Shown here piece by piece: positions 1 to 64,000 of a stretch of DNA of 64,000 bases. Source of the DNA: Nitrosopumilus ureiphilus (lineage in GTDB: Archaea; Thermoproteota; Nitrososphaeria; Nitrososphaerales; Nitrosopumilaceae); NCBI RefSeq assembly GCF_013407185.1, contig NZ_CP026995.1:685578-749577 (forward strand). The letters are read 5' to 3'. Each line of letters starts with the position of its first letter. Position 1 is the first letter of the stretch. A model generated the notes under the pieces. That model was given only the letters and a program-made list of their open reading frames with translations. It was not told the origin of the DNA and made no database searches. Made by a program: the position numbers and the translations under genes.

Positions 1-1
1 T

Positions 2-118
2 TACATGGATGATAAATCTTTGATGATGTCAGCTGACATGGTTTCACATTACTTGTTTGTAATTAATATAATTCAGACCGTTGGATTATCCATTCTAGTC
101 TGGATTACAAGAAGATAA
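2..118 (+). CDS. short membrane protein or C-terminal end of a cut gene
   Basis: An open frame enters from the left edge of the window and runs to a TAA at 116-118; an ATG at 5-7 would give a 37-residue protein. The C-terminal half is one hydrophobic segment ending in two arginines, as in a single-pass inner-membrane anchor. I cannot tell whether this is a complete miniprotein or the tail of a longer gene cut by the window edge. I recognise no family. Confidence 0.35.
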   Translation, partial: YMDDKSLMMSADMVSHYLFVINIIQTVGLSILVWITRR

Positions 119-183
119 TTCCAAAAAAGATTGGGGTCAAAAATGGATAAATCCTTAAGGTGATTTTTTCACATTACTTGTTT
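42..183. repeat. 17-bp direct repeat, two copies
   Basis: The 17-mer TTTCACATTACTTGTTT occurs at 42-58 and again at 167-183. The first copy lies inside the open frame at the window edge, and the second ends two bases before the ATG of the broken spondin-domain gene at 185. A 125-base spacing and exact identity suggest a local duplication or recombination scar next to a decaying gene. A promoter role is possible but not shown. Confidence 0.6.
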
Positions 184-184
184 A

Positions 185-507
185 ATGAAATCAAAAAAGA
201 CAGGAATTCTAGCAATGACTACAATAGTTACAATGTTATCTGTTGTAAGCGTAGCAGGAATCCCTGCATCAAACGCAGCAAAGTCACAGATGTATGAGGT
301 TACGATAACCAATCTTACTCTTGGACAACCAATCATACCACCACTCTTGATAACTCATTCAAAAGATACAGGATTTTTCTTCCTGCTTCCACTCCATTCA
401 TTTCGGGCATCGAGTTGTCACTAATAATTAGATCAAAGGGAGTTTCTGGAGGATCTTTTCATATGTCTCAAGTTCTTCTTTTCTATCATGAGAGCAAAAA
501 TCTGTGA
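185..507 (+). pseudogene. frameshifted spondin-domain secreted protein
   Basis: The first 60 residues from the ATG at 185 read as a signal peptide (Lys-rich start, hydrophobic core, Ala-Ser-Asn-Ala cleavage region) followed by YEVTITNLTLGQPIIPP and a His-Ser motif, the usual opening of a bacterial/archaeal spondin domain. The frame then closes early at 422-424. Adding one T in the T-run near 372 restores a frame reading FFLPASTPFISGIELS, which resembles the next conserved block; this second frame ends at 507. The full domain is normally about 200 residues, so most is missing. I infer a decayed gene; a single-base sequencing error explains the shift but not the missing remainder. Confidence 0.65.
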
Positions 508-546
508 TATGGTTTTAGAATTATTTGTAATCTACTCCTGTCTGAT

Positions 547-678
547 TTATGGGCTATCACTTGTTACAAGACCGCAGTCTTTGCAAAAAACGGCCAAGGT
601 CTTGTGAAGAAAAGAATTCTCAGAAAAGGCCTCAGTATTTGTAGACTTGCAGAATTTACACTCTTTAGGAAATTGCAT
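547..678 (-). CDS. 43-residue zinc-ribbon miniprotein
   Basis: This short frame starts at an ATG at 678 and ends at TAA 547-549. It encodes two CxxC knuckles (CKFC near residues 7-10 and CKDC near 32-35) about 22 residues apart, the spacing of a single zinc ribbon. It contains nothing else. Such one-domain zinc ribbons are common in thaumarchaea and their roles are mostly unknown. The paired knuckles make it likely to be real despite its length. Confidence 0.55.
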   Translation of the reverse strand: MQFPKECKFCKSTNTEAFSENSFLHKTLAVFCKDCGLVTSDSP

Positions 679-740
679 ACTGCTGTTAGTTATTATACTT
701 GTTTAAAACATATTCTCTGATTTCTATCACTGAAATAATC

Positions 741-968
741 TTATGCATTTTCAGATAATTTGAGGATATGTGTTGTGTTGTTTTTTACTGCCAAGTTTAT
801 TGCCTTTTGCATTTTTTCTTGGTAATCTTTATACTCTTTAGTATTCTTGACTATTTCACATTCTTCTACCACTGGTAATTCTCTAAAATTCTTGAATTGC
901 TCAAGAGTCAAAACACACGTATGGTATTTTTCTTCATCCACAAATCTATATTTTACTTTAAATGCCAC
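741..968 (-). CDS. small hypothetical protein
   Basis: A 75-residue soluble, charged protein with no membrane segment or metal motif. It begins MAFKVKYRF and has a predicted strand-rich N-terminal part followed by a helical, Lys/Glu-rich C-terminal half. I do not recognise the family. The start codon lies three bases from a 20-bp perfect palindrome and just downstream of an AT-rich TATA-like stretch (about 990-1003 on this strand), which supports transcription from here. Confidence 0.6.
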   Translation of the reverse strand: MAFKVKYRFVDEEKYHTCVLTLEQFKNFRELPVVEECEIVKNTKEYKDYQEKMQKAINLAVKNNTTHILKLSENA

Positions 969-971
969 TAG

Positions 972-991
972 TATTCATAAATTTATGAATA
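972..991. promoter_or_regulatory. 20-bp perfect palindrome at the start of the 741-968 gene
   Basis: TATTCATAAATTTATGAATA is identical on both strands. It lies between a TATA-like stretch (about 990-1003) and the ATG at 968 of the minus-strand gene, where transcription would start. A dimeric repressor bound here would block initiation. The function is inferred from position and symmetry only. Confidence 0.4.
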
Positions 992-1253
992 TATTATTAT
1001 ATAATTGCACGCTCCTATGAAAACATCCTTTAATAATTATTAAGGATTGAACCTATTGAGATTTGGCTAAATCAACTTTTTAAAATAAACTCACAGTTGG
1101 AAGAACTTATGCAAGATCATATAACAGAGATGCAGAAACTTATGCCAAGTAATAAGATGCATCAATCAATGAAATAACCTTTTCAAAGGTTAATGCTAAC
1201 CATAGTTTCTTTTTTCATGAATTTCTTTTCTATCTTTATTGCCTCTAGGTGTC

Positions 1254-1475
1254 CTAACGTAGTTTTACGCTACAACAAGGACATTGAACATCAAGACATC
1301 TTGGAAATTCTTCACATGCAGGACATCTTTTCTGTCCACCTTTATATCGATGTCATTCTTTGTATCCTAATGCCTTTGGAAGATCTCTAAACCCACTTTT
1401 GGAGTGTTGAGTAAACCCTTGTATAATTTTGGACCCTGCAGTACATCCTCCCAAAATCATGATACGTTTCAACAT
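1254..1475 (-). pseudogene. zinc-ribbon protein interrupted by a stop codon
   Basis: From an ATG at 1475 the frame runs through about 40 residues to a TGA at 1353-1355, and continues without a frame change into HRYKGGQKRCPACEEF and then CPCC before a TAG at 1254. The two Cys pairs and the KxGQKRC...CPCC...KLR layout match a family of short thaumarchaeal zinc-ribbon proteins that I recognise from memory. The single in-frame stop separates the N-terminal half from the metal site. The 969-1253 stretch beside it holds only a Met-rich open frame without a start (about 1050-1177), which I cannot assign. Confidence 0.55.
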
Positions 1476-1557
1476 GATACATATCGTTCTTGTTGGTTTA
1501 AAGCATATCTTAACTGTACAATTAAAAATACAAATTCGATAACATTGTAAACTAAAC

Positions 1558-2415
1558 ATGGAAAAAATTTGTTGGGCTAATACCGATAATTTTGATGAAT
1601 CAGAATTTATCATAGTTGGAATTCCTGACGAATCGCAGTCACATGCATTGAGGAAAGGAACTACAGAAGCACCTTTCAAAATTCGTCAAATCTCAAATCA
1701 ACGAGATTCCTATGAACGAAACGGTGAAAAATCGCTAGGACGTCCCTTTCAAGGCTCTGAAAAAAAAATTCACGATATTGGAAATATTTCCCGCGAACAA
1801 ATTAAAGCCCTTTATGATAGAATCTCGTCTCTTTCCAAAATACCTGTTTCTATTGGAGGTGATCACTCCATCACTAGTCAGATTATCAATACAATGGCAA
1901 CAAGACTTGGAAAAATCTCTCTGGTGTATTTTGATGCTCATCCTGACTTTGTAAGTTCTACTACAAACTACTATGGCTCTGTGATAAATGATGTTCTTTC
2001 AAATATTGAAATAGAGTCCAGTGTTCAAATAGGAATTCGAACTCCAGAACAAGAAGAATTGGATAATGTCAAAAAACACAATCTAAGCGTGATCACTCCT
2101 TTTGACATAGCAGAACAAGGAATAGAACAAATTGCAAATTCAGTACTGGATAGATTAGGGGATAATGTGTATGTTTCATTTGACATGGATTGTATTGATC
2201 CTGCATATGCACCTGGTGTTTCTGTTCCAGTTCCCCTAGGTTTGAACAGTACAGATGCAGTATACTTGTTGCAAAAAATTGCAAAAAAGGGAATAATAGG
2301 AATAGACATTATGGAGGTGTGTCCCAGTTTTGATGTCAAAGACAGAACATCTCATTTAGCATCTAGAATAATTTCTGAAGTACTTTATTCATCAGGAGAA
2401 AAATACTTTGGCTGA
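1558..2415 (+). CDS. speB: agmatinase/arginase-family ureohydrolase
   Basis: A 285-residue member of the ureohydrolase superfamily, which hydrolyses agmatine, arginine or related guanidines to urea with two Mn ions. The metal motifs are visible: GGDHS at 100-104 (His103), DAHPD at 126-130 and SFDMDCIDPAYAPG at 207-220 (Asp209, Asp211). The usual histidine after the DAHxD motif is not obvious, so substrate specificity is uncertain. Its last 8 bases overlap the start of P5C dehydrogenase, indicating translational coupling. In thaumarchaea agmatinase serves polyamine synthesis; the neighbours instead suggest arginine/proline turnover. The family is certain, the substrate inferred. Confidence 0.88.
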   Translation: MEKICWANTDNFDESEFIIVGIPDESQSHALRKGTTEAPFKIRQISNQRDSYERNGEKSLGRPFQGSEKKIHDIGNISREQIKALYDRISSLSKIPVSIGGDHSITSQIINTMATRLGKISLVYFDAHPDFVSSTTNYYGSVINDVLSNIEIESSVQIGIRTPEQEELDNVKKHNLSVITPFDIAEQGIEQIANSVLDRLGDNVYVSFDMDCIDPAYAPGVSVPVPLGLNSTDAVYLLQKIAKKGIIGIDIMEVCPSFDVKDRTSHLASRIISEVLYSSGEKYFG

Positions 2416-3979
2416 ATTTGAAAATGAATACACATGGGGCAAGGCTGTTGCAAACAACTCTATTGAAAAATTTCATATGGATTTTGACAGAGCAATTGAT
2501 AAAGTTCAAAATGAATTAGGTAAAAAATATCCGGCAGTAATCAATGGAAAAGAAATCTACAGTGATGATTGTTTTGAAGTTAGATCTCCTTCTAATACTG
2601 GAATTCTTGTGGCGGAATTCCCAAGAATATCTGCCGATGATGCCAAAAATGCAATATCTAGTGCAAAAAAGTCGTTTGAAAAGTGGAGTGATTTTTCATA
2701 TCAAAAAAGAGCTGAAATATTTAGGCATTGTGCGGATATTTTTTCCAAACAAAAATTCTTTTTGGCATCCTTGATGATCTTTGAGAATGGAAAGAATCGC
2801 CTTGAATCTATGGGTGATATTGATGAAACGATTGACTTTATGAGATTCTATGCATTGCAACTAGAAAAGAATCATGGATTCTGCAAACCTACTGTTCATC
2901 CCAATCCTCATGAAAAAACACAGACAGTGATGAAACCTTATGGTGTCTGGGGAATAATTGCTCCCTTTAATTTTCCTTCAGCAATTGCAATAGGGATGAC
3001 TACTGGTGCATTAATTACTGGAAACACTGCTGTTTTAAAACCCGCAAGTGATGCCCCGTTGTCTTCATTTCAGTTTGTAAAAATTTTGTATTCGACAATT
3101 CCAGACGGTGCAATCAATTTTGTAACTGGTTTTGGGGAAATAATAGGAAAGACCATCATTGAAAGTCCAGATGTTGACGGCATTGCATTTACAGGCTCTT
3201 ATCAGGTTGGTATGAAAGGATTTCAAGAATTCACAAAGTCAACTCCAAAACCTTTCATTTCTGAAATGGGTGGAAAAAATCCCGTAATTGTAACAAAACA
3301 TGCAGATTTAGACAAAGCATCTGACGGTGTGATGAATGCTGCTTTTGGATTTGGAGGACAGAAATGCAGTGCATGTTCAAGAGTTTATGTTCAAAATGAT
3401 GTTGCTGATCAATTCATTTTAAAACTTGTTGAAAAGACAAAAAAATTGGTAATTGGAATGCCTTGGGAAAAGGATGTGTTCTTGGGCCCTATCATCAACA
3501 ATGATGCTAAAATAAAATTCGAAAACGCGATTAATATTGCAAGAAAAGACGGAGAAATTCTTACAGGAGGTTCAGTATTAACTTCATTAGGGCTTGAGAA
3601 TGGTTATTTTGTAGAACCTACAATAGTCACAAAATTGCCTGAAGAACATACGCTTGTCAAAGAAGAATTATTTCTGCCATTTTTATGTATTCAAAAATAC
3701 GATGATTTTGAGGATGCAATAAAACTTGCAAATCAAACAGAATATGGATTGACTGCAGGAATTTTCAGCAATGATGACAGACAATTAGAAGAATTCTTTG
3801 CAAAAATTCAGGCAGGAGTTGTATATGCAAACAGGTATGCAAGTGCAACTACTGCAGCGTTAGTCTCAAGTCAGCCTTTTGTTGGATGGAAACATTCAGG
3901 TTCTACTGGAAAGGGAGCTGGTGGTGAAAATTATCTGCAACAATTTATGCATAGTCAGACTCAAACCCGCTGTGACTGA
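2408..3979 (+). CDS. L-glutamate gamma-semialdehyde (P5C) dehydrogenase
   Basis: A 523-residue aldehyde dehydrogenase of the PutA/RocA type, oxidising glutamate semialdehyde to glutamate with NAD. The Rossmann block GVWGIIAPFNFPSA, the FTGS loop, the general-base Glu286 (SEMGGKNP) and the catalytic Cys320 in GQKCSACSR are all present, and the length is normal. It starts with TTG inside the end of the ureohydrolase gene. Its 3' end overlaps the convergent proline dehydrogenase by 19 bases. With that gene it forms the two-step proline-to-glutamate pathway as separate proteins. Confidence 0.9.
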   Translation: MAEFENEYTWGKAVANNSIEKFHMDFDRAIDKVQNELGKKYPAVINGKEIYSDDCFEVRSPSNTGILVAEFPRISADDAKNAISSAKKSFEKWSDFSYQKRAEIFRHCADIFSKQKFFLASLMIFENGKNRLESMGDIDETIDFMRFYALQLEKNHGFCKPTVHPNPHEKTQTVMKPYGVWGIIAPFNFPSAIAIGMTTGALITGNTAVLKPASDAPLSSFQFVKILYSTIPDGAINFVTGFGEIIGKTIIESPDVDGIAFTGSYQVGMKGFQEFTKSTPKPFISEMGGKNPVIVTKHADLDKASDGVMNAAFGFGGQKCSACSRVYVQNDVADQFILKLVEKTKKLVIGMPWEKDVFLGPIINNDAKIKFENAINIARKDGEILTGGSVLTSLGLENGYFVEPTIVTKLPEEHTLVKEELFLPFLCIQKYDDFEDAIKLANQTEYGLTAGIFSNDDRQLEEFFAKIQAGVVYANRYASATTAALVSSQPFVGWKHSGSTGKGAGGENYLQQFMHSQTQTRCD

Positions 3980-4833
3980 ATCAATGAATTTCCAAGTAGT
4001 AGGATGTTTCTCTTTCTTTCTTTAATTCTTCTAAATGAATACGGTAACCAATTAATCCCATATGGAATGTAGTCTGAAACCACAAATTTCTTTTTGATTA
4101 ATTTTGGTTTCAGTTCATCTCTTATTCCTTTTAGCATTTGAAACTCAAATTTTTTAGGATATTTTTTTGCCAAATTCTCTGCCTTTTGTATGATCTTCTC
4201 ATCATGTGTTGCTATTGCAAATTCATTTCCTTTCTTGAACAGTATCTTCATTAGTTTTACGTAATTTTTATCAACATCTTCTTTTGATTTGAAAGATATT
4301 CTTTCTTTTTCTCTATATGCTCCTTTAACTAGACGTATTTTTGCACCAATTCGTAACAAACTACTTAGATCGTCTTCGGTTCTTTTGAGATTTGCCTGTA
4401 AGGCAATTCCTATTCTTTCATATTTTGAGAAGAACGAATTGTAAATCTCTATAGTTTCATCAGTATGTTCTGATGATTCCATATCCAACCATACAAAAAC
4501 ATGGGCATGGCGGGCATCTTGTATGATTCTTTCAAAATTCTGATAACATTGTTTCTGATTGATTGAAAGGCCTATTTGGGTTGGTTTTATTGAGATTGCT
4601 CCACGAATTTTCCATTTTCTAAAAGAGTTTATGATTTTTTTATATTCTGCTATTGTTGACGTGATTTGTTTTTTTGAAGTATGATATTCTCCTAGTTTGT
4701 TTATGATTGCATAACGTCCTGACTTGTATGCGGTTTTTGCTGATATCAGTGCATCATCTATTGTATTTCCTGCAATCCACTGTTTTGCTATTTTAAACAA
4801 AACTTTCTCCATTAATTGTGTACCTGTGACCAC
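3961..4833 (-). CDS. proline dehydrogenase
   Basis: This FAD enzyme oxidises proline to P5C. The family hallmarks RLVKGAYRE (167-175) and YIPYGINWLPYSFRRIKER (255-273) form the substrate and flavin site. The length (290) fits monofunctional PRODH. The first residues before MEKVLFKIAKQW look unlike the family, so the true start may be the ATG at 4812. It converges on P5C dehydrogenase with overlapping 3' ends, so the two proline-degradation genes are adjacent but separately transcribed. Confidence 0.9.
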   Translation of the reverse strand: MVTGTQLMEKVLFKIAKQWIAGNTIDDALISAKTAYKSGRYAIINKLGEYHTSKKQITSTIAEYKKIINSFRKWKIRGAISIKPTQIGLSINQKQCYQNFERIIQDARHAHVFVWLDMESSEHTDETIEIYNSFFSKYERIGIALQANLKRTEDDLSSLLRIGAKIRLVKGAYREKERISFKSKEDVDKNYVKLMKILFKKGNEFAIATHDEKIIQKAENLAKKYPKKFEFQMLKGIRDELKPKLIKKKFVVSDYIPYGINWLPYSFRRIKERKRNILLLGNSLIQSQRV

Positions 4834-4932
4834 AGTAAGTAATTTCTAATGATAATTATATGATTTTATATTTATTCTCCAACTCTATTATCCAACCACA
4901 AAAGAGAAATTTGATGATTTTACACTAATTGT

Positions 4933-5337
4933 ATGGGTGAGGCTTTTGTTTTAATTAACTGTGAGCCTGGTAAAGAACCATTAATACTTGAACAATTACG
5001 AAAAATAGAAAACGTATCTGAAATTCAAGGAACCTATGGTATCTATGATATTGTAACTAGAATAGAATCTGATAACCAATCCCAACTTGACAATATAATT
5101 TCAGACCAAATTCGGAAACTAGACTATGTTAATTCCACTCTGACACTCATTCCTACTGACGAACACGAAAGTAGCCTTTCAGATTTAATTCCGGACATAA
5201 TGCCTGATGTGATACCTGAACAAAAAAAACCTTTGGGAGGACCATTTTCAGAAGAGGGAGAAGATGATTTTGATGAAGATTATGATGAAGATTATGATGA
5301 TTCGACAAAACTAAATCAGTTTAGAAAAAAGGGATAA
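4933..5337 (+). CDS. stand-alone Lrp/AsnC ligand-binding (RAM) protein with acidic tail
   Basis: Residues 1-78 are a complete RAM/AsnC C-terminal domain (AFVLINCEPG... GTYGIYDIVTRIE... STLTLIP) without the DNA-binding half. The remaining 55 residues are a Pro/Asp/Glu-rich tail ending in Asp-Tyr-Asp-Glu repeats and a basic tip. RAM domains form dimers and higher rings and bind amino acids in Lrp proteins. It is followed one base later by an uncharacterised gene, so the two are probably cotranscribed. Ligand and partner are unknown. Confidence 0.8.
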   Translation: MGEAFVLINCEPGKEPLILEQLRKIENVSEIQGTYGIYDIVTRIESDNQSQLDNIISDQIRKLDYVNSTLTLIPTDEHESSLSDLIPDIMPDVIPEQKKPLGGPFSEEGEDDFDEDYDEDYDDSTKLNQFRKKG

Positions 5338-5338
5338 C

Positions 5339-5995
5339 TTGGTGCAAATTCATTTTGTTGAGGTAGATAGTTTTCTGGATTTTGCACGATTTGTATGTGC
5401 TTTCAGAGAATACCCCTTGAGAGTTTATGCCCACAAATTACATGGCAAGATGGTGTTATCAAGTAGAATTGTTTTGTCAAAATCAATCCTTGCATTTTAT
5501 ACTGATTACCAAGAAGGAAGATACATTGAATATGATCCAAAAGGCGGCAAGGAAACATCACGAGTTGTCTCTTCTATACAATCCACCTCTGATCATGCGC
5601 CAATAGTTCATTTAGATTCATTGCCATTTCAAATTAAATACTACAAAAAAACAGCTGATAAATTCAAAATCTCCAAAGTGCTTGATCTAGGAAATCTGGC
5701 TCGATTGACATATGATCCTGAGTGGCCTGATAATCCAAAGATAACCCTATTGTGTTTTCCAAAGGGGGAAAAATGGATTGTGGGATACATGTCCGTAATT
5801 GAATTAGCTGAAACCGTTTACTGTTTTTATTATGTGGAGTTGGATGAAGAGCCAGATAAACCATTCATAAAATATTCCGGTCATAAGGGAATTTCAGCTC
5901 AATTCACAGATATTTTCCAACATGGATTTCCATATCTCCCAGTAGTCAAATTAAAGAAAAACCATCCTCTTTTTGGTTTTATCGCCAAAAAATGA
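5339..5995 (+). CDS. conserved hypothetical protein
   Basis: A 218-residue soluble protein with a TTG start one base after the upstream RAM gene, so the pair is likely an operon. The sequence is rich in aromatic residues and beta-strand-like stretches, with no membrane segment, no Cys motif and no recognisable catalytic signature. I do not recognise the family. The coupling to a RAM protein is the only functional hint. Confidence 0.65.
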   Translation: MVQIHFVEVDSFLDFARFVCAFREYPLRVYAHKLHGKMVLSSRIVLSKSILAFYTDYQEGRYIEYDPKGGKETSRVVSSIQSTSDHAPIVHLDSLPFQIKYYKKTADKFKISKVLDLGNLARLTYDPEWPDNPKITLLCFPKGEKWIVGYMSVIELAETVYCFYYVELDEEPDKPFIKYSGHKGISAQFTDIFQHGFPYLPVVKLKKNHPLFGFIAKK

Positions 5996-6107
5996 ATTCC
6001 CTCAGGACGAATATTCCATTCACACAGATATTCTAATACCATAATGACTAAAATTTTTCCTGATTCAAAATCAGTCATAACGGCACTTTCCATACGTGAG
6101 GGAATTC
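5994..6107. repeat. 114-bp element bounded by 11-bp inverted repeats
   Basis: GAATTCCCTCA at 5994-6004 is exactly repeated as TGAGGGAATTC at 6097-6107. The left arm overlaps the stop codon of the preceding gene. The enclosed bases contain a minus-strand open frame of about 30 residues (start 6093) that runs on into the neighbouring gene antisense and is probably not a protein. A transcript hairpin, a terminator or a tiny mobile element are all possible. Confidence 0.4.
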
Positions 6108-6166
6108 CTCAATTCTTGAAAATTAATTTCTGATCCATAGTTACACTGACAGTAGGATAATTATTC

Positions 6167-6258
6167 GTAGTAATCTGCCAAACTCAAGCACCAGTCCATT
6201 GACCGTGTACCCATCGTTACTCTGTTTTTCCTCGATGTTTTCTTTGGTTGATTACTAC
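6167..6258 (+). repeat. inverted-repeat element, copy 1 (family of three)
   Basis: The ends GTAGTAATC (6167-6175) and GATTACTAC (6250-6258) are perfectly complementary. The interior shares AAACxCAAGCACCAGTCxxTTGAC and GATGTTTTCTTTGGTT blocks with copy 2 (8002-8089) and, on the other strand, with copy 3 (16046-16135). The terminal stem differs between copies but stays paired. It lies in the 445-base gap before the TFB region; apart from it and the preceding inverted repeat I see nothing else there. Confidence 0.6.
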
Positions 6259-6440
6259 TGAAATTGGTACGAGAAAATAAAATAAAAACTAGACGATAAA
6301 AATAATGAATATATGTTTAATTTTTTCACAAAAATAAACTAAATTATTAGTTTAGATAACTAATTCCAATTCTCTAGAATTAGAACATTTAGTTTGTTAC
6401 CTCTTGCTAATTAGGTCTCTCTAATTTTCAATCACTTTAA

Positions 6441-6643
6441 ATGAAATTTTGTTGTAATTATAATGTGAGAATTTGTTCATGTGGCAAATGTGGTAAAGAA
6501 TTAGAAATTCAAAAAAATGTTTTTCATACAAAAAGGCCATTAAATTTCAATGTGTACAGTGTTACTATTCAACATATGGCCAAATCTCTTTTCAGTACAA
6601 TATGCAACTTGTGGCGACATCTATTGAAAGGTGTTTAAAATGA
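6441..6643 (+). pseudogene. possible remnant of a transposase N-terminus (zinc ribbon)
   Basis: An ATG frame at 6441 encodes CSCGKCGKELE and then drifts into non-protein-like sequence. An overlapping frame from about 6500 to the TGA at 6641 reads KFQCVQCYY...SIERCLK, which resembles the second zinc knuckle and first helix of DDE transposases. Joined by one frameshift they make a plausible zinc ribbon. It ends abruptly where TFB begins. I rate this a guess; a decayed insertion sequence fits best. Confidence 0.3.
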
Positions 6644-7536
6644 TTATGCCATTTATGCAAGATGAAAACACTTGCATTCATTTAACAATTATATCTGATG
6701 ATACAACTGGGGAGCAGGTTTGCGAAAATTGTGGGCAAGTACTAATTAATAATGTGGTAGATTATTCTACTGATGGATTTAATGAAAATTTCAATAATGC
6801 AAGAACAGGCCCTAAAATATCCATTACAATGTATGATGGGGGTCTTTCCACAGTAATTGGAAAACATAATTTTGATTCTTCTGGTAAGGCAGTATCTCAT
6901 GAAATGAGAAGAAACATTAACAGAATGAGAATGTGGGATTCTAGAACCAAATCTAATTCTACTGCTCACAGAAATCTAATGATCGCACTTTTGGAGATAA
7001 ACAAGATTAAAGAAAAAATGTCCTTATCTGATGCAATTATTGAAAGATCTGCATATTTTTACAGAAAAGCATCTGAAAAAAAAATGATACGTGGAAGATC
7101 AATCAAAGGAATTGTTGGAGCATGCATTTATGCTGCATGCAGGGAATTAGGAACTACTAGAACTATTATTGAAATTTCAAAATGCATGCATGAGAAAAGA
7201 AACATCATAGCAAAAAGTTATCGATTGTTATTCCAACAGCTAAGTCTAGAAATATCTATTCCAGATCCAACTTCAAGCATAATTAAATTTTCCAATAATC
7301 TAGAATTATCTGAGAAAATAAAACGAGATGCAATTTTTATCTATGATACTCTAAAAGAGAAACAAGTTATTGCAGGGAAAAAACCAGGAGCTGTTGCAGC
7401 TACAGTTGTGTATATGGCCTGCATTAAAAATAATCAAGGTATATCACAACAACAAATATCCAAAATATCAGGTATAACCCAAGTAACCATTCGTAATAGG
7501 TTTAAAGAATTTAAACAATATGTGCAACTAATTTAG
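6640..7536 (+). CDS. tfb: transcription initiation factor B (TFB)
   Basis: A 298-residue TFIIB homologue that bridges TBP-bound TATA DNA and RNA polymerase. The N-terminal zinc ribbon has ligands Cys12, His14, Cys28 and Cys31; two cyclin folds follow (about 95-190 and 200-295), the second ending QQQISKISGITQVTIRNRFKEF, the BRE-reading helix-turn-helix. I chose ATG 6640 because an AAAGGTG Shine-Dalgarno lies 7 bases upstream; GTG 6631 is the alternative. The region between ribbon and core is degenerate relative to the usual B-reader, as often seen in additional TFB paralogues, so it may be a specialised factor. Confidence 0.88.
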   Translation: MIMPFMQDENTCIHLTIISDDTTGEQVCENCGQVLINNVVDYSTDGFNENFNNARTGPKISITMYDGGLSTVIGKHNFDSSGKAVSHEMRRNINRMRMWDSRTKSNSTAHRNLMIALLEINKIKEKMSLSDAIIERSAYFYRKASEKKMIRGRSIKGIVGACIYAACRELGTTRTIIEISKCMHEKRNIIAKSYRLLFQQLSLEISIPDPTSSIIKFSNNLELSEKIKRDAIFIYDTLKEKQVIAGKKPGAVAATVVYMACIKNNQGISQQQISKISGITQVTIRNRFKEFKQYVQLI

Positions 7537-7680
7537 AAATTTGATAAATCATTTATTGTAATATTATTATAAAAAATATCTCCACAGAGATTTAAACCAA
7601 AACCCTTACTCCTAAAAGTTTGGTGAACATCTCACTATCAAAAGTTTGGAAAATAGAAGATTTGAATTATTACAATCAGT

Positions 7681-7779
7681 TCATTTTAAAAATAATACTA
7701 ATGCTGCAAGAGCTGCAATCACTCCTACAAAAATCAAGGTATTTCTAACACTATGATATCCTGTAATCAATTCACTCAT
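7681..7779 (-). CDS. 32-residue single-pass membrane miniprotein
   Basis: Starts at ATG 7779 (MSELITGYHSVRN) and is followed by one 19-residue hydrophobic helix, ending Leu-Lys. The composition, with a polar amphipathic head and a clean transmembrane helix, argues that it is real although very short. I recall very similar miniproteins from other thaumarchaeal genomes but cannot verify this here. Function unknown. Confidence 0.5.
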   Translation of the reverse strand: MSELITGYHSVRNTLIFVGVIAALAALVLFLK

Positions 7780-7865
7780 AATCCCATACTCTAATAATGA
7801 AATTTAAACTACAGGTGTTTTTTTCTTTAAATTTATTTAGTAAAGTTGTAAAAAATCAAAATAAT

Positions 7866-7979
7866 TTAACATGTTGTATCTGTTTCTTCATATTGATTAC
7901 AAATCCTAACACTGGTTATTCCTACAACTTTTGAAATATTTTGTTGAGGCAGATTTACACCAGTTTTGATAATTACCAT
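7866..7979 (-). pseudogene. 3' fragment of a TFB gene
   Basis: This 37-codon frame (first ATG 7979) reads GVNLPQQNISKVVGITSVRI and then CNQYEE, which aligns residue for residue with the C-terminal helix-turn-helix of the intact TFB nearby (GISQQQISKISGITQVTIRN). The upstream parts of the gene are missing and a TAG closes the frame just before. It is therefore a remnant of a second TFB, left beside the surviving one. No independent function is expected. Confidence 0.6.
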
Positions 7980-8001
7980 CCTGACCCTGTAGATAATCTA
8001 A

Positions 8002-8089
8002 GCAGTAATCTTGTAAAACCAAGTATCAGTCATTTGACTAATTTTTATTGATACCGTTTTCTCTCTTGATTTTTTCTTTGGATTACTGC
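8002..8089 (+). repeat. inverted-repeat element, copy 2
   Basis: The ends GCAGTAATC (8002-8010) and GATTACTGC (8081-8089) pair perfectly. Relative to copy 1, one stem pair has changed T-A to C-G on both sides at once, a compensatory change. The internal blocks AAAACCAAGTATCAGTC and TTGATTTTTTCTTTGG match copy 1. It lies between the TFB remnant and the AbrB-like gene. The rest of the 7537-8233 gap holds the two short frames listed above. Confidence 0.6.
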
Positions 8090-8233
8090 CGCACAATATT
8101 AGTTCATTGTGAAATAAAAGCTACATTTGAGAATAATGTACATTTGTTTAATTTTTTTTATTATTATTGAATAATTTCAAGGCATTATGTGATAATAGTA
8201 ATTTTTAGATATCATAAAATACCATATTTCTAT

Positions 8234-8401
8234 ATGGTAAAAACAACCAAACTTATCAAACAAACCAACGGGGTGTATAAAATAGAAATTCCAGAAGAGG
8301 ATATATCTGAACTTGGTTGGAGAAATGGATATGTTCTAAAAATAGATGCAGAAAGTAATAGAATAATTATTGAAAAATTAAGTGGATTTATGGGAAAATG
8401 A
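8234..8401 (+). CDS. AbrB/MazE-like swapped-hairpin DNA-binding protein
   Basis: Starting at ATG 8234 the 55-residue product (MVKTTKLIKQTNGVYKIEIP...) has the AbrB-like pattern: a strand, the V-Y-K-I-E-I-P turn, a short helix E-D-I-S-E-L-G-W, then two strands ending I-I-I-E-K-L. Such proteins dimerise and bind DNA as antitoxins or transition-state regulators. An earlier in-frame ATG at 8189 would add 15 residues unlike the fold. No toxin gene is adjacent; the next gene encodes a membrane protein. Confidence 0.6.
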   Translation: MVKTTKLIKQTNGVYKIEIPEEDISELGWRNGYVLKIDAESNRIIIEKLSGFMGK

Positions 8402-8442
8402 TTTAATTAAATCATTTAATGTTGTGTTGTTATTAAAAAATA

Positions 8443-9129
8443 ATGCAAAGGGATAGACTAACTGAATGGTTTGTTCCAAAATTTGGTTCTAGAAATTTTA
8501 GATTATTGATAGGAATTCTGTTTTTACCCTATACTGGAATGGTGGTATCATTTTCTATATTGGGATCTCTTTCAGTAGAATTTAGCCTTGTTCGATTAAT
8601 ATCCATCTGTGTATTGTATTTTTTTGCAATAGGAATATCTGCACATTGTCTTGATGCTTTAGGAAGCAAGAAAAAACCTTGGGGAGACATATCCAAGTCA
8701 AAGCTATGGTTTGCATCAATAATTTCTTTAATCATTGCTTTTTCAATAGGGCTGTATTATGCGTTTTTAGATTCTTGGCTATTGTTTCCCATAGGAATAG
8801 CAGAAGGGTTTTTTCTTTTTGCATATAATCTGGAATTATTTCATGGTAAATTTCACAATAACATATCATTTGTAATCTCCTGGGGAATTTTACCAGTTTT
8901 TGCAGGAGCTGTGATTCAATCAAACACCATATCGTCTGAAACCATAGTTTTTTCTATAATTGCAGGTATTGCAAGCTATATTTTGATTACTACATCTAGA
9001 AAATACAAAGAATTAAGACAACAAAATGCAAATTACCAAAAATATCGTAAAAAGGAAATTATTCTCAAGTTCACAAGTTCAATCATAATATTTGGCACAA
9101 TTTTCTTTTTTGTTTTCAGGTATCTTTAA
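8443..9129 (+). CDS. UbiA-like polytopic membrane protein
   Basis: A 228-residue protein with about six or seven hydrophobic helices. The loop after the second helices (SAHCLDALGSKKKPWGD) and a second loop (FAYNLELFHGKFHNN) sit where the two Asp-rich motifs of UbiA prenyltransferases would be, but the Asp residues are largely replaced, so catalysis is doubtful. Neighbours favour the assignment: a UbiC-like gene follows after 23 bases and a UbiE-like gene lies just beyond. It could instead be a non-enzymatic relative. Confidence 0.5.
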   Translation: MQRDRLTEWFVPKFGSRNFRLLIGILFLPYTGMVVSFSILGSLSVEFSLVRLISICVLYFFAIGISAHCLDALGSKKKPWGDISKSKLWFASIISLIIAFSIGLYYAFLDSWLLFPIGIAEGFFLFAYNLELFHGKFHNNISFVISWGILPVFAGAVIQSNTISSETIVFSIIAGIASYILITTSRKYKELRQQNANYQKYRKKEIILKFTSSIIIFGTIFFFVFRYL

Positions 9130-9152
9130 TTCAGTAAACAAGACAATATTGT

Positions 9153-9590
9153 ATGAGTATGTCTTCTGAAGATTTGTTACAAAGGATATTGGATGCTCCT
9201 GTGGGTCAGGTAGTCACTGTTCTTGGAGAGGCTCTTAACTGTAACATACGTCTGCAAGTAGTAGAACAAAACACTGTTGCGCCTAATCAATTTGTGAGAA
9301 AGGTTGCAATTACTGCACAGGGATTGCCCGTGATAAAGGCTTATGTGAAATTTGACTCTAGGGTTTTGCCTGAATTTATTTTAGATGATCTTTTAAAGAA
9401 AAAACGCGGTGTTGGGACCATTCTCAATGTTAATGGGATTAATGCCTCCAGAAATGTCATATCATTGAACCGAAATCCAGATGAAAATAAGGTGACAAGA
9501 GAATACGAAATTATTCATAACAAAACAATTTGGTTTACCATATTGGAAGAAATAAGACTAGGAAATCTTGGTTCCAACAATAATAGTTGA
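9153..9590 (+). CDS. chorismate-lyase-fold (UbiC-like) protein
   Basis: The 145 residues follow the chorismate lyase/UTRA pattern: an arginine at the start of a strand (FVRKVAITAQGLPVIKA), FDSRVLPEFILDDLL, a glycine-containing loop (KKRGVGTIL) and a C-terminal strand with Glu (WFTILEEI). UbiC uses an Arg, a Leu/Gly loop and a Glu at corresponding places to eliminate pyruvate from chorismate. A paralogue lies at 14025. Ligand and activity are inferred, not shown. Its last 33 bases overlap the convergent methyltransferase gene. Confidence 0.55.
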   Translation: MSMSSEDLLQRILDAPVGQVVTVLGEALNCNIRLQVVEQNTVAPNQFVRKVAITAQGLPVIKAYVKFDSRVLPEFILDDLLKKKRGVGTILNVNGINASRNVISLNRNPDENKVTREYEIIHNKTIWFTILEEIRLGNLGSNNNS

Positions 9591-10241
9591 AGTATTCCAT
9601 GTCAATTCTTTTTTGAATATTTTTAATCCATATTTTTTCATAGTCTCTTCGTATTCTTTTACCCAATTAGTATCTCTTATCATGCGAGGTAAATCAATAA
9701 AGACCTGTTTCCAATTGGGAACAAAAAATCCTGCAAAATAAAGTAACTTAAAGTAAAAATTCCACAATTTTCTTACAAATAGATTTGTTGGATATGTAAA
9801 ATCATGTAAAATTATTTTTCCACCTACCTTGAGATGATCAATGCAGTTTTTAATCAGAACTTCAGATATGCAATATTTTGACAAATATGATGCAGTAATA
9901 CAATCAAACTTTTCATCCAGATTAAGTTTTTCAGCATCTTGATTTACAAAAGAAATATTTTCATATACAATTAATTTTTCTTTTGCTTTTTCAAGATATT
10001 TTTTAGTGATGTCAACACCTATTATTTTCACGTTTGGAATTTTATTTACAATTTGTTCTGTTAGGATTCCAGTGCCACAAGCAAGATCCAACACAGTTTT
10101 CTCAGTCAACAATTGTTCTACAATTTTATGTTTCCAAACATTATCTTGTCCAAAAGTAGTCAGGTGTACTATTCTATCATAGGAACTGGCAGTATTGTTA
10201 AAAAACGTTGGAACAAAATCTTTGGGACGTTTTTTAATCAT
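9558..10241 (-). CDS. UbiE/MenG-type class I SAM methyltransferase
   Basis: The N-terminus FFNNTASSYDRIVHLTTFG and WKHKIVEQL is the distinctive UbiE/COQ5/MenG opening, followed by motif I LDLACGTG (about 52-59), an acidic strand end (IIGVDIT) and the LKVGGKIILHDF block. In quinone pathways this enzyme C-methylates the prenylated ring as the last step. Length (227) is normal. It converges on the UbiC-like gene. I consider demethylmenaquinone methylation the likeliest role, with another small-molecule substrate possible. Confidence 0.7.
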   Translation of the reverse strand: MIKKRPKDFVPTFFNNTASSYDRIVHLTTFGQDNVWKHKIVEQLLTEKTVLDLACGTGILTEQIVNKIPNVKIIGVDITKKYLEKAKEKLIVYENISFVNQDAEKLNLDEKFDCITASYLSKYCISEVLIKNCIDHLKVGGKIILHDFTYPTNLFVRKLWNFYFKLLYFAGFFVPNWKQVFIDLPRMIRDTNWVKEYEETMKKYGLKIFKKELTWNTSTIIVGTKIS

Positions 10242-10337
10242 GAAATTTATTGAAGTTTTTGTTTAAAGTAGTTTATGAATAGGTATATGTTAAAGGATTT
10301 TTTGAAGATTTTTTTTAAAAAATACGCTTGGGAATTT

Positions 10338-10478
10338 TTATCCGCCTGTGGCTGCGTCAAACAACGCACATTCACACTTATCTCGTTCCCCACAATAGGG
10401 ACACTTGCAATGACAATGGGGTAATGAATTTTTGCATGTCTGACAACAAGTGTATTCTTCTATTTCCTGTTTTAACAT
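10338..10478 (-). CDS. 46-residue Cys-rich zinc miniprotein
   Basis: Begins at ATG 10478 after a GGTGAGGAG Shine-Dalgarno and carries nine cysteines in CCxxC, CxCxCxxC and CxC clusters (TCCQTCKNSLPHCHCKCPYC). A close paralogue lies at 10867-11013. It follows the RAM gene by 7 bases on the same strand, so the two are probably cotranscribed. A metal-binding role is evident; its partner is unknown. Confidence 0.6.
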   Translation of the reverse strand: MLKQEIEEYTCCQTCKNSLPHCHCKCPYCGERDKCECALFDAATGG

Positions 10479-10485
10479 AATCTCC

Positions 10486-10725
10486 TCACCCTTGCCCCTC
10501 AATTGCCATAAGCGTTAATGTATTTCTTATTGTAGGCAACTTGCGAATTTTCCATGTAATGTCTTCACGTAATTCTTTTACGTCTTTATTTGCAACTTCG
10601 ACAATAATGTCATATGCCCCAAATGTTCCATGAGCCTCATTCACTGATTTCATACTGCGTAATGCAACCAGTGTATCCCCTTCATGTCCTAAATCACAAT
10701 TGATTAAAACATATGCTTTTTCCAT
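10486..10725 (-). CDS. stand-alone RAM (Lrp/AsnC ligand-binding) protein
   Basis: The 79 residues are one complete RAM domain: AYVLINCDLGHE, GTFGAYDIIVEV and a C-terminal NTLTLMA strand, with no HTH. It is very close to the domain encoded at 15385-15624. The gene for a Cys-rich miniprotein starts 7 bases downstream. As in other one-domain RAM proteins it probably forms dimers or octamers and senses an amino acid; what it controls is unknown. Confidence 0.8.
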   Translation of the reverse strand: MEKAYVLINCDLGHEGDTLVALRSMKSVNEAHGTFGAYDIIVEVANKDVKELREDITWKIRKLPTIRNTLTLMAIEGQG

Positions 10726-10866
10726 ACATTATTCATTTGTGCACATCTTATTTTAATTCCTCAAAAAAATATCTTAGATGTTTTTAAAAAAATAGAGTAT
10801 TTCTGAATGAATTTTAAGTAAAAAAAATTTACATTTAATTTTCATGATGCAGTATATCATATTAAC

Positions 10867-11013
10867 ATGAGAGAAGATTTTGCAGAATATACAAAATGTG
10901 ACGGATGCAATGCAGCATTATTGTTATGTGATTGTAACTGTCCAAAATGTGGCAAAAGAGAGAATTGTAATTGTAATCTAAAACCAATCAAATGGAGTGA
11001 TGTTATATGCTAA
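10867..11013 (+). CDS. 48-residue Cys-rich zinc miniprotein, paralogue of 10338-10478
   Basis: Reads MREDFAEYTKCDGC...CDCNCPKCGKRENCNCN, matching the minus-strand paralogue in cysteine spacing and in the EYT lead-in. Its stop codon lies inside the 8-bp duplication made by the adjacent TnpB element, so the insertion landed exactly at the end of this gene and left the coding frame whole. Metal binding is likely; function unknown. Confidence 0.55.
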   Translation: MREDFAEYTKCDGCNAALLLCDCNCPKCGKRENCNCNLKPIKWSDVIC

Positions 11014-11016
11014 AAG

Positions 11017-12267
11017 GGTCCTGTCAAGTTATAGGGACATAAATTTACTTTTTTCAGTATTACAGTATAACTTTCAATAATTTAAGACAGTAAACATCAG
11101 TTAACGATGCAACAGGCTACCAAATGTGTTTGGCAGTTTCATGATAAAAAAGATGAGCTAGCAAATGTCTTTAATTATTTCAGATTGTGTACAAATGAGG
11201 CTATTCGTATCTCAGATGAAAAAAATATAACTTCACGCAATACAATGCACCACGAACTGTATGAACATCTCAGGAATAATTCAGATTTTTATGCAAAATA
11301 TGTTCATGGATCCCTGTCTGTTGCAAAAGCAAGACTCAAACTATACCGTGCAACCAAAAAGAAAAAACCAAATGCAAACAGGCCCTATGTGAAAAGAGAC
11401 ATGATAACACTTGACAACCAGTCATTCAAGATTATTGATGGATACCTAAGATTCCCAATCAGGGCAAAGCAGTACCTCTTTGTCAAACTTGCGTCATATG
11501 TAATGGAGCAGATAGAAAACACAAAGTTAGGCTCAATTACTCTGACTCCTGAAAAATTAATCATATCATATTCCAAAGAGATCATACAAAGTGCGCCAAA
11601 AGATTTTGTAGGAATTGACAGAAATCTTGAGAATGCAACGAGTTATGACAGTATGGGCAAATTCATGTTTTATGATCTAAAAAAATCAAACGGCATCAAA
11701 CAAAAATACAGGGAGGTGAAATCTCACTTTAAAAGAAATGATGCAAGGATTAAAAAGAAATTATTTACAAAGTATGGCAAGAAGGAGAAAAACAGAGTAC
11801 ATCAACTGCTCCACAATGTCTCAAAGAGGATCACATCACAGAATCAGTGAGTCATTTTAGAAGACATAAAGGGAATCAGAAAATTGTATAGAAAAGGAAA
11901 CGGCCAGGGTAAAAAGCATCGTGGCAAAATGAACACATGGAGTTTTTATGAATTGCAGAGACAGATTGAATACAAAGCTAAATGGGCAGGATTACCAGTA
12001 AAACATGTCAAAGCACATGGCACGTCATCAAAGTGTGCGGTATGTGGGTCAAAACTAGTACCCGAAGAGCACCGAATGATGAGATGTGTCATGTGTAAGA
12101 TTCTTATCAACAGGGATGAGAATGCAGCCAAAAACATTTTGGCCAGAGGGTTGAGGTTCGACCCCAACGCACCGCAAGTTGAAGCAATGAAGCAGTTCAA
12201 AGATGCAGAGTCGATTGTGACGAGTCAGGAAGATGGACAAATTATGTCCCTATAACTTGGCAGAACC
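11017..12267 (+). mobile_element. TnpB-carrying transposable element with inverted termini and 8-bp target duplication
   Basis: The outer 26 bases of each end (11017-11042 and 12242-12267) are inverted copies with two mismatches, starting GGTCCTGTCAAGTTATAGGG on the left. GCTAAAAG flanks the element on both sides (11009-11016 and 12268-12275), a perfect 8-bp direct repeat. Typical IS200/IS605 TnpB elements lack inverted termini and do not duplicate the target; this structure instead resembles a DDE-type element such as IS6. Only a tnpB pseudogene is inside, so it must have been moved in trans. Confidence 0.8.
11107..12255 (+). pseudogene. tnpB: tnpB (RNA-guided nuclease family) with one in-frame stop
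   Basis: A 382-codon frame broken only by TGA at 11848-11850. The N-terminal helical/WED-like part ends near residue 190; RuvC-I lies at FVGIDRNLENATSYDS, RuvC-II at VILEDIKGIRKLYRKGNGQGK (just after the stop), then a CAVC...CVMC zinc finger and RuvC-III RDENAAKNI. All three acidic positions survive. A few residues before the stop also appear lost compared with the family. The CDS ends inside the right inverted terminus. No TnpA is present. Recently inactivated copy, or expressed as two halves. Confidence 0.85.
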
Positions 12268-12438
12268 GCTAAAAGACATAACGTGTTAGTTAGCATAAAA
12301 TAAGTCAAACAAAGATGACGACTGTATGAATTTACCTTTAATTTAAAATCTATAACATAAAACCAGGAATTTTAAACGATTTTACTAAAACAGAACAACA
12401 CATCATAAATCATACAAAAACAATACTATATCAATAAA

Positions 12439-12735
12439 TTGACATTGTTTGAATTTCAAATTATGTTTGGATTAGTCATGATTCTAATTTTAGTTCTGCT
12501 TGGAATAAAGAGTTTAGGTGATAAAAAGAAAATAATTGATGATGAAAAAGCACTAAAAATAATCAATGAGGCATTGGAAAAAAATGGGTATGATAATTTT
12601 GAATTAGAATCAATTGTGTCTATGAGTGAGCCAAACATTACTTCTGTAATTGTCAATATAGGCTATTTACAAATCGCATTAGAAATTGACAATAATTCTG
12701 GAAAAATTCTAAATACTGAAAAAATAGTCAGATAA
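12439..12735 (+). CDS. membrane-anchored PepSY-like small protein
   Basis: A 98-residue product with a TTG start, an N-terminal transmembrane helix (about 5-24) and a soluble part that reads like one PepSY repeat (ALKIINEALEKNGYDNFEL... LQIALEIDNNSGKILNTE). PepSY domains inhibit or shield partners outside the membrane. A TATA-like ACTATATC lies about 17 bases before the start. No partner gene is adjacent. Confidence 0.5.
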   Translation: MTLFEFQIMFGLVMILILVLLGIKSLGDKKKIIDDEKALKIINEALEKNGYDNFELESIVSMSEPNITSVIVNIGYLQIALEIDNNSGKILNTEKIVR

Positions 12736-12754
12736 TAATATAATTTAAGAAATT

Positions 12755-13198
12755 CTAGAGTAATCGGTCATCTTCTTTTACTGTAGTCAATACAATGTTA
12801 GTTATAGTATTAGTTACATTTTGTACAGTAGACAAGTTCTTTACAAAACTGCTCATAGTTTTCCTATCTTTGAATTTTGCAATAACTAGCGTATCTGCAT
12901 TGCCAGTAATGTCATACACTGCAACCACATTGTCTTGTTTTGCAATCTCATTTTCAATTTCCAACATCTTTCCATCACTGGTTTTGATTTCAATGATTGC
13001 TGTAATGTCATACCCAAGCATCTCATGATCAAGGCGAACAGTGTAACCTTGAATGAGCTTGCACTCTTCAAGTTTTTTTATTCTTGAAAGCATGGTAACA
13101 GTTGACACGCCTAATCTAAGAGCCAGTTGTCTTGCTGATTGTCTAGCATCTACTTGTAGCAATTGGAGAATTTTGATATCTTTTTCATCCATTTCCAC
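12755..13198 (-). CDS. full-length Lrp/AsnC-family transcription regulator
   Basis: The 147-residue product has the N-terminal winged HTH (DEKDIKILQLLQVDARQSARQLALRLGVS... IKKLEE) and a C-terminal RAM domain. It is the only RAM protein in this stretch with its own DNA-binding half, among five that lack one. It could act alone or form mixed oligomers with those. It is divergent from the unknown gene at 13303, whose promoter it may control; this is inferred. Confidence 0.85.
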   Translation of the reverse strand: MEMDEKDIKILQLLQVDARQSARQLALRLGVSTVTMLSRIKKLEECKLIQGYTVRLDHEMLGYDITAIIEIKTSDGKMLEIENEIAKQDNVVAVYDITGNADTLVIAKFKDRKTMSSFVKNLSTVQNVTNTITNIVLTTVKEDDRLL

Positions 13199-13302
13199 AC
13201 TATACTATAGCTTTACAAATATTTAACAATATTGAATAATTTTGTATACATTTAATGTATCAAAATGAAATACCTTATAATTGTCTAAAGATAACTGTAA
13301 TC

Positions 13303-14016
13303 ATGACAATGCTACTGGCATATGATCCAATCTTGGAAAAACTCCAAAAGCATTTTGAAACACATGGGATCAAGGCTGCCGTATCAGAAGAGAGATATGA
13401 TTTTGAAGGAGACTTTCTTGACTCGTATCTGCTAGAAACAAAAGGCGGAATTGGAAACGCAGGCACTCTAAAATTAGATAACTCGTCAATTGACTATGTC
13501 CATGTTTTAAAAAAACAAGAATATGTAAAGTGTGACTATGCAGCTGGAGGTCACGTAGGAATGGGAATGCACAAGCATTCATGGTGGATGATGAGATTCT
13601 TTTTGGCATTTCCAGAACCAATTAATCTAGGCCCATTTAACATAGGAACAATCACTACCGTAAAGAAAGGACTGTTTCATTCAGAGGTAGAGAGTTTTAT
13701 GTGGAATGGATATCAAAAACTCACCACATTACCTCCAGGATTAATACGGGACAACGTAGTTGAACAATTAGATCGGGATCAACGATTGCAACAATTAATG
13801 ACAAAGTGTTTGCTTAAAGAAAGAACAATTCTCATCTCAAGATATTCTCCACCAAAGGAATCAACAAGATTGAAATCAAACTCAAAAATACTAATTACAT
13901 CAAAATGGAAGATTCAAAAAGATCTTTTTGTAGATAAAAATACTTTGGACATGTATGAAAGAATGGCAGAGATTGTAAAACAGACAATTAACAATCTGAA
14001 ATACCATTTATTATAG
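13303..14016 (+). CDS. conserved hypothetical protein, operon partner of a UbiC-like gene
   Basis: A soluble protein of 237 residues from ATG 13303; an ATG at 13255 would add 16 residues, but a TATA-like TATAATTG near 13269 points to the later start. It contains GGHVGMGMHKHSWWMMRFF, a His/Met/aromatic stretch, and no family I recognise. The gene stops 8 bases before a UbiC-like gene, so they are almost certainly cotranscribed. Divergent from an Lrp regulator. Confidence 0.65.
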   Translation: MTMLLAYDPILEKLQKHFETHGIKAAVSEERYDFEGDFLDSYLLETKGGIGNAGTLKLDNSSIDYVHVLKKQEYVKCDYAAGGHVGMGMHKHSWWMMRFFLAFPEPINLGPFNIGTITTVKKGLFHSEVESFMWNGYQKLTTLPPGLIRDNVVEQLDRDQRLQQLMTKCLLKERTILISRYSPPKESTRLKSNSKILITSKWKIQKDLFVDKNTLDMYERMAEIVKQTINNLKYHLL

Positions 14017-14024
14017 GAGACAAA

Positions 14025-14504
14025 ATGTTAGCATCACAATATGAAACAAAAGACCCCATGATACAAGAAATGCTTGATGCACCACTGGGTCACATTGTAA
14101 CTGCATTGGGGAACCATCTTAATTGCAAAATAAAACTAGAGTTAATAGCGCAAAATACCCCAAAACCGGGTACAGAATTTGAAAGAAAGATATTAGTCAC
14201 TGCAAATAATCTGCCCCTAATCAAGGCAATCATAAAGTTTGACAGAAAAATATTGCCCGAGTCCATAACAAGTCAGTTATTACAAAAAAGAAGATTGGTA
14301 GGAACCATTTTGAATCTAAATAATATCCCAAATGATAAAAATATCACTTTCTTTAATGTAGAAAAAGAGAAGATATCAAGAGAATATCAAATAAAAAATG
14401 GCAAAGATATTTTCTTTGAGGTTTCTGAAGCGATTAGAACAGATTACATCAATGTGCTTAGAAAAGAATTTGGAGTGAAGGGAACCAAAACTAAATCATC
14501 TTGA
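14025..14504 (+). CDS. chorismate-lyase-fold (UbiC-like) protein, second copy
   Basis: A 159-residue paralogue of the 9153-9590 product. Both share the opening MLDAPLGHIVTALGxxLNC, the arginine strand (FERKILVTANNLPLIKA), FDRKILPESI, the RRLVGTIL loop and a closing strand with Glu (VSEAIR). The Lys-rich tail of about 20 residues is extra. Two related copies a few kilobases apart, each beside different partners, suggest divergent ligands. Enzymatic activity is unproven. Confidence 0.55.
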   Translation: MLASQYETKDPMIQEMLDAPLGHIVTALGNHLNCKIKLELIAQNTPKPGTEFERKILVTANNLPLIKAIIKFDRKILPESITSQLLQKRRLVGTILNLNNIPNDKNITFFNVEKEKISREYQIKNGKDIFFEVSEAIRTDYINVLRKEFGVKGTKTKSS

Positions 14505-14511
14505 ACTAGTT

Positions 14512-14616
14512 TTAAGACTCTATCCACCCATCACAGGACATACATATTATCATCCCGTCTTCATTTTCATAACTTTTAGAGCCTGGAGGGCATTCACATT
14601 TTCTAATTTCATCCAT
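14512..14616 (-). CDS. 34-residue zinc miniprotein
   Basis: ATG 14616 to TAA 14512, encoding MDEIRKCECPPGSKSY and then CMSCDGW. Two Cys pairs 17 residues apart could hold one zinc. The frame has protein-like composition but is very short. Function unknown. Confidence 0.4.
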   Translation of the reverse strand: MDEIRKCECPPGSKSYENEDGMIICMSCDGWIES

Positions 14617-14751
14617 ACAATTAAGACGTATTTGTCTTATTATAATAAAAATTGTTTATTCTTAAAAGATGTTTAATTAATTGAAGATTATTTGACAGTT
14701 TTTTAGAATTTGAGTGAGTAACGATAAATCAAAGATCAACCAAATAAACAC

Positions 14752-14838
14752 ATGGAAGACACAATAAAAGATAAGGAAAAAGACAAGGAAAAATTCAAAG
14801 AGCGAATTGCAAAAGGCGAAGTGCTGGCATTTACTTGA
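14752..14838 (+). CDS. possible 28-residue charged peptide
   Basis: ATG 14752 to TGA 14838 gives a peptide made almost entirely of Lys, Glu and Asp in its first half (KDKEKDKEKFKERIAKGE), predicted to be helical. It lies in an otherwise empty stretch between convergent genes. It could be a real small protein or a chance frame in A-rich DNA. Confidence 0.25.
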   Translation: MEDTIKDKEKDKEKFKERIAKGEVLAFT

Positions 14839-14846
14839 GAAACAAA

Positions 14847-15377
14847 CTATCTTGAAAAACCCTGATTATTTACAACGTTAATTGTAATTGTGGATTTGAT
14901 TTCAGAAATCTTTCTAATTTTGTTGCTGACAATTTCTGAAATATCATTATATGTAGGGGATACAATCTTGCATGTTATATCATAGTTGCCAACTAATATG
15001 TCAGCTTCTATTACTTCTGGTATCTGCTCCAAGATTGTAAGCACCTTGGATTCGTTAGCCTTTGTGCAATGGATGATGACAAAAGCCTGAGCCATATGTT
15101 CATCAAGAACTTTTTGTTCAATATTGTTAGTTTTTGAGATACCTGGTTTTTTATCTACAAACAATGTTAGAGTGGACCTTATGTTTGGTATTTTTCTTAT
15201 TCTATTTGTAATATCATAAAATATGTTTTCTTCATTATCAGAAATTAGTTTGGCGATGATATCATAGCTTCCAAATGTTCCAAACGCATTTACGATACTT
15301 GGGATGTTTTTTAAATGAAAAATTATTGAATCTTCTGTTCCTGCTTTATTGAGAATTAGGACATAGGCTTTTATCAT
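14847..15377 (-). CDS. tandem double-RAM protein
   Basis: Two RAM domains in one chain: residues 1-82 (KAYVLILNKAG... GTFGSYDIIAKL... STLTLFV) and about 95-172 (AQAFVIIHCTKAN... GNYDITCKIV... STITINV). No HTH. It starts 7 bases after the one-domain RAM gene upstream on the same strand, so the two are cotranscribed and may assemble together. The same two-domain architecture occurs at 16747-17271. Confidence 0.8.
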   Translation of the reverse strand: MIKAYVLILNKAGTEDSIIFHLKNIPSIVNAFGTFGSYDIIAKLISDNEENIFYDITNRIRKIPNIRSTLTLFVDKKPGISKTNNIEQKVLDEHMAQAFVIIHCTKANESKVLTILEQIPEVIEADILVGNYDITCKIVSPTYNDISEIVSNKIRKISEIKSTITINVVNNQGFSR

Positions 15378-15384
15378 AATATGT

Positions 15385-15624
15385 CTATGATTGTCCTGGA
15401 ATTGCCATCAAGGTAAGAGTAGAACGTACATGTTCAAGTTTTCGAATATTATGAATAATTGTTTCACGAATTTTTTCTCTTTCAAAATTCTCGATTTTGG
15501 CAACAATGTCAAACGCACCAAAAGTACCATGAATTTCTTTTACAGAATCCATGCGCCTCAGTTTCTCTATCACATCCATCTCAGCACCAAGATCGCAATT
15601 AACTAAAACATAAGCAGTATGCAC
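15385..15624 (-). CDS. stand-alone RAM protein
   Basis: The 79-residue product begins AYVLVNCDLGAEMDV and keeps the GTFGAFDIVAKI and STLTLMA strands of a RAM domain. It matches the domain at 10486-10725 in length and most key positions, including the terminal PGQS/EGQG. It is the first gene of a two-gene operon with the double-RAM gene at 14847-15377. Confidence 0.8.
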   Translation of the reverse strand: MHTAYVLVNCDLGAEMDVIEKLRRMDSVKEIHGTFGAFDIVAKIENFEREKIRETIIHNIRKLEHVRSTLTLMAIPGQS

Positions 15625-15747
15625 AAATCAATTCAGCAAAAAAAATATTTAAGCGAAACTATGAAAAAAATCAAAATATGTTAAATTTTTCTATTAAAAA
15701 CTAAATAATGTAATGTATTTTTTCATTATTACTTACATTATATGCCA

Positions 15748-15897
15748 TTACGAATATAGGATAAATGGTAATTTGTCTTTGATGTGAGAAGTGGGATTAG
15801 AACATTGTCCACATTTTGGACGAATGATTTCAACATCATAGTCAACTTCACCGATTGCTTTACCTACAGACAGAGCATGATGACGACTTTGTATCAT
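15748..15897 (-). CDS. 49-residue small protein with a CxxC
   Basis: ATG 15897 to TAA 15748. The product reads MIQSRHHALSVGKAIGEVDY and then RPKCGQCSNPTSHIKD. One CxxC and nearby histidines could bind a metal or form a disulfide. The codon pattern is protein-like, with Lys and Ile enriched as in neighbours. Family not recognised. Confidence 0.4.
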   Translation of the reverse strand: MIQSRHHALSVGKAIGEVDYDVEIIRPKCGQCSNPTSHIKDKLPFILYS

Positions 15898-16045
15898 GTA
15901 TATTCAAACCATAATTAGTAAGACACCATTCTCAATAAAATAGCAGATCATGAATGAAAATCTATGAAATATTCTGGCAAAAAATTAAAAAATTGTTTAT
16001 GATTTTCTCAATACTGTTTTTATGTCATGATAACATGTTTTCTGC

Positions 16046-16135
16046 AGATAGTAATCAACTAGTAAAAACATCAATGATGTTGGAACCAGAACACAGAGTT
16101 GTCATTGGATAACTACTTGGTTTTGATTACTATCT
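16046..16135 (-). repeat. inverted-repeat element, copy 3
   Basis: The ends AGATAGTAATCAA (16046-16058) and TTGATTACTATCT (16123-16135) pair over 13 bp. Read on the minus strand, the interior begins AAAACCAAGTA and contains ATCCAATGAC, aligning with copies 1 and 2. A second stem position has changed G-C to A-T on both sides, a further compensatory change. The rest of 15898-16196 shows nothing I can name. Confidence 0.55.
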
Positions 16136-16196
16136 CATTTTTCTGCAATTCACAACATCGATTCATCAATACTTTTAAAACTCTCGAAATATTCTG

Positions 16197-16644
16197 TTAG
16201 GTTATTTCAAGATCATCATTCAATTCAGTCATAAACTTTTGAGAATAAAAAATATCTAGTCCCATATTGGAATTGACTCCATCGACTATAGTTAGGATGT
16301 TTTTGATGTTGCCAAATTCCTCACCTTCCAAGCTGACAAACAAGAGATGATCATTTGGAATAGGTACGTAATTCTCTTGATTTTCTCATATGCAGCAATT
16401 GCATATTTGCCCTTCCCAATCTTGGATGATGGCTCATTACGTTTTTCCAGGACTCAAGAGATCTTTTCAAAGATTCCATTGTTTCATCTGCAGTGAGATA
16501 ACTGAATGTGTTATTTGGGATGCTATTCCATAAAACATTGCCGTCATGATCACAAATTATTGCAATCCTGGATCTAGGAATTTCGTCTAAGATCATGTTA
16601 AGCGGTTTTTCTTCATTCCCATTGATACTTTGTGTGATAGACAT
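16197..16644 (-). pseudogene. roadblock/LC7-like protein broken by frameshifts
   Basis: From ATG 16644 the frame reads ILDEIPRSRIAIICDHDG... ETMESLKRSLESWKNV and then leaves the sensible frame after SHHP. The next frame continues IGKGKYAIAAYEKIKRITY, and a third continues PNDHLLFVSLEGEEFG to a TAA at 16197-16199. Rejoined they form a single domain of about 145 residues resembling roadblock/LC7 or profilin-like folds. Two separate shifts argue for true decay rather than one sequencing error. Confidence 0.55.
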
Positions 16645-16746
16645 TACAATTGAATGTAATTAAAGCAAGTTGATCTTGACGTTTAATTCTCTTTAGTATT
16701 ATTTGAAAATTAGCTTTTGTATGTTTAACAAATTTTTAGATGTTCA

Positions 16747-17271
16747 TTATTCTTGTTCATTGACAACCTGTAATGTCATGCTAGTTTTGATCTTTGGTAA
16801 TTCACGTATGGCCTTTGTCAGAACGTGCTCTAATGTATTATTATCTAAGGCCTCAACTTTACAAATAACATCATAAAACCCAAAAACCACATCGGCTTCT
16901 TTCACCTCAGGTATGTGGCTAAGATTTTTCAATGTGGGATATTCTTCTCCCTTATCACAATGAATTACAACATATGCTTGAGCAAGATTTTGTCCAAGCA
17001 TAGCTCCAATTAATTTCTCAGATGCTTGAAATAATTCCTCTGATTCCGAACGAGTCAAGGTTACTGTGGATTGAATTTTTGGCATTTTACGTATAGTTCC
17101 AGTAATAATCTCTCGAATCTTCTCTTCAGAATCTGATTCCACTTGTACGATTATATCATAAAGACCAAGCGTTCCATGGGCTTCTTTTACACCTTCAATT
17201 TTTTTCAGTGAAGAGATGACTTCTTTTTCAGAACCCAAATTACAGGTCATCAGGACATAGGATCTTGCCAT
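16747..17271 (-). CDS. tandem double-RAM protein
   Basis: Two RAM domains: 1-78 (RSYVLMTCNLGSE... GTLGLYDIIVQVE... STVTLTR) and about 95-172 (AQAYVVIHCDKGEE... GFYDVICKVE... TSMTLQV). The linker begins with a helical stretch also present at 14847-15377, so the two proteins are paralogues. It has no DNA-binding domain. With the others this makes five HTH-less RAM proteins within about 12 kb. Confidence 0.8.
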   Translation of the reverse strand: MARSYVLMTCNLGSEKEVISSLKKIEGVKEAHGTLGLYDIIVQVESDSEEKIREIITGTIRKMPKIQSTVTLTRSESEELFQASEKLIGAMLGQNLAQAYVVIHCDKGEEYPTLKNLSHIPEVKEADVVFGFYDVICKVEALDNNTLEHVLTKAIRELPKIKTSMTLQVVNEQE

Positions 17272-17376
17272 TTTGCTATGTCCTCCTTTTCAAAAATGAA
17301 CTATGCTGAAACATCAAAATAATTACATTATAATAGAATAAAAGACTTCCAGAATGATTATTTCTCAATTATATTT

Positions 17377-17559
17377 TCAAGGGTTTCGGGGTGTCTCGGA
17401 GTTTTTTCGTTTAACTGACTCCATAATGGTTTCCTTTGAATAATCAATTCCATGTTCATTATTCATATGCTCCCAAAAATCAAAAACTATTTTCTCAGCA
17501 TTTCCTTTGGAAACATAATTGCACCCAAAACCATACTCACGACACCTAAGATTTGCCAC
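17377..17559 (-). CDS. DUF1059-type small protein
   Basis: The 60-residue product has the family layout: a short N-terminal strand with Cys (NLRCREYGFGCNYV), a helix that binds the next strand (AEKIVFDFWEHMNNEHGID) and a charged tail. DUF1059 proteins are small, soluble and of unknown function. The two cysteines and the EH...EHG histidines are conserved features that could bind metal. The family call is from memory of the motif. Confidence 0.65.
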   Translation of the reverse strand: MANLRCREYGFGCNYVSKGNAEKIVFDFWEHMNNEHGIDYSKETIMESVKRKNSETPRNP

Positions 17560-17667
17560 AATATCTGTATCACTACATAAAATAAAAAGATCATTTTAAA
17601 AATTCCAAAATTTGTTATCTTTTTTGGATTAAATTGAATAGTTGTAAAGATAAAACAGAACAGGTTT

Positions 17668-18090
17668 TCATGTTTTTAATTTTTCTTCGTACATGGACAT
17701 CAAAAATTCCATAATTTCCTTATTCATTGATGTAAAAGATTTTGTGGTGTCATTGAATGTGGCAAATGCTTGTTTTGTTGTCACAACTGTATCAAATATG
17801 ATCTTGTTTTGTTGGAGATATGCTTGAATTGAGAGTTCAGTCATTTCATGAATAGTTTGCAGAGTTGATTCAGATACATTTGGTACAAAACCCGCATTAT
17901 TTGCATATTCTAGTTCTAGTGAAATAGCAGAATTTATCACGGTTTTCCAGGCATCAATATAATCTTGCTGAAGTCTCACTATTGATTGATGATATTTGGG
18001 AGATATTTTTTTAGTTGCATCAAAAAATCTGGCATTGTTTGTTTTAGATATTGTAAAGATGTCTTTATGTTTTTGAAGGAATTCATTCAT
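17668..18090 (-). CDS. helical hypothetical protein, possibly phasin-like
   Basis: An almost all-helical 140-residue protein, without Cys or membrane segments, with long amphipathic stretches (QQDYIDAWKTVINSAISLEL; IQAYLQQNKIIFDTVV). This pattern resembles phasins, which coat polyhydroxyalkanoate granules; thaumarchaea carry PHA synthase genes, though none lies in this window. The C-terminal phrase IMEFLMSMYEE recurs in the next small protein (IMEFLRTHYDY), hinting at a shared partner. Weak assignment. Confidence 0.5.
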   Translation of the reverse strand: MNEFLQKHKDIFTISKTNNARFFDATKKISPKYHQSIVRLQQDYIDAWKTVINSAISLELEYANNAGFVPNVSESTLQTIHEMTELSIQAYLQQNKIIFDTVVTTKQAFATFNDTTKSFTSMNKEIMEFLMSMYEEKLKT

Positions 18091-18156
18091 GCATGTATCA
18101 TGAATAACGGTTTAGATAAGAATGCTCATTGGAAAACTAAACATATGTTCAAAAAA

Positions 18157-18411
18157 CTATGCTGGGACAGATAATTTTTGTAGATAGTCATAATGAGTTC
18201 TCAAAAATTCCATTATTTCTCTATCTTCATTTTTGTCAATGGGGGCTCCATTTGCAAGAATGCTCAGATATTTTAAATCAGATTCTAGTAAACGGAGTGA
18301 CTTTTTTATTCCCTTGTCATATTTCATCCTCAAAAATTCTATAATGTTGTCCTCTATTCGTAAAATATCATCTTCTAAATTTTTAATATCTAGGCGAATA
18401 TTATCTTGCAT
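18157..18411 (-). CDS. small coiled-coil hypothetical protein
   Basis: An 84-residue helical protein with heptad-like repeats (IRLDIKNLEDDILRIEDNII) and two copies of an EFLR motif (IIEFLRMKYDK and IMEFLRTHYDY). No enzyme motif is visible. It precedes the phasin-like gene on the same strand with a 66-base gap and shares its EFL(R/M) motif, so both may act in the same assembly. Confidence 0.5.
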   Translation of the reverse strand: MQDNIRLDIKNLEDDILRIEDNIIEFLRMKYDKGIKKSLRLLESDLKYLSILANGAPIDKNEDREIMEFLRTHYDYLQKLSVPA

Positions 18412-18549
18412 TAAAACTCTAAAAATAACCTCAAAAATAACCTTAATTCTTTAATTTCTTAATTGTTGTAAAAATAATTGAAAAAAATTAAACAAATTTT
18501 TTGATTGACATTAATTGTTATACTAATTCCCATTCAATTTGATATGATT

Positions 18550-18707
18550 CTAGAATATTTTAAAATCAATTTGATTCTCAGGCGATAGTTCTTTTTTGAT
18601 AACTGCAATTGTTCTGTCTAATGATTTGTCAAATTCGTAGATTGAAGAATTATTTGATTGAGATGGTAGTTTTTGACTTATAGAATATGATGAATCATCT
18701 AGGGCTT
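18550..18707 (-). other. open frame without a start, possible gene fragment
   Basis: Between the coiled-coil gene and the tRNA a minus-strand frame reads SYSISQKLPSQSNNSS and then EFDKSLDRTIAVIKKELSPE, ending at TAG 18550. The upstream TAA leaves no usable ATG, GTG or TTG. Composition is protein-like, so it may be the tail of a lost gene. The rest of 18412-18722 shows nothing else. Confidence 0.3.
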
Positions 18708-18722
18708 AAACTATGATTGTGG

Positions 18723-18846
18723 TCCCAAGCGAAGGAATTGAACCTTCGACAACCCGGTTTCTGTATGCCTGATATGCTGTTATTCGGTCAGCCATCTAAA
18801 GCCAACAACTACAGCCGGAAGCTCTACCAGGCTGAGCTAGCTTGGG
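18723..18846 (-). tRNA. tRNA-Tyr (GTA) with a 50-nt intron
   Basis: The minus strand folds as a cloverleaf: acceptor CCCAAGC/GCTTGGG, D stem GCTC/GAGC, anticodon stem TCCGG/CCGGG with loop CTGTAG-A giving anticodon GTA, T stem GAAGG/CCTTC around TTCAATT, and discriminator A at 18723. The anticodon loop is split after position 37 by an intron at 18759-18808, the standard archaeal site; CTGT in exon 1 can pair with ACAG in the intron, as a bulge-helix-bulge cut by the splicing endonuclease requires. The CCA end is not encoded. Confidence 0.9.
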
Positions 18847-18955
18847 ACAAGAGAAACGAGGATCTCTGGTATTAAAAAACTATCGTAGATGATTTCATCT
18901 TTGATCGTTATATTCATTATAAGCATAAATAGCGTAAAAAATTCTTGAATATCTA

Positions 18956-19567
18956 GTGTCCCAACTAGAGATTTCTTATTCTGGTTATGTATGTGCTCCA
19001 TATTTGCATACACATGAATCCGTAGAGCTAAAGGAATCTTGGATTAATTCAAAAAACATTGAAAAATTATTTTTTGTTACAGGTACATTTTCCACTGAAA
19101 GTAAACCGTATTTCTCTGATTCTACAAATCATTATCTTCTAGCAAAATTCAAAGACAGTGCAAAGGTATCCAAGAATCTCATTGAACACAATCAAGACAA
19201 AACCTCCTTTGTATTTAACATCCATGATGATTTATTCCAAAGAGAAGTAGATGGAGAAACGAATTTTGTGACCGTTTATTATTTAGAATATGGAGAAGAT
19301 GGAGAAGATTTTCAAGAAATTGCAAACCTCTTGCTAAAAAGAGAAAAGATCGAGAAAGCAGGATTTGGAAACATGAATACATTTTGTGTCACTCCATCAA
19401 AATTCACCTTTCCATACTCTGAACACATTGTAGTCATTGAAGTTGCAAGTGAAAAGAGTCATCAAAGCGTTAAGAAATATTGTGAGCAAACAAGACGAGA
19501 TGTCAATAGAAAAGGGATGACGATGACTAATTTAATGAGTCTATCGATTCTTGATAAATTAAAGTAG
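18956..19567 (+). CDS. conserved hypothetical protein
   Basis: The 203-residue soluble protein begins with GTG (MSQLEISYSGYVCAPYLHTHES). It mixes strands and acidic loops and has no membrane segment or known catalytic motif. It sits between tRNA-Tyr and aIF5A, only 33 bases before the latter, so it may share its transcript. Family not recognised. Confidence 0.65.
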   Translation: MSQLEISYSGYVCAPYLHTHESVELKESWINSKNIEKLFFVTGTFSTESKPYFSDSTNHYLLAKFKDSAKVSKNLIEHNQDKTSFVFNIHDDLFQREVDGETNFVTVYYLEYGEDGEDFQEIANLLLKREKIEKAGFGNMNTFCVTPSKFTFPYSEHIVVIEVASEKSHQSVKKYCEQTRRDVNRKGMTMTNLMSLSILDKLK

Positions 19568-19600
19568 AAAAGTTAAATATTCGACCAAAAACTGTTTTTC

Positions 19601-20011
19601 ATGAGTAAACCCTCAGATCTTGGTTCTTTGAAAATAGGATCTTACATTTTATTGCCACATACTGATCAACCTAGTGGCGAACCATGTAGAATTGTTGAAT
19701 ATGATACATCAAAGCCTGGAAAACACGGTGCTGCAAAAGCTCGAATCGTAGGTGAAGGAATTTTTGATGGCCAAAAAAGACCTCTTGTAGGCCCAGTCAG
19801 CATGCAAATTCATGTTCCAATGATTAACAAAAAAGTTGGACAAATTATCTCAATTAATGGTGATACAGTTCAAGTAATGGATTCAGAAACATTTGAGACC
19901 ATCGATATTGCATTAATTGATGATGAAGTCAAAGGCAAATTGGAAAATGGACAAAATGTGGAATACTGGGTCGTTATGGATAAAACTAAAATCATGCGTA
20001 TCAAATCCTAA
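19601..20011 (+). CDS. translation initiation factor aIF5A
   Basis: The 136-residue archaeal homologue of eIF5A/EF-P, which relieves ribosome stalling at proline-rich sequences. The N-terminal SH3-like domain carries the hypusination loop SKPGKHGAAKAR with Lys41 as the modified residue; a C-terminal OB domain follows. Length and motifs are canonical. It precedes Dph6 and SRP54, a translation-related neighbourhood. Confidence 0.95.
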   Translation: MSKPSDLGSLKIGSYILLPHTDQPSGEPCRIVEYDTSKPGKHGAAKARIVGEGIFDGQKRPLVGPVSMQIHVPMINKKVGQIISINGDTVQVMDSETFETIDIALIDDEVKGKLENGQNVEYWVVMDKTKIMRIKS

Positions 20012-20127
20012 TTTGGATGCTGATGATGAGCGGAAAAGCCGTCTGAATGTTGATGAGGATTATGAGTGATGAAGCATCTTTTTTCAACAAATCTCAAAAG
20101 TTTGTTGAATGAAATATTTTTTAGATT

Positions 20128-20817
20128 ATGAAATTAGCTTCTCTTTTTTCAGGTGGCAAGGATAGCACGTATGCAATTTACCTTGCTCAAAAACAGGGAC
20201 ACAAGGTAGCATGTCTCTTGAGTGTTTTTACAAAATCTGGTGATAGTCATTTGCTGCATCATCCCAATATTCAATGGACAAAACTACAATCTGAATCTAT
20301 GAAAATTCCTCAATTGACGATAAATTCTGATTCTGATGATACTGGTGATGAATTAATTTTATTAGAACAATTACTGCAAAAAGCAATTGACCAATATCAA
20401 ATTCAAGGTTTAGTTCATGGTGGAATTAAAAGTAATTTCCAAAAAGAAAAATTTGAAACACTTTGCTCTAAATTAAATTTGATTTCTATATCTCCTTTAT
20501 GGAATTCAGAACCAGAAAAATACATGCGTGATTTAATTGATTCAAATTTTAATTTCATAATTACTTCTGTTTCTTCGGATGGCTTGGATGATTCTTGGCT
20601 TGGGAAATCTATTTCAAAGTCTGATGTTGATACTTTGAAACATTTGTCTGAAAAATTTGGATTCAACTTAAATTTTGAAGGAGGTGAAGCAGAAACATTT
20701 GTGATTAACTGCCCTCTGTTTTCAAATCCGATCATTGTTAAAGAATCAAGAAAAGAATGGGATGGCTATAGAGGAAGGTTTGAAATAGTGGATGCGGGGT
20801 TGAATTACAATGCTTGA
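20128..20817 (+). CDS. dph6: diphthine-ammonia ligase (Dph6 family)
   Basis: An ATP-pyrophosphatase that amidates diphthine on elongation factor 2, the last step of diphthamide synthesis. The P-loop FSGGKDSTYA (7-16) is intact, as are the family blocks GLVHGGIKSNFQ, SPLW and GGEAETFV. Length (229) matches archaeal members. The last 8 bases overlap the SRP54 start, so the two are translationally coupled. Confidence 0.88.
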   Translation: MKLASLFSGGKDSTYAIYLAQKQGHKVACLLSVFTKSGDSHLLHHPNIQWTKLQSESMKIPQLTINSDSDDTGDELILLEQLLQKAIDQYQIQGLVHGGIKSNFQKEKFETLCSKLNLISISPLWNSEPEKYMRDLIDSNFNFIITSVSSDGLDDSWLGKSISKSDVDTLKHLSEKFGFNLNFEGGEAETFVINCPLFSNPIIVKESRKEWDGYRGRFEIVDAGLNYNA

Positions 20818-22135
20818 TGGATTAAAGAATAGTTTAGGTGATGCAATCAAAAAAATTGTAAAATCTTCAGGAATTGATGAGGAACTAATCAAAGAACTCT
20901 CTAAAGATGTTCAAAGAGCATTATTGCAATCTGATGTTAATGTGCGATTAGTTTTAGAGATCACAAAACGCCTGGAAGAGAGGGCGCTAGATGAGACTCC
21001 GCCACCAGGTCTTTCACGAAAGGATCACATAGTAAAGATTCTCTATGACGAGCTATCAAAATTACTAGGAAATGAATCAGACTTTGATTTTAAACCTGAT
21101 AAACAAAATAAAATAATTTTACTAGGAATTCAGGGAAGTGGAAAAACTACTGTTGCGTCAAAACTTGCCAAGTTTTTGACAAGGCAGGGACACAAGGTTG
21201 GAGTAATTGGGGCCGATACCTACAGACCTGGTGCATTAGTGCAACTCAGAACAATGTGTGAAAAATCTAATGTTGAAGTTTATGGGGAAGAAAATAACAA
21301 AGATTCACCTAGTATTGTAAAAAATGGATTAAAGCATTTTGAGGGAGAACCATTAGATGTAATTCTTATCGATACTGCAGGTCGTCACAAAGAAGAGCAA
21401 GATTTACTCGATGAGATGGATCGAATTAACAAAGTTACAGACCCTGATTTGGCATTACTTGTAATTGATGGAACAATAGGACAACAATGCTTTAGCCAGG
21501 CAGAAGCATTTCACAAAACGATTCCTGTTGGAGGTGTAATTATTACAAAATTAGACAGCTCAGCTAAAGGTGGAGGGGCACTTGCTGCATCGGCAGCCAC
21601 TGGTGCACAAATAATGTACATTGGTACTGGTGAGAGAATTGATGATTTAGAAAAATTCTCTCCAACCAGATTTGTTGGACGATTACTTGGAATGGGTGAT
21701 ATTCAAGCTATTTTGGATTTGGCAAAACGATTAGAAAATGAAGGAGATGATGTTAGAATGAAAAGAATCTCAAGTGGAAAAATGAATATGGATGATTTCT
21801 TTTACCAATTAGAAGAGGTTACCAAAGTTGGCTCTCTCAAAGGTTTGCTTGATAGTATGCCTGGTTTTTCTGGAATGGTAAAAAATGATCAACTAGATCA
21901 AATGGAAGACCGAGTATCAAAATGGAGATACATTATTCAAAGTATGACTAAAGACGAAAAAGCAGATCCTGATCTAATTAATTCATCACGAATCAAAAGA
22001 ATTGCTCGTGGGTCTGGATGGCCAGAAGGTGAAGTTAAAGAACTATTAAAAAATTATAAAAATTCTAAAAGTATGATGAAGGCATCCAAAGGACGCCAAA
22101 TGCAGGGTACTCTTAGAAAAATGGGATTAGGATAA
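20810..22135 (+). CDS. srp54: signal recognition particle protein SRP54
   Basis: The 441-residue GTPase binds signal peptides and 7S RNA. The N domain (1-95) is followed by the G domain with the P-loop GIQGSGKTT (106-114), DTAGR, TKLD and GGGAL motifs, and the Met-rich M domain from about 300. The M domain contains SRIKRIARGSG, the RNA-binding helix. Complete and canonical. It is flanked by Dph6 and Pus10 on the same strand. Confidence 0.95.
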   Translation: MLDGLKNSLGDAIKKIVKSSGIDEELIKELSKDVQRALLQSDVNVRLVLEITKRLEERALDETPPPGLSRKDHIVKILYDELSKLLGNESDFDFKPDKQNKIILLGIQGSGKTTVASKLAKFLTRQGHKVGVIGADTYRPGALVQLRTMCEKSNVEVYGEENNKDSPSIVKNGLKHFEGEPLDVILIDTAGRHKEEQDLLDEMDRINKVTDPDLALLVIDGTIGQQCFSQAEAFHKTIPVGGVIITKLDSSAKGGGALAASAATGAQIMYIGTGERIDDLEKFSPTRFVGRLLGMGDIQAILDLAKRLENEGDDVRMKRISSGKMNMDDFFYQLEEVTKVGSLKGLLDSMPGFSGMVKNDQLDQMEDRVSKWRYIIQSMTKDEKADPDLINSSRIKRIARGSGWPEGEVKELLKNYKNSKSMMKASKGRQMQGTLRKMGLG

Positions 22136-22157
22136 TATTTCAAACAAATTTTCTAGC

Positions 22158-23303
22158 ATGTCTGACTATCAAAAAATTATTCCTATTGCAAATCAAATCT
22201 TACAAAAACATCCTTTGTGTGATAATTGTTTGGGACGACTATTCTCAAAAAAATTACGTCTATCATCAAACAAACTTTTAGGGAAAAGGCTAAAGAAAAA
22301 TCAAAACTCTACAAAAAAATGTCATATCTGTAAAAACCTATTTGAAAATTTAAATTATTTCTTAAAATTAATGCTTGATATTTCATCAAATTACTCCTAT
22401 GATACATTCAGTATTGGGGCCATGATAAAACCATCTGTTGTAGATAGGGATGATTTTATTCGCTCACAATACAAACTCAAAGGAATTGATGGCATAAAGA
22501 CTGACATTACAAGGGAGTTGGCAAAATCATTTTCTAAAAAAACAAAAAAATTTATTGATACGCAAAATCCAGACGTTGCTTTTACTGTGAATCTAAAAGA
22601 TGAATCTATCCAACTACGTTCAAAATCAATTACTTTCTCTGGAAGATATCTCAAAACTATTCGTGGTATTCCTCAGAAACAAAAACCGTGTGTAAATTGT
22701 TCTGGAAAAGGATGTAGAACGTGTGATTTTCATGGCATTTCGGAATTTGAAAGCATTGAGGGCCAGATCTCAAAACTTCTTTTTGAAAAAATTGGGGGAA
22801 CCACTGCCAAATTCACTTGGATTGGCGGTGAAGACAAATCTAGTTTAGTTTTGGGTACTGGAAGGCCATTTTTTGTTAAGCTTCAAAATCCTTTAAAGCG
22901 AAATTTAAAATTAACTTCTTTTAAGAGTGATTCTCTGAAAATTTTAAATCTCAAATTAGTCCGTGAGTCACCCAAAAATCCTTTAAAATTCAATTCTTCA
23001 ATTCAACTAAAGATTTCTACATCCTTTGATATTGATTCAAAAAATCTTCAAAAATTAAAAATTCTCGAAAAGCATCCTGTAGTAGTTTATGATAAATCAG
23101 GAAAACGATCAGCGAAAAAAATTTTCTTTGTAAAATATAAAAAAAATTCTAAAAATATTTTCACCCTGTCTTTGAAAATTGAGGGAGGTCTGCCAGTTAG
23201 GAGATTTATTGACGGTGATGATGTAACTCCTGGAATTTCTCAGATTCTTGATATTCCATGCAAGTGCCATGAATTTGATTTTAAGGACATTGAAGTGCAA
23301 TAA
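22158..23303 (+). CDS. pus10: tRNA pseudouridine synthase Pus10
   Basis: Makes pseudouridine 54/55 in the tRNA T loop. The N-terminal zinc module has HPLCDNCLGR and CHIC; a middle THUMP-like part is followed by the catalytic block GGEDKSSLVLGTGRPF with the active-site Asp, and a second cysteine set CVNCSGKGCRTC. Compared with the usual GREDVDVR pattern the residues after the catalytic Asp are altered, though the LGTGRPF part is kept. Length (381) is normal for archaea. Confidence 0.88.
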   Translation: MSDYQKIIPIANQILQKHPLCDNCLGRLFSKKLRLSSNKLLGKRLKKNQNSTKKCHICKNLFENLNYFLKLMLDISSNYSYDTFSIGAMIKPSVVDRDDFIRSQYKLKGIDGIKTDITRELAKSFSKKTKKFIDTQNPDVAFTVNLKDESIQLRSKSITFSGRYLKTIRGIPQKQKPCVNCSGKGCRTCDFHGISEFESIEGQISKLLFEKIGGTTAKFTWIGGEDKSSLVLGTGRPFFVKLQNPLKRNLKLTSFKSDSLKILNLKLVRESPKNPLKFNSSIQLKISTSFDIDSKNLQKLKILEKHPVVVYDKSGKRSAKKIFFVKYKKNSKNIFTLSLKIEGGLPVRRFIDGDDVTPGISQILDIPCKCHEFDFKDIEVQ

Positions 23304-23420
23304 TAACAATTAGCTAGTACAAAAACAACTATTTTTAATTAATCTAGGAATAAATGTCAACAAAAGTAGTTGTGATTCCACATTTTCAGGAGTAGGCATT
23401 GACATTGAAAAATTAATCAC

Positions 23421-23594
23421 AGAGTCTATGCAGCTTATGGAGGTGTCTTTATTGTAATGTCTGTGTTCTGGGGATGGTTAATAGATGGAGTAAGACCTGA
23501 CAACTATGACATTATTGGAACAGTAATTGCTGTAATTGGAGTTTTGATAATTTTCTACTATCCAAGAAAAGGAGAGAAGGTTTGGTCGAAATAG
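23421..23594 (+). pseudogene. truncated YnfA/UPF0060 paralogue
   Basis: A frame without a start encodes the second half of a YnfA-type membrane protein (VYAAYGGVFIVMSVFWGWL...DNYDIIGTVIAVIGVLI), closely similar to the C-terminal half of the intact gene that follows. The first half has been lost. Its stop overlaps the start of the intact copy, so the arrangement is a tandem duplication with an internal deletion. Confidence 0.7.
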
Positions 23595-23911
23595 CGTCTA
23601 CTCTTGGCATATTCTTTTTTGCAGCACTGCTAGAAATTGGTGAAGGTTATCTTTTATGGAAATGGTTGAAAGATCATAAAACAAAAATTTTTGGTTTGGT
23701 TGGAGCATTAATTTTATTTTCTTATGGAATTGTCATGACTTTGCAACCTGCAGACTTTGGTAAAGTGTATGCAACGTATGGGGGAATCTTTATTGTATCA
23801 TCAATAATTTGGGGATATTGGGTTGACAAGAAAAAGCCAGATAGATTTGAGATTATTGGATCAGTAGTAGTTTTGATTGGTATTGCTGTAATGTTTTATT
23901 TTTCAAGATAG
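23582..23911 (+). CDS. YnfA/UPF0060-family membrane protein
   Basis: The 109 residues make four transmembrane helices in the YnfA pattern (FFFAALLEIGEGYLLWKWL; VYATYGGIFIVSSIIWGYW). UPF0060 proteins resemble small multidrug transporters; their substrate is unknown. The TTG start is preceded by a GGAGAGAAGG Shine-Dalgarno inside the remnant of a duplicated copy upstream. Confidence 0.8.
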   Translation: MVEIASTLGIFFFAALLEIGEGYLLWKWLKDHKTKIFGLVGALILFSYGIVMTLQPADFGKVYATYGGIFIVSSIIWGYWVDKKKPDRFEIIGSVVVLIGIAVMFYFSR

Positions 23912-23947
23912 ACTTTTTCTTTTAATGGCTGTCTATAAGGAATAATT

Positions 23948-24097
23948 CTAATCTTTGCTTAGAGTAGCAGTGTAGTTTGGGTCGTTTTTGACTGCCTCTC
24001 GAGATCTTTTATCAATAGCAACAATGTATGAATCTAGACATCCTTGAGAGCAAAATTTGGCATTACCCATTGTACAATTCAAATAGAAAGCGAACAT
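23948..24097 (-). CDS. 49-residue TRASH/MYM-like miniprotein
   Basis: ATG 24097 to TAG 23948. The product has CTMGNAKFCSQGCLDSYI, where the FCSQGC-x3-Y pattern resembles the second half of a TRASH or MYM zinc finger, with an upstream Cys as third ligand. Such domains bind heavy metals. It is separate from the copper island 3 kb away and lacks the palindromic operator found there. Confidence 0.45.
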   Translation of the reverse strand: MFAFYLNCTMGNAKFCSQGCLDSYIVAIDKRSREAVKNDPNYTATLSKD

Positions 24098-24248
24098 GGG
24101 CTAATGGATCTTGATAATTAGAAATAATGTGCTAGTTTGATTAATTGATTTTAAAAAATCAAATTTTTGATAGATATTGAAATAATTTAATTGGTACAAT
24201 GGTAAAACATATCTGTAATTATTATACTAGTTTTTTAGACTTTGAGTA

Positions 24249-24524
24249 TTGTTTGAAAATTCAAAGTTTACAATTTTTCTTGTAATTGCCATAGTAGGAG
24301 TAGCAGTGTCATTATTTGCATATCTTAATTGGTATGTTGCACCTGATGAAGTGACTGAAAAAGTCAAAATTATTGCAAATACTGCTGATGGATGTATTGC
24401 TGAATCCTATGATGGATTTTCTGTAAATATTGGTCCATGTGACGCAAAGGCAGGAGATATCATAGTTGGAACGTATGACAAGAAAATCAATGAACGTGCA
24501 ATTTTGATGAATCCTACGAGATAG
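24249..24524 (+). CDS. small membrane-anchored protein
   Basis: TTG start, 91 residues, with an N-terminal transmembrane helix (about 7-28) and a small extracytoplasmic domain that contains two cysteines, in GCIAES and GPCDAK, likely a disulfide. The next gene starts two bases after its stop, so they are an operon. No family recognised. Confidence 0.55.
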   Translation: MFENSKFTIFLVIAIVGVAVSLFAYLNWYVAPDEVTEKVKIIANTADGCIAESYDGFSVNIGPCDAKAGDIIVGTYDKKINERAILMNPTR

Positions 24525-24526
24525 AT

Positions 24527-25045
24527 ATGGAAAAACAAAAAATAATTAGTTTTATTGCCATTATAATAATAATTGGGACTGTTGGATATTCATTACTGAA
24601 TGTCTATGCATTGGAACAACTAGAATGGGGTGGAAGGGACAATCTTTTTAGATTTTTTTCATTTTATACGGTAGATGATACCATCAATATCTGTAACAAT
24701 TCCTTGATTCCAGCGAGTTTTAACGAGTTGGATATACTGATTTATTTTGAGAAAAAACTTTTAGGCACTTATGTAATTGATTCTGCAAGCATTATGCCAA
24801 ATTCTATTTTTGAGGTAAATGGAGAATATAGTTCAGAATCATTAGAGTATTCGCAGACTCTTTTCATGCACTTTGATCATTTGTTTAGTGGCAGTGACAA
24901 TACAGTTAGAATTGATCCTAGAAAGATGGATGTTATAACTCAATATCAAACAACAATAATTGGGATTCCATATTCAGTATCAGAACAGTACACAGCCTTT
25001 GATTTTTGGAACATGTTAAATGATGAAGAGAATTTAATGTGTTAA
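24527..25045 (+). CDS. membrane-anchored extracytoplasmic protein
   Basis: The 172-residue product has an N-terminal hydrophobic helix (5-28) that serves as signal or anchor, then a beta-rich domain with a single Cys in NICNNS and a second at the C-terminus. The LEA-2-like pattern of a paired strand domain (DTINICNNSLIPASFNELDI) is suggestive but not firm. Cotranscribed with the gene two bases upstream. Confidence 0.55.
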   Translation: MEKQKIISFIAIIIIIGTVGYSLLNVYALEQLEWGGRDNLFRFFSFYTVDDTINICNNSLIPASFNELDILIYFEKKLLGTYVIDSASIMPNSIFEVNGEYSSESLEYSQTLFMHFDHLFSGSDNTVRIDPRKMDVITQYQTTIIGIPYSVSEQYTAFDFWNMLNDEENLMC

Positions 25046-25083
25046 TCATAGTTCGATTATAGGACTATAATTCGAGTAATTGT

Positions 25084-26043
25084 TTACGGGTTATTTGATA
25101 CTGCAATCCAAAATGGCATTTTACCTGTTGGTATAGAATTTATAATTTCTAACGTTTCAGTATTAATTTCTACAATTTCATTTGTCTGTGAAACTGCAAC
25201 ATACAGAATAGAGCCATCAGAATTAGTTCTTAGTCCATGAGGTCCTTTTCCTACCTTGATTTGATCAATTACATCAAATGACTCTGTATCAATAACACTG
25301 ATCTTATCATCTGCAATTCCCGAAACATATGCTCTACTACCGTCAGGGGAAACATCTATTCCATGATGACCTAGAGTGACAGGAATTTCTGCAATAATTT
25401 GTTTATTTTCTAAATTAATAACTGCAACATCATTTGTAGCAGTTCGTGTAACATAAAGAAATTTGCCATCTGGAGATATGTCCAAGTTATGTGGAATCCC
25501 TTTTACGGGTATTGTGGATATTAATTCAAATTTCTTTGCGTCTATAATTGCTATTTTGTCCTCCCCCTGCAATGTCACAAATGCAAGTTCGTTTGAAGGG
25601 TTGAAAATTATGTTGTGGGGAATTTTTCCGACAGGAATTTCAGTGTGAATTTTTCCAAGGACTAGATTGATTACAGTAACTGAATCAGAGCCCTCATTTG
25701 CAACAAATGCAAAATTGCCATTAGGACTTATCTTAACACCTTTTGGTGTTTTTCCAACATGAAATGTGTCTATAGATTCATCTGTTTCCCCATTAAATGC
25801 AAAAACAGTATCACTTGCACTACTTGTCGCAAGTACTAAAAGACCATTTTTGATTGTGGAGACATATGTCATTTTCTCTCCTGCACTCCAATTATTTTCA
25901 TTTGGGTATGAATTTACAGTGTTATCTCCTTGTAGTGTAAAAAATATTGTTTCAGATTCGTCATGGGTATTATTTTGTAAGTATAGCATTCCTACAATTC
26001 CGATTAAAATTATTCCAACGGTTACACCAAGTATCAATTTCAT
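25084..26043 (-). CDS. YVTN-type beta-propeller, membrane anchored
   Basis: An N-terminal helix (2-22) anchors a seven-bladed propeller built of about 42-residue repeats, each with a GKxPxGxxxSPDGxxxYV-like core (VGKTPKGVKISPNGNFAFVA; VGKGPHGLRTNSDGSILYV). Such extracytoplasmic propellers bind proteins or metals in surface layers or electron transfer. It ends the left side of the metal island and faces the metal permease operon, but no palindromic operator precedes it. Confidence 0.82.
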   Translation of the reverse strand: MKLILGVTVGIILIGIVGMLYLQNNTHDESETIFFTLQGDNTVNSYPNENNWSAGEKMTYVSTIKNGLLVLATSSASDTVFAFNGETDESIDTFHVGKTPKGVKISPNGNFAFVANEGSDSVTVINLVLGKIHTEIPVGKIPHNIIFNPSNELAFVTLQGEDKIAIIDAKKFELISTIPVKGIPHNLDISPDGKFLYVTRTATNDVAVINLENKQIIAEIPVTLGHHGIDVSPDGSRAYVSGIADDKISVIDTESFDVIDQIKVGKGPHGLRTNSDGSILYVAVSQTNEIVEINTETLEIINSIPTGKMPFWIAVSNNP

Positions 26044-26123
26044 TTATTCTGATATGATGTGAATATTTGCACATAAAATTCATTTGAAAGTATACTGAAC
26101 ATTTCTTTTAATCTGTAATTATT

Positions 26124-26846
26124 TCAGATACTAAACAAATGTCCTAAAATTCCAATTTGGTACATTATGTTAATACCAATAACAATGCCAAATATCCCTG
26201 CTGTGTATTTGAAAATCTTTTGTATGGATGTAATTCTATGTGCAAATGCAAATGGCACGCCCATCATACTCCCAACAAGTGCCATTCCAATCATAGAACC
26301 AACTCCAAAGATTACGATAAATCCCAATACCATTCCCATATCCTCTAATGCAACAGCACTAAGCACAACAAGACTTCCACTTCCAGCCAATCCGTGAACT
26401 AGACCAATCAAATATGATTTGTGAGTGTGTCTATGATTAGAATCATCATGATTATGTTCATCAAGATGCATGGTTCCATCTTTGTGTTGATGAGGATGTT
26501 TGTGTTTGAATTGAATTTTTTTATTGATAATTGTAGTGATTCCCAAAAATACAAGCATTATTCCAACTGCAAATTCAAAACCTGAAAAAATATGATCGTG
26601 TATTGTTATTGCAAGGGCATATACCAAAAAGCCTATCAAAACAAGTGTTGTGGTGTGTCCTGCCCCCCAAACTGCACCAAGAATAGATGATTTTGTGATG
26701 GATTCTTTGATTAGTTGTTTTATTGGTTTTTTATCAAACTTTGATTTTAAAATTTGAGTACTTACTGCAGAGACATGATCTGGCTCAAACGCATGCTGTA
26801 TTCCAACTAGAAAACCAAGCCCCATCACTAATGTTGGGGTAAGCAT
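26124..26846 (-). CDS. NicO/UreH-type metal permease with His-rich loop
   Basis: Six hydrophobic helices; the first contains HAFEPDH, the metal-recognition motif of nickel/cobalt transporters and UreH proteins. A cytoplasmic or surface loop (about 108-143) is packed with histidines (HKHPHQHKDG; DEHNHDDSNHRHTH), which would collect metal. The Met-rich protein gene lies 37 bases upstream on the same strand, so both are probably driven from the palindrome at 27416. Direction of transport and metal are inferred. Confidence 0.75.
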   Translation of the reverse strand: MLTPTLVMGLGFLVGIQHAFEPDHVSAVSTQILKSKFDKKPIKQLIKESITKSSILGAVWGAGHTTTLVLIGFLVYALAITIHDHIFSGFEFAVGIMLVFLGITTIINKKIQFKHKHPHQHKDGTMHLDEHNHDDSNHRHTHKSYLIGLVHGLAGSGSLVVLSAVALEDMGMVLGFIVIFGVGSMIGMALVGSMMGVPFAFAHRITSIQKIFKYTAGIFGIVIGINIMYQIGILGHLFSI

Positions 26847-26883
26847 TCCAATTTGTTCAAAAATTTCTTCTATGAGATATCAA

Positions 26884-27375
26884 TTATTTTGCAATTATTC
26901 CAATATCCATATGATTATTCATCATGGATTTGCCTTCAGGAATGCCATGAGTATGCATTGTATGGTATCCTTTCTCATCAACATTCACTTTAATCAAATA
27001 TTTGCCAGAACCAATGTTTTCAGCCTCAAACATCTTTCCCATCATATCCATCATGTTCATGTTGTCCATCTCTTCCATTGGTCCACCTTTCTCTATGTGT
27101 AAAATTACAGTTGCATTATACATTGGTTCGCCAGTTTCTTTATCTAAGACCAACAAAGTAACAGTAGACTCTTCATCAACAGATACAACCTGACTTGAAA
27201 TTGTTTTAATTATAACATCTTGTGGTATACTATTCATCATTGATTGACACATGTTCATAGAACCCATCCCATTTTGCATCATCATTGAATTACTTTCTTC
27301 AGAATACGCTGATAATAAAAAAGCACCACTAAAAAATACAATAACTGATGCCAATACAATTCCAAGACTTTTCAT
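26884..27375 (-). CDS. secreted Met-rich, copper-binding-type protein
   Basis: A signal peptide (1-27) is followed by a Met-rich stretch (SMMMQNGMGSMNMCQSMMN), then a YtkA/FixH-like Ig domain (TVTLLVLDKETGEPMYNATVILHI), interrupted by a second Met cluster (MDNMNMMDMMGKMF), with HTMHTHG near the C-terminus. Clusters of methionine and histidine are typical copper-binding sites outside the cytoplasm. The palindromic operator lies 41 bases before its start. Confidence 0.7.
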   Translation of the reverse strand: MKSLGIVLASVIVFFSGAFLLSAYSEESNSMMMQNGMGSMNMCQSMMNSIPQDVIIKTISSQVVSVDEESTVTLLVLDKETGEPMYNATVILHIEKGGPMEEMDNMNMMDMMGKMFEAENIGSGKYLIKVNVDEKGYHTMHTHGIPEGKSMMNNHMDIGIIAK

Positions 27376-27415
27376 GGGATTTTCTTATATCTTTTCTATA
27401 TATCAATACAGCATA

Positions 27416-27427
27416 TTACATTTGTAA
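27416..27427. promoter_or_regulatory. metal-regulon operator, site 1
   Basis: TTACATTTGTAA lies between divergent genes, 41 bases before the Met-rich gene (27375) and 52 bases before the DsbA-like gene (27479). TATA-like GATATATAG follows on the minus side and AATATAC on the plus side. One of seven related palindromes in this island. Confidence 0.75.
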
Positions 27428-27478
27428 AGCACATTGAATAAATATACAAATTTTAATTATTTTTTGTAGTGGGAATTT

Positions 27479-28303
27479 TTGGAAGATGAGAATATAGAAA
27501 ATAAAAGTGTAGAAAATGAGAATACAGTGAACGATAATGTAATGATTAAAAAATCAACATTTACAGGGTTAATTGTTGTAATAACTATAGTGATTGCAAT
27601 TTCTGCATTTTTTGCAGGCTCTTACTTTACAAATTTAAATTCAGATGAAATTACACAGTCAGATCTTAATGCTGCAATTGCAAAATTAGAATCAAAAATT
27701 GAAAATAGACCACAATCACCTAGTCAACCAAATACCCAGCCAATTAACATATCAATAGATGATGATCCCATGAAAGGGAATTCAAATGCTCCTATCACCA
27801 TCATAGAATTTTCCGACTATGAATGCCCATTTTGTGGAAGATTTTATGAAAATACACTTCCCTTAATTGAAGAGAATTACATCAATACAGGCAAAGTCAA
27901 TTTTGTTTATCGAGATTTTCCAATTCAAAGTATACATCCTAATGCAGCTCCTGCGGCAATGGCTGCTGAATGTGCAGACGATCAAGATTCTTTTTGGTCA
28001 TTTCATGATATGATTTTTGAAAACAAGAATACATGGGCTGAATTAGATGGAGCAGATTTGCTAAATGAATTTGAACAGTATGCAATTACGCTAGGGCTAG
28101 ATACTAAAGAATTCAATGCATGTTTAGAATCAGGTAAACATCTTGATGAGATAAGAAATGATCTTCAGGATGGACAAAATTATGGTATTACTGGTACCCC
28201 TGGATTTTTTATAGGAAATGATAATTCTGGATACATCATGGTTTCAGGTGCAAAACCATATCCAATTTTTGAAGAAATTCTAGATGAGATGCTTGCACAA
28301 TGA
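27479..28303 (+). CDS. membrane-anchored DsbA-like thiol oxidoreductase
   Basis: An acidic Asn/Glu tail (1-24), one transmembrane helix (28-50), a coiled linker, then a thioredoxin-fold DsbA domain with FSDYECPFCGRF (active CxxC 116-119), a cis-Pro loop (GITGTPGFFIG) and an extra Cys pair position. It would form or reshuffle disulfides in extracytoplasmic proteins. The start is TTG; the operator at 27416 is 52 bases upstream. A second DsbA-like gene lies at 35392. Confidence 0.85.
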   Translation: MEDENIENKSVENENTVNDNVMIKKSTFTGLIVVITIVIAISAFFAGSYFTNLNSDEITQSDLNAAIAKLESKIENRPQSPSQPNTQPINISIDDDPMKGNSNAPITIIEFSDYECPFCGRFYENTLPLIEENYINTGKVNFVYRDFPIQSIHPNAAPAAMAAECADDQDSFWSFHDMIFENKNTWAELDGADLLNEFEQYAITLGLDTKEFNACLESGKHLDEIRNDLQDGQNYGITGTPGFFIGNDNSGYIMVSGAKPYPIFEEILDEMLAQ

Positions 28304-28313
28304 ATGTATGTAT

Positions 28314-28325
28314 TTACAAATGTAA
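28314..28325. promoter_or_regulatory. metal-regulon operator, site 2
   Basis: TTACAAATGTAA, 40 bases before the ATG at 28365. A TATA-like TTTAATATAC lies between them, about 26 bases before the start codon, so the palindrome sits just upstream of TBP/TFB binding. Confidence 0.8.
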
Positions 28326-28364
28326 GATGTCATTCTTTAATATACAATATTTAGAGGACGTATA

Positions 28365-29336
28365 ATGAAGAAAAAAGGTTCATCAAAAAACAAAAAATAT
28401 GGATTAATTATAATTCCAATTGTAATCATAGTTGCGATTATCATATCTTTACTTTCACAAAATAACATAGACACCCCAACATCAAAACTTCATGGACCGT
28501 GGAGCGACATTCATGGTGTTGGAATGTTTCTTTCAGGGAATGTTGATACTCTATATCTTGCCACCCACCAAGGTTTGTTTGAAAAAACAAATGTAGGATG
28601 GCAACGTGTTGGAAATGATAACGCAGATTTGATGGGGTTTTCTATGAATCATGAAACAAATACAATGTATTCCAGTGGACATCCAAAAACAGGAGGAAAT
28701 CTTGGATTTAGAATGAGTGAAGATAATGGAAATTCATGGAAAACAATTTCTAAAGTTAAAGATACACCAGTTGATTTTCATGCAATGACTGCAAGTCAGG
28801 CACAAAAAGGTTTGATTTATGGTTCTCCTGGTGGAGGATATGAACTCTTTGTTACTTCTGATAATGGAGTATCATGGAGTTCGCCTGATATTCCAAATCA
28901 AATCATGTCACTTGCAGCAGATCCGTTAGATCCTAACCGAGTGTATGCTGGAACAAAATCTGGTCTTTATGTTAGTAATGATCAAGGTAAACAATGGGAA
29001 CAAGTCAATTCAGATATTGAAAGAGGTGTAGTTACGGGAATTGGTTTTTCATCAGATGGAAAAACAATGTATGCATTTTCAACTTTAGATGGAAATGGTA
29101 TGATTGTAAAATCAATGGATGGTGGAAACACCATGGTAAAAACATCAGGACAGATTATTGATGCTCGAGGCATTTGGAACTTTGCTCCAGGTCGTGATGG
29201 AGAAATTTATGCCATTGCCGCACAGCAAGTAGCAAGTGGAATTGCCATGAGTGTTTACAAGACAGAGAATGGTGGTTCCACATGGATTTTAGAGGGCACT
29301 AATAATTCAGAACTTGCATTAACTGCTGAATCTTAA
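28365..29336 (+). CDS. membrane-anchored BNR-repeat (sortilin-like) propeller
   Basis: After a Lys-rich start and a transmembrane helix (about 13-30) the protein has BNR/Asp-box repeats (SEDNGNSWKT; TSDNGVSWSS; SNDQGKQWEQ; TENGGSTWIL), typical of sortilin or F510-type propellers. It is likely extracytoplasmic. The operator and TATA box immediately upstream place it in the metal regulon, perhaps as a surface metal- or protein-binding scaffold. No enzyme residues are evident. Confidence 0.75.
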   Translation: MKKKGSSKNKKYGLIIIPIVIIVAIIISLLSQNNIDTPTSKLHGPWSDIHGVGMFLSGNVDTLYLATHQGLFEKTNVGWQRVGNDNADLMGFSMNHETNTMYSSGHPKTGGNLGFRMSEDNGNSWKTISKVKDTPVDFHAMTASQAQKGLIYGSPGGGYELFVTSDNGVSWSSPDIPNQIMSLAADPLDPNRVYAGTKSGLYVSNDQGKQWEQVNSDIERGVVTGIGFSSDGKTMYAFSTLDGNGMIVKSMDGGNTMVKTSGQIIDARGIWNFAPGRDGEIYAIAAQQVASGIAMSVYKTENGGSTWILEGTNNSELALTAES

Positions 29337-29352
29337 ATTTCATATTCTTGAA

Positions 29353-29490
29353 TCAGCAGAACTTTGAGGGGTTTTTTTCAAATATCGCTTTGCATGATGG
29401 ACAACAAAAATGATATGTGTTTCCATCATGTTCTAAAGTTACGGTTCCTTGTTCATCTAATTGCATTTTGCAAACTGGATCTGTTTTCAT
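29353..29490 (-). CDS. 45-residue YHS-domain metal-binding miniprotein
   Basis: ATG 29490 to TGA 29353. The product is a bare YHS domain: DPVCKMQLDE, GNTYHFCCPSCKAIFEKNP. The Cys of DPVCKM and the CCPSC cluster bind copper or related metals, as in the YHS modules near copper ATPases. It begins exactly 40 bases from the operator at 29530, which it shares with the divergent HTH-TRASH regulator. Confidence 0.75.
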   Translation of the reverse strand: MKTDPVCKMQLDEQGTVTLEHDGNTYHFCCPSCKAIFEKNPSKFC

Positions 29491-29529
29491 TGTTATACAA
29501 AATTTAATTCTTCAAATAAACAGAGGGGT

Positions 29530-29541
29530 TTACAAATGTAA
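29530..29541. promoter_or_regulatory. metal-regulon operator, site 3 (divergent)
   Basis: TTACAAATGTAA is 40 bases from the YHS gene start (29490) and 39 bases from the ATG at 29580 of the regulator gene. Equal spacing on both sides suggests simultaneous control and autoregulation. Confidence 0.8.
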
Positions 29542-29579
29542 GATATATGATTTAGATAATGGTGAGGTTAAAGAAAGAC

Positions 29580-30008
29580 ATGTCATTTCCTCTAGATGAG
29601 ACAGATATTGCGATACTTGAGGCACTAATTGAGGATGGAAGAAAATCATTTAGGCAAATTGCAAGAGAGATCAAAATAAGCACACCCACAGTGCAAATAC
29701 GCTATGACAGGTTATTCAGTATGGGCATAATAAAATCAATTTCGCCCATTTTGGACATGAAAAAGCTTGGTGCAAATGCAGATCTTTCTAAATCTAAAAT
29801 GAAGCCACATGAGAAAACAATTAAAAAATTAAATTCAGATTTGCATGTTAAAATAAAATGTGATTATTGTGACAGGAAGATTTCTGAAAAACCAAGTATT
29901 TTAAAAGTGGCAAACATTCAAAGATTTTTTTGCTGTCCTTCATGTAGAATTCTTTTTCAAGACAAATACCAACGAAGAATTAAAGCACTTTTAAACTCTC
30001 AAAAGTAA
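29580..30008 (+). CDS. HTH-TRASH transcription regulator, likely metal sensor
   Basis: The N-terminal 60 residues are an AsnC-type winged HTH (DETDIAILEALIEDGRKSFR; ISTPTVQIRYDRLFSMG), and the C-terminal 45 are a TRASH domain (CDYCDRKISEKPS... FCCPSCRILFQDKY). TRASH binds Cu or other heavy metals; the same architecture is known for CopT/CopR-type regulators of archaeal copper operons. I favour ATG 29580 over 29559 because the operator and a TATA-like GATATATGA then sit at the regulon's usual distances. It probably binds the TTACA-N2-TGTAA sites. Confidence 0.85.
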   Translation: MSFPLDETDIAILEALIEDGRKSFRQIAREIKISTPTVQIRYDRLFSMGIIKSISPILDMKKLGANADLSKSKMKPHEKTIKKLNSDLHVKIKCDYCDRKISEKPSILKVANIQRFFCCPSCRILFQDKYQRRIKALLNSQK

Positions 30009-30018
30009 TTGTTTTAGT

Positions 30019-31683
30019 TTATTCTTGTATAGTGATCTTTTTCTGTTTGGAGATTTTAATTCTATTATACACAAGTAGTGATAATAAAATAACAATTGTA
30101 CCTATAGCGGAATATTGTATAACATCTTTAACTAGAAATTCAGAATCATCTTCCTGTAATGGGTTTACTGGGATTTGTTTTGGCAAATCTACAATTATTG
30201 TTAATGGATAAAGTTTTGATACTTTCATAGAATCATCAATTATTTCATGTGCCGAAATTTGAAGCATTGTTTGGTAGATACCAGGTTCAATGTTCTGATC
30301 AATTGATATATCTAAAATAGTTTCAATTTTATTTTTTTGATTCAAGTTAATCATATCAGAATTTGTAGTAAAAGAAACACCGTCTAGTCCTGAATGAGTC
30401 ATGCCAACCAATGAGACATCCAAATTATCTAAAGATAACATCCCACTACCATCATCTAAACGATTAATTTCAACTGTCACTTGACCCGATTTTTTAGTTT
30501 CTGTAAAAATGAGTTCTTTAGTTTCGGTTTGTAAATCAAATGGAACCGAGATACTGGTATCAAGATACCCAATTTTATTTCCTAAAACTTCTGCAAACCA
30601 CACTTTTTTTCCATCTTTTGATACATCAAGATAGATAGTAGTCGAAAGAGGGCCAGTTGGAATATCATATTCTGTTATTGTACCTGTAGTGTCAATTTTT
30701 GAAATCTTGTTTCCACCATGTTGTGCAAAATAGATATTCCCAAATTCATCGAGATCTATCTGGCTAGGAAGCGTTTGAGGATATAATTCGTTAGGGGATG
30801 TCCATAAAGAAATATACTCATTCAAACTAGAATCCAAATCTGAGACAATAACTCTGCTAGAGCCATGACAGATACAATGATTTTCTCTATTCCTTGCGAG
30901 TCTGAATATTGCAATTCCAAAAGGTGAAAAAAAGTCTGGTTCAGGCAGAGATAGTTCGTATCTGTCTGAAGATGTATTTGACTGAATATTTTCTAATGGC
31001 ACAACTAAAACACTATTGGAATAAGACAAGGTAATCAATAAAGAACCATTTTCATCAAATGCAAGAAATGATGGCCCGCTGTTTGATTTAATGGGGTATT
31101 CTGTTATTTGATTTGTCTCTATATCCAAACTTGCAAACTGATCTGAACTTAGTTCTGTAAACCATATTTTTGATTTGTCTTGAGATAAGATTATTCCCAT
31201 TGGACCTGAATTTTCTGTTGGGATGTCAATTGTATCCATCTGTTCGTTTTCTATGCTGAATTTTCCTATGGAGTTGGTTCTAGCGTCTGTAAACCATATT
31301 GTATTTCTTAACTCATCATAAATAATATGTCCTCCAGACAAATTGATAATTATATCTTCGGTCTGGGTCATTTTTGTTATATCAAATTTTGAGAATTCTT
31401 CAGCAACTGGATCAAATTTAGAGATCAGACTTGAATTTTGTGTGGCATAGTAAGTCCAGGCATTTCCATTTTTATCAGTAGTAATTCCACTAAGACCAAA
31501 CTCTTCAGTTGGAAACGGAATTTCTTTGATAAAATTACTTTGTTTAGAATATGTTAGAAATTCATCTAATTGTATTTCTTGTGCAAAAATATCATTCGAT
31601 GAAAAAAAGATTACAAATAGTAAAAGAAATCCAGTTACAGTAGACTCAATATTTTTCAACTTATTTTTCCACAGGATTTCCAA
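30019..31683 (-). CDS. membrane-anchored streptogramin-lyase-like (Vgb) propeller
   Basis: A signal peptide (about 13-35, ending DIFAQ), then Vgb-type propeller repeats (PTENSGPMGIILSQDKSKIW; EFGNIYFAQHGGNKISKID), an Ig-like domain from about 400, and a C-terminal transmembrane helix (about 520-542) with a basic tip. It contains ICHGSS as its Cys site. Surface-exposed and probably protein- or metal-binding rather than a lyase. Its start overlaps the end of the rhodanese gene by 23 bases, so it belongs to that operon. Confidence 0.78.
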   Translation of the reverse strand: MEILWKNKLKNIESTVTGFLLLFVIFFSSNDIFAQEIQLDEFLTYSKQSNFIKEIPFPTEEFGLSGITTDKNGNAWTYYATQNSSLISKFDPVAEEFSKFDITKMTQTEDIIINLSGGHIIYDELRNTIWFTDARTNSIGKFSIENEQMDTIDIPTENSGPMGIILSQDKSKIWFTELSSDQFASLDIETNQITEYPIKSNSGPSFLAFDENGSLLITLSYSNSVLVVPLENIQSNTSSDRYELSLPEPDFFSPFGIAIFRLARNRENHCICHGSSRVIVSDLDSSLNEYISLWTSPNELYPQTLPSQIDLDEFGNIYFAQHGGNKISKIDTTGTITEYDIPTGPLSTTIYLDVSKDGKKVWFAEVLGNKIGYLDTSISVPFDLQTETKELIFTETKKSGQVTVEINRLDDGSGMLSLDNLDVSLVGMTHSGLDGVSFTTNSDMINLNQKNKIETILDISIDQNIEPGIYQTMLQISAHEIIDDSMKVSKLYPLTIIVDLPKQIPVNPLQEDDSEFLVKDVIQYSAIGTIVILLSLLVYNRIKISKQKKITIQE

Positions 31684-32506
31684 TCATGTTGCCCCATTCA
31701 GTCCAGGAGCCATCATAGTTTCGGACTTTAGAATACCCTAAAAGATATTTTAGGACAAACCAACTGTGAGAGGATCTTTCCCCAATTCTACAATAACAAA
31801 TTACATCTTTGTCGGGAGTAACACCTTTTGGTTCATAATTTTGTCTTAGCTCTTCAACAGACTTGAATGTACCATCAGCATCGTTTACTGCAGTAGCCCA
31901 TGGAATGTTATTTGCGTGTGGAATATGTCCACCTCTTTGTGCATGTTCCATTGGATATTCTGGAGGAGCAGTAATTTGACCAGTAAATTCTGCAGGGGAA
32001 CGCACATCAACCATTACAGTGTCTTCTTTTCCTAATGCTCTGCTAACATCAAACAAGTATGCACGTAATCCCTCATCGGGTGGTTGTGCTTTGTATGTAA
32101 CAGATGAAAATGTAGGTTCATCCGTAGTATAATTTCTATTTTCTAATTCCCATTTTTTTCTGCCACCATCCATAATCTTTAGATTTTCATGGCCATAGAT
32201 TTTAAAAACCCAGAAAACAAATGCTGCAAACCAATTGTTAAAGTCACCATAAAGAACTACTTCAGTATCAGCAGTAATTCCATTTTTTGCCATTAATACT
32301 TCAAATTGTTTTTTGCTGATGATATCTCTTGTAACAGGATCATTGATGTCACGTTTCCACCAGATTAAACTCGACCCATTAATGTGACCTTTTTGATATC
32401 CATTAACTGGATCATAATCAACTTCAACTAGTTTTCTTTTTTCATTAGGGGGATTTTGCGATACCCATTCTGTATCAACTAATACTTCAGGATGAGCGTA
32501 ACTCAT
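31661..32506 (-). CDS. tandem rhodanese sulfurtransferase
   Basis: Two rhodanese domains: an inactive first half (VEVDYDPVNGYQKGHINGSS) and a second half with VDVRSPAEFTGQ and the active loop CYCRIGERSSHSW, whose second Cys carries the persulfide. Length (281) is that of thiosulfate/mercaptopyruvate sulfurtransferases. It has no signal peptide. The operator at 32545 is 39 bases before the ATG, so sulfur handling is tied to the metal regulon. Substrate uncertain. Confidence 0.88.
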   Translation of the reverse strand: MSYAHPEVLVDTEWVSQNPPNEKRKLVEVDYDPVNGYQKGHINGSSLIWWKRDINDPVTRDIISKKQFEVLMAKNGITADTEVVLYGDFNNWFAAFVFWVFKIYGHENLKIMDGGRKKWELENRNYTTDEPTFSSVTYKAQPPDEGLRAYLFDVSRALGKEDTVMVDVRSPAEFTGQITAPPEYPMEHAQRGGHIPHANNIPWATAVNDADGTFKSVEELRQNYEPKGVTPDKDVICYCRIGERSSHSWFVLKYLLGYSKVRNYDGSWTEWGNMIGNPVEK

Positions 32507-32544
32507 AATTTAACTCTAAAAGATGTTTATTTTAATTGAATAGT

Positions 32545-32556
32545 TTACAATTGTAA
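32545..32556. promoter_or_regulatory. metal-regulon operator, site 4
   Basis: TTACAATTGTAA, 39 bases before the rhodanese start at 32506 on the minus strand, with an AT-rich TATA-like AATTAAAATAAA between. It controls the rhodanese-Vgb operon. Confidence 0.75.
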
Positions 32557-32614
32557 GTGTTTTTTTATATTTTGGGAAAAATTAAAACCCGATTCTTAGT
32601 CAATGTTGATTTTT

Positions 32615-34429
32615 TTACGATATTAGTTTGGGCACAAAGATGTATGCAAGTAATATTATTTCCAGACGACCTATAATCATCAAAAATCCAACGAGAATCT
32701 TTGAAAACGCATCCAAATCAATGTCAATTATTCCAACCCCCAACCCTGCAGTTGTTATGGCGCCAACTGACTCAAAATAAGAGTTAGAAAAATCATATCC
32801 TTGATTGCTCAAATGATATGCCACAGGAATTGGGGCAGTTGGAAACAACACCAATAAAATCAAAGCAATCCAAATCTCTTTTCTATCATGTGATGGAATT
32901 TTTTGCCATTTTGTTTTTTTGAAATATTTTCTAAACTGGTAAATTTGCTGGAGACGAAATATTTTGATTCCACCAGCAGTTGAAAACCCACATCCTCCAA
33001 TAAGCATCAAAACTAGTAACAAGATCATTGGGGCAGATCCGATGTCTACCAAGTCTATTATTTGAGTGCCTGCAGTTGTACTGGTGGCAACTACGGTAAA
33101 CACAGAATCTATTTCACGTATGTCTGTGAGTACTGTAAATAATAGAATTGAACCTGCCAATATTGCAAAATAAATGCTTACTTCACGAGTTAATTTTATG
33201 GACATGAATTTTTTCCTGACAAATGCATAATGAAGGCCAAATGGCAAGGTTCCAAGAATCATTCCTCCCATCAATACAAAATACTCTGGCAAAGTCAGGG
33301 TTTCTAAGATCCCAGAATCTGGCATGAATCCCCCAGTGGATAAAACACTCATTGCAATAGAGAAATCATCTACGATGTTTCGTTCTCCAAAATAAAACAT
33401 CAACATGGCAATGATTACGGCATATATGGAAAACACTATGGTAATTGTTGCAAATAACTCTCGCAATTTTGGGATTTTTCCAGAGATAAATCCCCTCATT
33501 GTCATGAGTTTGCTTTCTGGATAAAATGCAGTCATTATGAGGTATATGAAACTCAAACCGCCTACAAACTGACTAAAACTTCGATAAAATGTGAAACTGT
33601 CTGGAAGATCCTCTGGTGTGGAAAATAGAGTCATGCCAGCAGTAGTGAAACTTGATGCACTGGAAAAGAAACTGTTTGCAAACAAATCTGCAAAACTGCT
33701 TTGACCATATGGTGAAACATACAGATAAGGAATTGTACCAAATAACACCAAAATGAAAAAGCTTGCAAACACCATTATTGCAGATCCTCGCAAATTCAGA
33801 GGATGTTTGTCCCCGTAAGCATTTAGGAAAAACCCTGTGATCAAAAGCAGTGATGACATTAAAAATACTCCTGTTGCAACTGCCGTCTCATTGAGAATGG
33901 TAGCCAGTAATGATGGAATAAGCATCAAAATCCCTGCAAACTGGGTTACAGTTCCAAGATTCCACAAAATTGCTCTAAGTGAATAGTTTGTAGGCGATGT
34001 GGATGCTACTTTTTGTTGTATGAGACTTGTAATTGTATGGTGATAAATCATGCCAATGATTTTACCGTTTTTTCCTGTAACAACAAGTTTCTTCAAGTTG
34101 TTATTTCTCATAATATTCAATGCCTTTGACAATGTATCATCATGTTTGACCCCTACCAAAGGAAATGTCATGATATCCTCTAATCGGGTTTTGTTTGGAT
34201 TTGCATGTGCCTCTCCAATCTTTTGTAGTACGTCTTGATCTGTGACAATTCCTATTGGGGTGTCATCCTTATTTACAACAATGATCTCATCCTTGCCATT
34301 TTTTTGCATTACACCACATGCAACAGTCATTAAAGTCAAATCCAAAAGTTTCAAAAATGTGGAATTCATGTGCTGAGAAACATTTCTATCAAGAATGCCA
34401 CTTATGGGATTCTTGTTTGCATGTGACAT
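32615..34429 (-). CDS. TrkH-type potassium channel subunit with N-terminal CBS pair
   Basis: Residues 1-140 are two CBS domains (PIGIVTDQDVLQKIG; LVVTGKNGKIIGMIY), followed by a TrkH/KtrB-like membrane protein with pore-loop motifs SASSFTTAGMTLF, STGGFMP, ATSTTAGTQ and AITTAGLGVG. TrkH usually needs a separate NAD- or nucleotide-binding TrkA subunit; here the CBS pair fused to the N-terminus may provide the nucleotide gate. It lies within the metal island but has no palindromic operator. Confidence 0.85.
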   Translation of the reverse strand: MSHANKNPISGILDRNVSQHMNSTFLKLLDLTLMTVACGVMQKNGKDEIIVVNKDDTPIGIVTDQDVLQKIGEAHANPNKTRLEDIMTFPLVGVKHDDTLSKALNIMRNNNLKKLVVTGKNGKIIGMIYHHTITSLIQQKVASTSPTNYSLRAILWNLGTVTQFAGILMLIPSLLATILNETAVATGVFLMSSLLLITGFFLNAYGDKHPLNLRGSAIMVFASFFILVLFGTIPYLYVSPYGQSSFADLFANSFFSSASSFTTAGMTLFSTPEDLPDSFTFYRSFSQFVGGLSFIYLIMTAFYPESKLMTMRGFISGKIPKLRELFATITIVFSIYAVIIAMLMFYFGERNIVDDFSIAMSVLSTGGFMPDSGILETLTLPEYFVLMGGMILGTLPFGLHYAFVRKKFMSIKLTREVSIYFAILAGSILLFTVLTDIREIDSVFTVVATSTTAGTQIIDLVDIGSAPMILLLVLMLIGGCGFSTAGGIKIFRLQQIYQFRKYFKKTKWQKIPSHDRKEIWIALILLVLFPTAPIPVAYHLSNQGYDFSNSYFESVGAITTAGLGVGIIDIDLDAFSKILVGFLMIIGRLEIILLAYIFVPKLIS

Positions 34430-34515
34430 GCCTTCGTGGGTTTTGTTTGAATATTAAAACCATTTAGTGATACTACACAGATAATCAAAAACCTCTTTTT
34501 GAGCAGGATATTTTC

Positions 34516-34590
34516 TTATGCTATGATATCGGATAATCTTGGATGATGTTTGATCCTTTTATTCCTAGAGCGAAATTCATTATAGCATAA
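34516..34590. repeat. 9-bp inverted repeat in a non-coding stretch
   Basis: TTATGCTAT (34516-34524) is repeated inverted as ATAGCATAA (34582-34590). The 243 bases from 34430 to 34672 have no gene I can support. A transcript hairpin, the start of an unlisted RNA or chance in AT-rich DNA are all possible. Confidence 0.3.
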
Positions 34591-34672
34591 AATAGAAATC
34601 ATAGATTACGTCACTCCCGTTCCATTGAAGCCAATTTGAACCTGATTGAAACAGAATCAAATTTCCTCTAAT

Positions 34673-34684
34673 TTACAAGTGTAA
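34673..34684. promoter_or_regulatory. metal-regulon operator, site 5
   Basis: TTACAAGTGTAA (one central mismatch to the symmetric form) is 39 bases before the ATG at 34723. A TATA-like CTAATATAC lies between. Confidence 0.75.
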
Positions 34685-34722
34685 CCATTTGATCTAATAT
34701 ACAACAGAAACAATTACAAAAT

Positions 34723-34890
34723 ATGCTTGGTTTTACAAAACACTGTAAAATATGTGGAATTGATTTGCAAAAAAATAATGAACTGAAACGATTTGGAAAA
34801 TCATTTTGTTCAGAAGACCATGTAAATCAATTTGTAGAATTAAAAAAACAGCAACTAAAAAATAATCCTAAACGAAGAGGTTGTTGTTAA
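34723..34890 (+). CDS. 55-residue TRASH-domain metallochaperone
   Basis: The product begins MLGFTKHCKICGIDL and has KSFCSEDHVNQF, a single TRASH-like domain with ligands CxxC and FC..DH; a basic tail ends RRGCC, a second possible metal site. Small TRASH proteins such as CopM accompany copper ATPases in archaea as chaperones. The upstream operator and the nearby ATPase support that role. Confidence 0.7.
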   Translation: MLGFTKHCKICGIDLQKNNELKRFGKSFCSEDHVNQFVELKKQQLKNNPKRRGCC

Positions 34891-34900
34891 CAGACTCAAA

Positions 34901-35383
34901 CTATTGTGTTTTGTTTAACACACAACTTTTTGTTAATTTGTTATGAATTGAATAATACGACCATATCAGTAACCCAATTGAGACTACTAAAAGAGGAATT
35001 TGGTATACTGAAAGAAATGTTGATGCTGCAACTCCTGCACCACCAAAGCTAGTCAAAAGCACAAATCCCATAGACGAACAACTAGCACATCCACCTGCCA
35101 TCATTCCCACAGATGAGCCCATAAATGAGGATTTGTTCATTTTTACAGTTGTATTTTTTAGAACATAGATGTTCATACTTAGTATTATTCCCATTAGTGC
35201 AGATATTGTATTTGATAAAATAAAAACAGAAATTGCATCTGAAGGAAGATAAAATACAAAAACAGGAGTGAAGAACAATAATTCTCCAAATACACTAAAC
35301 ATTATCCAAAATAAAGTAAAAATTACAGATGCCAGAAAAATGTAGAATTTATTTTGAAAAACTTGTTTAAAGGAAGATATCAT
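34901..35383 (-). CDS. four-helix membrane protein with GGCASCSSMG motif
   Basis: The 160-residue protein has about four transmembrane helices and, just before the third, MMAGGCASCSSMGF, a Gly-rich CxxC loop that could bind copper or be the substrate of a thiol oxidoreductase. The C-terminal tail has another Cys. The DsbA-like gene ends 8 bases upstream on the same strand, so the pair is an operon. I do not recognise a named family. Confidence 0.65.
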   Translation of the reverse strand: MISSFKQVFQNKFYIFLASVIFTLFWIMFSVFGELLFFTPVFVFYLPSDAISVFILSNTISALMGIILSMNIYVLKNTTVKMNKSSFMGSSVGMMAGGCASCSSMGFVLLTSFGGAGVAASTFLSVYQIPLLVVSIGLLIWSYYSIHNKLTKSCVLNKTQ

Positions 35384-35391
35384 TTTTTCAC

Positions 35392-36096
35392 CTAGTTTAA
35401 ACTATCATCAAACATCTTTTCAAATGTTGCAAATGGATATGCACCAGTAAGTGCTTGAGGTTTGGAACCATCGTTTTTGAGCATTAGAAATGATGGAGTG
35501 CCTGTAAACTCGATTTGTTTTGCAAGAGCAAGATCACTATCTACCAATGATTTGTATTTGTTACTATCAAGACATGAATCAAAACTTTGTTTATCTAATC
35601 CCATGTTTGATGCAATTTGTTTTATATTGTCTTTGCTGGCCCAACCAGAATTCTCATGACCTTGATTATTGTATAATTCATCATGAAATTCCCAAAACAT
35701 TCCCTGATCATTTGCACATTGAGATGCCATTGCAGCAGTTTTTGAGTCAGGACCAACTACAGTAAAGTGCTTAAATGCCATACTGACTTGACCAGATTCT
35801 ATATAAGATGCCTCTATTTGTGGACTGGTGTCTCTTGCAAATCGTCCACAGTTTGGACATTGAAAGTCCCCAAACTCAATTAAAGTGATAGGGGCTGACG
35901 GATCTCCTTTCAGTGGAGTGTCAGAAGTGATAAGACTTGAAAAGGATAATGGTGAAACTGATGAATCGGTGCCTGTATTTTCAGTATTTGTATCAGTAGA
36001 ATCAAAATTAAGTGCAGATACTACGATGATTGCAATAACTACAGAGACAATAGCACCAATAATCAAAGGCTTTTTCATACATCTCGCAGTAATCAT
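35392..36096 (-). CDS. membrane-anchored DsbA-like thiol oxidoreductase, second copy
   Basis: A transmembrane helix (about 10-28), a Ser/Thr/Asp linker, then a DsbA domain with EFGDFQCPNCGRF (CxxC 80-83) and a cis-Pro loop EFTGTPSFLML. The start may be ATG 36078 (MKKPLIIG). It is divergent from the copper ATPase, with the palindromic operator between them, and is followed by the GGCASC membrane protein. Related to the 27479 product but with a different active dipeptide (PN versus PF). Confidence 0.85.
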   Translation of the reverse strand: MITARCMKKPLIIGAIVSVVIAIIVVSALNFDSTDTNTENTGTDSSVSPLSFSSLITSDTPLKGDPSAPITLIEFGDFQCPNCGRFARDTSPQIEASYIESGQVSMAFKHFTVVGPDSKTAAMASQCANDQGMFWEFHDELYNNQGHENSGWASKDNIKQIASNMGLDKQSFDSCLDSNKYKSLVDSDLALAKQIEFTGTPSFLMLKNDGSKPQALTGAYPFATFEKMFDDSLN

Positions 36097-36162
36097 TATC
36101 CATTTACGTCTTTTTCCACTTTTAATAGGTTCTAAATTGTTAAAATCTATACCTATAGAATT

Positions 36163-36174
36163 TTACAAATGTAA
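36163..36174. promoter_or_regulatory. metal-regulon operator, site 6 (divergent)
   Basis: TTACAAATGTAA lies 43 bases before the copper ATPase ATG (36217) and 67 bases before the divergent DsbA-like start (36096). A TATA-like TAATAAATAC follows on the plus side. Confidence 0.78.
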
Positions 36175-36216
36175 GTATTTGGTAATAAATACAAAATCAA
36201 AGTATACAATCAGATA

Positions 36217-38670
36217 ATGGATAATCTCGTAATAGAAGCCAAAAAAGATCAAATCAAAAAGACAGCCATTAAAATTGGTGGGATGCATTGTGCAGGATGC
36301 ATAACTGCAATTCAAAATTACATGTCAGATGTTGATGGGGTGGAAAAATGTCAAGTAAATTTGGCAGCTGAAAAAGCTACTTTGGAATATGATTCATCAG
36401 TGATTAATTTGGAAAATATTGAAAATTTATTAAAAGACATTGGTTATACTGTCGTCTATGAGAAATTCTCTGCAAAGATTGATGGAGTATCTGATTCTGT
36501 AAATTCGGAAAAATTAAAAACAAATCTAATTGGAATAGCAGGAGTAAGAGAAATTTCAGTCAATACTGAAAACAGTCAAGTTGTTATTGAATACAATCCC
36601 GCTCTACTTTCAAGTTCAGATCTTAGAGGGATGATTAATAGATCAGGATTTCAAATTTTAAGTGAAGATGATGTTGTATCATCAGAAGGAATTGAAGCAA
36701 GGAAATTAAAAAGACTGTTCATAATTGGAGTTATTTTTTCAATGCCTGTTGTCATATTTGGATATCCGGAATTTCTTTCATTTGTTCCATTTGCTGGAAC
36801 CGATACTGCAGCATATTTGATCTTTGTGTGTGCAAGCATTGTTCAGTTTGTAGTAGGGAGAAGATTCTATGTTGGAGCATACAGGATAGCAAAAATAAAG
36901 TCTGCAAATATGGATACTCTAGTTGTTACTGGTACAACTGCTGCATTTCTATTTAGTGTATGGAATACATTTCCAACGCCTGTTTGGGAAAATATCTACT
37001 ATGATGCAGCTGCAATTGTAGTTACATTCATAATTTTAGGAAAATACATGGAACACAAAACAAAAGGAAAAGCATCATCTATTATTCGTAAAATGCTTGA
37101 ACTACAGCCAAAAACGACTAGAATTAAAAAAGGAGACGAAGAAATTGACGTTCCTATAGAGTCCATCCAGCCTGGGGATATTGTAATTGTGAGACCTGGA
37201 GAGAAAATCCCTGTTGATAGCATAGTTGCTGATGGATTTTCTGCAGTTGATGAATCAATGATTACGGGGGAATCTGTTCCTGTTGAAAAAAAGCCGGGTG
37301 ACAGAGCTATTGGAGGCACAGTAAATCATGAGGGTTCTCTAGTGCTCCAAGCTACAAAAGTTGGAAACGATACTATTCTTTCACAGATTGTTAAACTAGT
37401 AGAAGACGCGATGGGAACAAAACCGCCAATGCAGAGAATAGTAGACAAGATAGCAGGTTACTTTGCATTGATAGTTTTGGTTGTGGCACTTGGTACATTT
37501 CTGACTTGGTATTTTGTTGCACCAGATGGTGCAGGTATTGCAATAGCATTAATTCCAGCAGTTGCCATACTTGTGGTTGCATGTCCTTGTGCGTTGGGCT
37601 TGGCAACTCCTACTGCAATCATGGTTGGAATGGGAAAGGGTGCAAGTAGTGGCGTAATATTCAAGGGCGGAGATGCATTAGAAATACTTGGCAAGATCCA
37701 AGTAACGGTATTTGACAAAACAGGTACATTAACAGAAGGAAAACCAAAAGTCACAGATATTATTCCAGTAAACACATCCAACAGAACAAATGATAATTCA
37801 GAATTGGATGATGCAAATACTTTGTTAAGATTTACTGCAATTGCCGAAAAAAATTCAGAGCACCCACTAGCAAAATCAATAGTACAAAATGCAAAAGACA
37901 TGAATTTACACATTGAATCACCGTCTGAATTTGTATCTATTCCTGGAAAAGGAGTAAGGGCAGTATTTGAGGGTAAAGAGATTTTGGTTGCCAGTCCAAG
38001 TCAAATGAAAAGAGAAGGAGTTGATTTAAACTCAATAGAAGAAAATATTTTCAATCTTCAACAAGAAGGAAAAACTGTAGTTGTGACAACACATGATGGT
38101 AAATTAATTGGATTCATAGCACTTTTGGATATTCCAAAACCTAGTGCAAAAACTACTCTGAGAGAATTAGAAAAATTAGGAATAGATGTTGTAATGCTTA
38201 CAGGAGATAATCAACGAGCAGCTGCCACTATTGCCAAGGATCTTTCAATTTCTAGAGTGTTTTCAGATGTAGTGCCATCAGAAAAAGTTGAGATAATAAA
38301 ACAATTACAAAATGAGGGTAAAAAAGTGGGCATGATTGGTGACGGTATCAATGATGCTGCTGCCCTAACTCAGGCTGATGTTGGAATTGCAGTAGGAAGT
38401 GGTACAGATATTGCACTGGAAGCTGGAAATGTCGTGTTATTACGAAATGATCTTTTTGCAGTAATCTCGTCAATTGAAATAAGTAAAAAGACTGTAGGTA
38501 AAATCAAACAAAATTTGTTTTATGCATTTGTCTATAATGCAGTGTTGATTCCATTTGCAGGATTGGGCTTGCTTTATCCTGCTTTGGCAGGTTTGGCAAT
38601 GGCTACAAGCTCAGTATCAGTAACACTTAGTTCGTTGTCTTTGAAGCGATGGAACCCCCAAAAAATATGA
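36217..38670 (+). CDS. copA: copper-translocating P1B-type ATPase
   Basis: The 817-residue pump has a first HMA domain with GGMHCAGC (Cys25, Cys28), a second HMA-like domain without the Cys pair, about eight transmembrane helices, the actuator TGES, the metal-site [11 protein letters not shown] (Cys456, Cys458), the phosphorylated Asp500 in DKTGTLTEG, the nucleotide-binding HP in SEHPLA and the [10 protein letters not shown] hinge. The CPC motif and length identify a Cu(I) exporter. Operator site 6 lies just upstream. Confidence 0.95.
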
Positions 38671-38680
38671 AAATGATTCT

Positions 38681-38692
38681 TTACAAATGTAA
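38681..38692. promoter_or_regulatory. metal-regulon operator, site 7
   Basis: TTACAAATGTAA lies 10 bases after the copA stop codon and 40 bases before the TTG at 38732. The spacing predicts that this TTG, not the earlier TTG at 38702, is the real start of the next gene. Confidence 0.75.
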
Positions 38693-38731
38693 TGTATTGA
38701 ATTGATATTATTCTTTATTCTCTATACTGTT

Positions 38732-39007
38732 TTGTCAATACTACATGTTTGGATTGGATTCTCATTAGGAATACTTTTTGCAGGATTTCTTGCAGGATAT
38801 GTTTACTCTGAACAGATTAACAGTCCAGGTAATTTGATGGCAAAAGATCCTGATACCACTGAAAGATGGAGGGAGATAATGTTAGGTACGATGATGAATG
38901 ATCCAGAATTACATGATGAGATAATTGAAGATATTACTAAACATCCTCAAATGATGAACAGTCTTAGAGAAAATCAAGAATTTTTGAATCAATTGAATAA
39001 TCCCTAG
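38732..39007 (+). CDS. small membrane protein of the metal regulon
   Basis: From TTG 38732 the product has one hydrophobic helix (HVWIGFSLGILFAGFLAGYV) and a C-terminal cytoplasmic part rich in Met, Glu and Asn (TTERWREIMLGTMMNDPEL). An upstream TTG at 38702 would add ten hydrophobic residues and overlap the promoter. The tail resembles short repeats with paired helices also seen in metal-stress proteins, but no firm family. Confidence 0.6.
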   Translation: MSILHVWIGFSLGILFAGFLAGYVYSEQINSPGNLMAKDPDTTERWREIMLGTMMNDPELHDEIIEDITKHPQMMNSLRENQEFLNQLNNP

Positions 39008-39208
39008 AAAACTCACCATTTTTGAAATTAATCATATGACAGTCTTTCAAATAACCTGTGATTTATGCGTCAAAAAGGATTTAATGATAATTTTTATTTG
39101 TGTGTGACTATTGATCTTTAGGCATTTGATATTTCAAGAGTTAATGATAATTTGTTGTTTTATTGACTTATGATAACAATTAACTACCTCTGAATATTGT
39201 ATAACACC

Positions 39209-39307
39209 ATGCCAATGAGAAAAAAAGGTAAACATCAAAGACATGCTGATCAAAGGGCTGAAACCCGTAAAAAAAAGAAAGCAAAATCTGGAAAGCCAAG
39301 ATCCTAA
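39209..39307 (+). CDS. 32-residue highly basic peptide
   Basis: ATG 39209 to TAA 39307, encoding MPMRKKGKHQRHADQRAETR and then a Lys-rich tail. The composition (about half Lys and Arg) suits nucleic-acid binding, for example to ribosome or DNA. It lies 42 bases before the metalloprotease-like gene. Short, but codon use is protein-like. Confidence 0.45.
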   Translation: MPMRKKGKHQRHADQRAETRKKKKAKSGKPRS

Positions 39308-39349
39308 ACAAATTAACCCTTTTACATTCAAACTTGTCAAGGAGTAATA

Positions 39350-40057
39350 TTGGACCCGCTAATACGTTTCAAAGATGCACATTCTAAAGGAATAATTCCT
39401 GATGATGTCTATGATCTTGTGGTAGAACGTTTTCCAATTGTTGTTGCAGGAATTAATAGAATCGAAAAAGCATCTGGAATAAAATATCCCGTTGCATATG
39501 TGGAGCCTTCACTTGTATTGTCTTCTCCAAATCCCAATTCCTATGAATTTGGAATATTATTTGCAAGAACAATACCTGTGATGTTTGATGATAAATTTCA
39601 GGTTGTAATTCAGATATCTGCACCTCTAATTGCTTATGGGCTTAAAGGTACTATTCATGCCATTTTAGCACATGAGTTTTTACATTTTCTAGAACTGATG
39701 AGAAAAATTTCAAAGATGGAGTTACTCTCAGATGAAATATCTGGAAATTTATTTGAAAATGTCTACACTGATGAAACGCGATTGTTTGAACCTAGAGTTG
39801 TCTTCAAAGACCGCACTTTGTTAAATCACATAACAAAAAAATTTCCATCTGGTTTTCGTGATTATAAACTTGAAGATAAGGTGATGAAATTTTGGGCTGA
39901 CAAAAATCTTCCCAAATCCAATATATCTTTGGACGCAAATAATGTGAAATTGTCTGCCGAATCGCTTTCTAAAATAAAACTTGTACCAGAATTTATTTCA
40001 AAAATTGAGCAATTGGAAGAAAAAAGTTCTAAAATTCGCCAAAAAAGATTGTACTGA
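39350..40057 (+). CDS. putative HExxH metalloprotease-like protein
   Basis: The 235-residue soluble protein has HAILAHEFLHFLELM, a clear HExxH zinc motif in a helix, followed by an acidic SDEIS that could give the third ligand. A signal peptide is absent, so it is cytoplasmic. The rest of the sequence does not match a protease family that I know. It starts with TTG and sits before the convergent ribosomal gene pair. Confidence 0.6.
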   Translation: MDPLIRFKDAHSKGIIPDDVYDLVVERFPIVVAGINRIEKASGIKYPVAYVEPSLVLSSPNPNSYEFGILFARTIPVMFDDKFQVVIQISAPLIAYGLKGTIHAILAHEFLHFLELMRKISKMELLSDEISGNLFENVYTDETRLFEPRVVFKDRTLLNHITKKFPSGFRDYKLEDKVMKFWADKNLPKSNISLDANNVKLSAESLSKIKLVPEFISKIEQLEEKSSKIRQKRLY

Positions 40058-40087
40058 TTTAGAAATTACTGTAAAATAATTTTATTT

Positions 40088-40273
40088 TTACTGATTGAAT
40101 TCAGTTAGTCCGCACTTTCCACAAGTGTGTCTGTCTTTATGCTCTGACATGAAAACACCTTTTCCACATCTAGAGCAAATCTTTCTAATTCTTGTAACTT
40201 TGTCTCCATCTACTTTGAAGTATTTGTAAACATTGGGACTAGAACCTTTCTTACCTTTTTGTTCTACAGGCAT
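40088..40273 (-). CDS. 30S ribosomal protein S27ae
   Basis: A 61-residue zinc-ribbon protein with [23 protein letters not shown], the C4 zinc finger of the S27ae family in the small subunit. Start and stop codons overlap by one base (TAATG) with the upstream S24e gene on the same strand, so they are translated together. Confidence 0.93.
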
Positions 40274-40881
40274 TATTCCGATTTCTCCTCTGGTTTTGTT
40301 TCTTCAGATGCCTCTTCTGCTTTTACTTCTTCAGATGCCTCTTCTGCTTTTACTTCTTCAGATGCCTCTTCTGCTTTTACTTCTTCAGATGCCTCTTCTG
40401 CTTTTACTTCTTCAGATGCCTCTTCTGCTTTTACTTCTTCAGATGCCTCTTCTGCTTTTACTTCTTCAGATGCCTCTTCTGCTTTTACTTCTTCAGATGC
40501 CTCTTCTGCTTTTACTTCTTCAGATGCCTCTTCTGCTTTTACTTCTTCAGATGCCTCTTCTACAGGAGCTTCTACTGCTTGTGCCTCTGCCAATTTTGCT
40601 TTTATTTTTTCAATTCTTGAGAAAATTGTTGGATTGACATGTTTTTTTGCCAAACCCTCATCATAATAAACATAGAAAGTACCAGTGACATGTGATTTTC
40701 CTACATGAGTTCTAAGCCTCATTGGAATTACAACTTTGCCGTCTAGCTTGAATTCTTTTGTAATCATATCTGTTGCCTCTAGACTTTTGAGTTTTCCACC
40801 CAATCCTGCAAAATTACATGTCAGCTCTCTCCTAGATAGGAATGTGTTATCAACGTCTGTGACTGTCTCGATGATGGACAT
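40273..40881 (-). CDS. 30S ribosomal protein S24e with repeat tail
   Basis: Residues 1-100 are a normal archaeal S24e ([13 protein letters not shown]... [20 protein letters not shown]... [15 protein letters not shown]). The remaining half is unusual: a 9-residue unit (EEASEEVKA) repeated nine times plus one variant, ending TKPEEKSE. This strongly acidic, probably disordered tail is encoded by a 27-bp minisatellite. Usual S24e is about 100 residues. The S27ae gene follows directly. Confidence 0.92.
40300..40562. repeat. 27-bp tandem repeat (about ten units) inside S24e
   Basis: Ten near-identical units, each containing CAGATGCCTC, follow at 27-base steps across these bases (+ strand reading). 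Because the unit length is a multiple of three, gain or loss of units alters the length of the acidic tail without changing the frame. Units look almost identical at the DNA level, which implies recent expansion or active homogenisation. Confidence 0.9.
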
Positions 40882-40919
40882 GTATCAAAAATCCTTTGGA
40901 TATTTCATATAAACCTTGA

Positions 40920-41525
40920 TTGAAATTAGAGAAGAAATTTAAGAAATCCTTGCAGAATATTGCCATGGAACGTTATATGCTTCATTTTAAAAATACTGGA
41001 TATTCGCCTAAACAATCACGCGAGATCGTTTACAGAGCCAGAGATTTGGCATCTGACATGAATGCATCAGTTAGAATTGCAAGAGTAGCCAGTAAATTTG
41101 TGGAGTTAGATGTGGCTGTTAAAAAAGAAGACCTTGACACCCTTGTTGAAAAATTATCTCCTATTGGTCCTATTGATAATATCCGGCATGTTGTAGAAGA
41201 GGAGATCGAAAAAGAGAAGGGAATCGCTGATGGAATTTTCTACTTTAACAATGAACGATTCTGGGAGAGTCATGAGGCTTTTGAAGGTGTTTGGAAACAA
41301 TGCTTTGGTAGAGAAAAAGACCTTGTCCAAGGAATAATTCTGATGGCAGTAGCATTAGCTCATGCTCAAAAAAATGATGTCAGTATTGGAATTAGAATGC
41401 TCAAAAGAGTCTTAGACAAACTAGGAACTTCCCCTTCAATGTATCATTCCATTGATGTTGATAGAATTAGAAAAAAGGCAGTTGATATGCAACAAGAAAA
41501 CAAGTTAACTATTTTTGAGATTTAA
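40920..41525 (+). CDS. DUF309-domain protein
   Basis: The N-terminal 95 residues form an unassigned alpha/beta region; from about 100 onward NNERFWESHEAFEGVWKQC and LVQGIILMAVALAHAQKND are the DUF309 helical hallmarks. DUF309 is of unknown function. TTG start. The last 17 bases overlap the convergent phosphoglycerate mutase gene. Divergent from S24e across a 38-base spacer. Confidence 0.75.
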   Translation: MKLEKKFKKSLQNIAMERYMLHFKNTGYSPKQSREIVYRARDLASDMNASVRIARVASKFVELDVAVKKEDLDTLVEKLSPIGPIDNIRHVVEEEIEKEKGIADGIFYFNNERFWESHEAFEGVWKQCFGREKDLVQGIILMAVALAHAQKNDVSIGIRMLKRVLDKLGTSPSMYHSIDVDRIRKKAVDMQQENKLTIFEI

Positions 41526-42795
41526 TTAATTCTAGAGCTTTTGGAACTACCGCTGCGCCTTGAAGCAAACCTATACTTCCTTTCTTTGCTTGCTCTTCAG
41601 TCATTCTAGTAGTTCCATCATTTTGAATAAAATCAGCTGAAACTAAAACTGGCACAGGATCATCACTGTGCCCTTTGTTAATACATGGTGTGGAGTGATC
41701 AGCAGAAATGACAATTGCAACTTTGCTTGAATCAATATTTTCAACAAGTGTTTTAAAAAATCGCTGATCAATCTCTTCTATGTTTTTCATCTTGCCAATT
41801 GCATCTCCATCATGACCGAATTCATCTGGTCCTTTGAGATGGACATAAATTGAATTTTGAGTCTCCATTGCTTTTGCTGCAACTCTTGCTTTTTCTTCAT
41901 AATCTGTTAATCCTCCAGCTTCAAATGCTTTCATCTTTAGAACATTTGAGATTCCAATCTCTACTGGCATATCCACAATACATGAAAATTGCATAGAATA
42001 TTTTTCATTAATTGGAATCACATCTGGATATTTGTTTCCTGCATCTCTGAGTAAAATACAACTAAGTTGTTTCTTACCTTGCTCTTTTCTTTTTTTATTA
42101 ACCTGACTCTCCTTCATAATTCTGATTGATTGTTCTGAAAACTCATTAACAATATTTGCAGTGAACTTTGAATCTTCATCATCTTCTAAGGGTAAACATT
42201 TTTCAATTTTTAGAAAATCTCCAACTGCCTTTGCTACGCCCATGCCTCCGATGTTACTATATGCAGGATCTGTATTGGTAATTTTTGAAGAAAGTTTTCT
42301 AGAGTTTGCTCTTATTCTAACTGTAACCCTGTGACCAATTGTAGGTGATACTACAACCGATGTATCTGGACTGGATAACTTTATTTTTTCTTCAATCTCT
42401 TTTGCAATTCCATCTGCATCTTCTTTTTCAATATTTCTACCTGCTCTTCTATCTATGATTACTTCATCATCATTTAGTGTTGAATAATTTCCTCTTAATG
42501 CTAAATCTCCATCTTTGAAGTCAATCCCAATTCCAATGGCTTCAATCACTCCTCTTCCTGCATATTCTGCATGATTGAATTTGTATCCCAACATATTGAA
42601 AACCGCAATGTCTGACTCTGGAGCAATTCCTTTTCCGACAGAAATTACTTCTCCTATACAGCCATTACTTGCAATCTTGTCCAAAGTTGGGGTATTTGCA
42701 GCCTCCAATGGTGTTTTTCCTTGTAAATCTGGATGTGGAAGATCTCCAACTCCATCTAATAGAACGTAAATCATATGAATATCTGAATTATCCAT
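41509..42795 (-). CDS. apgM: archaeal 2,3-bisphosphoglycerate-independent phosphoglycerate mutase
   Basis: Interconverts 3- and 2-phosphoglycerate. The start LLDGVGDLPHPDLQGKTPLE is the archaeal ApgM signature with the metal-binding Asp; later DGDAIGKM, SADHSTPC and GHSDDPVPV supply further metal ligands. Length (428) is typical. The 233 bases upstream (42796-43028) show no gene. Confidence 0.93.
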   Translation of the reverse strand: MDNSDIHMIYVLLDGVGDLPHPDLQGKTPLEAANTPTLDKIASNGCIGEVISVGKGIAPESDIAVFNMLGYKFNHAEYAGRGVIEAIGIGIDFKDGDLALRGNYSTLNDDEVIIDRRAGRNIEKEDADGIAKEIEEKIKLSSPDTSVVVSPTIGHRVTVRIRANSRKLSSKITNTDPAYSNIGGMGVAKAVGDFLKIEKCLPLEDDEDSKFTANIVNEFSEQSIRIMKESQVNKKRKEQGKKQLSCILLRDAGNKYPDVIPINEKYSMQFSCIVDMPVEIGISNVLKMKAFEAGGLTDYEEKARVAAKAMETQNSIYVHLKGPDEFGHDGDAIGKMKNIEEIDQRFFKTLVENIDSSKVAIVISADHSTPCINKGHSDDPVPVLVSADFIQNDGTTRMTEEQAKKGSIGLLQGAAVVPKALELIKSQK

Positions 42796-43028
42796 AATAT
42801 TCTCTGTTTTAGCAACATCAGGTGCTCTCCTTTAAATCTTGCAACAAAATATGCGATCAAAAATTTAGAATCAGTTTAATTTTTCTAATTTAATTTTTCT
42901 AATTATTCATAATTGATCAAAGTATGATTTTTTAATTTTTACTGAAATTAATTACAAAACATGTTTTTAATTTAGAAATACCCTCTCTTAGCAAACGTTT
43001 TAACAGACATTTACTTTCAGTAACAATT

Positions 43029-44045
43029 ATGGGGGATATGCGTAAAGATTATGTTTCTGAACGTTTCATGATTGTAACAAAAAAAGAAGACAAAATTATT
43101 AATCCAAAAAAATCTCCATTTGCTCCTGGTAATGAATCTATGACAAATCCTTCTGTATTATCACTTGTTGCAAAAGATGGAATGCTACAACGTCTTCAAG
43201 ATAATGAGGATGAATATGTAGAGGGTTGGGCTATTAGAGTATTTGAAAGCAAAAATCCAATCGTTTCAATTGATACAGAAAATTCTTATAGTGACAGACC
43301 TTTCTATAGCGAACCTGCATATGGATATCATTACATTGTTGTTGCATCCCCAAAAGAAAAAGACACATTTGCAACAATTGATCCTGAACAATGGTCAAAC
43401 GTTCTAGTTGTTGTTCAAGATAGATTGAGGTGGCTGTATACTCAAAAAGGTGTTACCTATGTTTCAATTTATGCTGACCATGGTGATTTGGCAGGAAGTA
43501 CTAATCCTCACCCTCACCTGAACCTTCTTACATTTTCTACTATTCCTCCAGTAATTGAGAGTGAAGCTGAAGCATCACACAAAATTCTAAATGAAAAAGG
43601 CGTCTGTCCAATGTGCCAGACAGTAAATGAAGAAATTGGTGGTCCAAGGCAGGTTCTTCAAACTGAAGGCTTTATCGCATTTTGTCCTTGGTCCCCCTCA
43701 TATCCTTACGAATTTTGGATTTCTCCAAAAAAACACACTACTAGTTTTTCCAAAATTACTCAAAAAGAAATTAATGATTTGTCTTTAATTTTGAGGGCAA
43801 CTTTGGGCGGATTGTCGAAAACTGTCAAAAATGTATCTTATAATCTTGTTTTTCATCTATCTCCTGAAAAGAAAAACAGTAGACAAATTCATTGGCATAT
43901 TGAAATTTATCCTATTACAAAATCATGGTCTGGATTAGAACGTGGATATGGTATTTTCTTAAATGATGTTTCTCCAGAACAAGCTGCTGAAAAACTTGGA
44001 GCATCTTGCAGGAAAGAATTAGCTAACCTTGTTGGCATTATATGA
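43029..44045 (+). CDS. GalT-type hexose-1-phosphate nucleotidyltransferase
   Basis: A HIT-superfamily protein of 338 residues. The N-terminal half carries NPHPHLNLL, the C-terminal half CPMC, FCPW and the catalytic IHWHIEIYP (HxH). GalT enzymes swap UMP between UDP-glucose and galactose-1-phosphate; archaeal versions may use other nucleotides. Zinc is suggested by CPMC and histidines. An AT-rich 230-base spacer precedes it. Confidence 0.82.
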   Translation: MGDMRKDYVSERFMIVTKKEDKIINPKKSPFAPGNESMTNPSVLSLVAKDGMLQRLQDNEDEYVEGWAIRVFESKNPIVSIDTENSYSDRPFYSEPAYGYHYIVVASPKEKDTFATIDPEQWSNVLVVVQDRLRWLYTQKGVTYVSIYADHGDLAGSTNPHPHLNLLTFSTIPPVIESEAEASHKILNEKGVCPMCQTVNEEIGGPRQVLQTEGFIAFCPWSPSYPYEFWISPKKHTTSFSKITQKEINDLSLILRATLGGLSKTVKNVSYNLVFHLSPEKKNSRQIHWHIEIYPITKSWSGLERGYGIFLNDVSPEQAAEKLGASCRKELANLVGII

Positions 44046-44087
44046 TTTTCTGCATGGTTTATTTATCTACTCAAATCTGTTTTAATT

Positions 44088-44525
44088 ATGGCAATAGAGA
44101 AATGGCTTGCAATAACAAGTGTTGCATTATTTGCAATGTTTGCCGGTGAAATGATTTCAATTTACTCTTATGTTGTTGATCCTCCTGAAAATGCTATGCT
44201 TGATGATTCTTGGTTTGATTCTAAAATATTTCAGTTTATTTCAATCGGTGTTGCCCCCGCTGGAATTTTAGCTGCAGTTCCTTTCTTCATGACAAAACAA
44301 TATGGTTCAAAACCTATAGGTGGATTAATTGTTGCAGGTGGAGTAATTTTGTTAGTTGGAATGTTTGTTTGTTATACCTTGTTAGATCAAATTAATGATG
44401 TTTATCTTACCGATATTGTTACCAATACCCCTGTTTTATTTATGGGTCTGTCTCCTATTGTAATTGCTGTTGGTATTTATTTGACCAAACAAAAAAAGAA
44501 GCGTCCTAAGAAAGAGTTCTTTTAA
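44088..44525 (+). CDS. four-helix membrane protein, unknown
   Basis: The 145-residue protein has four clean transmembrane helices and a Lys-rich C-terminus. It follows GalT by 42 bases. Its stop overlaps by four bases with the stop of the convergent acetyltransferase gene. No family recognised; the second loop holds charged residues DSWFDSK. Confidence 0.55.
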   Translation: MAIEKWLAITSVALFAMFAGEMISIYSYVVDPPENAMLDDSWFDSKIFQFISIGVAPAGILAAVPFFMTKQYGSKPIGGLIVAGGVILLVGMFVCYTLLDQINDVYLTDIVTNTPVLFMGLSPIVIAVGIYLTKQKKKRPKKEFF

Positions 44526-44959
44526 TCATTATCAAATCTTAATTCATTTGCAATTTGCTTAAAGCCTAATTTCTCATAAAATGGTTTTACGTCGTCTGTG
44601 CAATCTAGAATTGTTTTATAACAGCCTCTGTTTTTTGCAATTTCTAGTATATACTTCATAATTTTCTCGCCTATTTTTTGTCCTTGAAAATCCTTGTTTA
44701 CTACCACATCTTCAATATGACCTACCATTCCTCCATCATGAATGAATTTCTGCTCTATTAGCAATGTGGTGGAACCCACTATTTTTCCACCTAATTCTGC
44801 AACTGCAATTATGTGATCCGGATTGGAATTTATTTTCTCAAAAATCTTAATTGCCTTGTCATTATCCATATTGCTTGTCTTTCTCAATGAATCAAGCGAT
44901 GTCAAAAATCCATTTTGAATGTCTTCTTTTCTTAATTCTCTGATTATTGGTTCACTCAT
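44522..44959 (-). CDS. GNAT acetyltransferase, glucosamine-phosphate type
   Basis: The 145 residues align with eukaryotic-type glucosamine-6-phosphate N-acetyltransferase: GMVGHIEDVVVNKDFQGQKI (acetyl-CoA loop), GCYKTILDCTDD and PFYEKLGF. It follows the nucleotidyltransferase gene on the same strand, so the pair may act on amino-sugar nucleotides for surface glycans. Substrate is inferred. Confidence 0.78.
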   Translation of the reverse strand: MSEPIIRELRKEDIQNGFLTSLDSLRKTSNMDNDKAIKIFEKINSNPDHIIAVAELGGKIVGSTTLLIEQKFIHDGGMVGHIEDVVVNKDFQGQKIGEKIMKYILEIAKNRGCYKTILDCTDDVKPFYEKLGFKQIANELRFDND

Positions 44960-44967
44960 TTTTATTT

Positions 44968-45678
44968 TCAGATCTTACCTAGTTTTTGAATATATTCTTG
45001 ATATGCTTTTTTGTAGGATGCTTTATTTCCAATATCTGTAAATCCATTCTTTGTAAGAAAGCTATTGACTAGTTTTTTTCTGCTCATGGCTTTTTTAATT
45101 ACATCATCCATTCCAAAAGGTTTGTTTTTTGGTATGAATTTCAAAATTTCCGGTTCCATGACGTAGCACCCCATGTTTACATTGGCTTTTATCTCTGGTT
45201 TTTCATTCCAACTCAGTACCTTTCCATTCTTTGAAGTCTCAATTACTCCGTATGGCAAATTAGTTTTGTATTCATTAAGACTCATGGTAACGAATGCTTT
45301 TTTCTGATTGTGTTGTTTTATCATATTTCTAAGACTAAAATTAAAAATTGAATCACCATATATGCAAACAAAAGTATCATCTATGAATTCTTCAGCAGTT
45401 TTTAGTTGCCCTGCAGTAGCAAGTGGTTTATTTGAAATTGCATACTCTATGTTCACTCCAAACCTTTTACCATCTTCAAAATAATCCTCAATTGTTTTTC
45501 TAAGATAACTAACACACAACACAACTGATTTTACACCATTTTTTCTTGTCCAATCAATTAGGTGCTCCAAGATTGGTTTTTCTCCCAACGGTAACATGGG
45601 CTTTGGAAGAAATGTGGTGTACGGTTGTAGTCTTGTACCTAATCCTCCAGCAAGAATTATTGCTTTCACAAATTTCAT
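44968..45678 (-). CDS. sugar-1-phosphate nucleotidyltransferase
   Basis: The N-terminus KAIILAGGLGTRLQPYTTFL and then PKPMLP is the signature of NDP-sugar pyrophosphorylases; the metal Asp occurs in VCIYGDSIF. There is no C-terminal left-handed helix acyltransferase domain; length 236 is that of single-domain enzymes such as glucose- or mannose-1-phosphate types. The acetyltransferase gene starts 8 bases downstream. Confidence 0.85.
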   Translation of the reverse strand: MKFVKAIILAGGLGTRLQPYTTFLPKPMLPLGEKPILEHLIDWTRKNGVKSVVLCVSYLRKTIEDYFEDGKRFGVNIEYAISNKPLATAGQLKTAEEFIDDTFVCIYGDSIFNFSLRNMIKQHNQKKAFVTMSLNEYKTNLPYGVIETSKNGKVLSWNEKPEIKANVNMGCYVMEPEILKFIPKNKPFGMDDVIKKAMSRKKLVNSFLTKNGFTDIGNKASYKKAYQEYIQKLGKI

Positions 45679-45722
45679 TTGAGAATTGACTATTTATGTT
45701 CAAGGATGAATTTCGACCCGAC

Positions 45723-47015
45723 TCAAATAATTTTTAAAATCTTTCTCAAAACATCATCTGGGGTTTCACCAAATACTATGATCATCGGCTCTTTTCCAAA
45801 ATCTCCTTTATGGTAAATTGCATCTGGTATTTTTGTTGAATTCTTAACTGCTTTTTTTATGCCCCATTCAATAGTTGAGTCCTTAATTTTCACATTTTTT
45901 GGTTCTTCATTTCTATCATAACTTGAAACTATTAGTTTTGATTTTTTAATTTTTGAAATTGTAGTGTTTTGATATTTTAGATTTATTGCAGAGCAGATTT
46001 TTGGATATCTTTTATTCATTATTAGTAATGCTGTTGCAACATGTTTTGAACCGCCATAAGTCAACTCTCCAGCTACCGTAGCACTCTTTCCTGATTTGAC
46101 TATTCTTCCAGAAATACCAAGAATGTCTTTTATTGATTTAGGTTTTTGTTTGGAATATACAAAATTTATTTGGCATTCAGGAATATTTTTGTAAATATTT
46201 TTAATTTGAATAAATTTGTCTATTGCTTCTGATAAATCTCGATTGATAACATCTTGAATTTCTGTGATTGCTATTCCTTTTCCTATTTTCTTTGCATTTT
46301 TAATTGAATTTTGAGTAAATTGTTGGGCAAACCTTAATGAGTCTTTTATTGTCTTGTTTTTTGCTAGAGCAAAAATTATGGCTGCTGAATAATTACAACC
46401 ACTACCATGATTGACTCTATTAATTTTGTTTCCAGAAATAAAATATTCTTTATTTTTTTCCAAAATAAAATCTGATATTGTTTTATCTCCTGTCACAACT
46501 CCGGTAATTACAACATTTTTTGCACCCATCTTTTGAATTTTTTTGGCGACATTTTGTATTGATTTTTTTGAATTTATTTTAGTCTTTGATAGTATTTCGG
46601 CCTCGAACTTGTTTGGTGTAATTACTGTTGCAAGAGGAACAATATACTTTTGAAAATCTGAAATGGCTGTTTTTTCAATTAATGCTCCACCCGTCGTTGA
46701 TTTGATTACAGGATCTACTACAATTGGAATTTTTACTTTTCTTAATTTATTATTTAGAATTTTAATAATTTGAGAATTGTATACCATTCCAATTTTTATT
46801 CCATCAATTTTAAAATCCGACATTACAGATTCAATTTGATCTTTTAAAATTTTTTGTGATACTGGTTCAGCAATACCAAAATTTGATGTGTTTTGACTGG
46901 TGATAGATGTGATTACTGTAAGCCCATGAACATTAAATGACGAAAAAGTTTTGATATCACTTTGAATTCCAGCACCTGATGATGGATCCGATCCTCCAAT
47001 TGAAAGTAAATTCAT
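45723..47015 (-). CDS. thiDN: bifunctional HMP kinase / thiamine-phosphate synthase (ThiDN)
   Basis: The N-terminal ThiD ribokinase-type domain (SIGGSDPSSGAGIQSDIKTF; GSGCNYSAAI) phosphorylates hydroxymethylpyrimidine. From about 260 the archaeal ThiN domain (GRIVKSGKSATVAGELTYGG; YDRNEEPKNVK) couples HMP-PP with thiazole phosphate. ThiN replaces ThiE in many archaea. Total 430 residues, as expected. ThiC lies 750 bases away on the other strand. Confidence 0.9.
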   Translation of the reverse strand: MNLLSIGGSDPSSGAGIQSDIKTFSSFNVHGLTVITSITSQNTSNFGIAEPVSQKILKDQIESVMSDFKIDGIKIGMVYNSQIIKILNNKLRKVKIPIVVDPVIKSTTGGALIEKTAISDFQKYIVPLATVITPNKFEAEILSKTKINSKKSIQNVAKKIQKMGAKNVVITGVVTGDKTISDFILEKNKEYFISGNKINRVNHGSGCNYSAAIIFALAKNKTIKDSLRFAQQFTQNSIKNAKKIGKGIAITEIQDVINRDLSEAIDKFIQIKNIYKNIPECQINFVYSKQKPKSIKDILGISGRIVKSGKSATVAGELTYGGSKHVATALLIMNKRYPKICSAINLKYQNTTISKIKKSKLIVSSYDRNEEPKNVKIKDSTIEWGIKKAVKNSTKIPDAIYHKGDFGKEPMIIVFGETPDDVLRKILKII

Positions 47016-47118
47016 AATTTTCTATTTTTCTTAGCACTAATTTGTTTTTACTTTACATTTTTACAAATATTTCACTTTGTAACATTGATTTTATACTTGA
47101 ATATCTTTCTAAAAACTA

Positions 47119-47307
47119 ATGACTAAAATTCCAATAGCAAATGATGCCTCTACTGAAGAATTACGGTGTACAACATGTTTACTTCCTATGCAATATCAAA
47201 CAAAAAAAGATGGGAAATTCCTTTGGCAATGTTTCAAATGTGGTAAGCAATACCTTGTATCTACAAACACTGAAGACGTTGAAGAAAGTTGGAGTCCTCC
47301 AAGATGA
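47119..47307 (+). CDS. 62-residue zinc-ribbon protein
   Basis: The product has CTTCLLPMQYQTKKDGKFLW and then CFKCGKQY: two CxxC knuckles spaced as a single rubredoxin-like zinc ribbon. It shares an ATGA start/stop overlap with the coiled-coil gene behind it. Function unknown; zinc binding is likely structural. Confidence 0.65.
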   Translation: MTKIPIANDASTEELRCTTCLLPMQYQTKKDGKFLWQCFKCGKQYLVSTNTEDVEESWSPPR

Positions 47308-47531
47308 CAGGCCTCTCCGAAATTGAATCTCTAAAATCTGAAAATCAAAAACTTAGGAAATACATTTCTCTAATTTCTGCTGAAATTGAATTAATTCAAA
47401 GGGTAGGTGAGATAAGGCAGAATTTTATAAGTTCTGATGACTCTAAGCACATAATCACGCCTATTATGGATAGAATCTTTAGAATAAAAGATGAAAAACT
47501 AACTCTACAAAAGGAATTGGACCTAGATTGA
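47304..47531 (+). CDS. small coiled-coil protein
   Basis: From ATG 47304, which overlaps the TGA of the previous gene, the 75 residues form two helices with heptad Leu/Ile (IESLKSENQKLRKYISLISA; ILTLQKELDLD-like end). A TTG at 47289 is less likely. Cotranslation with the zinc ribbon suggests a complex. Confidence 0.6.
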   Translation: MTGLSEIESLKSENQKLRKYISLISAEIELIQRVGEIRQNFISSDDSKHIITPIMDRIFRIKDEKLTLQKELDLD

Positions 47532-47539
47532 TTTCTAAA

Positions 47540-47638
47540 TTACGATGATGATTGGGTTACACAATCAAAAGAACAAAAGTCATCTTTCAAGCTATAGAAC
47601 TCCCTCCCACAATGCCTGCATTCTTTTATTGCTCTCAT
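47540..47638 (-). CDS. 32-residue zinc miniprotein
   Basis: ATG 47638 to TAA 47540: MRAIKECRHCGREFYSLKDD and then FCSFDCVTQ. CxxC and CxxxC with an aromatic-rich spacer resemble a C4 zinc finger of the kind many thaumarchaeal miniproteins carry. It lies between the coiled-coil gene and thiC. Confidence 0.45.
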   Translation of the reverse strand: MRAIKECRHCGREFYSLKDDFCSFDCVTQSSS

Positions 47639-47771
47639 ACTAATCTATAACGGCATCCTAGCATTTAAAATCGATCTATTTTCTTAATATAGTGCCAAGG
47701 AATTATAGTGCGATCAGCATTTTTTTCATTTTCCACGATTGTTTAAATCAGGCAAAAACATAGATTACGTT

Positions 47772-49100
47772 ATGGCAACACAGATGACTTTTGCTAAACG
47801 CGGTATCGCAACTGATGAAATGAAACAAGTTGCAAAAGACGAGGATGTCTCATTAAATTGGCTTATTCCAAAAATTGCTCGTGGCTCAATAATAATTCCA
47901 AGTAATAATGTACGACTACAAAAAATTCACAATGTTGGAATTGGTAAAGGTCTTAAAACTAAAGTAAATGTAAACATTGGAACTTCAACTCTAAATGTAA
48001 ACCTTGATGAAGAGATTGAAAAAGCAAAAGTCGCAATAAAATACCATGCAGATACAATCATGGATCTTAGTGATGGCGGTGATGTTAAAATGATAAGACA
48101 AACTCTTATGGATTCTGCACCAATAACATTTGGAACTGTTCCAATTTATGAGGCTTATAATTATGGTGTTGAAGTTCACAAAAATCCTTTGAATTTAACA
48201 GAAGATGATTATCTAAATGCATTTGAAAATAATGCAAAAGATGGAGTTGATTATACGACAATTCACTGTGGAATTACTAAAGATATCGCAAAAAGAATTT
48301 TAAAAGTTCAACGATATGGTGGAGTTGTAAGTAAAGGTGGAACAATTACAGCTGCATGGATGTTAAAACATGATAAAGAAAATCCATATTTGACTCACTA
48401 TGACTATTTGATTGAAATTGCTAAAAAATATGATGTTACATTTAGCCTCGGAGATGCACTTAGACCCGGCTCAATCTTGGATTCTCATGATGAATTGCAA
48501 GTTCAAGAGATGATCAATATTTCTCAATTAACGAAACGAGCTCATGAACACGATATTCAAGTAATGGTGGAAGGTCCAGGACATGTTCCATTAAATGAAG
48601 TTGCAGCAAATGTACGATTGGCAAAATCTCTAATTGGTGATGTGCCATACTATGTTCTAGGTCCATTAGTTACTGATGTTGCATCTGGTCATGATCATAT
48701 TGCAAGTGCAATAGGTGCTGCAGTTTCAGCAAGTGAAGGTGTAGATCTTTTATGTTATCTTACTCCTTCTGAACATTTGGCTTTGCCAAATGCCGAAGAA
48801 GTAAAAGCTGGATTAATTGCATATAGAATTGCTGCTCATGCAGGTGACCTTGTTAAAATTCGTGATAAAGTTATCAAATGGGATATGGAAATGACAGAAG
48901 CTAGACGTACTTTGGATTGGGAAAAGCAACTTGCATTATCTATTGATCCAGAAGAAGCAGCTAAGATTCATAGTAGAACAGGACAGCATCCTGGAAATAA
49001 TGTGCCATGTACAATGTGTGGCGGTGCATGTGTTTACATGATGTTGCCACAACAAAAAAAATACGAAAAAGAAAATAATAATCTACAACAAATTGAATAA
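47772..49100 (+). CDS. thiC: phosphomethylpyrimidine synthase (ThiC)
   Basis: Radical SAM-like enzyme turning aminoimidazole ribotide into HMP phosphate for thiamine. Visible motifs: GTVPIYEA, DYTTIHCGI, SLGDALRPGS, VEGPGHVPL and the C-terminal cluster site CTMCGGAC that holds [4Fe-4S]. I chose ATG 47772 (MATQMTFAKRG), as the family begins so; an upstream TTG at 47739 adds 11 residues. No TPP riboswitch is recognisable in the 130 bases before it. Confidence 0.94.
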   Translation: MATQMTFAKRGIATDEMKQVAKDEDVSLNWLIPKIARGSIIIPSNNVRLQKIHNVGIGKGLKTKVNVNIGTSTLNVNLDEEIEKAKVAIKYHADTIMDLSDGGDVKMIRQTLMDSAPITFGTVPIYEAYNYGVEVHKNPLNLTEDDYLNAFENNAKDGVDYTTIHCGITKDIAKRILKVQRYGGVVSKGGTITAAWMLKHDKENPYLTHYDYLIEIAKKYDVTFSLGDALRPGSILDSHDELQVQEMINISQLTKRAHEHDIQVMVEGPGHVPLNEVAANVRLAKSLIGDVPYYVLGPLVTDVASGHDHIASAIGAAVSASEGVDLLCYLTPSEHLALPNAEEVKAGLIAYRIAAHAGDLVKIRDKVIKWDMEMTEARRTLDWEKQLALSIDPEEAAKIHSRTGQHPGNNVPCTMCGGACVYMMLPQQKKYEKENNNLQQIE

Positions 49101-49487
49101 GACTTTTTGAAGACTAGGAACTGTCTTATAATTTCCTAACTCATCAATATCTATCCATTCGAATTGTGAATTTTCCCAGTTAAGCTCGATCGTTGGATTC
49201 TCTGCTTCAAACAAAAATGGGTATATCTCCCATTCATGATTTTCATATTGTGGAGAATTCACTCGCATTCCTTCTGCAGATTTTACAAGTGTGATCTTAT
49301 CTTCTGTAATTCCAACTTCTTCAAAAATTTCAATCTTTGCTCTTTTCAATGGTTCTTCATCATTTTCAATGATTCCGCTAATTCCCGCCCAGAGTCCTTT
49401 CATTGATTTTACTTTGTTGCTTCTTTTGAGAATCAATAATTTATCATTATTTCTAATGAAAGATGTGACAATTTTTGTTGAACGCAT
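49083..49487 (-). CDS. NUDIX hydrolase
   Basis: The Nudix box is complete: GIIENDEEPLKRAKIEIFEE followed by VGI, in a 134-residue single-domain protein. Such enzymes hydrolyse nucleoside diphosphates linked to another group. It converges on thiC with an 18-base overlap and follows tyrA by 5 bases on the same strand, so it is the last gene of the aromatic amino acid operon. Substrate unknown. Confidence 0.85.
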   Translation of the reverse strand: MRSTKIVTSFIRNNDKLLILKRSNKVKSMKGLWAGISGIIENDEEPLKRAKIEIFEEVGITEDKITLVKSAEGMRVNSPQYENHEWEIYPFLFEAENPTIELNWENSQFEWIDIDELGNYKTVPSLQKVLFNLL

Positions 49488-49492
49488 GCCTG

Positions 49493-50344
49493 CTATTTTT
49501 CAACGGATTTTACCATTTTAGTTAGTTTTTTGTAAGATTCATTGGTATCTGTATGCTTGGCAAGTCTCTCTTGGCATTCTTTGATGTATGTGATTACCTC
49601 TTCGGTCTTTGATTCTTGAACAGCAGTAAGTAATCTGCCAATGTCTTTCCAAAGTTCTTCTGCAACTCTTCTAATTTCTGGATTAGCAATAATTGTTTCA
49701 ATTAGTTCTGGGGATTCTGTCATAATGCTTTCTGCCAATATCTTTTGAACTCTAAATGTCGTACCTGACATTTTTTCTGTAAGATTCATTTTTTCATCTT
49801 TTGAAATAATGTTTGCAAAAACTAAATTCATCAAATGGGTCAACCCTAAAATTACTGCAATTTTTTTATCATGTTCTGCTGCATCAATAGTTACAAAGTT
49901 TGCGCCTTCAAACAATGATTTTGCAACCGTTAGTTCTTTTTTAGCATCTTTAATTGGGACTGAAATTATGTTTTGACCTTTGATAATTTTTGTTCCAGGA
50001 CCAAACATTGGATGAATGCAAATTGGATTAATCTTGTCTGGCATTTTTGATAATGATGAAACTACTTTAGATTTCTCAGATGATATTTCTATTAGATATG
50101 TTCCTCTCTTCATCTCTTTTGCAATGAGTCTGATAATTTCTGGGGTTCTTCTTGTGGGTGTACATAATACTACATAATCTGCCTTTAGAATTGAACCAAC
50201 TAAAGAATCTGATGATATAATATTTTTTCCTGTAATCTTATTTTCTGAATCGTACCCTGTTACTTCAAAATCTTTCTCTGCAAAATATTTGGTAAACCAT
50301 TGTCCCATTTGACCTCCAGCACCAATAACTGTAATCTTCTTCAT
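49493..50344 (-). CDS. tyrA: prephenate dehydrogenase (TyrA)
   Basis: Converts prephenate to hydroxyphenylpyruvate for tyrosine. The N-terminal Rossmann motif GAGGQMGQWF, then CIHPMFGPG (the His used in hydride transfer) and a helical dimerisation domain from about 170. Length 283 is standard. Its start overlaps by 4 bases the stop of the chorismate mutase-aminotransferase gene, which makes its substrate. Confidence 0.92.
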   Translation of the reverse strand: MKKITVIGAGGQMGQWFTKYFAEKDFEVTGYDSENKITGKNIISSDSLVGSILKADYVVLCTPTRRTPEIIRLIAKEMKRGTYLIEISSEKSKVVSSLSKMPDKINPICIHPMFGPGTKIIKGQNIISVPIKDAKKELTVAKSLFEGANFVTIDAAEHDKKIAVILGLTHLMNLVFANIISKDEKMNLTEKMSGTTFRVQKILAESIMTESPELIETIIANPEIRRVAEELWKDIGRLLTAVQESKTEEVITYIKECQERLAKHTDTNESYKKLTKMVKSVEK

Positions 50345-51711
50345 TGTTCTTCACTCATAATGTTACCCAGTATATTCATTCCCTCAATTAGTGTTTTCTC
50401 GTCTTGACATGCCGAAATTCTAATGAAATTCTTGTAATTTCCAAATCCTTCCCCTGGGGCAATGGCAAGTCCTTTCTCAAGAGTACTATTTGCAAATTGA
50501 ACCCCATCAAATCCTTCTTGATTAATTCGAGCAAAAATGTACATTGCACCATCTGGAACTACAAAATCTAGTCCCATCTTCGATGCTTTTTCAGACAACA
50601 TATCTAGTCTATTTTGGACTGTATTAGAATTGTTGGTTGTGTCTGCCTCTAGGGCTTTCATGGCAATGTATTGGATGGGTTCAGACACATTTGTCAGGCA
50701 TAATGCCTCTAATTTTGCCATTTTTTCAATAATTTCAGTATCTGCTATGGCATACCCAATTCTAAAGCCTGTCATTGCATGGGATTTTGAAAATGATTGA
50801 GTAACGATACTTTTCTTATAACTATATGATAGAATACTTTTCCAGCTAGTTTTTGCATATTGGGAATAGATTTCATCACTTAGCACATACAGATCATTTT
50901 GTCTGGCCAATTCAACAATTTTGTCTTGTAGTTTTTCAGAAAGTATTTTGCCAGTTGGATTATTCGGATAATTTAGAACAATCATCTTTGTGTTTGAATT
51001 AATTGTATTTTTGATCTGCTCTAATGATGGTTCCCATTTTTCTTCTAGAGTTGTATTGATGGTCCTTACTTTGATTCCTGCATTTAGTGCACAATCTTTG
51101 TATGCAGGCCATGCAGGTTCAATCACTATTATTTCATCACCTGGATTAAGAAGTGTTGTAATTGCAGTAAAGATTGAAAATCTGGCACCCGGACTGACAA
51201 TTATGTTATCTTCAGTTATATTTGCGTTAAATTTTTTAGAAACATATTTTGCAAGTGCATCTCTGAATATTGGCATCCCTCTTGCTTGACCATATTTTAA
51301 AAATCCTTTATCAAAAACTTCTTCCAACGCATTTTTCACAATAACTGGTGGCAAAAAGTCTGGCTCTCCAACTTCCATATGGATTATTTTTTTTCCTTGT
51401 TGTTCCATTGATTTTGCTTTTAGGAAAATAGAGAGGTGTGTTTGTTTATTGTTTGATTGAACTTTCACTGATTCATTTAATAGGAAATTAAAAAATTTTG
51501 TCGCAATAGTCTCATCTAGTCCAATTTCATTGCATAATGAAATTACTTTTCCACGTAAATTATCTTCTCTGACTTCATCTGTCACTCCTTTCCCAATATT
51601 TTTTTTGACTTCGCCGATTTCTTTTGCAATATCTGTTCTAGTTTTTAGCAACTTTATCATTTCAAGTGTAACTTCATCCATCCTGTTTCGAAGATCATTG
51701 ATATCTGACAT
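50341..51711 (-). CDS. chorismate mutase-aspartate aminotransferase fusion
   Basis: Residues 1-85 (from ATG 51711) are an AroQ-type chorismate mutase (LRNRMDEVTLEMIKLLKTRT; AKEIGEVK). The rest is a class I PLP aminotransferase with GEPDFLPPV, the NYPNNPTGK block, SDEIYS and the PLP lysine in SQSFSKSHAMTGFRIGY. One chain thus makes prephenate and transaminates the keto acids. An earlier ATG at 51753 overlaps aroC and is unlikely; the chosen start is 4 bases past the aroC stop. Confidence 0.9.
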   Translation of the reverse strand: MSDINDLRNRMDEVTLEMIKLLKTRTDIAKEIGEVKKNIGKGVTDEVREDNLRGKVISLCNEIGLDETIATKFFNFLLNESVKVQSNNKQTHLSIFLKAKSMEQQGKKIIHMEVGEPDFLPPVIVKNALEEVFDKGFLKYGQARGMPIFRDALAKYVSKKFNANITEDNIIVSPGARFSIFTAITTLLNPGDEIIVIEPAWPAYKDCALNAGIKVRTINTTLEEKWEPSLEQIKNTINSNTKMIVLNYPNNPTGKILSEKLQDKIVELARQNDLYVLSDEIYSQYAKTSWKSILSYSYKKSIVTQSFSKSHAMTGFRIGYAIADTEIIEKMAKLEALCLTNVSEPIQYIAMKALEADTTNNSNTVQNRLDMLSEKASKMGLDFVVPDGAMYIFARINQEGFDGVQFANSTLEKGLAIAPGEGFGNYKNFIRISACQDEKTLIEGMNILGNIMSEEQ

Positions 51712-51715
51712 TTTC

Positions 51716-52813
51716 TTACAAAACAGGTCTGATTGTACCTGCAAGTAGTGCATGATCTGCGATCGTCAAGGAAACAAGTGAGTCCACTACAGGTGGGGCT
51801 CTAGGAACTACACATGGATCGTGTCTTCCTTTTACTTGAAGGGTTGTTTCTTTTTTTGTCTTGATGTCAACTGTACTTTGTTTTTGTGCAATTGATGATG
51901 CGGGCTTGAATGCAATTCTCATAGTTATTGGCATTCCATTTGAAATTCCGCCAAGAATTCCTCCTGAATTATTCGTCTTTGTTATTATCTTTCCTTTTTT
52001 TATTGTATACAAATCATTATTTTCAGAACCATGCATCTCTGAGCCTCTAAATCCTGAACCAAATTCAATTCCTTTGACTGATGGAATTGAAAAAATTGCT
52101 TTACTCAAATCTGATTCTAATGAACTAAAGATTGGTTCTCCCAAACCAACTGGAACATTTGTTGTGACTGATTCAATAATTCCTCCAAGTGAATCCCCTT
52201 TTTTACGTGCATTCAAAATATCTTCTCGCATCATTTTTGCAGTTTTGTTTTCAGGACATCTAACTTCATTTTTATAAATTGATGATATCATTTTTTCATC
52301 GAATTCTTTTTCCATCTTTATTTTTCCAATTTGTGATGTAAACGAATTTGTTTCAATTCCTAGTGACACTTTGAGCAATTTTCTTGCAATTGCACCACCC
52401 ATCACATGCGTTGCAGTAAGCCTTCCTGAAAATCTACCTCCCCCTCTATGATCATTGAAGTGATTGTATTTTATCATGGCAGGATAATCTGAATGCCCAG
52501 GTCTTAGTTTTGTTTTCAAATTTTCATAATCTTTTGATTTTTGATCACTATTCCAAATTAGCATTGTAATTGGTGCACCAGTCGTAAATCCTCTGAAAAC
52601 TCCTGAAACAATTTCTACAACATCTCCTTCTTTTCTTTGTGTAGATATCATGTTTTGACCTGGTTTTCTCAAGTCTAACATTTTCTGAATTTCTTTCTCA
52701 TCAATTTCTAAACCTGCAGGACAACCATCTAACACTGCACCAATAGTTTTTCCATGGCTTTCGCCAAAACTTGTTAAAACAAGACGCTGACCAATTGAAC
52801 TTCCCGGCAACAA
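51716..52813 (-). CDS. aroC: chorismate synthase
   Basis: Makes chorismate from EPSP with reduced FMN. Signatures SFGESHGKTIGAVLDG at the N-terminus, RPGHSDYP, GGGRFSGRLTATHVMGG and HDPCVVPRAPPV near the C-terminus are all canonical. Length 365. It is separated from aroA upstream by 330 bases that hold the structured RNA candidate, so it may have its own promoter. Confidence 0.95.
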   Translation of the reverse strand: MLPGSSIGQRLVLTSFGESHGKTIGAVLDGCPAGLEIDEKEIQKMLDLRKPGQNMISTQRKEGDVVEIVSGVFRGFTTGAPITMLIWNSDQKSKDYENLKTKLRPGHSDYPAMIKYNHFNDHRGGGRFSGRLTATHVMGGAIARKLLKVSLGIETNSFTSQIGKIKMEKEFDEKMISSIYKNEVRCPENKTAKMMREDILNARKKGDSLGGIIESVTTNVPVGLGEPIFSSLESDLSKAIFSIPSVKGIEFGSGFRGSEMHGSENNDLYTIKKGKIITKTNNSGGILGGISNGMPITMRIAFKPASSIAQKQSTVDIKTKKETTLQVKGRHDPCVVPRAPPVVDSLVSLTIADHALLAGTIRPVL

Positions 52814-53021
52814 TCTATCAAAGTTAAATGATGCTTATAATTCCTCATTCTGAAATTTTTACGATTTTTGCTCTATGCTGGATTTTTTTTGAAAACCTCT
52901 CATGGCTAGTTAAAACTTATATAATTAGCCCTATTTTTATGAAATAATTATAATATATTCTTAAATATCACGATTACATATATAATACATGCAAAAACGT
53001 GTAAATTCTAAACCATAATTT

Positions 53022-53106
53022 GCGCGGCCCTGCGAAAAAGACATGTTATCTACGCAAAAGCGTTGCGGGTGAGGAGAATGCTTTTCATCCTATACAGGGT
53101 CGCGCC
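53022..53106 (+). ncRNA. GC-rich structured RNA candidate
   Basis: In a genome this AT-rich an 85-base stretch of high GC stands out. The ends GCGCGGCCCTG (53022-53032) and CAGGGTCGCGC (53095-53105) pair over 11 positions with one G-U. Inside, ACGC-AAAA-GCGT forms a hairpin and GGGTGA pairs with TCATCC. A TATA-like CATATATAATAC (about 52973-52988) precedes it on the plus strand, and T-runs follow. It could be an H/ACA-type guide or an unclassified RNA; a leader on the opposite strand is less likely. The rest of 52814-53143 shows nothing else. Confidence 0.6.
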
Positions 53107-53143
53107 TTTTACAACTTTTACTTGATTTTTTGAAAATAGTTTT

Positions 53144-54412
53144 TTAATTCACTTGAATTTTTGCACCAAGACGATTCATCTCTTCTATAAAATTTGGAAA
53201 TGAAACATTTACTGATTCAGGATCTGTTACTGTACAATCTCCTACATACATTCCAGCAATACAAAAAGACATGAATAATCTGTGATCATTTTCGGAATTT
53301 AGCTCAGCACCTTTCAAATTCTCTGAATCTTCTAAAATTAAACCGTCGTCTTTTTCTTCAATTTTGATTCCAATTTTTACAAGTTCTCTTGATATAATTG
53401 CAATTCGATCTGTCTCTTTTAGTCTTGCATGTTTTACATTAACTATTTCAATTGGTGCTGATGATTTTAATGCTAAAATTGCAAGTGGTGGAAGAAGATC
53501 TGGAGAATTACTCAAATCAAATTTCCCCCCTGTTAGTTTTTCAGGCGATTTAATTTTGATTTCTTCATCATTAATCACTATGGTAACTCCTAACTGCTCT
53601 AAAATATCTATGAACACTTCATCACCTTGTGGTAAATTTCCAATGTTCCCTTTAACTGTGATTTCATCTCCGTTAAGAACAGTAGCTGAAAGAAGTAATG
53701 CGAGACTAGAAAAATCAATGGGAATTGTAAATGTTGCCTCTTTGTATATTTGTGGTGGTATGTTGTATCTTTTGTATGGGATTAATGTTTGAACTGTAAC
53801 TCCAAATTTTCGCATTGTAGCTATTGTTGCATCAAGATATGGTTTTGATACTAAATTTCCTTCTATTGTAAGATTAATTCCCTTTTCTGTTAGAGGGGCA
53901 CTGATTAATAATGCTGAAATAAACTGACTAGAAAAATTTCCTGGGATTTTTACATCTCCTCCGGAAATCTTTCCTTTGATTTTGATTGGTGGTTTTCCAT
54001 CAGTTGAAGTGCACTGTGCTCCTATACTTGATAATGCATCAAGTAGTGGCTGCATGGGCCTTTTCTGCAAACTAGAATCACCTGTTAGAGTAATCTCTTC
54101 AGAAAATAGACTAGCGATTCCTGATGCGATTCTGATAGTTGTCCCTGAATTTTCTGTATTGATTTCAGGCACAATTTTGTCGAATTTTATGGGATTTTTT
54201 ACAATTATTGATGAATCTTCAATTTCCATTTCCGCCCCGAATTTTTTACATGCTTCTATGGTGGCAATAGTATCTGCTGAATGTAAAATATTTTCTACTT
54301 TGCTATTATTTCCAGCAAGTGAAGCAAGAAAAATTGCTCTATGTGTATAACTCTTATTTGCAGGACAAACTATTTGTCCCGAAATTTTTGATTTTTCAAC
54401 TTTACACTTCAT
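53144..54412 (-). CDS. aroA: EPSP synthase (3-phosphoshikimate 1-carboxyvinyltransferase)
   Basis: Joins shikimate-3-phosphate with PEP. The N-terminal KSYTHRAIFLASLA, ENSGTTIRIASG and the C-terminal LKETDRIA with the catalytic Glu/Lys pattern are present; length 422 is usual. Its start overlaps the end of the shikimate kinase gene by 11 bases. Confidence 0.95.
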   Translation of the reverse strand: MKCKVEKSKISGQIVCPANKSYTHRAIFLASLAGNNSKVENILHSADTIATIEACKKFGAEMEIEDSSIIVKNPIKFDKIVPEINTENSGTTIRIASGIASLFSEEITLTGDSSLQKRPMQPLLDALSSIGAQCTSTDGKPPIKIKGKISGGDVKIPGNFSSQFISALLISAPLTEKGINLTIEGNLVSKPYLDATIATMRKFGVTVQTLIPYKRYNIPPQIYKEATFTIPIDFSSLALLLSATVLNGDEITVKGNIGNLPQGDEVFIDILEQLGVTIVINDEEIKIKSPEKLTGGKFDLSNSPDLLPPLAILALKSSAPIEIVNVKHARLKETDRIAIISRELVKIGIKIEEKDDGLILEDSENLKGAELNSENDHRLFMSFCIAGMYVGDCTVTDPESVNVSFPNFIEEMNRLGAKIQVN

Positions 54413-55259
54413 GAACTTCAGCCTTTTTGTTATTCACTTTGGAAACAATTACTCTTCCTTCAAGAGCTGCAAATATTTTTTTAATGTTTGATTCATTTTC
54501 TTTTTTTACAATTGCAGCGATGGCAGGCCCATTACCCGAAACTGATGCTGCAAGTGCACCTTTTTCAATCAAACTCGTAATAATTTTAGGATCTGAATTC
54601 AGAATTGATGCAGTAGCTAAACCGTTAATTGTCATTGCTTCCCAATAATTTGCTTTTCTTGCCAATTCCCAAGCATTTTCAAATACTGTTGATAAAATTT
54701 TGAGATTTTTCAAATTCCCCCGTTTTCTATTTTTTGGAATAAATATTACTGCAATCATATTAGTTGGTCCTTTTTCAAAATGGATTCGTCTTTTCTTTGC
54801 ATTGTCAGTAACATTAAATCCACCATAGTAACATGAGCATGCATCATCATATGCCCCGGTAATACTCACTTTGGATTCAATTGATGCATCAACTCCTACA
54901 AGTAAAATTTGCTGATCAGTAAATTTTGGTTTGAATATCTTTGCACATGCCAGTGCAACTGCCGATGAAATTGCACTTGAACTCTTTAATCCATATCCTG
55001 TCGGAATTTCAGAATCTAGTTTAATTGAGATTTTGTTTTGCTCCAAATCTTTTTTTGAGATGATCTTCTCAACTGTTTTGTTGATTAATCGTGAACTGAG
55101 GGTTTTGTTGTCTGATTCAATTACGATTCCTTTTCCTGGGCTTGTCTCCACTGTGACCTCTACCTTCAACTCTATCCCCAAAGTTGCACCCTTTTGATTT
55201 GCAATGGCGTTAACTAGTGATACAGCGCCATGGACTGTAGCCTTTGCTTTTGCCATCAA
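54402..55259 (-). CDS. archaeal (GHMP-type) shikimate kinase
   Basis: Phosphorylates shikimate. This is the archaeal enzyme unrelated to bacterial AroK: a GHMP kinase with PTGYGLKSSSAISSAVALA as the ATP loop and ASVSGNGPAIAAIV as the C-terminal glycine motif. Length 285. It overlaps the shikimate dehydrogenase stop by 4 bases upstream and aroA downstream, a tightly coupled operon. Confidence 0.93.
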   Translation of the reverse strand: MMAKAKATVHGAVSLVNAIANQKGATLGIELKVEVTVETSPGKGIVIESDNKTLSSRLINKTVEKIISKKDLEQNKISIKLDSEIPTGYGLKSSSAISSAVALACAKIFKPKFTDQQILLVGVDASIESKVSITGAYDDACSCYYGGFNVTDNAKKRRIHFEKGPTNMIAVIFIPKNRKRGNLKNLKILSTVFENAWELARKANYWEAMTINGLATASILNSDPKIITSLIEKGALAASVSGNGPAIAAIVKKENESNIKKIFAALEGRVIVSKVNNKKAEVHEV

Positions 55260-56077
55260 AATCCTCCTAACAATGCTTTTTTCATGGCATTATAAGGTGC
55301 TTCCATATGGTGCCATATCTCAAAGGCTCTTGCTGCTTGACCTAATAGCATTTCATAGCCAAAAATTATCACTGCATTTTTTTCTTTTGCCTTTTTTATA
55401 AAATCTGTATTCATTGGCATGTATACAATATCATAAACTATTGTCTTCTCATTGATATTATCTAATGAAATTGGACTAGGCTCATTTCTTAGTCCTATTG
55501 ATGTTGCGTTTACTATAATGTCGTAATCTTTTGCAGAGTCTTTAACATCTTCAATCTTGATTGCGTTTGCAGAAAGTCCAATTTTCTTTGCAAACTCTGA
55601 TAGGTTCTTTGCGTTTTCTAAAGTTCTGTTTGCAATAGTGATGTTCTTTGCTTTCTCTTTTGCAAATCCTGCAACTATTGCTCTTGCTGCCCCTCCTGCA
55701 CCAAGAAGAAGAACTTTGGTATTTTCTATGTTTAATTTCTTTTTCTTAAATGGCTCTAGAAAACCATCCATGTCTGTATTGTATCCTTTGAGAACTCCAT
55801 CTTTGTTTGTAACAGTATTTACTGCACCAATCAAACTGCATGACTCATCCATTTTATCCAAATACTTCATCATCTCTACTTTATGTGGAATGGTGATATT
55901 GAATCCGTCTATCTTTATTTTTTTGAGTCCTTCAATTCCTTCTTCTAATTCTCCTGTTGGAATCCTATATGCAATGTATGAACAATCTAAATTTAATTCT
56001 CTAAATGCTGCACTGTGGATATTTGGAGACAATGAATGATCAATTGGATCTCCAATAACTGCAAATGATTTTCCCAT
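55256..56077 (-). CDS. aroE: shikimate dehydrogenase
   Basis: Reduces 3-dehydroshikimate with NADPH. SLSPNIHSAAF, the catalytic FNITIPHKVEM (Lys), GAVNTV, the Rossmann LLGAGGAARAI and the NADP-type NRTLENA loop are clear. Length 273. Located between dehydroquinase and shikimate kinase genes on the same strand. Confidence 0.95.
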   Translation of the reverse strand: MGKSFAVIGDPIDHSLSPNIHSAAFRELNLDCSYIAYRIPTGELEEGIEGLKKIKIDGFNITIPHKVEMMKYLDKMDESCSLIGAVNTVTNKDGVLKGYNTDMDGFLEPFKKKKLNIENTKVLLLGAGGAARAIVAGFAKEKAKNITIANRTLENAKNLSEFAKKIGLSANAIKIEDVKDSAKDYDIIVNATSIGLRNEPSPISLDNINEKTIVYDIVYMPMNTDFIKKAKEKNAVIIFGYEMLLGQAARAFEIWHHMEAPYNAMKKALLGGF

Positions 56078-56123
56078 CTTATTTTTCTCACTAGTATGAT
56101 TGATTTAAACTCTCAACTGATAA

Positions 56124-56792
56124 TTATTTTAGATTTGTAATTTTCTTTACTTCATCAACACTGAATTGTCCTGGTGCTACTGCTTTTCCTAAAGAGACGT
56201 ATGTATATGGACTGCCCAAATATAGGCACAAAATCCTTGAAATCCTGCCCATGTCTCCCATTGCAAATGATATCAAATTGTTCTTTCCTTTCTTGCTATA
56301 CAATTCAAGCATTCTAGTTGCATCATCTGTTGTATTTGCTGTACTCACAATTTTTACATTATTTGAGAACTTGGCCATCTGAGCAATTTTCTTTTTTAAT
56401 TCCGCATTTTTCGGAGTTTTCTTAAAGTCATGCCATGAAACAAGCAATTTTGTTTTTGTTGATTTTAGATATTTTGTTAATTGTGAATTTTTCTTTAGTG
56501 TGTTAAATTCAACATCTAACAAAAATGGATTATATTCTGCAATGAGTTTCAGAATTGCTATTCTTTCCTTTTCATTTCCAGAAAATTTTCCGCCTTCGAT
56601 TTTTGGTCTGAGTGTACATACAATTCTATTTAGATCTTTTTTGATTAATTCTAATGTCTCTGGAATTTGCTCAATTTTTAAAAAATCAAATCTTACTTCG
56701 GCAAGATCCGATTTCTTCAATGCAATTTTTAATGTCTGCTTAATTTTATTTGGTGTTTCTTCAGCAATTGACACGCAAGTTTTGTACTTCAT
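56124..56792 (-). CDS. aroD: type I 3-dehydroquinate dehydratase
   Basis: Class I Schiff-base dehydratase of the shikimate pathway. EVRFDFLK, SWHDFKKTP (general-base His) and VKIVSTANTTDD (Schiff-base Lys) mark the active site; the C-terminal region GQFSVDEV matches the family. Length 222. Its start overlaps the stop of the dehydroquinate synthase gene by 4 bases. Confidence 0.93.
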   Translation of the reverse strand: MKYKTCVSIAEETPNKIKQTLKIALKKSDLAEVRFDFLKIEQIPETLELIKKDLNRIVCTLRPKIEGGKFSGNEKERIAILKLIAEYNPFLLDVEFNTLKKNSQLTKYLKSTKTKLLVSWHDFKKTPKNAELKKKIAQMAKFSNNVKIVSTANTTDDATRMLELYSKKGKNNLISFAMGDMGRISRILCLYLGSPYTYVSLGKAVAPGQFSVDEVKKITNLK

Positions 56793-57850
56793 TTTTCTAG
56801 TATGTATTCATCTGAAACTTCCATTCCAAAATGTCTCCCTGTTGCAGGCTTTGAATGAACCATGACTGTGTCTCCTTTTTTTAGGTGTGTGACTGACACT
56901 AGTTGTCCGTTAGGTTTTACAAACCTAATTGTTTCAGCATCCTGTGCAATTATTCCTCCAATCTCTCCTCCTGCAGAAGCTTTGATCATCAACATTGGTC
57001 TTCTTTCTATTTTTGATCTTCCTACAGTTGCTCTTCTTGCCTTTCCTTTAGAATTTAAAATTAAAACTTCAGAACCGGTTTCAACTTCTGAGAGATAGTT
57101 AGTTGTTCCATCTGGTGATAATGTGTAACAGTGAACTGCACCTGCATTCACTCTAAATGGTCTAGGTGATGTAAATGACGACCCTACTGATTCATTATGG
57201 ACAAGAAACAAAAAGTTGGATCTGCTTCCAATTAGCATGCCTTCTCCTTTGTGAAGCATAGATGCAGTATCCACACATACTCGTTCTCCATCGCCCACTT
57301 CTTTAATCTCAATAATCTTTGCTGGCTTCATATCGAAACTTCTGGTTCCTAGGTATAGCATTGCTTCTCTTACCTCGTTAATTGAATCTGTGCTGAAAAT
57401 TACTCCGTCTACTCCTACTTCTAAAATTGAGAACATCTTTCTTACTTCTTCAGGAGTTTTTGCAATTGCAAAAATTTTTGTGTGTATTTTATGAAGTTTT
57501 GCTATAATGTTTTCTAATGGAATAATTTTCCAATCTTTAACCTCCACAATCACAAAGTCTAATCCTTTCTTTGCAACAGTAAGGATGTGCTCGATATCTG
57601 AATTTGATAATACTTGAAATTTCATTCCAACTTTCTTGCCTTTTGGTTTTACCATTCCCTCTTTTTCAAGAACTACGTAGTTTGATGCATTTGAAGGATA
57701 AACTGTTTGCACCTTTGTTTTTTTCTTTCCTAGTTTCTTTGGATCAATATACAATATCTTAATTCCTTCAGACTCTAATTGTGGAAGAAATTTAGCTAAT
57801 TGTGTTTGTGAGACTTTGGGTGAAATAATTAATTCTCTATTCTTACTCAA
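56789..57850 (-). CDS. 3-dehydroquinate synthase II (archaeal)
   Basis: Archaeal enzyme converting the ADH intermediate to 3-dehydroquinate with NAD, unrelated to bacterial AroB. The hallmark HCYTLSPDGTTNYLSE and VHSKPATGRHFGMEVSDE near the end are present. Length 353. Together with the following upstream gene it replaces the DAHP/AroB route of bacteria, as in methanogens and thaumarchaea. Confidence 0.93.
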   Translation of the reverse strand: MSKNRELIISPKVSQTQLAKFLPQLESEGIKILYIDPKKLGKKKTKVQTVYPSNASNYVVLEKEGMVKPKGKKVGMKFQVLSNSDIEHILTVAKKGLDFVIVEVKDWKIIPLENIIAKLHKIHTKIFAIAKTPEEVRKMFSILEVGVDGVIFSTDSINEVREAMLYLGTRSFDMKPAKIIEIKEVGDGERVCVDTASMLHKGEGMLIGSRSNFLFLVHNESVGSSFTSPRPFRVNAGAVHCYTLSPDGTTNYLSEVETGSEVLILNSKGKARRATVGRSKIERRPMLMIKASAGGEIGGIIAQDAETIRFVKPNGQLVSVTHLKKGDTVMVHSKPATGRHFGMEVSDEYILEK

Positions 57851-58625
57851 TTTTCTTCATTGCTTCCTTTGCAGTTGCTTTTCTAAAAATTATGTCAGCT
57901 AATGCTTCAACTATTTTTTCAGGTGTTTTGTGTGCAAAGATATTTCTACCATATGTGATTCCTTTAGCTCCTGCAGTCATGGCATCTTCAGTCATTTGAA
58001 GAATATCTAAATCTGTTTTTGCTTTAGGTCCCCCTGCAATTACAATTGGCACTGGTGTACTTTTCACAATTTTTGCAAATGAATCAATATCTCCTGTGTA
58101 CAGTGTTTTTACAATATCTGCACCACATTCTGCTCCAATTCTTGCAACATGTGAAACAATTTCAGGATCATGTGGGTCTTTGATATTTTCACCTCTTGGA
58201 TACATCATTGCTAAAAGTGGCATTCCCCATCTGTGACATTGGTCTGCAGTCATTCCTAATTGCTCTAACATCTCTGGTTCTTCTTTGCCTCCTATGTTGA
58301 TGTGTAATGACACTCCATCTGCACCCATGGCAACTGCTTCCTTTACTGTTCCAGTTAGCATTTTTCGGTTAGGTGATAATGATAATGATGTGCTACTTGA
58401 GAAATGAACTAAAACTCCAACTTTGGTTGGTTTTGGCAGTGTTTTGAGAATTCCTTTATTGATAATTACGCTAGTAAGTCCGTGTCCTTCACATTTGTAA
58501 ATTGTAGAGGCAGGATCTTCAAGACCTTCAATTGGTCCATTTGAAATGCCATGATCCATTGGAATACATAACATTCTTCCTTTTCGAAGAATTCGATTTA
58601 ATCTGATTTGATTACCTGATACCAT
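57843..58625 (-). CDS. 2-amino-3,7-dideoxy-D-threo-hept-6-ulosonate (ADH) synthase
   Basis: Class I aldolase of the FbaB/DeoC type, condensing 6-deoxy-5-ketofructose phosphate with aspartate semialdehyde as the first archaeal shikimate step. [41 protein letters not shown] and GRNIFAH with Schiff-base Lys (IVKTLYTGD) are visible. Length 260. It is the first gene of the operon; a TATA-like TTATTTTTAAG lies about 30 bases upstream. Confidence 0.93.
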
Positions 58626-58730
58626 GCGTTGATCTGCTTTTTGTGCCCTACTTAAAAATAACGTGACTCGTAAATCTAATATTTTTTAAAAATTGAGCAC
58701 AAATTACTCCCTAGGTGTATTCATTATTTC

Positions 58731-58761
58731 TACCAAGGATTAAATAGAAAATACCAAGGAT
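58731..58761 (+). promoter_or_regulatory. promoter of the mqnC-like gene with two 10-bp direct repeats
   Basis: TACCAAGGAT occurs at 58731-58740 and again at 58752-58761, 21 bases apart, about two helical turns. Between them lies a TATA-like ATTAAATAG roughly 26 bases before the TTG start at 58771. A regulator that binds both repeats would cover the promoter. The spacer also serves the divergent shikimate operon. Confidence 0.5.
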
Positions 58762-58770
58762 GTACAACAA

Positions 58771-59886
58771 TTGAGTCAGACTACTGAACAAATTCAAAAA
58801 AGCGACATTAAAGATATTTTGGAAAATTCTCTTAAAGGTCAACGGCCTGGACCTGAGGACTGCTTGAGACTCTTAGAGTCTGATGACGTTCATTTGATGG
58901 GTCTTGTTTCAGGTCATTTGACAAAAAAGAAGTTTGGCAAAAAAGCCTCTTTTGTAAACAACATTATTTTGAATTATACCAATGTATGTATCACTGATTG
59001 CAAGTTTTGTGCATTTTACCGATCTCCAGGTGCTGAAGATTCTTACACACTTACCCTTGATCAAATAGAATCCAGAGTAAAGGCTGCATGTGACATGTTT
59101 AAGATTCGTCAAGTCTTGATTCAAGGTGGACACAATCCAAGTTTGAAGATAGAGTACTATGAAGATGCATTTAGAATGATCCGAAAGAAATTCCCAAAAG
59201 TTGGAGTTCATGGATTATCTACATCTGAAATTGATATGATTGCAAGAGTTGAAAAATCTTCCACTAAAGAAATTTTATCTAGACTAAAAGATGCCGGACT
59301 ACAATCAATACCTGGTGCTGGTGCTGAAATTTTAACGGATTCTGTTAAAGATATTATCAGTCCAAAGAAAATCTCCAGTGATGATTGGATTAAAATTATG
59401 GATGAGGCCCACTCACTTGGAATTCCATCTTCTGCAACAATGATGTATGGTCATGTAGAAAACAAAAATGATATTGTTGAACACTTTTTCAAAATTGCAA
59501 AACTGCAAGAAAAAACTAAAGGCTTCATGGCATTTATTCCGTGGAATTTTGAACCAAACAATACTTTGATGCACGAAGAAGGATTGGTAGAATACGGGAC
59601 TGGAGGAATCCAACTATTGAAGATGATTGCAATATCAAGATTGGTCTTTGATGGATTGATTCCACACATTCAATCTTCATGGCTCACTAATGGTGTTGGT
59701 ATGGCACAACTTGCATTGCAGTATGGCGCTGATGATTTTGGTGGTACTCTAATTGGGGAGGAGGTAGTTTCATGCACTGGTGCACGCTCAACTGAGCTCA
59801 CTGACAAAATAATCATGGATGCAATTCATCAGATTGGATATGAAGTAGAAGAGCGAGATAATTTCTATAATCCTGTAACTCTATAG
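58771..59886 (+). CDS. mqnC: radical SAM cyclic dehypoxanthinylfutalosine synthase-like (MqnC)
   Basis: A 371-residue radical SAM enzyme with CITDCKFCAF (Cys73, Cys77, Cys80) binding [4Fe-4S], preceded by the family's NNIILNYTNVC. Downstream IPGAGAEILTDSVKDIISPK and the TxxxEPNNT pattern (PWNFEPNNTL) are MqnC/MqnE/CofH family features. The best fit is MqnC, the futalosine-pathway step to menaquinone; CofH or MqnE-like roles are not excluded. The stop overlaps by 6 bases the convergent UbiD-family gene. Confidence 0.82.
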   Translation: MSQTTEQIQKSDIKDILENSLKGQRPGPEDCLRLLESDDVHLMGLVSGHLTKKKFGKKASFVNNIILNYTNVCITDCKFCAFYRSPGAEDSYTLTLDQIESRVKAACDMFKIRQVLIQGGHNPSLKIEYYEDAFRMIRKKFPKVGVHGLSTSEIDMIARVEKSSTKEILSRLKDAGLQSIPGAGAEILTDSVKDIISPKKISSDDWIKIMDEAHSLGIPSSATMMYGHVENKNDIVEHFFKIAKLQEKTKGFMAFIPWNFEPNNTLMHEEGLVEYGTGGIQLLKMIAISRLVFDGLIPHIQSSWLTNGVGMAQLALQYGADDFGGTLIGEEVVSCTGARSTELTDKIIMDAIHQIGYEVEERDNFYNPVTL

Positions 59887-61323
59887 TCCATAATCAGACC
59901 ATTTAGCATCAACTAGACTCTTTGTTTTGGCATCAACTTTCACAGGTTGTTGAATTTCTCTTTCGTATCCTTCTTCTCTAGTTTTTTGTGTTGCATCAAT
60001 TCCCATCTTCGAACCTAGATTGACAAGAGGTGATGCCGGATCAAGAGTATCCGTTGGTGTGTTATTGATAATTGTAGTGTCTCTTGCAGCATCTGCTCTA
60101 GTAGTAATTGCCCAAATAACATCGTTGATATCATGAACATTGATGTCCTCATCTACCACAACAAACATCTTTGTTAATGACAACTGTCCCATTCCCCATA
60201 ATCCCATCATCACTTTATTTGCTTGACCTGGATATCTCTTTTTGATTGAAATAATCGCAAATCCTTGGAACCATCCTGCTGCTGGCATGCTAAAGTCTAC
60301 AACTTCTGGATGGAACATTTGTATCAATGGCAAAAATGATCTTTCAATTACTTTTCCAATATATGCGTCCTCTAGAATTGGTTTTCCGACTACCGTTGTT
60401 ACATAAATTGGATCTTTTCTTCTCATAATTCCAGTAAGTGTAAATGTTGGATATGGCTCAACTGGTGTATAGTATCCTGTATGATCTCCAAATGGTCCTT
60501 CGTCTCTGATGTCTGCAGGATCAACATATCCTTCTAAAACAATCTCTGCATTTGCTGGAACATCCAAATCAATTGTTTTACATTTTACAGTTTTGATTCC
60601 TTCCTTTCGGGTAATTCCTGCAAACAAATACTTGTCAAGTCCTTCTGGAACTGGTGCAATTGATGAAAATATTGTTGCAGGTTCTCCTCCAATAATTATT
60701 GCTACTGGAATTTTTTCCCCTCTATCTTTTGAAATATCTCCGTGATGAGCTCCTCGTTTGTGTTTCTGCCAGTGCATTGATGCATGAGTTTTGTCAATAA
60801 TCTGCATTCTGTAAACCCCAAGATTTCTTACACCTGTTTCTGGATGCTTTGTTGCGACTAACCCCAAAGTGATGAATCTTCCTGCATCATTTTGCCATGA
60901 TTTTAAAATTGGTAAATCATCAAAAGACGCATTGCTTGATGTTATCTCAGTTACAGGGCCACTTGTTTCTGCTTTAGGAAATGATGCTGTCATCTTTGAT
61001 AATTCTGGAAGTTTTTTTATCTTGTTTAGTATTCCTGATGGCATGTCCATCTTTGTCATATCTGCAATTCGTTTACCAATTTCAGTGAAATCTGTCATCT
61101 CCAGTCCTATCTCTAATCTTTTCATTGAACCAAACGCATTTCCCAAAACTGGCATGTCAAATCCCTTTACATTTTCAAAAAGAATCGCAGGACCATTAGA
61201 ATACATTTCTCTTCTCAGGATTTCTGCAATTTCTAAATCCGTATCGACTTGAGTTTTTACTCTCTTCAATTCTCCCTTTTTTTCTAGTTCTGAGACGAAC
61301 TCATGAATATCTTCAATTGCCAT
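59881..61323 (-). CDS. UbiD-family prenylated-FMN decarboxylase
   Basis: A 480-residue UbiD-type enzyme. Visible blocks: LPILKSWQNDAGRFITLGLV, GVYRMQIIDKTHASMHWQKH, EGPFGDHTGYYTP (catalytic Glu/Asp set) and GKPILEDAYIGK. UbiD enzymes decarboxylate aromatic acids with prenylated FMN; in the futalosine pathway a UbiD homologue removes the carboxylate of dihydroxynaphthoate. Being convergent with MqnC fits this. UbiX is not in the window. Confidence 0.88.
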   Translation of the reverse strand: MAIEDIHEFVSELEKKGELKRVKTQVDTDLEIAEILRREMYSNGPAILFENVKGFDMPVLGNAFGSMKRLEIGLEMTDFTEIGKRIADMTKMDMPSGILNKIKKLPELSKMTASFPKAETSGPVTEITSSNASFDDLPILKSWQNDAGRFITLGLVATKHPETGVRNLGVYRMQIIDKTHASMHWQKHKRGAHHGDISKDRGEKIPVAIIIGGEPATIFSSIAPVPEGLDKYLFAGITRKEGIKTVKCKTIDLDVPANAEIVLEGYVDPADIRDEGPFGDHTGYYTPVEPYPTFTLTGIMRRKDPIYVTTVVGKPILEDAYIGKVIERSFLPLIQMFHPEVVDFSMPAAGWFQGFAIISIKKRYPGQANKVMMGLWGMGQLSLTKMFVVVDEDINVHDINDVIWAITTRADAARDTTIINNTPTDTLDPASPLVNLGSKMGIDATQKTREEGYEREIQQPVKVDAKTKSLVDAKWSDYGL

Positions 61324-61431
61324 GATAACTTTGATCTTAGTTCAAGTATAAGCTTAACTGGATTTTTCTGAATTTCTCTTAAAATTCTTTTAACACATGA
61401 GTTTTAATTTACACTGGCAGGAAAATCAATT

Positions 61432-61662
61432 ATGGCTGATGACAAATGTGTTGTTTGCAAGGGGAATGGAATAATCGAATTACTTGGTTCTGAATGTCCC
61501 TTTTGTAATGGAACAGGTGAGCCAAACAAACCTGCAAAATCATATCTTGATTCTCATATTTGTCAATGCATCTTTCTTGACAGAAAGAGATGTCCTCTAT
61601 GTGGAAAGCGATGTCATCATGATACGCCAAACAAACCGAAAATTCTTCTTAGTCCTGAATGA
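61432..61662 (+). CDS. DnaJ-type zinc-finger miniprotein
   Basis: A 76-residue protein with CVVCKGNGIIELLGSECPFC and NGTG in CxxCxGxG style, then CQC and CPLCGKRC in the second half. This is the cysteine-rich, zinc-binding module of DnaJ standing alone. Its stop lies one base before the stop of the convergent 61663-62037 gene. Function unknown. Confidence 0.65.
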   Translation: MADDKCVVCKGNGIIELLGSECPFCNGTGEPNKPAKSYLDSHICQCIFLDRKRCPLCGKRCHHDTPNKPKILLSPE

Positions 61663-62037
61663 TTACATTGGTGGCAGTTCATTCTTTCTGTCATGACCGC
61701 CAGATCCGAATTTGCAGTAAAAGCATAACTCTGACTCCATGTACTTTAATTGCTCAACTTGAATTGCTCCAAGCTTTAGTGCAATCTTTGTTAGAATTTT
61801 ATATTTTAGTGGCATTGCAGGAATTACTTCTTCCATGTATACTCTATAATGATCGGGACAAAACTTGAGTGTGACTTTGGATGGTTCTTTGCCTTTCTCG
61901 TTTACTTGTTTTGTAAAATTGATCTGCTCTCGTATGTATTCGTGCTTTGGGCATGGACAATCTTTGCCTCCTGGATGTTTGTATGCAGGAATATTTTTCC
62001 AATCAAACTCCGGAAATTCCTTCTCAAAATCGTCCAT
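61663..62037 (-). CDS. hypothetical protein with Cys/His motifs
   Basis: A 124-residue soluble protein. It contains GGKDCPCPKHEYI, LKFCPDHYRVYM and ELCFYCKFGSGGHD, three Cys/His sites that could form one or two zinc centres. I recall such proteins as conserved in thaumarchaea but have no function. Convergent with the DnaJ-type miniprotein. Confidence 0.6.
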   Translation of the reverse strand: MDDFEKEFPEFDWKNIPAYKHPGGKDCPCPKHEYIREQINFTKQVNEKGKEPSKVTLKFCPDHYRVYMEEVIPAMPLKYKILTKIALKLGAIQVEQLKYMESELCFYCKFGSGGHDRKNELPPM

Positions 62038-62134
62038 TAAATCAACTATACTCTCAGTGCATATAAAACTTGATCAAAATTGGTTGCGGTAATCAACCCA
62101 AATGTACATAAACCCCAGATTGTTCATCAAAATT

Positions 62135-62785
62135 ATGGCATCTGCTAAAAAGCAAACAAAGCAAGATCTTGAAAACAAGATTGCCGAATTAGAAGCAAAA
62201 TTAAATCAACTCTCTACTCAACTAGAAGCAAAATCTGCTCCAAAACCAGCTGAAGTAAAACCAGCAGAAACAAAACCATCTACTGCAAAACCAGCTGAAA
62301 GACCTACAGAAACCACCAAACCTAAAGGCACTCTACCAAAAGGTATGGAACAAAAACCAGCAGAAGCTCCTAAACCACAGGATGCACCAAAACCAGCTGA
62401 AACAACATCACAACCTCCAGCAACAGTACAAGAGGCTTTAGAGAATGCATACTATACTGCTCCAATGACTTCATTCCATGATTACAGGGCAAAAGTAACA
62501 GGATATTCTCCAGCACCTAACAGATACTTTGTAAGAAGAACTGCTCCTGTAGGAAAAGTCCCAACAAGAAACTGGAATGATCAAAAAGCAACAGTTACTG
62601 GTTATACAGCACCATCAAACCAATACTTTGCAACAAGAGCAAGAATGGCATTCCATCCATCTGATAAAACATTTGGAGGATTCAGTGGCATTAACTTGAG
62701 TATTGAAGGCGTTGCAGCACAAGTGCAAGCACCGACACCAGAACCACCAAAACCCGCTAAAGGCACACTTCCAAAAGGTTTCTAA
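62135..62785 (+). CDS. Pro/Ala-rich protein with internal repeats
   Basis: ATG 62135 (MASAKKQTKQDLENK) starts a coiled coil of about 30 residues, followed by a Pro/Ala/Lys-rich, probably disordered region (EVKPAETKPSTAKPAERPTE). From about residue 110 two related units appear: ATVQEALENAYYTAP...DYRAKVTGYSPAPNRYFVRR and NDQKATVTGYTAPSNQYFATR. A KGTLPKGM/KGTLPKGF motif occurs twice, the second at the C-terminus. No family recognised; a structural or nucleoid role is conceivable. Confidence 0.6.
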   Translation: MASAKKQTKQDLENKIAELEAKLNQLSTQLEAKSAPKPAEVKPAETKPSTAKPAERPTETTKPKGTLPKGMEQKPAEAPKPQDAPKPAETTSQPPATVQEALENAYYTAPMTSFHDYRAKVTGYSPAPNRYFVRRTAPVGKVPTRNWNDQKATVTGYTAPSNQYFATRARMAFHPSDKTFGGFSGINLSIEGVAAQVQAPTPEPPKPAKGTLPKGF

Positions 62786-62883
62786 TTCAATTACATCCTT
62801 TATTTTCTATTTTTCATAATCTTGCCTATCATATGATTTGCTATTTTACATCTTAACACTTTATTTTTTGATGTATGTCTACA

Positions 62884-64000
62884 TCACATTGTTGTTATTT
62901 TTTTTAACAATGGGTTTGCAATAATTGGTGTTAACACAGTAGTAATAAAACAAATTGCTACTGCAACAGAAAATAAAGTAAGATCTAAAATCCCAATCGA
63001 ATATGCTAAAGCCGTAATGGCGAGACCTACAGTTCCTCGTCCATTTAACAATGATGCAATTGCCAAACTTTCTGTTTTTGATAATTTACATAATCTGGCA
63101 CCAATAAATCCTCCTAGTGTTTTTCCAAAAATACCGAATGCTACCAATAATGTTAATGGAAGCAAAACCATCTCTAATGACTGACCACTGAATTTTATTC
63201 CAAGAATCGCAAAAAATAATGGTGCAAAAAATCCAAATGTCACTCCAGATAATATTCCATATGATTTATCGGCTTCTCTTTTACCAAGTATTTTTCCACT
63301 AAAAATCAAACCTGCGAAAAAAGTGCCTATGATAAAATGAAGACCAGCTAGTTGTGCTAAAAGCGATAATGCTATTGTCATAATTATCAAAATACCAAAT
63401 GTCGCCTCCCTAGTCTTAGCTTTTGTGAAGAATAATTCTAATCTGTGAGGAAACCAATAATTAAATTTGTGAATGGCAAATGCTAAAAATATAATTCCAA
63501 CAATATAGATTAACATTGGAATTACAGATAATCCGATATCGATAACATCAAGTATGGTGTTTCCTGTTACATGTATTTGCAAAATTACTGCAAGTATGAC
63601 CAATGAAATTATGTCATCCACTACTGCAACAGACATTACCGTGTTGCCAATTTTTGTTTTTAATATTCCCAATTCTAGCAAAATTATAGCACTGACAGGT
63701 ACGGATGTAACCGATAACAATAATCCCATAAACAATGATTGAACTAGAGATGAACCAAAAAGAATTGATATTTGAAAACCTATGAAAAATGGTATTATTA
63801 AGGAAAGTACAGATATTACAAACGCATACTTTCCAGTTTTTTTAAGTTCTCTTAGATCCATTTCAAGCCCTATGAATAACATAATAAAGAAAATTGCAAT
63901 TGTAGAAATCAGTTCAAGATTTTCATCAGGTATGATAATTCCAAATATGGTGGGGCCAAGTATTATTCCTGCAAGTAATTCGCCACCTAAAGCAGGTTGC
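62884..64000 (-). CDS. CPA2-type cation/proton antiporter, cut by window edge
   Basis: The frame continues without a stop to the right edge, so the N-terminus lies outside. It has about ten hydrophobic helices, with GELLAGIILGPTIFG and FIGLEMDLRELKKTGK as the first visible parts, then VSAIILLELGILKTKIGN, the ion-binding AVVDDIISLVIL (DD) and LHFIIGTFFAGLIFSG. This is the KefB/NapA Na+ (or K+)/H+ antiporter family. Regulatory C-terminal domains, if any, are absent: the gene stops after the last helix. Confidence 0.85.
   Translation of the reverse strand, partial: QPALGGELLAGIILGPTIFGIIIPDENLELISTIAIFFIMLFIGLEMDLRELKKTGKYAFVISVLSLIIPFFIGFQISILFGSSLVQSLFMGLLLSVTSVPVSAIILLELGILKTKIGNTVMSVAVVDDIISLVILAVILQIHVTGNTILDVIDIGLSVIPMLIYIVGIIFLAFAIHKFNYWFPHRLELFFTKAKTREATFGILIIMTIALSLLAQLAGLHFIIGTFFAGLIFSGKILGKREADKSYGILSGVTFGFFAPLFFAILGIKFSGQSLEMVLLPLTLLVAFGIFGKTLGGFIGARLCKLSKTESLAIASLLNGRGTVGLAITALAYSIGILDLTLFSVAVAICFITTVLTPIIANPLLKKITTM

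Follow-up and report, generated by a model that had tools for sequence, protein, structure and literature searches.

The 64,000-nucleotide stretch of the Nitrosopumilus ureiphilus genome analysed here (the window) contains three intergenic elements of about 90 bases with perfectly complementary ends, and the question that they raise is whether they are mobile DNA, protein-binding hairpins or genes for a structured RNA. Inspection of the sequence confirmed the elements at 6167-6258, 8002-8089 and 16046-16135 (copies 1, 2 and 3). As the initial annotation had stated, the terminal arms are perfectly complementary in all three, and where the arms differ between copies the changes are paired on both sides. 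The pattern AGTAATC-N55..85-GATTACT had exactly three matches in the 2.17 Mb genome, one per element, and a control pattern had none. The interior motifs described as shared are approximately alike, but copy 1 reads AAACTCAAG and copy 3 is without CAGTC..TTGAC.

Homologues in the Nitrosopumilaceae

A nucleotide search of 61 genomes returned four relatives, all from the same genus, and a covariance model (R1) built from these and the window copies had matches in 62 of 250 genomes of the family at E≤0.05. A second model (R2), built from 75 members, had matches in 50 of 221 genomes of the order at E≤0.001, all but one of them within the same family. Covariance-model searching of relatives' genomes, which the initial annotation had proposed, yielded about 100 relatives in the Nitrosopumilaceae (Nitrosopumilus, Nitrosarchaeum and others); two positive MAG records carry the label Nitrososphaeraceae. 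Positive genomes hold between one and five copies, and N. ureiphilus itself holds five, the three in the window and two more at about 531.5 and 533.4 kb. The distribution is patchy: with more permissive filters, at least one copy was present in 23 of 38 near-complete Nitrosopumilus-like genomes and none was found in the other 15. Because the large genome searches used strict filters, their number of genomes lacking a copy is an upper bound. A longer variant (about 157-160 nt) with a central insertion was also seen (L077:3052-3208; C77, C86 and C88 of genome G174; C116 of G068).

No Rfam 15 family matched the window elements at gathering thresholds, and none matched the elements in six other loci at E≤1, where the sole match (psRNA6, E 0.27) lay elsewhere in locus L024 and was unrelated to the element. 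There was no Rfam match to a C/D or H/ACA guide RNA, and the corresponding boxes were not seen by eye. We found no description of this RNA in the literature, although an earlier mention in the N. maritimus genome paper or in ocean small-RNA surveys is possible.

Fold, strand and promoter

The common fold is a three-way junction formed by the terminal stem (P1), a variable stem (P2) and a stem capped by UCANNGGA (P3). Among the 75 members, the P1/P2/P3 model paired 90.7% of cells (80.9% when shuffled) and the covariation score was 0.348, compared to 0.181±0.007 for shuffled controls (0/500) and at most 0.131 for slid controls; the members are phylogenetically non-independent, and the alignment leans towards the model because it was fitted to it. 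Double-sided changes occurred in 19 of the 23 pairs across these roughly 75 aligned homologues, which bears out the earlier proposal that the stem is under selection. Because joint alignments (A3, A5) misaligned P2, two subtypes were aligned separately with MAFFT (A7, A8), without fitting to the model and with structures read off one member. Covariation exceeded the control in A8 (0.207 vs 0.112, 0/500) and in A7 (0.168 vs 0.133, 0/500). Copy 3 belongs to the A7 subtype, where an extra helix, P3a (AACCA/UGGUU), had all cells paired.

G·U pairs outnumbered A·C on the proposed strand by 65:9 in P1 and 84:4 in P3 (149:13 together), a bias seen on one strand only, and folding energy was lower on the proposed strand in 74 of 77 members. 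The putative RNA is thereby read from the minus strand for copies 1 and 2 and from the plus strand for copy 3. The orientation given in the initial annotation is that of the non-transcribed strand and was ruled out as the RNA strand by the G·U bias, the promoter and the T-run. Near-reverse-strand matches (29-37 bits with R1) were shadows arising because the stem is palindromic, and they were removed from alignment A6.

In 70 of the 75 members a TATA-like sequence (TTTTTATTTCAT) begins 28-31 nt upstream of the first P1 base, and ahead of it lies a conserved box, AAAA-TAAACAAATNTTNA-NNATT. In archaea the TATA box is located some 25-30 nt upstream of the transcription start, and the 5' end of the RNA would therefore be at P1. 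At the other end, a run of at least four T within 16 nt after P1 was present in 55 of 75 members; control windows further downstream contained one in 10-22 of 75. The family has its own promoter at a fixed distance and a putative terminator, although about a quarter of copies, among them copies 1 and 2 of the window, have a short T-run or none. U-tracts are described as determining the efficacy of archaeal termination (PMC8716108).

The specificity of this promoter was assessed with a weight matrix and a gapped pattern, a fixed-spacing pattern with three mismatches having been uninformative. Over 382 kb the matrix matched 68 members and nine other sites, one of which is an RNA copy (L040, at 531.5 kb) and six of which lie upstream of DUF1059-like small proteins, the one encoded at 17377-17559 in the window among them. 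Four matches to the gapped pattern were found in the N. ureiphilus genome, at copy 2, at the DUF1059 gene of the window and at two sites without evident relation. The DUF1059 gene and its promoter occupy 17377-17616 on the minus strand (gene 17377-17559; box and TATA 17580-17616), and the box AAACAAATGTTCAT is common to promoters of the RNA family and of DUF1059 genes. This promoter type appears to be nearly private to these two groups, and from the shared promoter only we infer that DUF1059 genes may be co-regulated with the RNA. DUF1059 genes of several relatives also carry the box and TATA of the RNA family, some of them far from any RNA copy.

These observations bear on whether the elements act as DNA. 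A regulatory-region DNA element, either a cruciform or an inverted repeat bound by a protein, would fit the highly conserved, near-palindromic sequence of P1 and its position near promoters of regulators, but G-U replaces A-C on one strand only, P2 and P3 covary while their sequence changes, and the orientation of the promoter is fixed; we regard such a DNA element as very improbable. The initial annotation had left a structured RNA and a protein-binding hairpin side by side, and the data favour RNA over a DNA hairpin because the G·U bias is one-stranded, a TATA precedes P1 and T-runs follow it.

The elements also resemble MITEs, or other mobile elements bounded by their own inverted repeats, in being short, intergenic and multicopy, with inverted ends and a patchy distribution. 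Unlike MITEs, they belong to a conserved unit that exceeds the ends, reaching about 65 bases past one terminus and through the promoter; the copies have diverged with compensatory changes, and in another genus one subtype is flanked by the same neighbours in many genomes. Target duplications were not visible on inspection of the three window copies. A mobile origin of this kind is extremely unlikely, and both it and the DNA-only inverted repeat were rejected as readings of the elements. What the sequences strongly support is a structured RNA family, predicted to be transcribed from its own promoter.

TFB genes and the three window copies

An association with TFB genes, absent from the initial annotation, was seen in the present analysis. 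About a fifth of the RNA copies adjoin the start of one TFB clade; 12 aligned members lie directly upstream of an open TFB frame and others upstream of interrupted ones. Among 46 genomes surveyed, nine full-length TFBs reached ≥67% identity to one query, and every one of them had the RNA ending next to its start, as did one further TFB at 51% identity. In N. ureiphilus the TFB at 533.5 kb was the only one with an RNA leader among the TFB loci scanned, the other TFBs of the same genome showing none. Genome G000 has eleven TFB genes, with an intact RNA leader before only one. Copies linked to an intact TFB keep both the T-run and the spacing to the start.

By sequence, copies 1 and 2 are of this TFB-linked type, with their TFB genes decayed. 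Copy 1 (RNA 6155-6264, minus strand; P1 ends 6258 and 6167; 97.6 bits with R1, 84.2 bits with R2) has P1, P2 and P3 intact and a promoter at 6277-6325 on the same strand (upstream box TAAACATATATTCATTATT, TATA TTTTTATTTTAT), and its T-run is lost. Directly after it lies a decayed N-terminal TFB fragment (6049-6144, minus strand; 44% identical by tblastn to the TFB of a relative, E 0.002) whose start region aligns with TFB starts. Copy 2 (RNA 7990-8095, minus strand; P1 ends 8089 and 8002; 92.4 bits with R1, 64.3 bits with R2) has P1 and P3 intact, a weak P2, a degenerate T-run and a minus-strand promoter at 8112-8150 (AACAAATGTACATTATT...CTTTTATTTCA), and it is followed by a C-terminal TFB remnant (KTGVNLPQQNISKVVGITSV...) at 7859-7980 (minus strand; tblastn 64% identity, E 4e-10). 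It is syntenic with TFB-linked copies of relatives, opposite the same small DNA-binding-like gene; in the window this gene (8189-8401, plus strand) is divergent from copy 2 and its product has no Pfam match, and in relatives it lies across the RNA from TFB. Between copies 1 and 2 is an intact TFB paralogue (6631-7536, plus strand) that has no RNA leader and is 53% identical to the leader-linked clade. Copy 3 (RNA 16042-16145, plus strand; P1 16046-16135; 89.7 bits with R2, E 9.5e-14; alignment A7) is an intact stand-alone gene of the stand-alone subtype, with TTTTT after the element and a plus-strand promoter at 15979-16028 comprising an AT-rich upstream box and the TATA TTTTTATGTCAT at 16017-16028.

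With decayed TFB fragments downstream of them and the T-run gone, copies 1 and 2 may be decaying relics of TFB leaders, leaving copy 3 as the only functional copy in the window. The T-run is lost in exactly these two copies, the TFB-type copies with a decayed TFB, and the weak P2 of copy 2 points the same way; against this, their promoters, P1 and P3 are intact and show paired changes relative to homologues. Such decay is compatible with a small-RNA family, and we judge it quite possible, if somewhat short of an even chance.

Several other genes in the region deserve mention. A cluster of proteins of the AsnC/Lrp ligand-binding type that lack the DNA-binding domain surrounds the RNA copies (4933-5337, 10486-10725, 14847-15377, 15385-15624 and 16747-17271), the assignment being by Pfam for 15385-15624 and by resemblance for the others; two members have a tandem double domain. 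A TnpB-like gene with a Cas12f1-like TNB domain (11107-12255, plus strand) is split into two ORFs and apparently decayed. A TnpB guide RNA was rejected as a reading of the elements, as these split ORFs adjoin no copy and no TnpB recurs in the flanks of relatives. A tRNA at 18723-18846 (minus strand) was missed by ARAGORN; its Rfam match spans 124 bases, with an intron-sized insert.

Possible roles and known systems

Were the RNA primarily a cis-acting TFB leader (a riboswitch or attenuator), the stand-alone copies would be orphans that outlasted a lost gene, or leaders of unrecognised genes. The RNA does stand right before the ATG in every full TFB of one clade, with T-run and spacing kept, and copies 1 and 2 precede TFB fragments. 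However, most of the 75 members, copy 3 included, have no common downstream gene, and conservation is high in the two stand-alone subtypes (mean column identity 86%), which show compensatory changes of their own. We consider a primarily leader-type function doubtful.

The explanation that we favour, with a probability of roughly 0.6, is a non-coding RNA gene with its own promoter that would act alone and in places has become a TFB leader or attenuator. Each element would be the gene of a non-coding RNA of roughly 90-100 nt, with transcription starting at the 5' strand of P1 and stopping at the T-run to release a stable RNA. The stand-alone RNA would act independently, probably in complex with a protein, and the regulator of the RNA would also control DUF1059 genes. 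At TFB-linked loci, the TFB gene starts at most about 20 nt from P1, and TFB would therefore be produced only when transcription passes the folded RNA and reads through the T-run; the RNA would serve there as a cis attenuator. Stand-alone copies would be independent small RNAs and TFB-linked copies would double as attenuators; it is the stand-alone copies that suggest a role in trans. The patchy distribution, and the short or missing T-run in about a quarter of copies, speak against this explanation. A further suggestion, which we think improbable, is an RNA-based circuit that governs the choice of basal factor, in which one transcription component (TFB or a regulator) is bound by stand-alone and TFB leader RNAs alike. 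If true, the RNAs would behave like 6S or 7SK RNAs, and the family would titrate or sense the very TFB that it precedes as a leader.

How the numerous TFB paralogues of marine ammonia-oxidising archaea are controlled is poorly understood, and descriptions of regulatory RNAs from these organisms are few. The present RNA family, which covaries, has a promoter class dedicated to it and occurs both alone and leading one TFB clade, offers a testable handle on regulation in hosts that rank among the most abundant cells of the ocean. Its covariance model can serve to annotate the RNA in existing genomes and transcriptomes. The family resembles independently transcribed archaeal sRNAs that end at a U-tract in having its own promoter, a TATA at the expected distance, a compact fold and a T-run end, but differs from them in forming a large family that covaries, in having a dedicated upstream box and in the fusion of some copies to a TFB gene. 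Like riboswitches and leader attenuators in 5' UTRs, the TFB-linked subset has a conserved fold and a T-run directly before the start codon; unlike these, the copies are mostly stand-alone and have no Rfam match. A small structured RNA tied genetically to a basal initiation factor (TFB) also recalls 6S and 7SK-type RNAs, which act on the transcription machinery; the likeness lies in this genetic tie, and binding of the RNA to TFB or the polymerase would be speculation.
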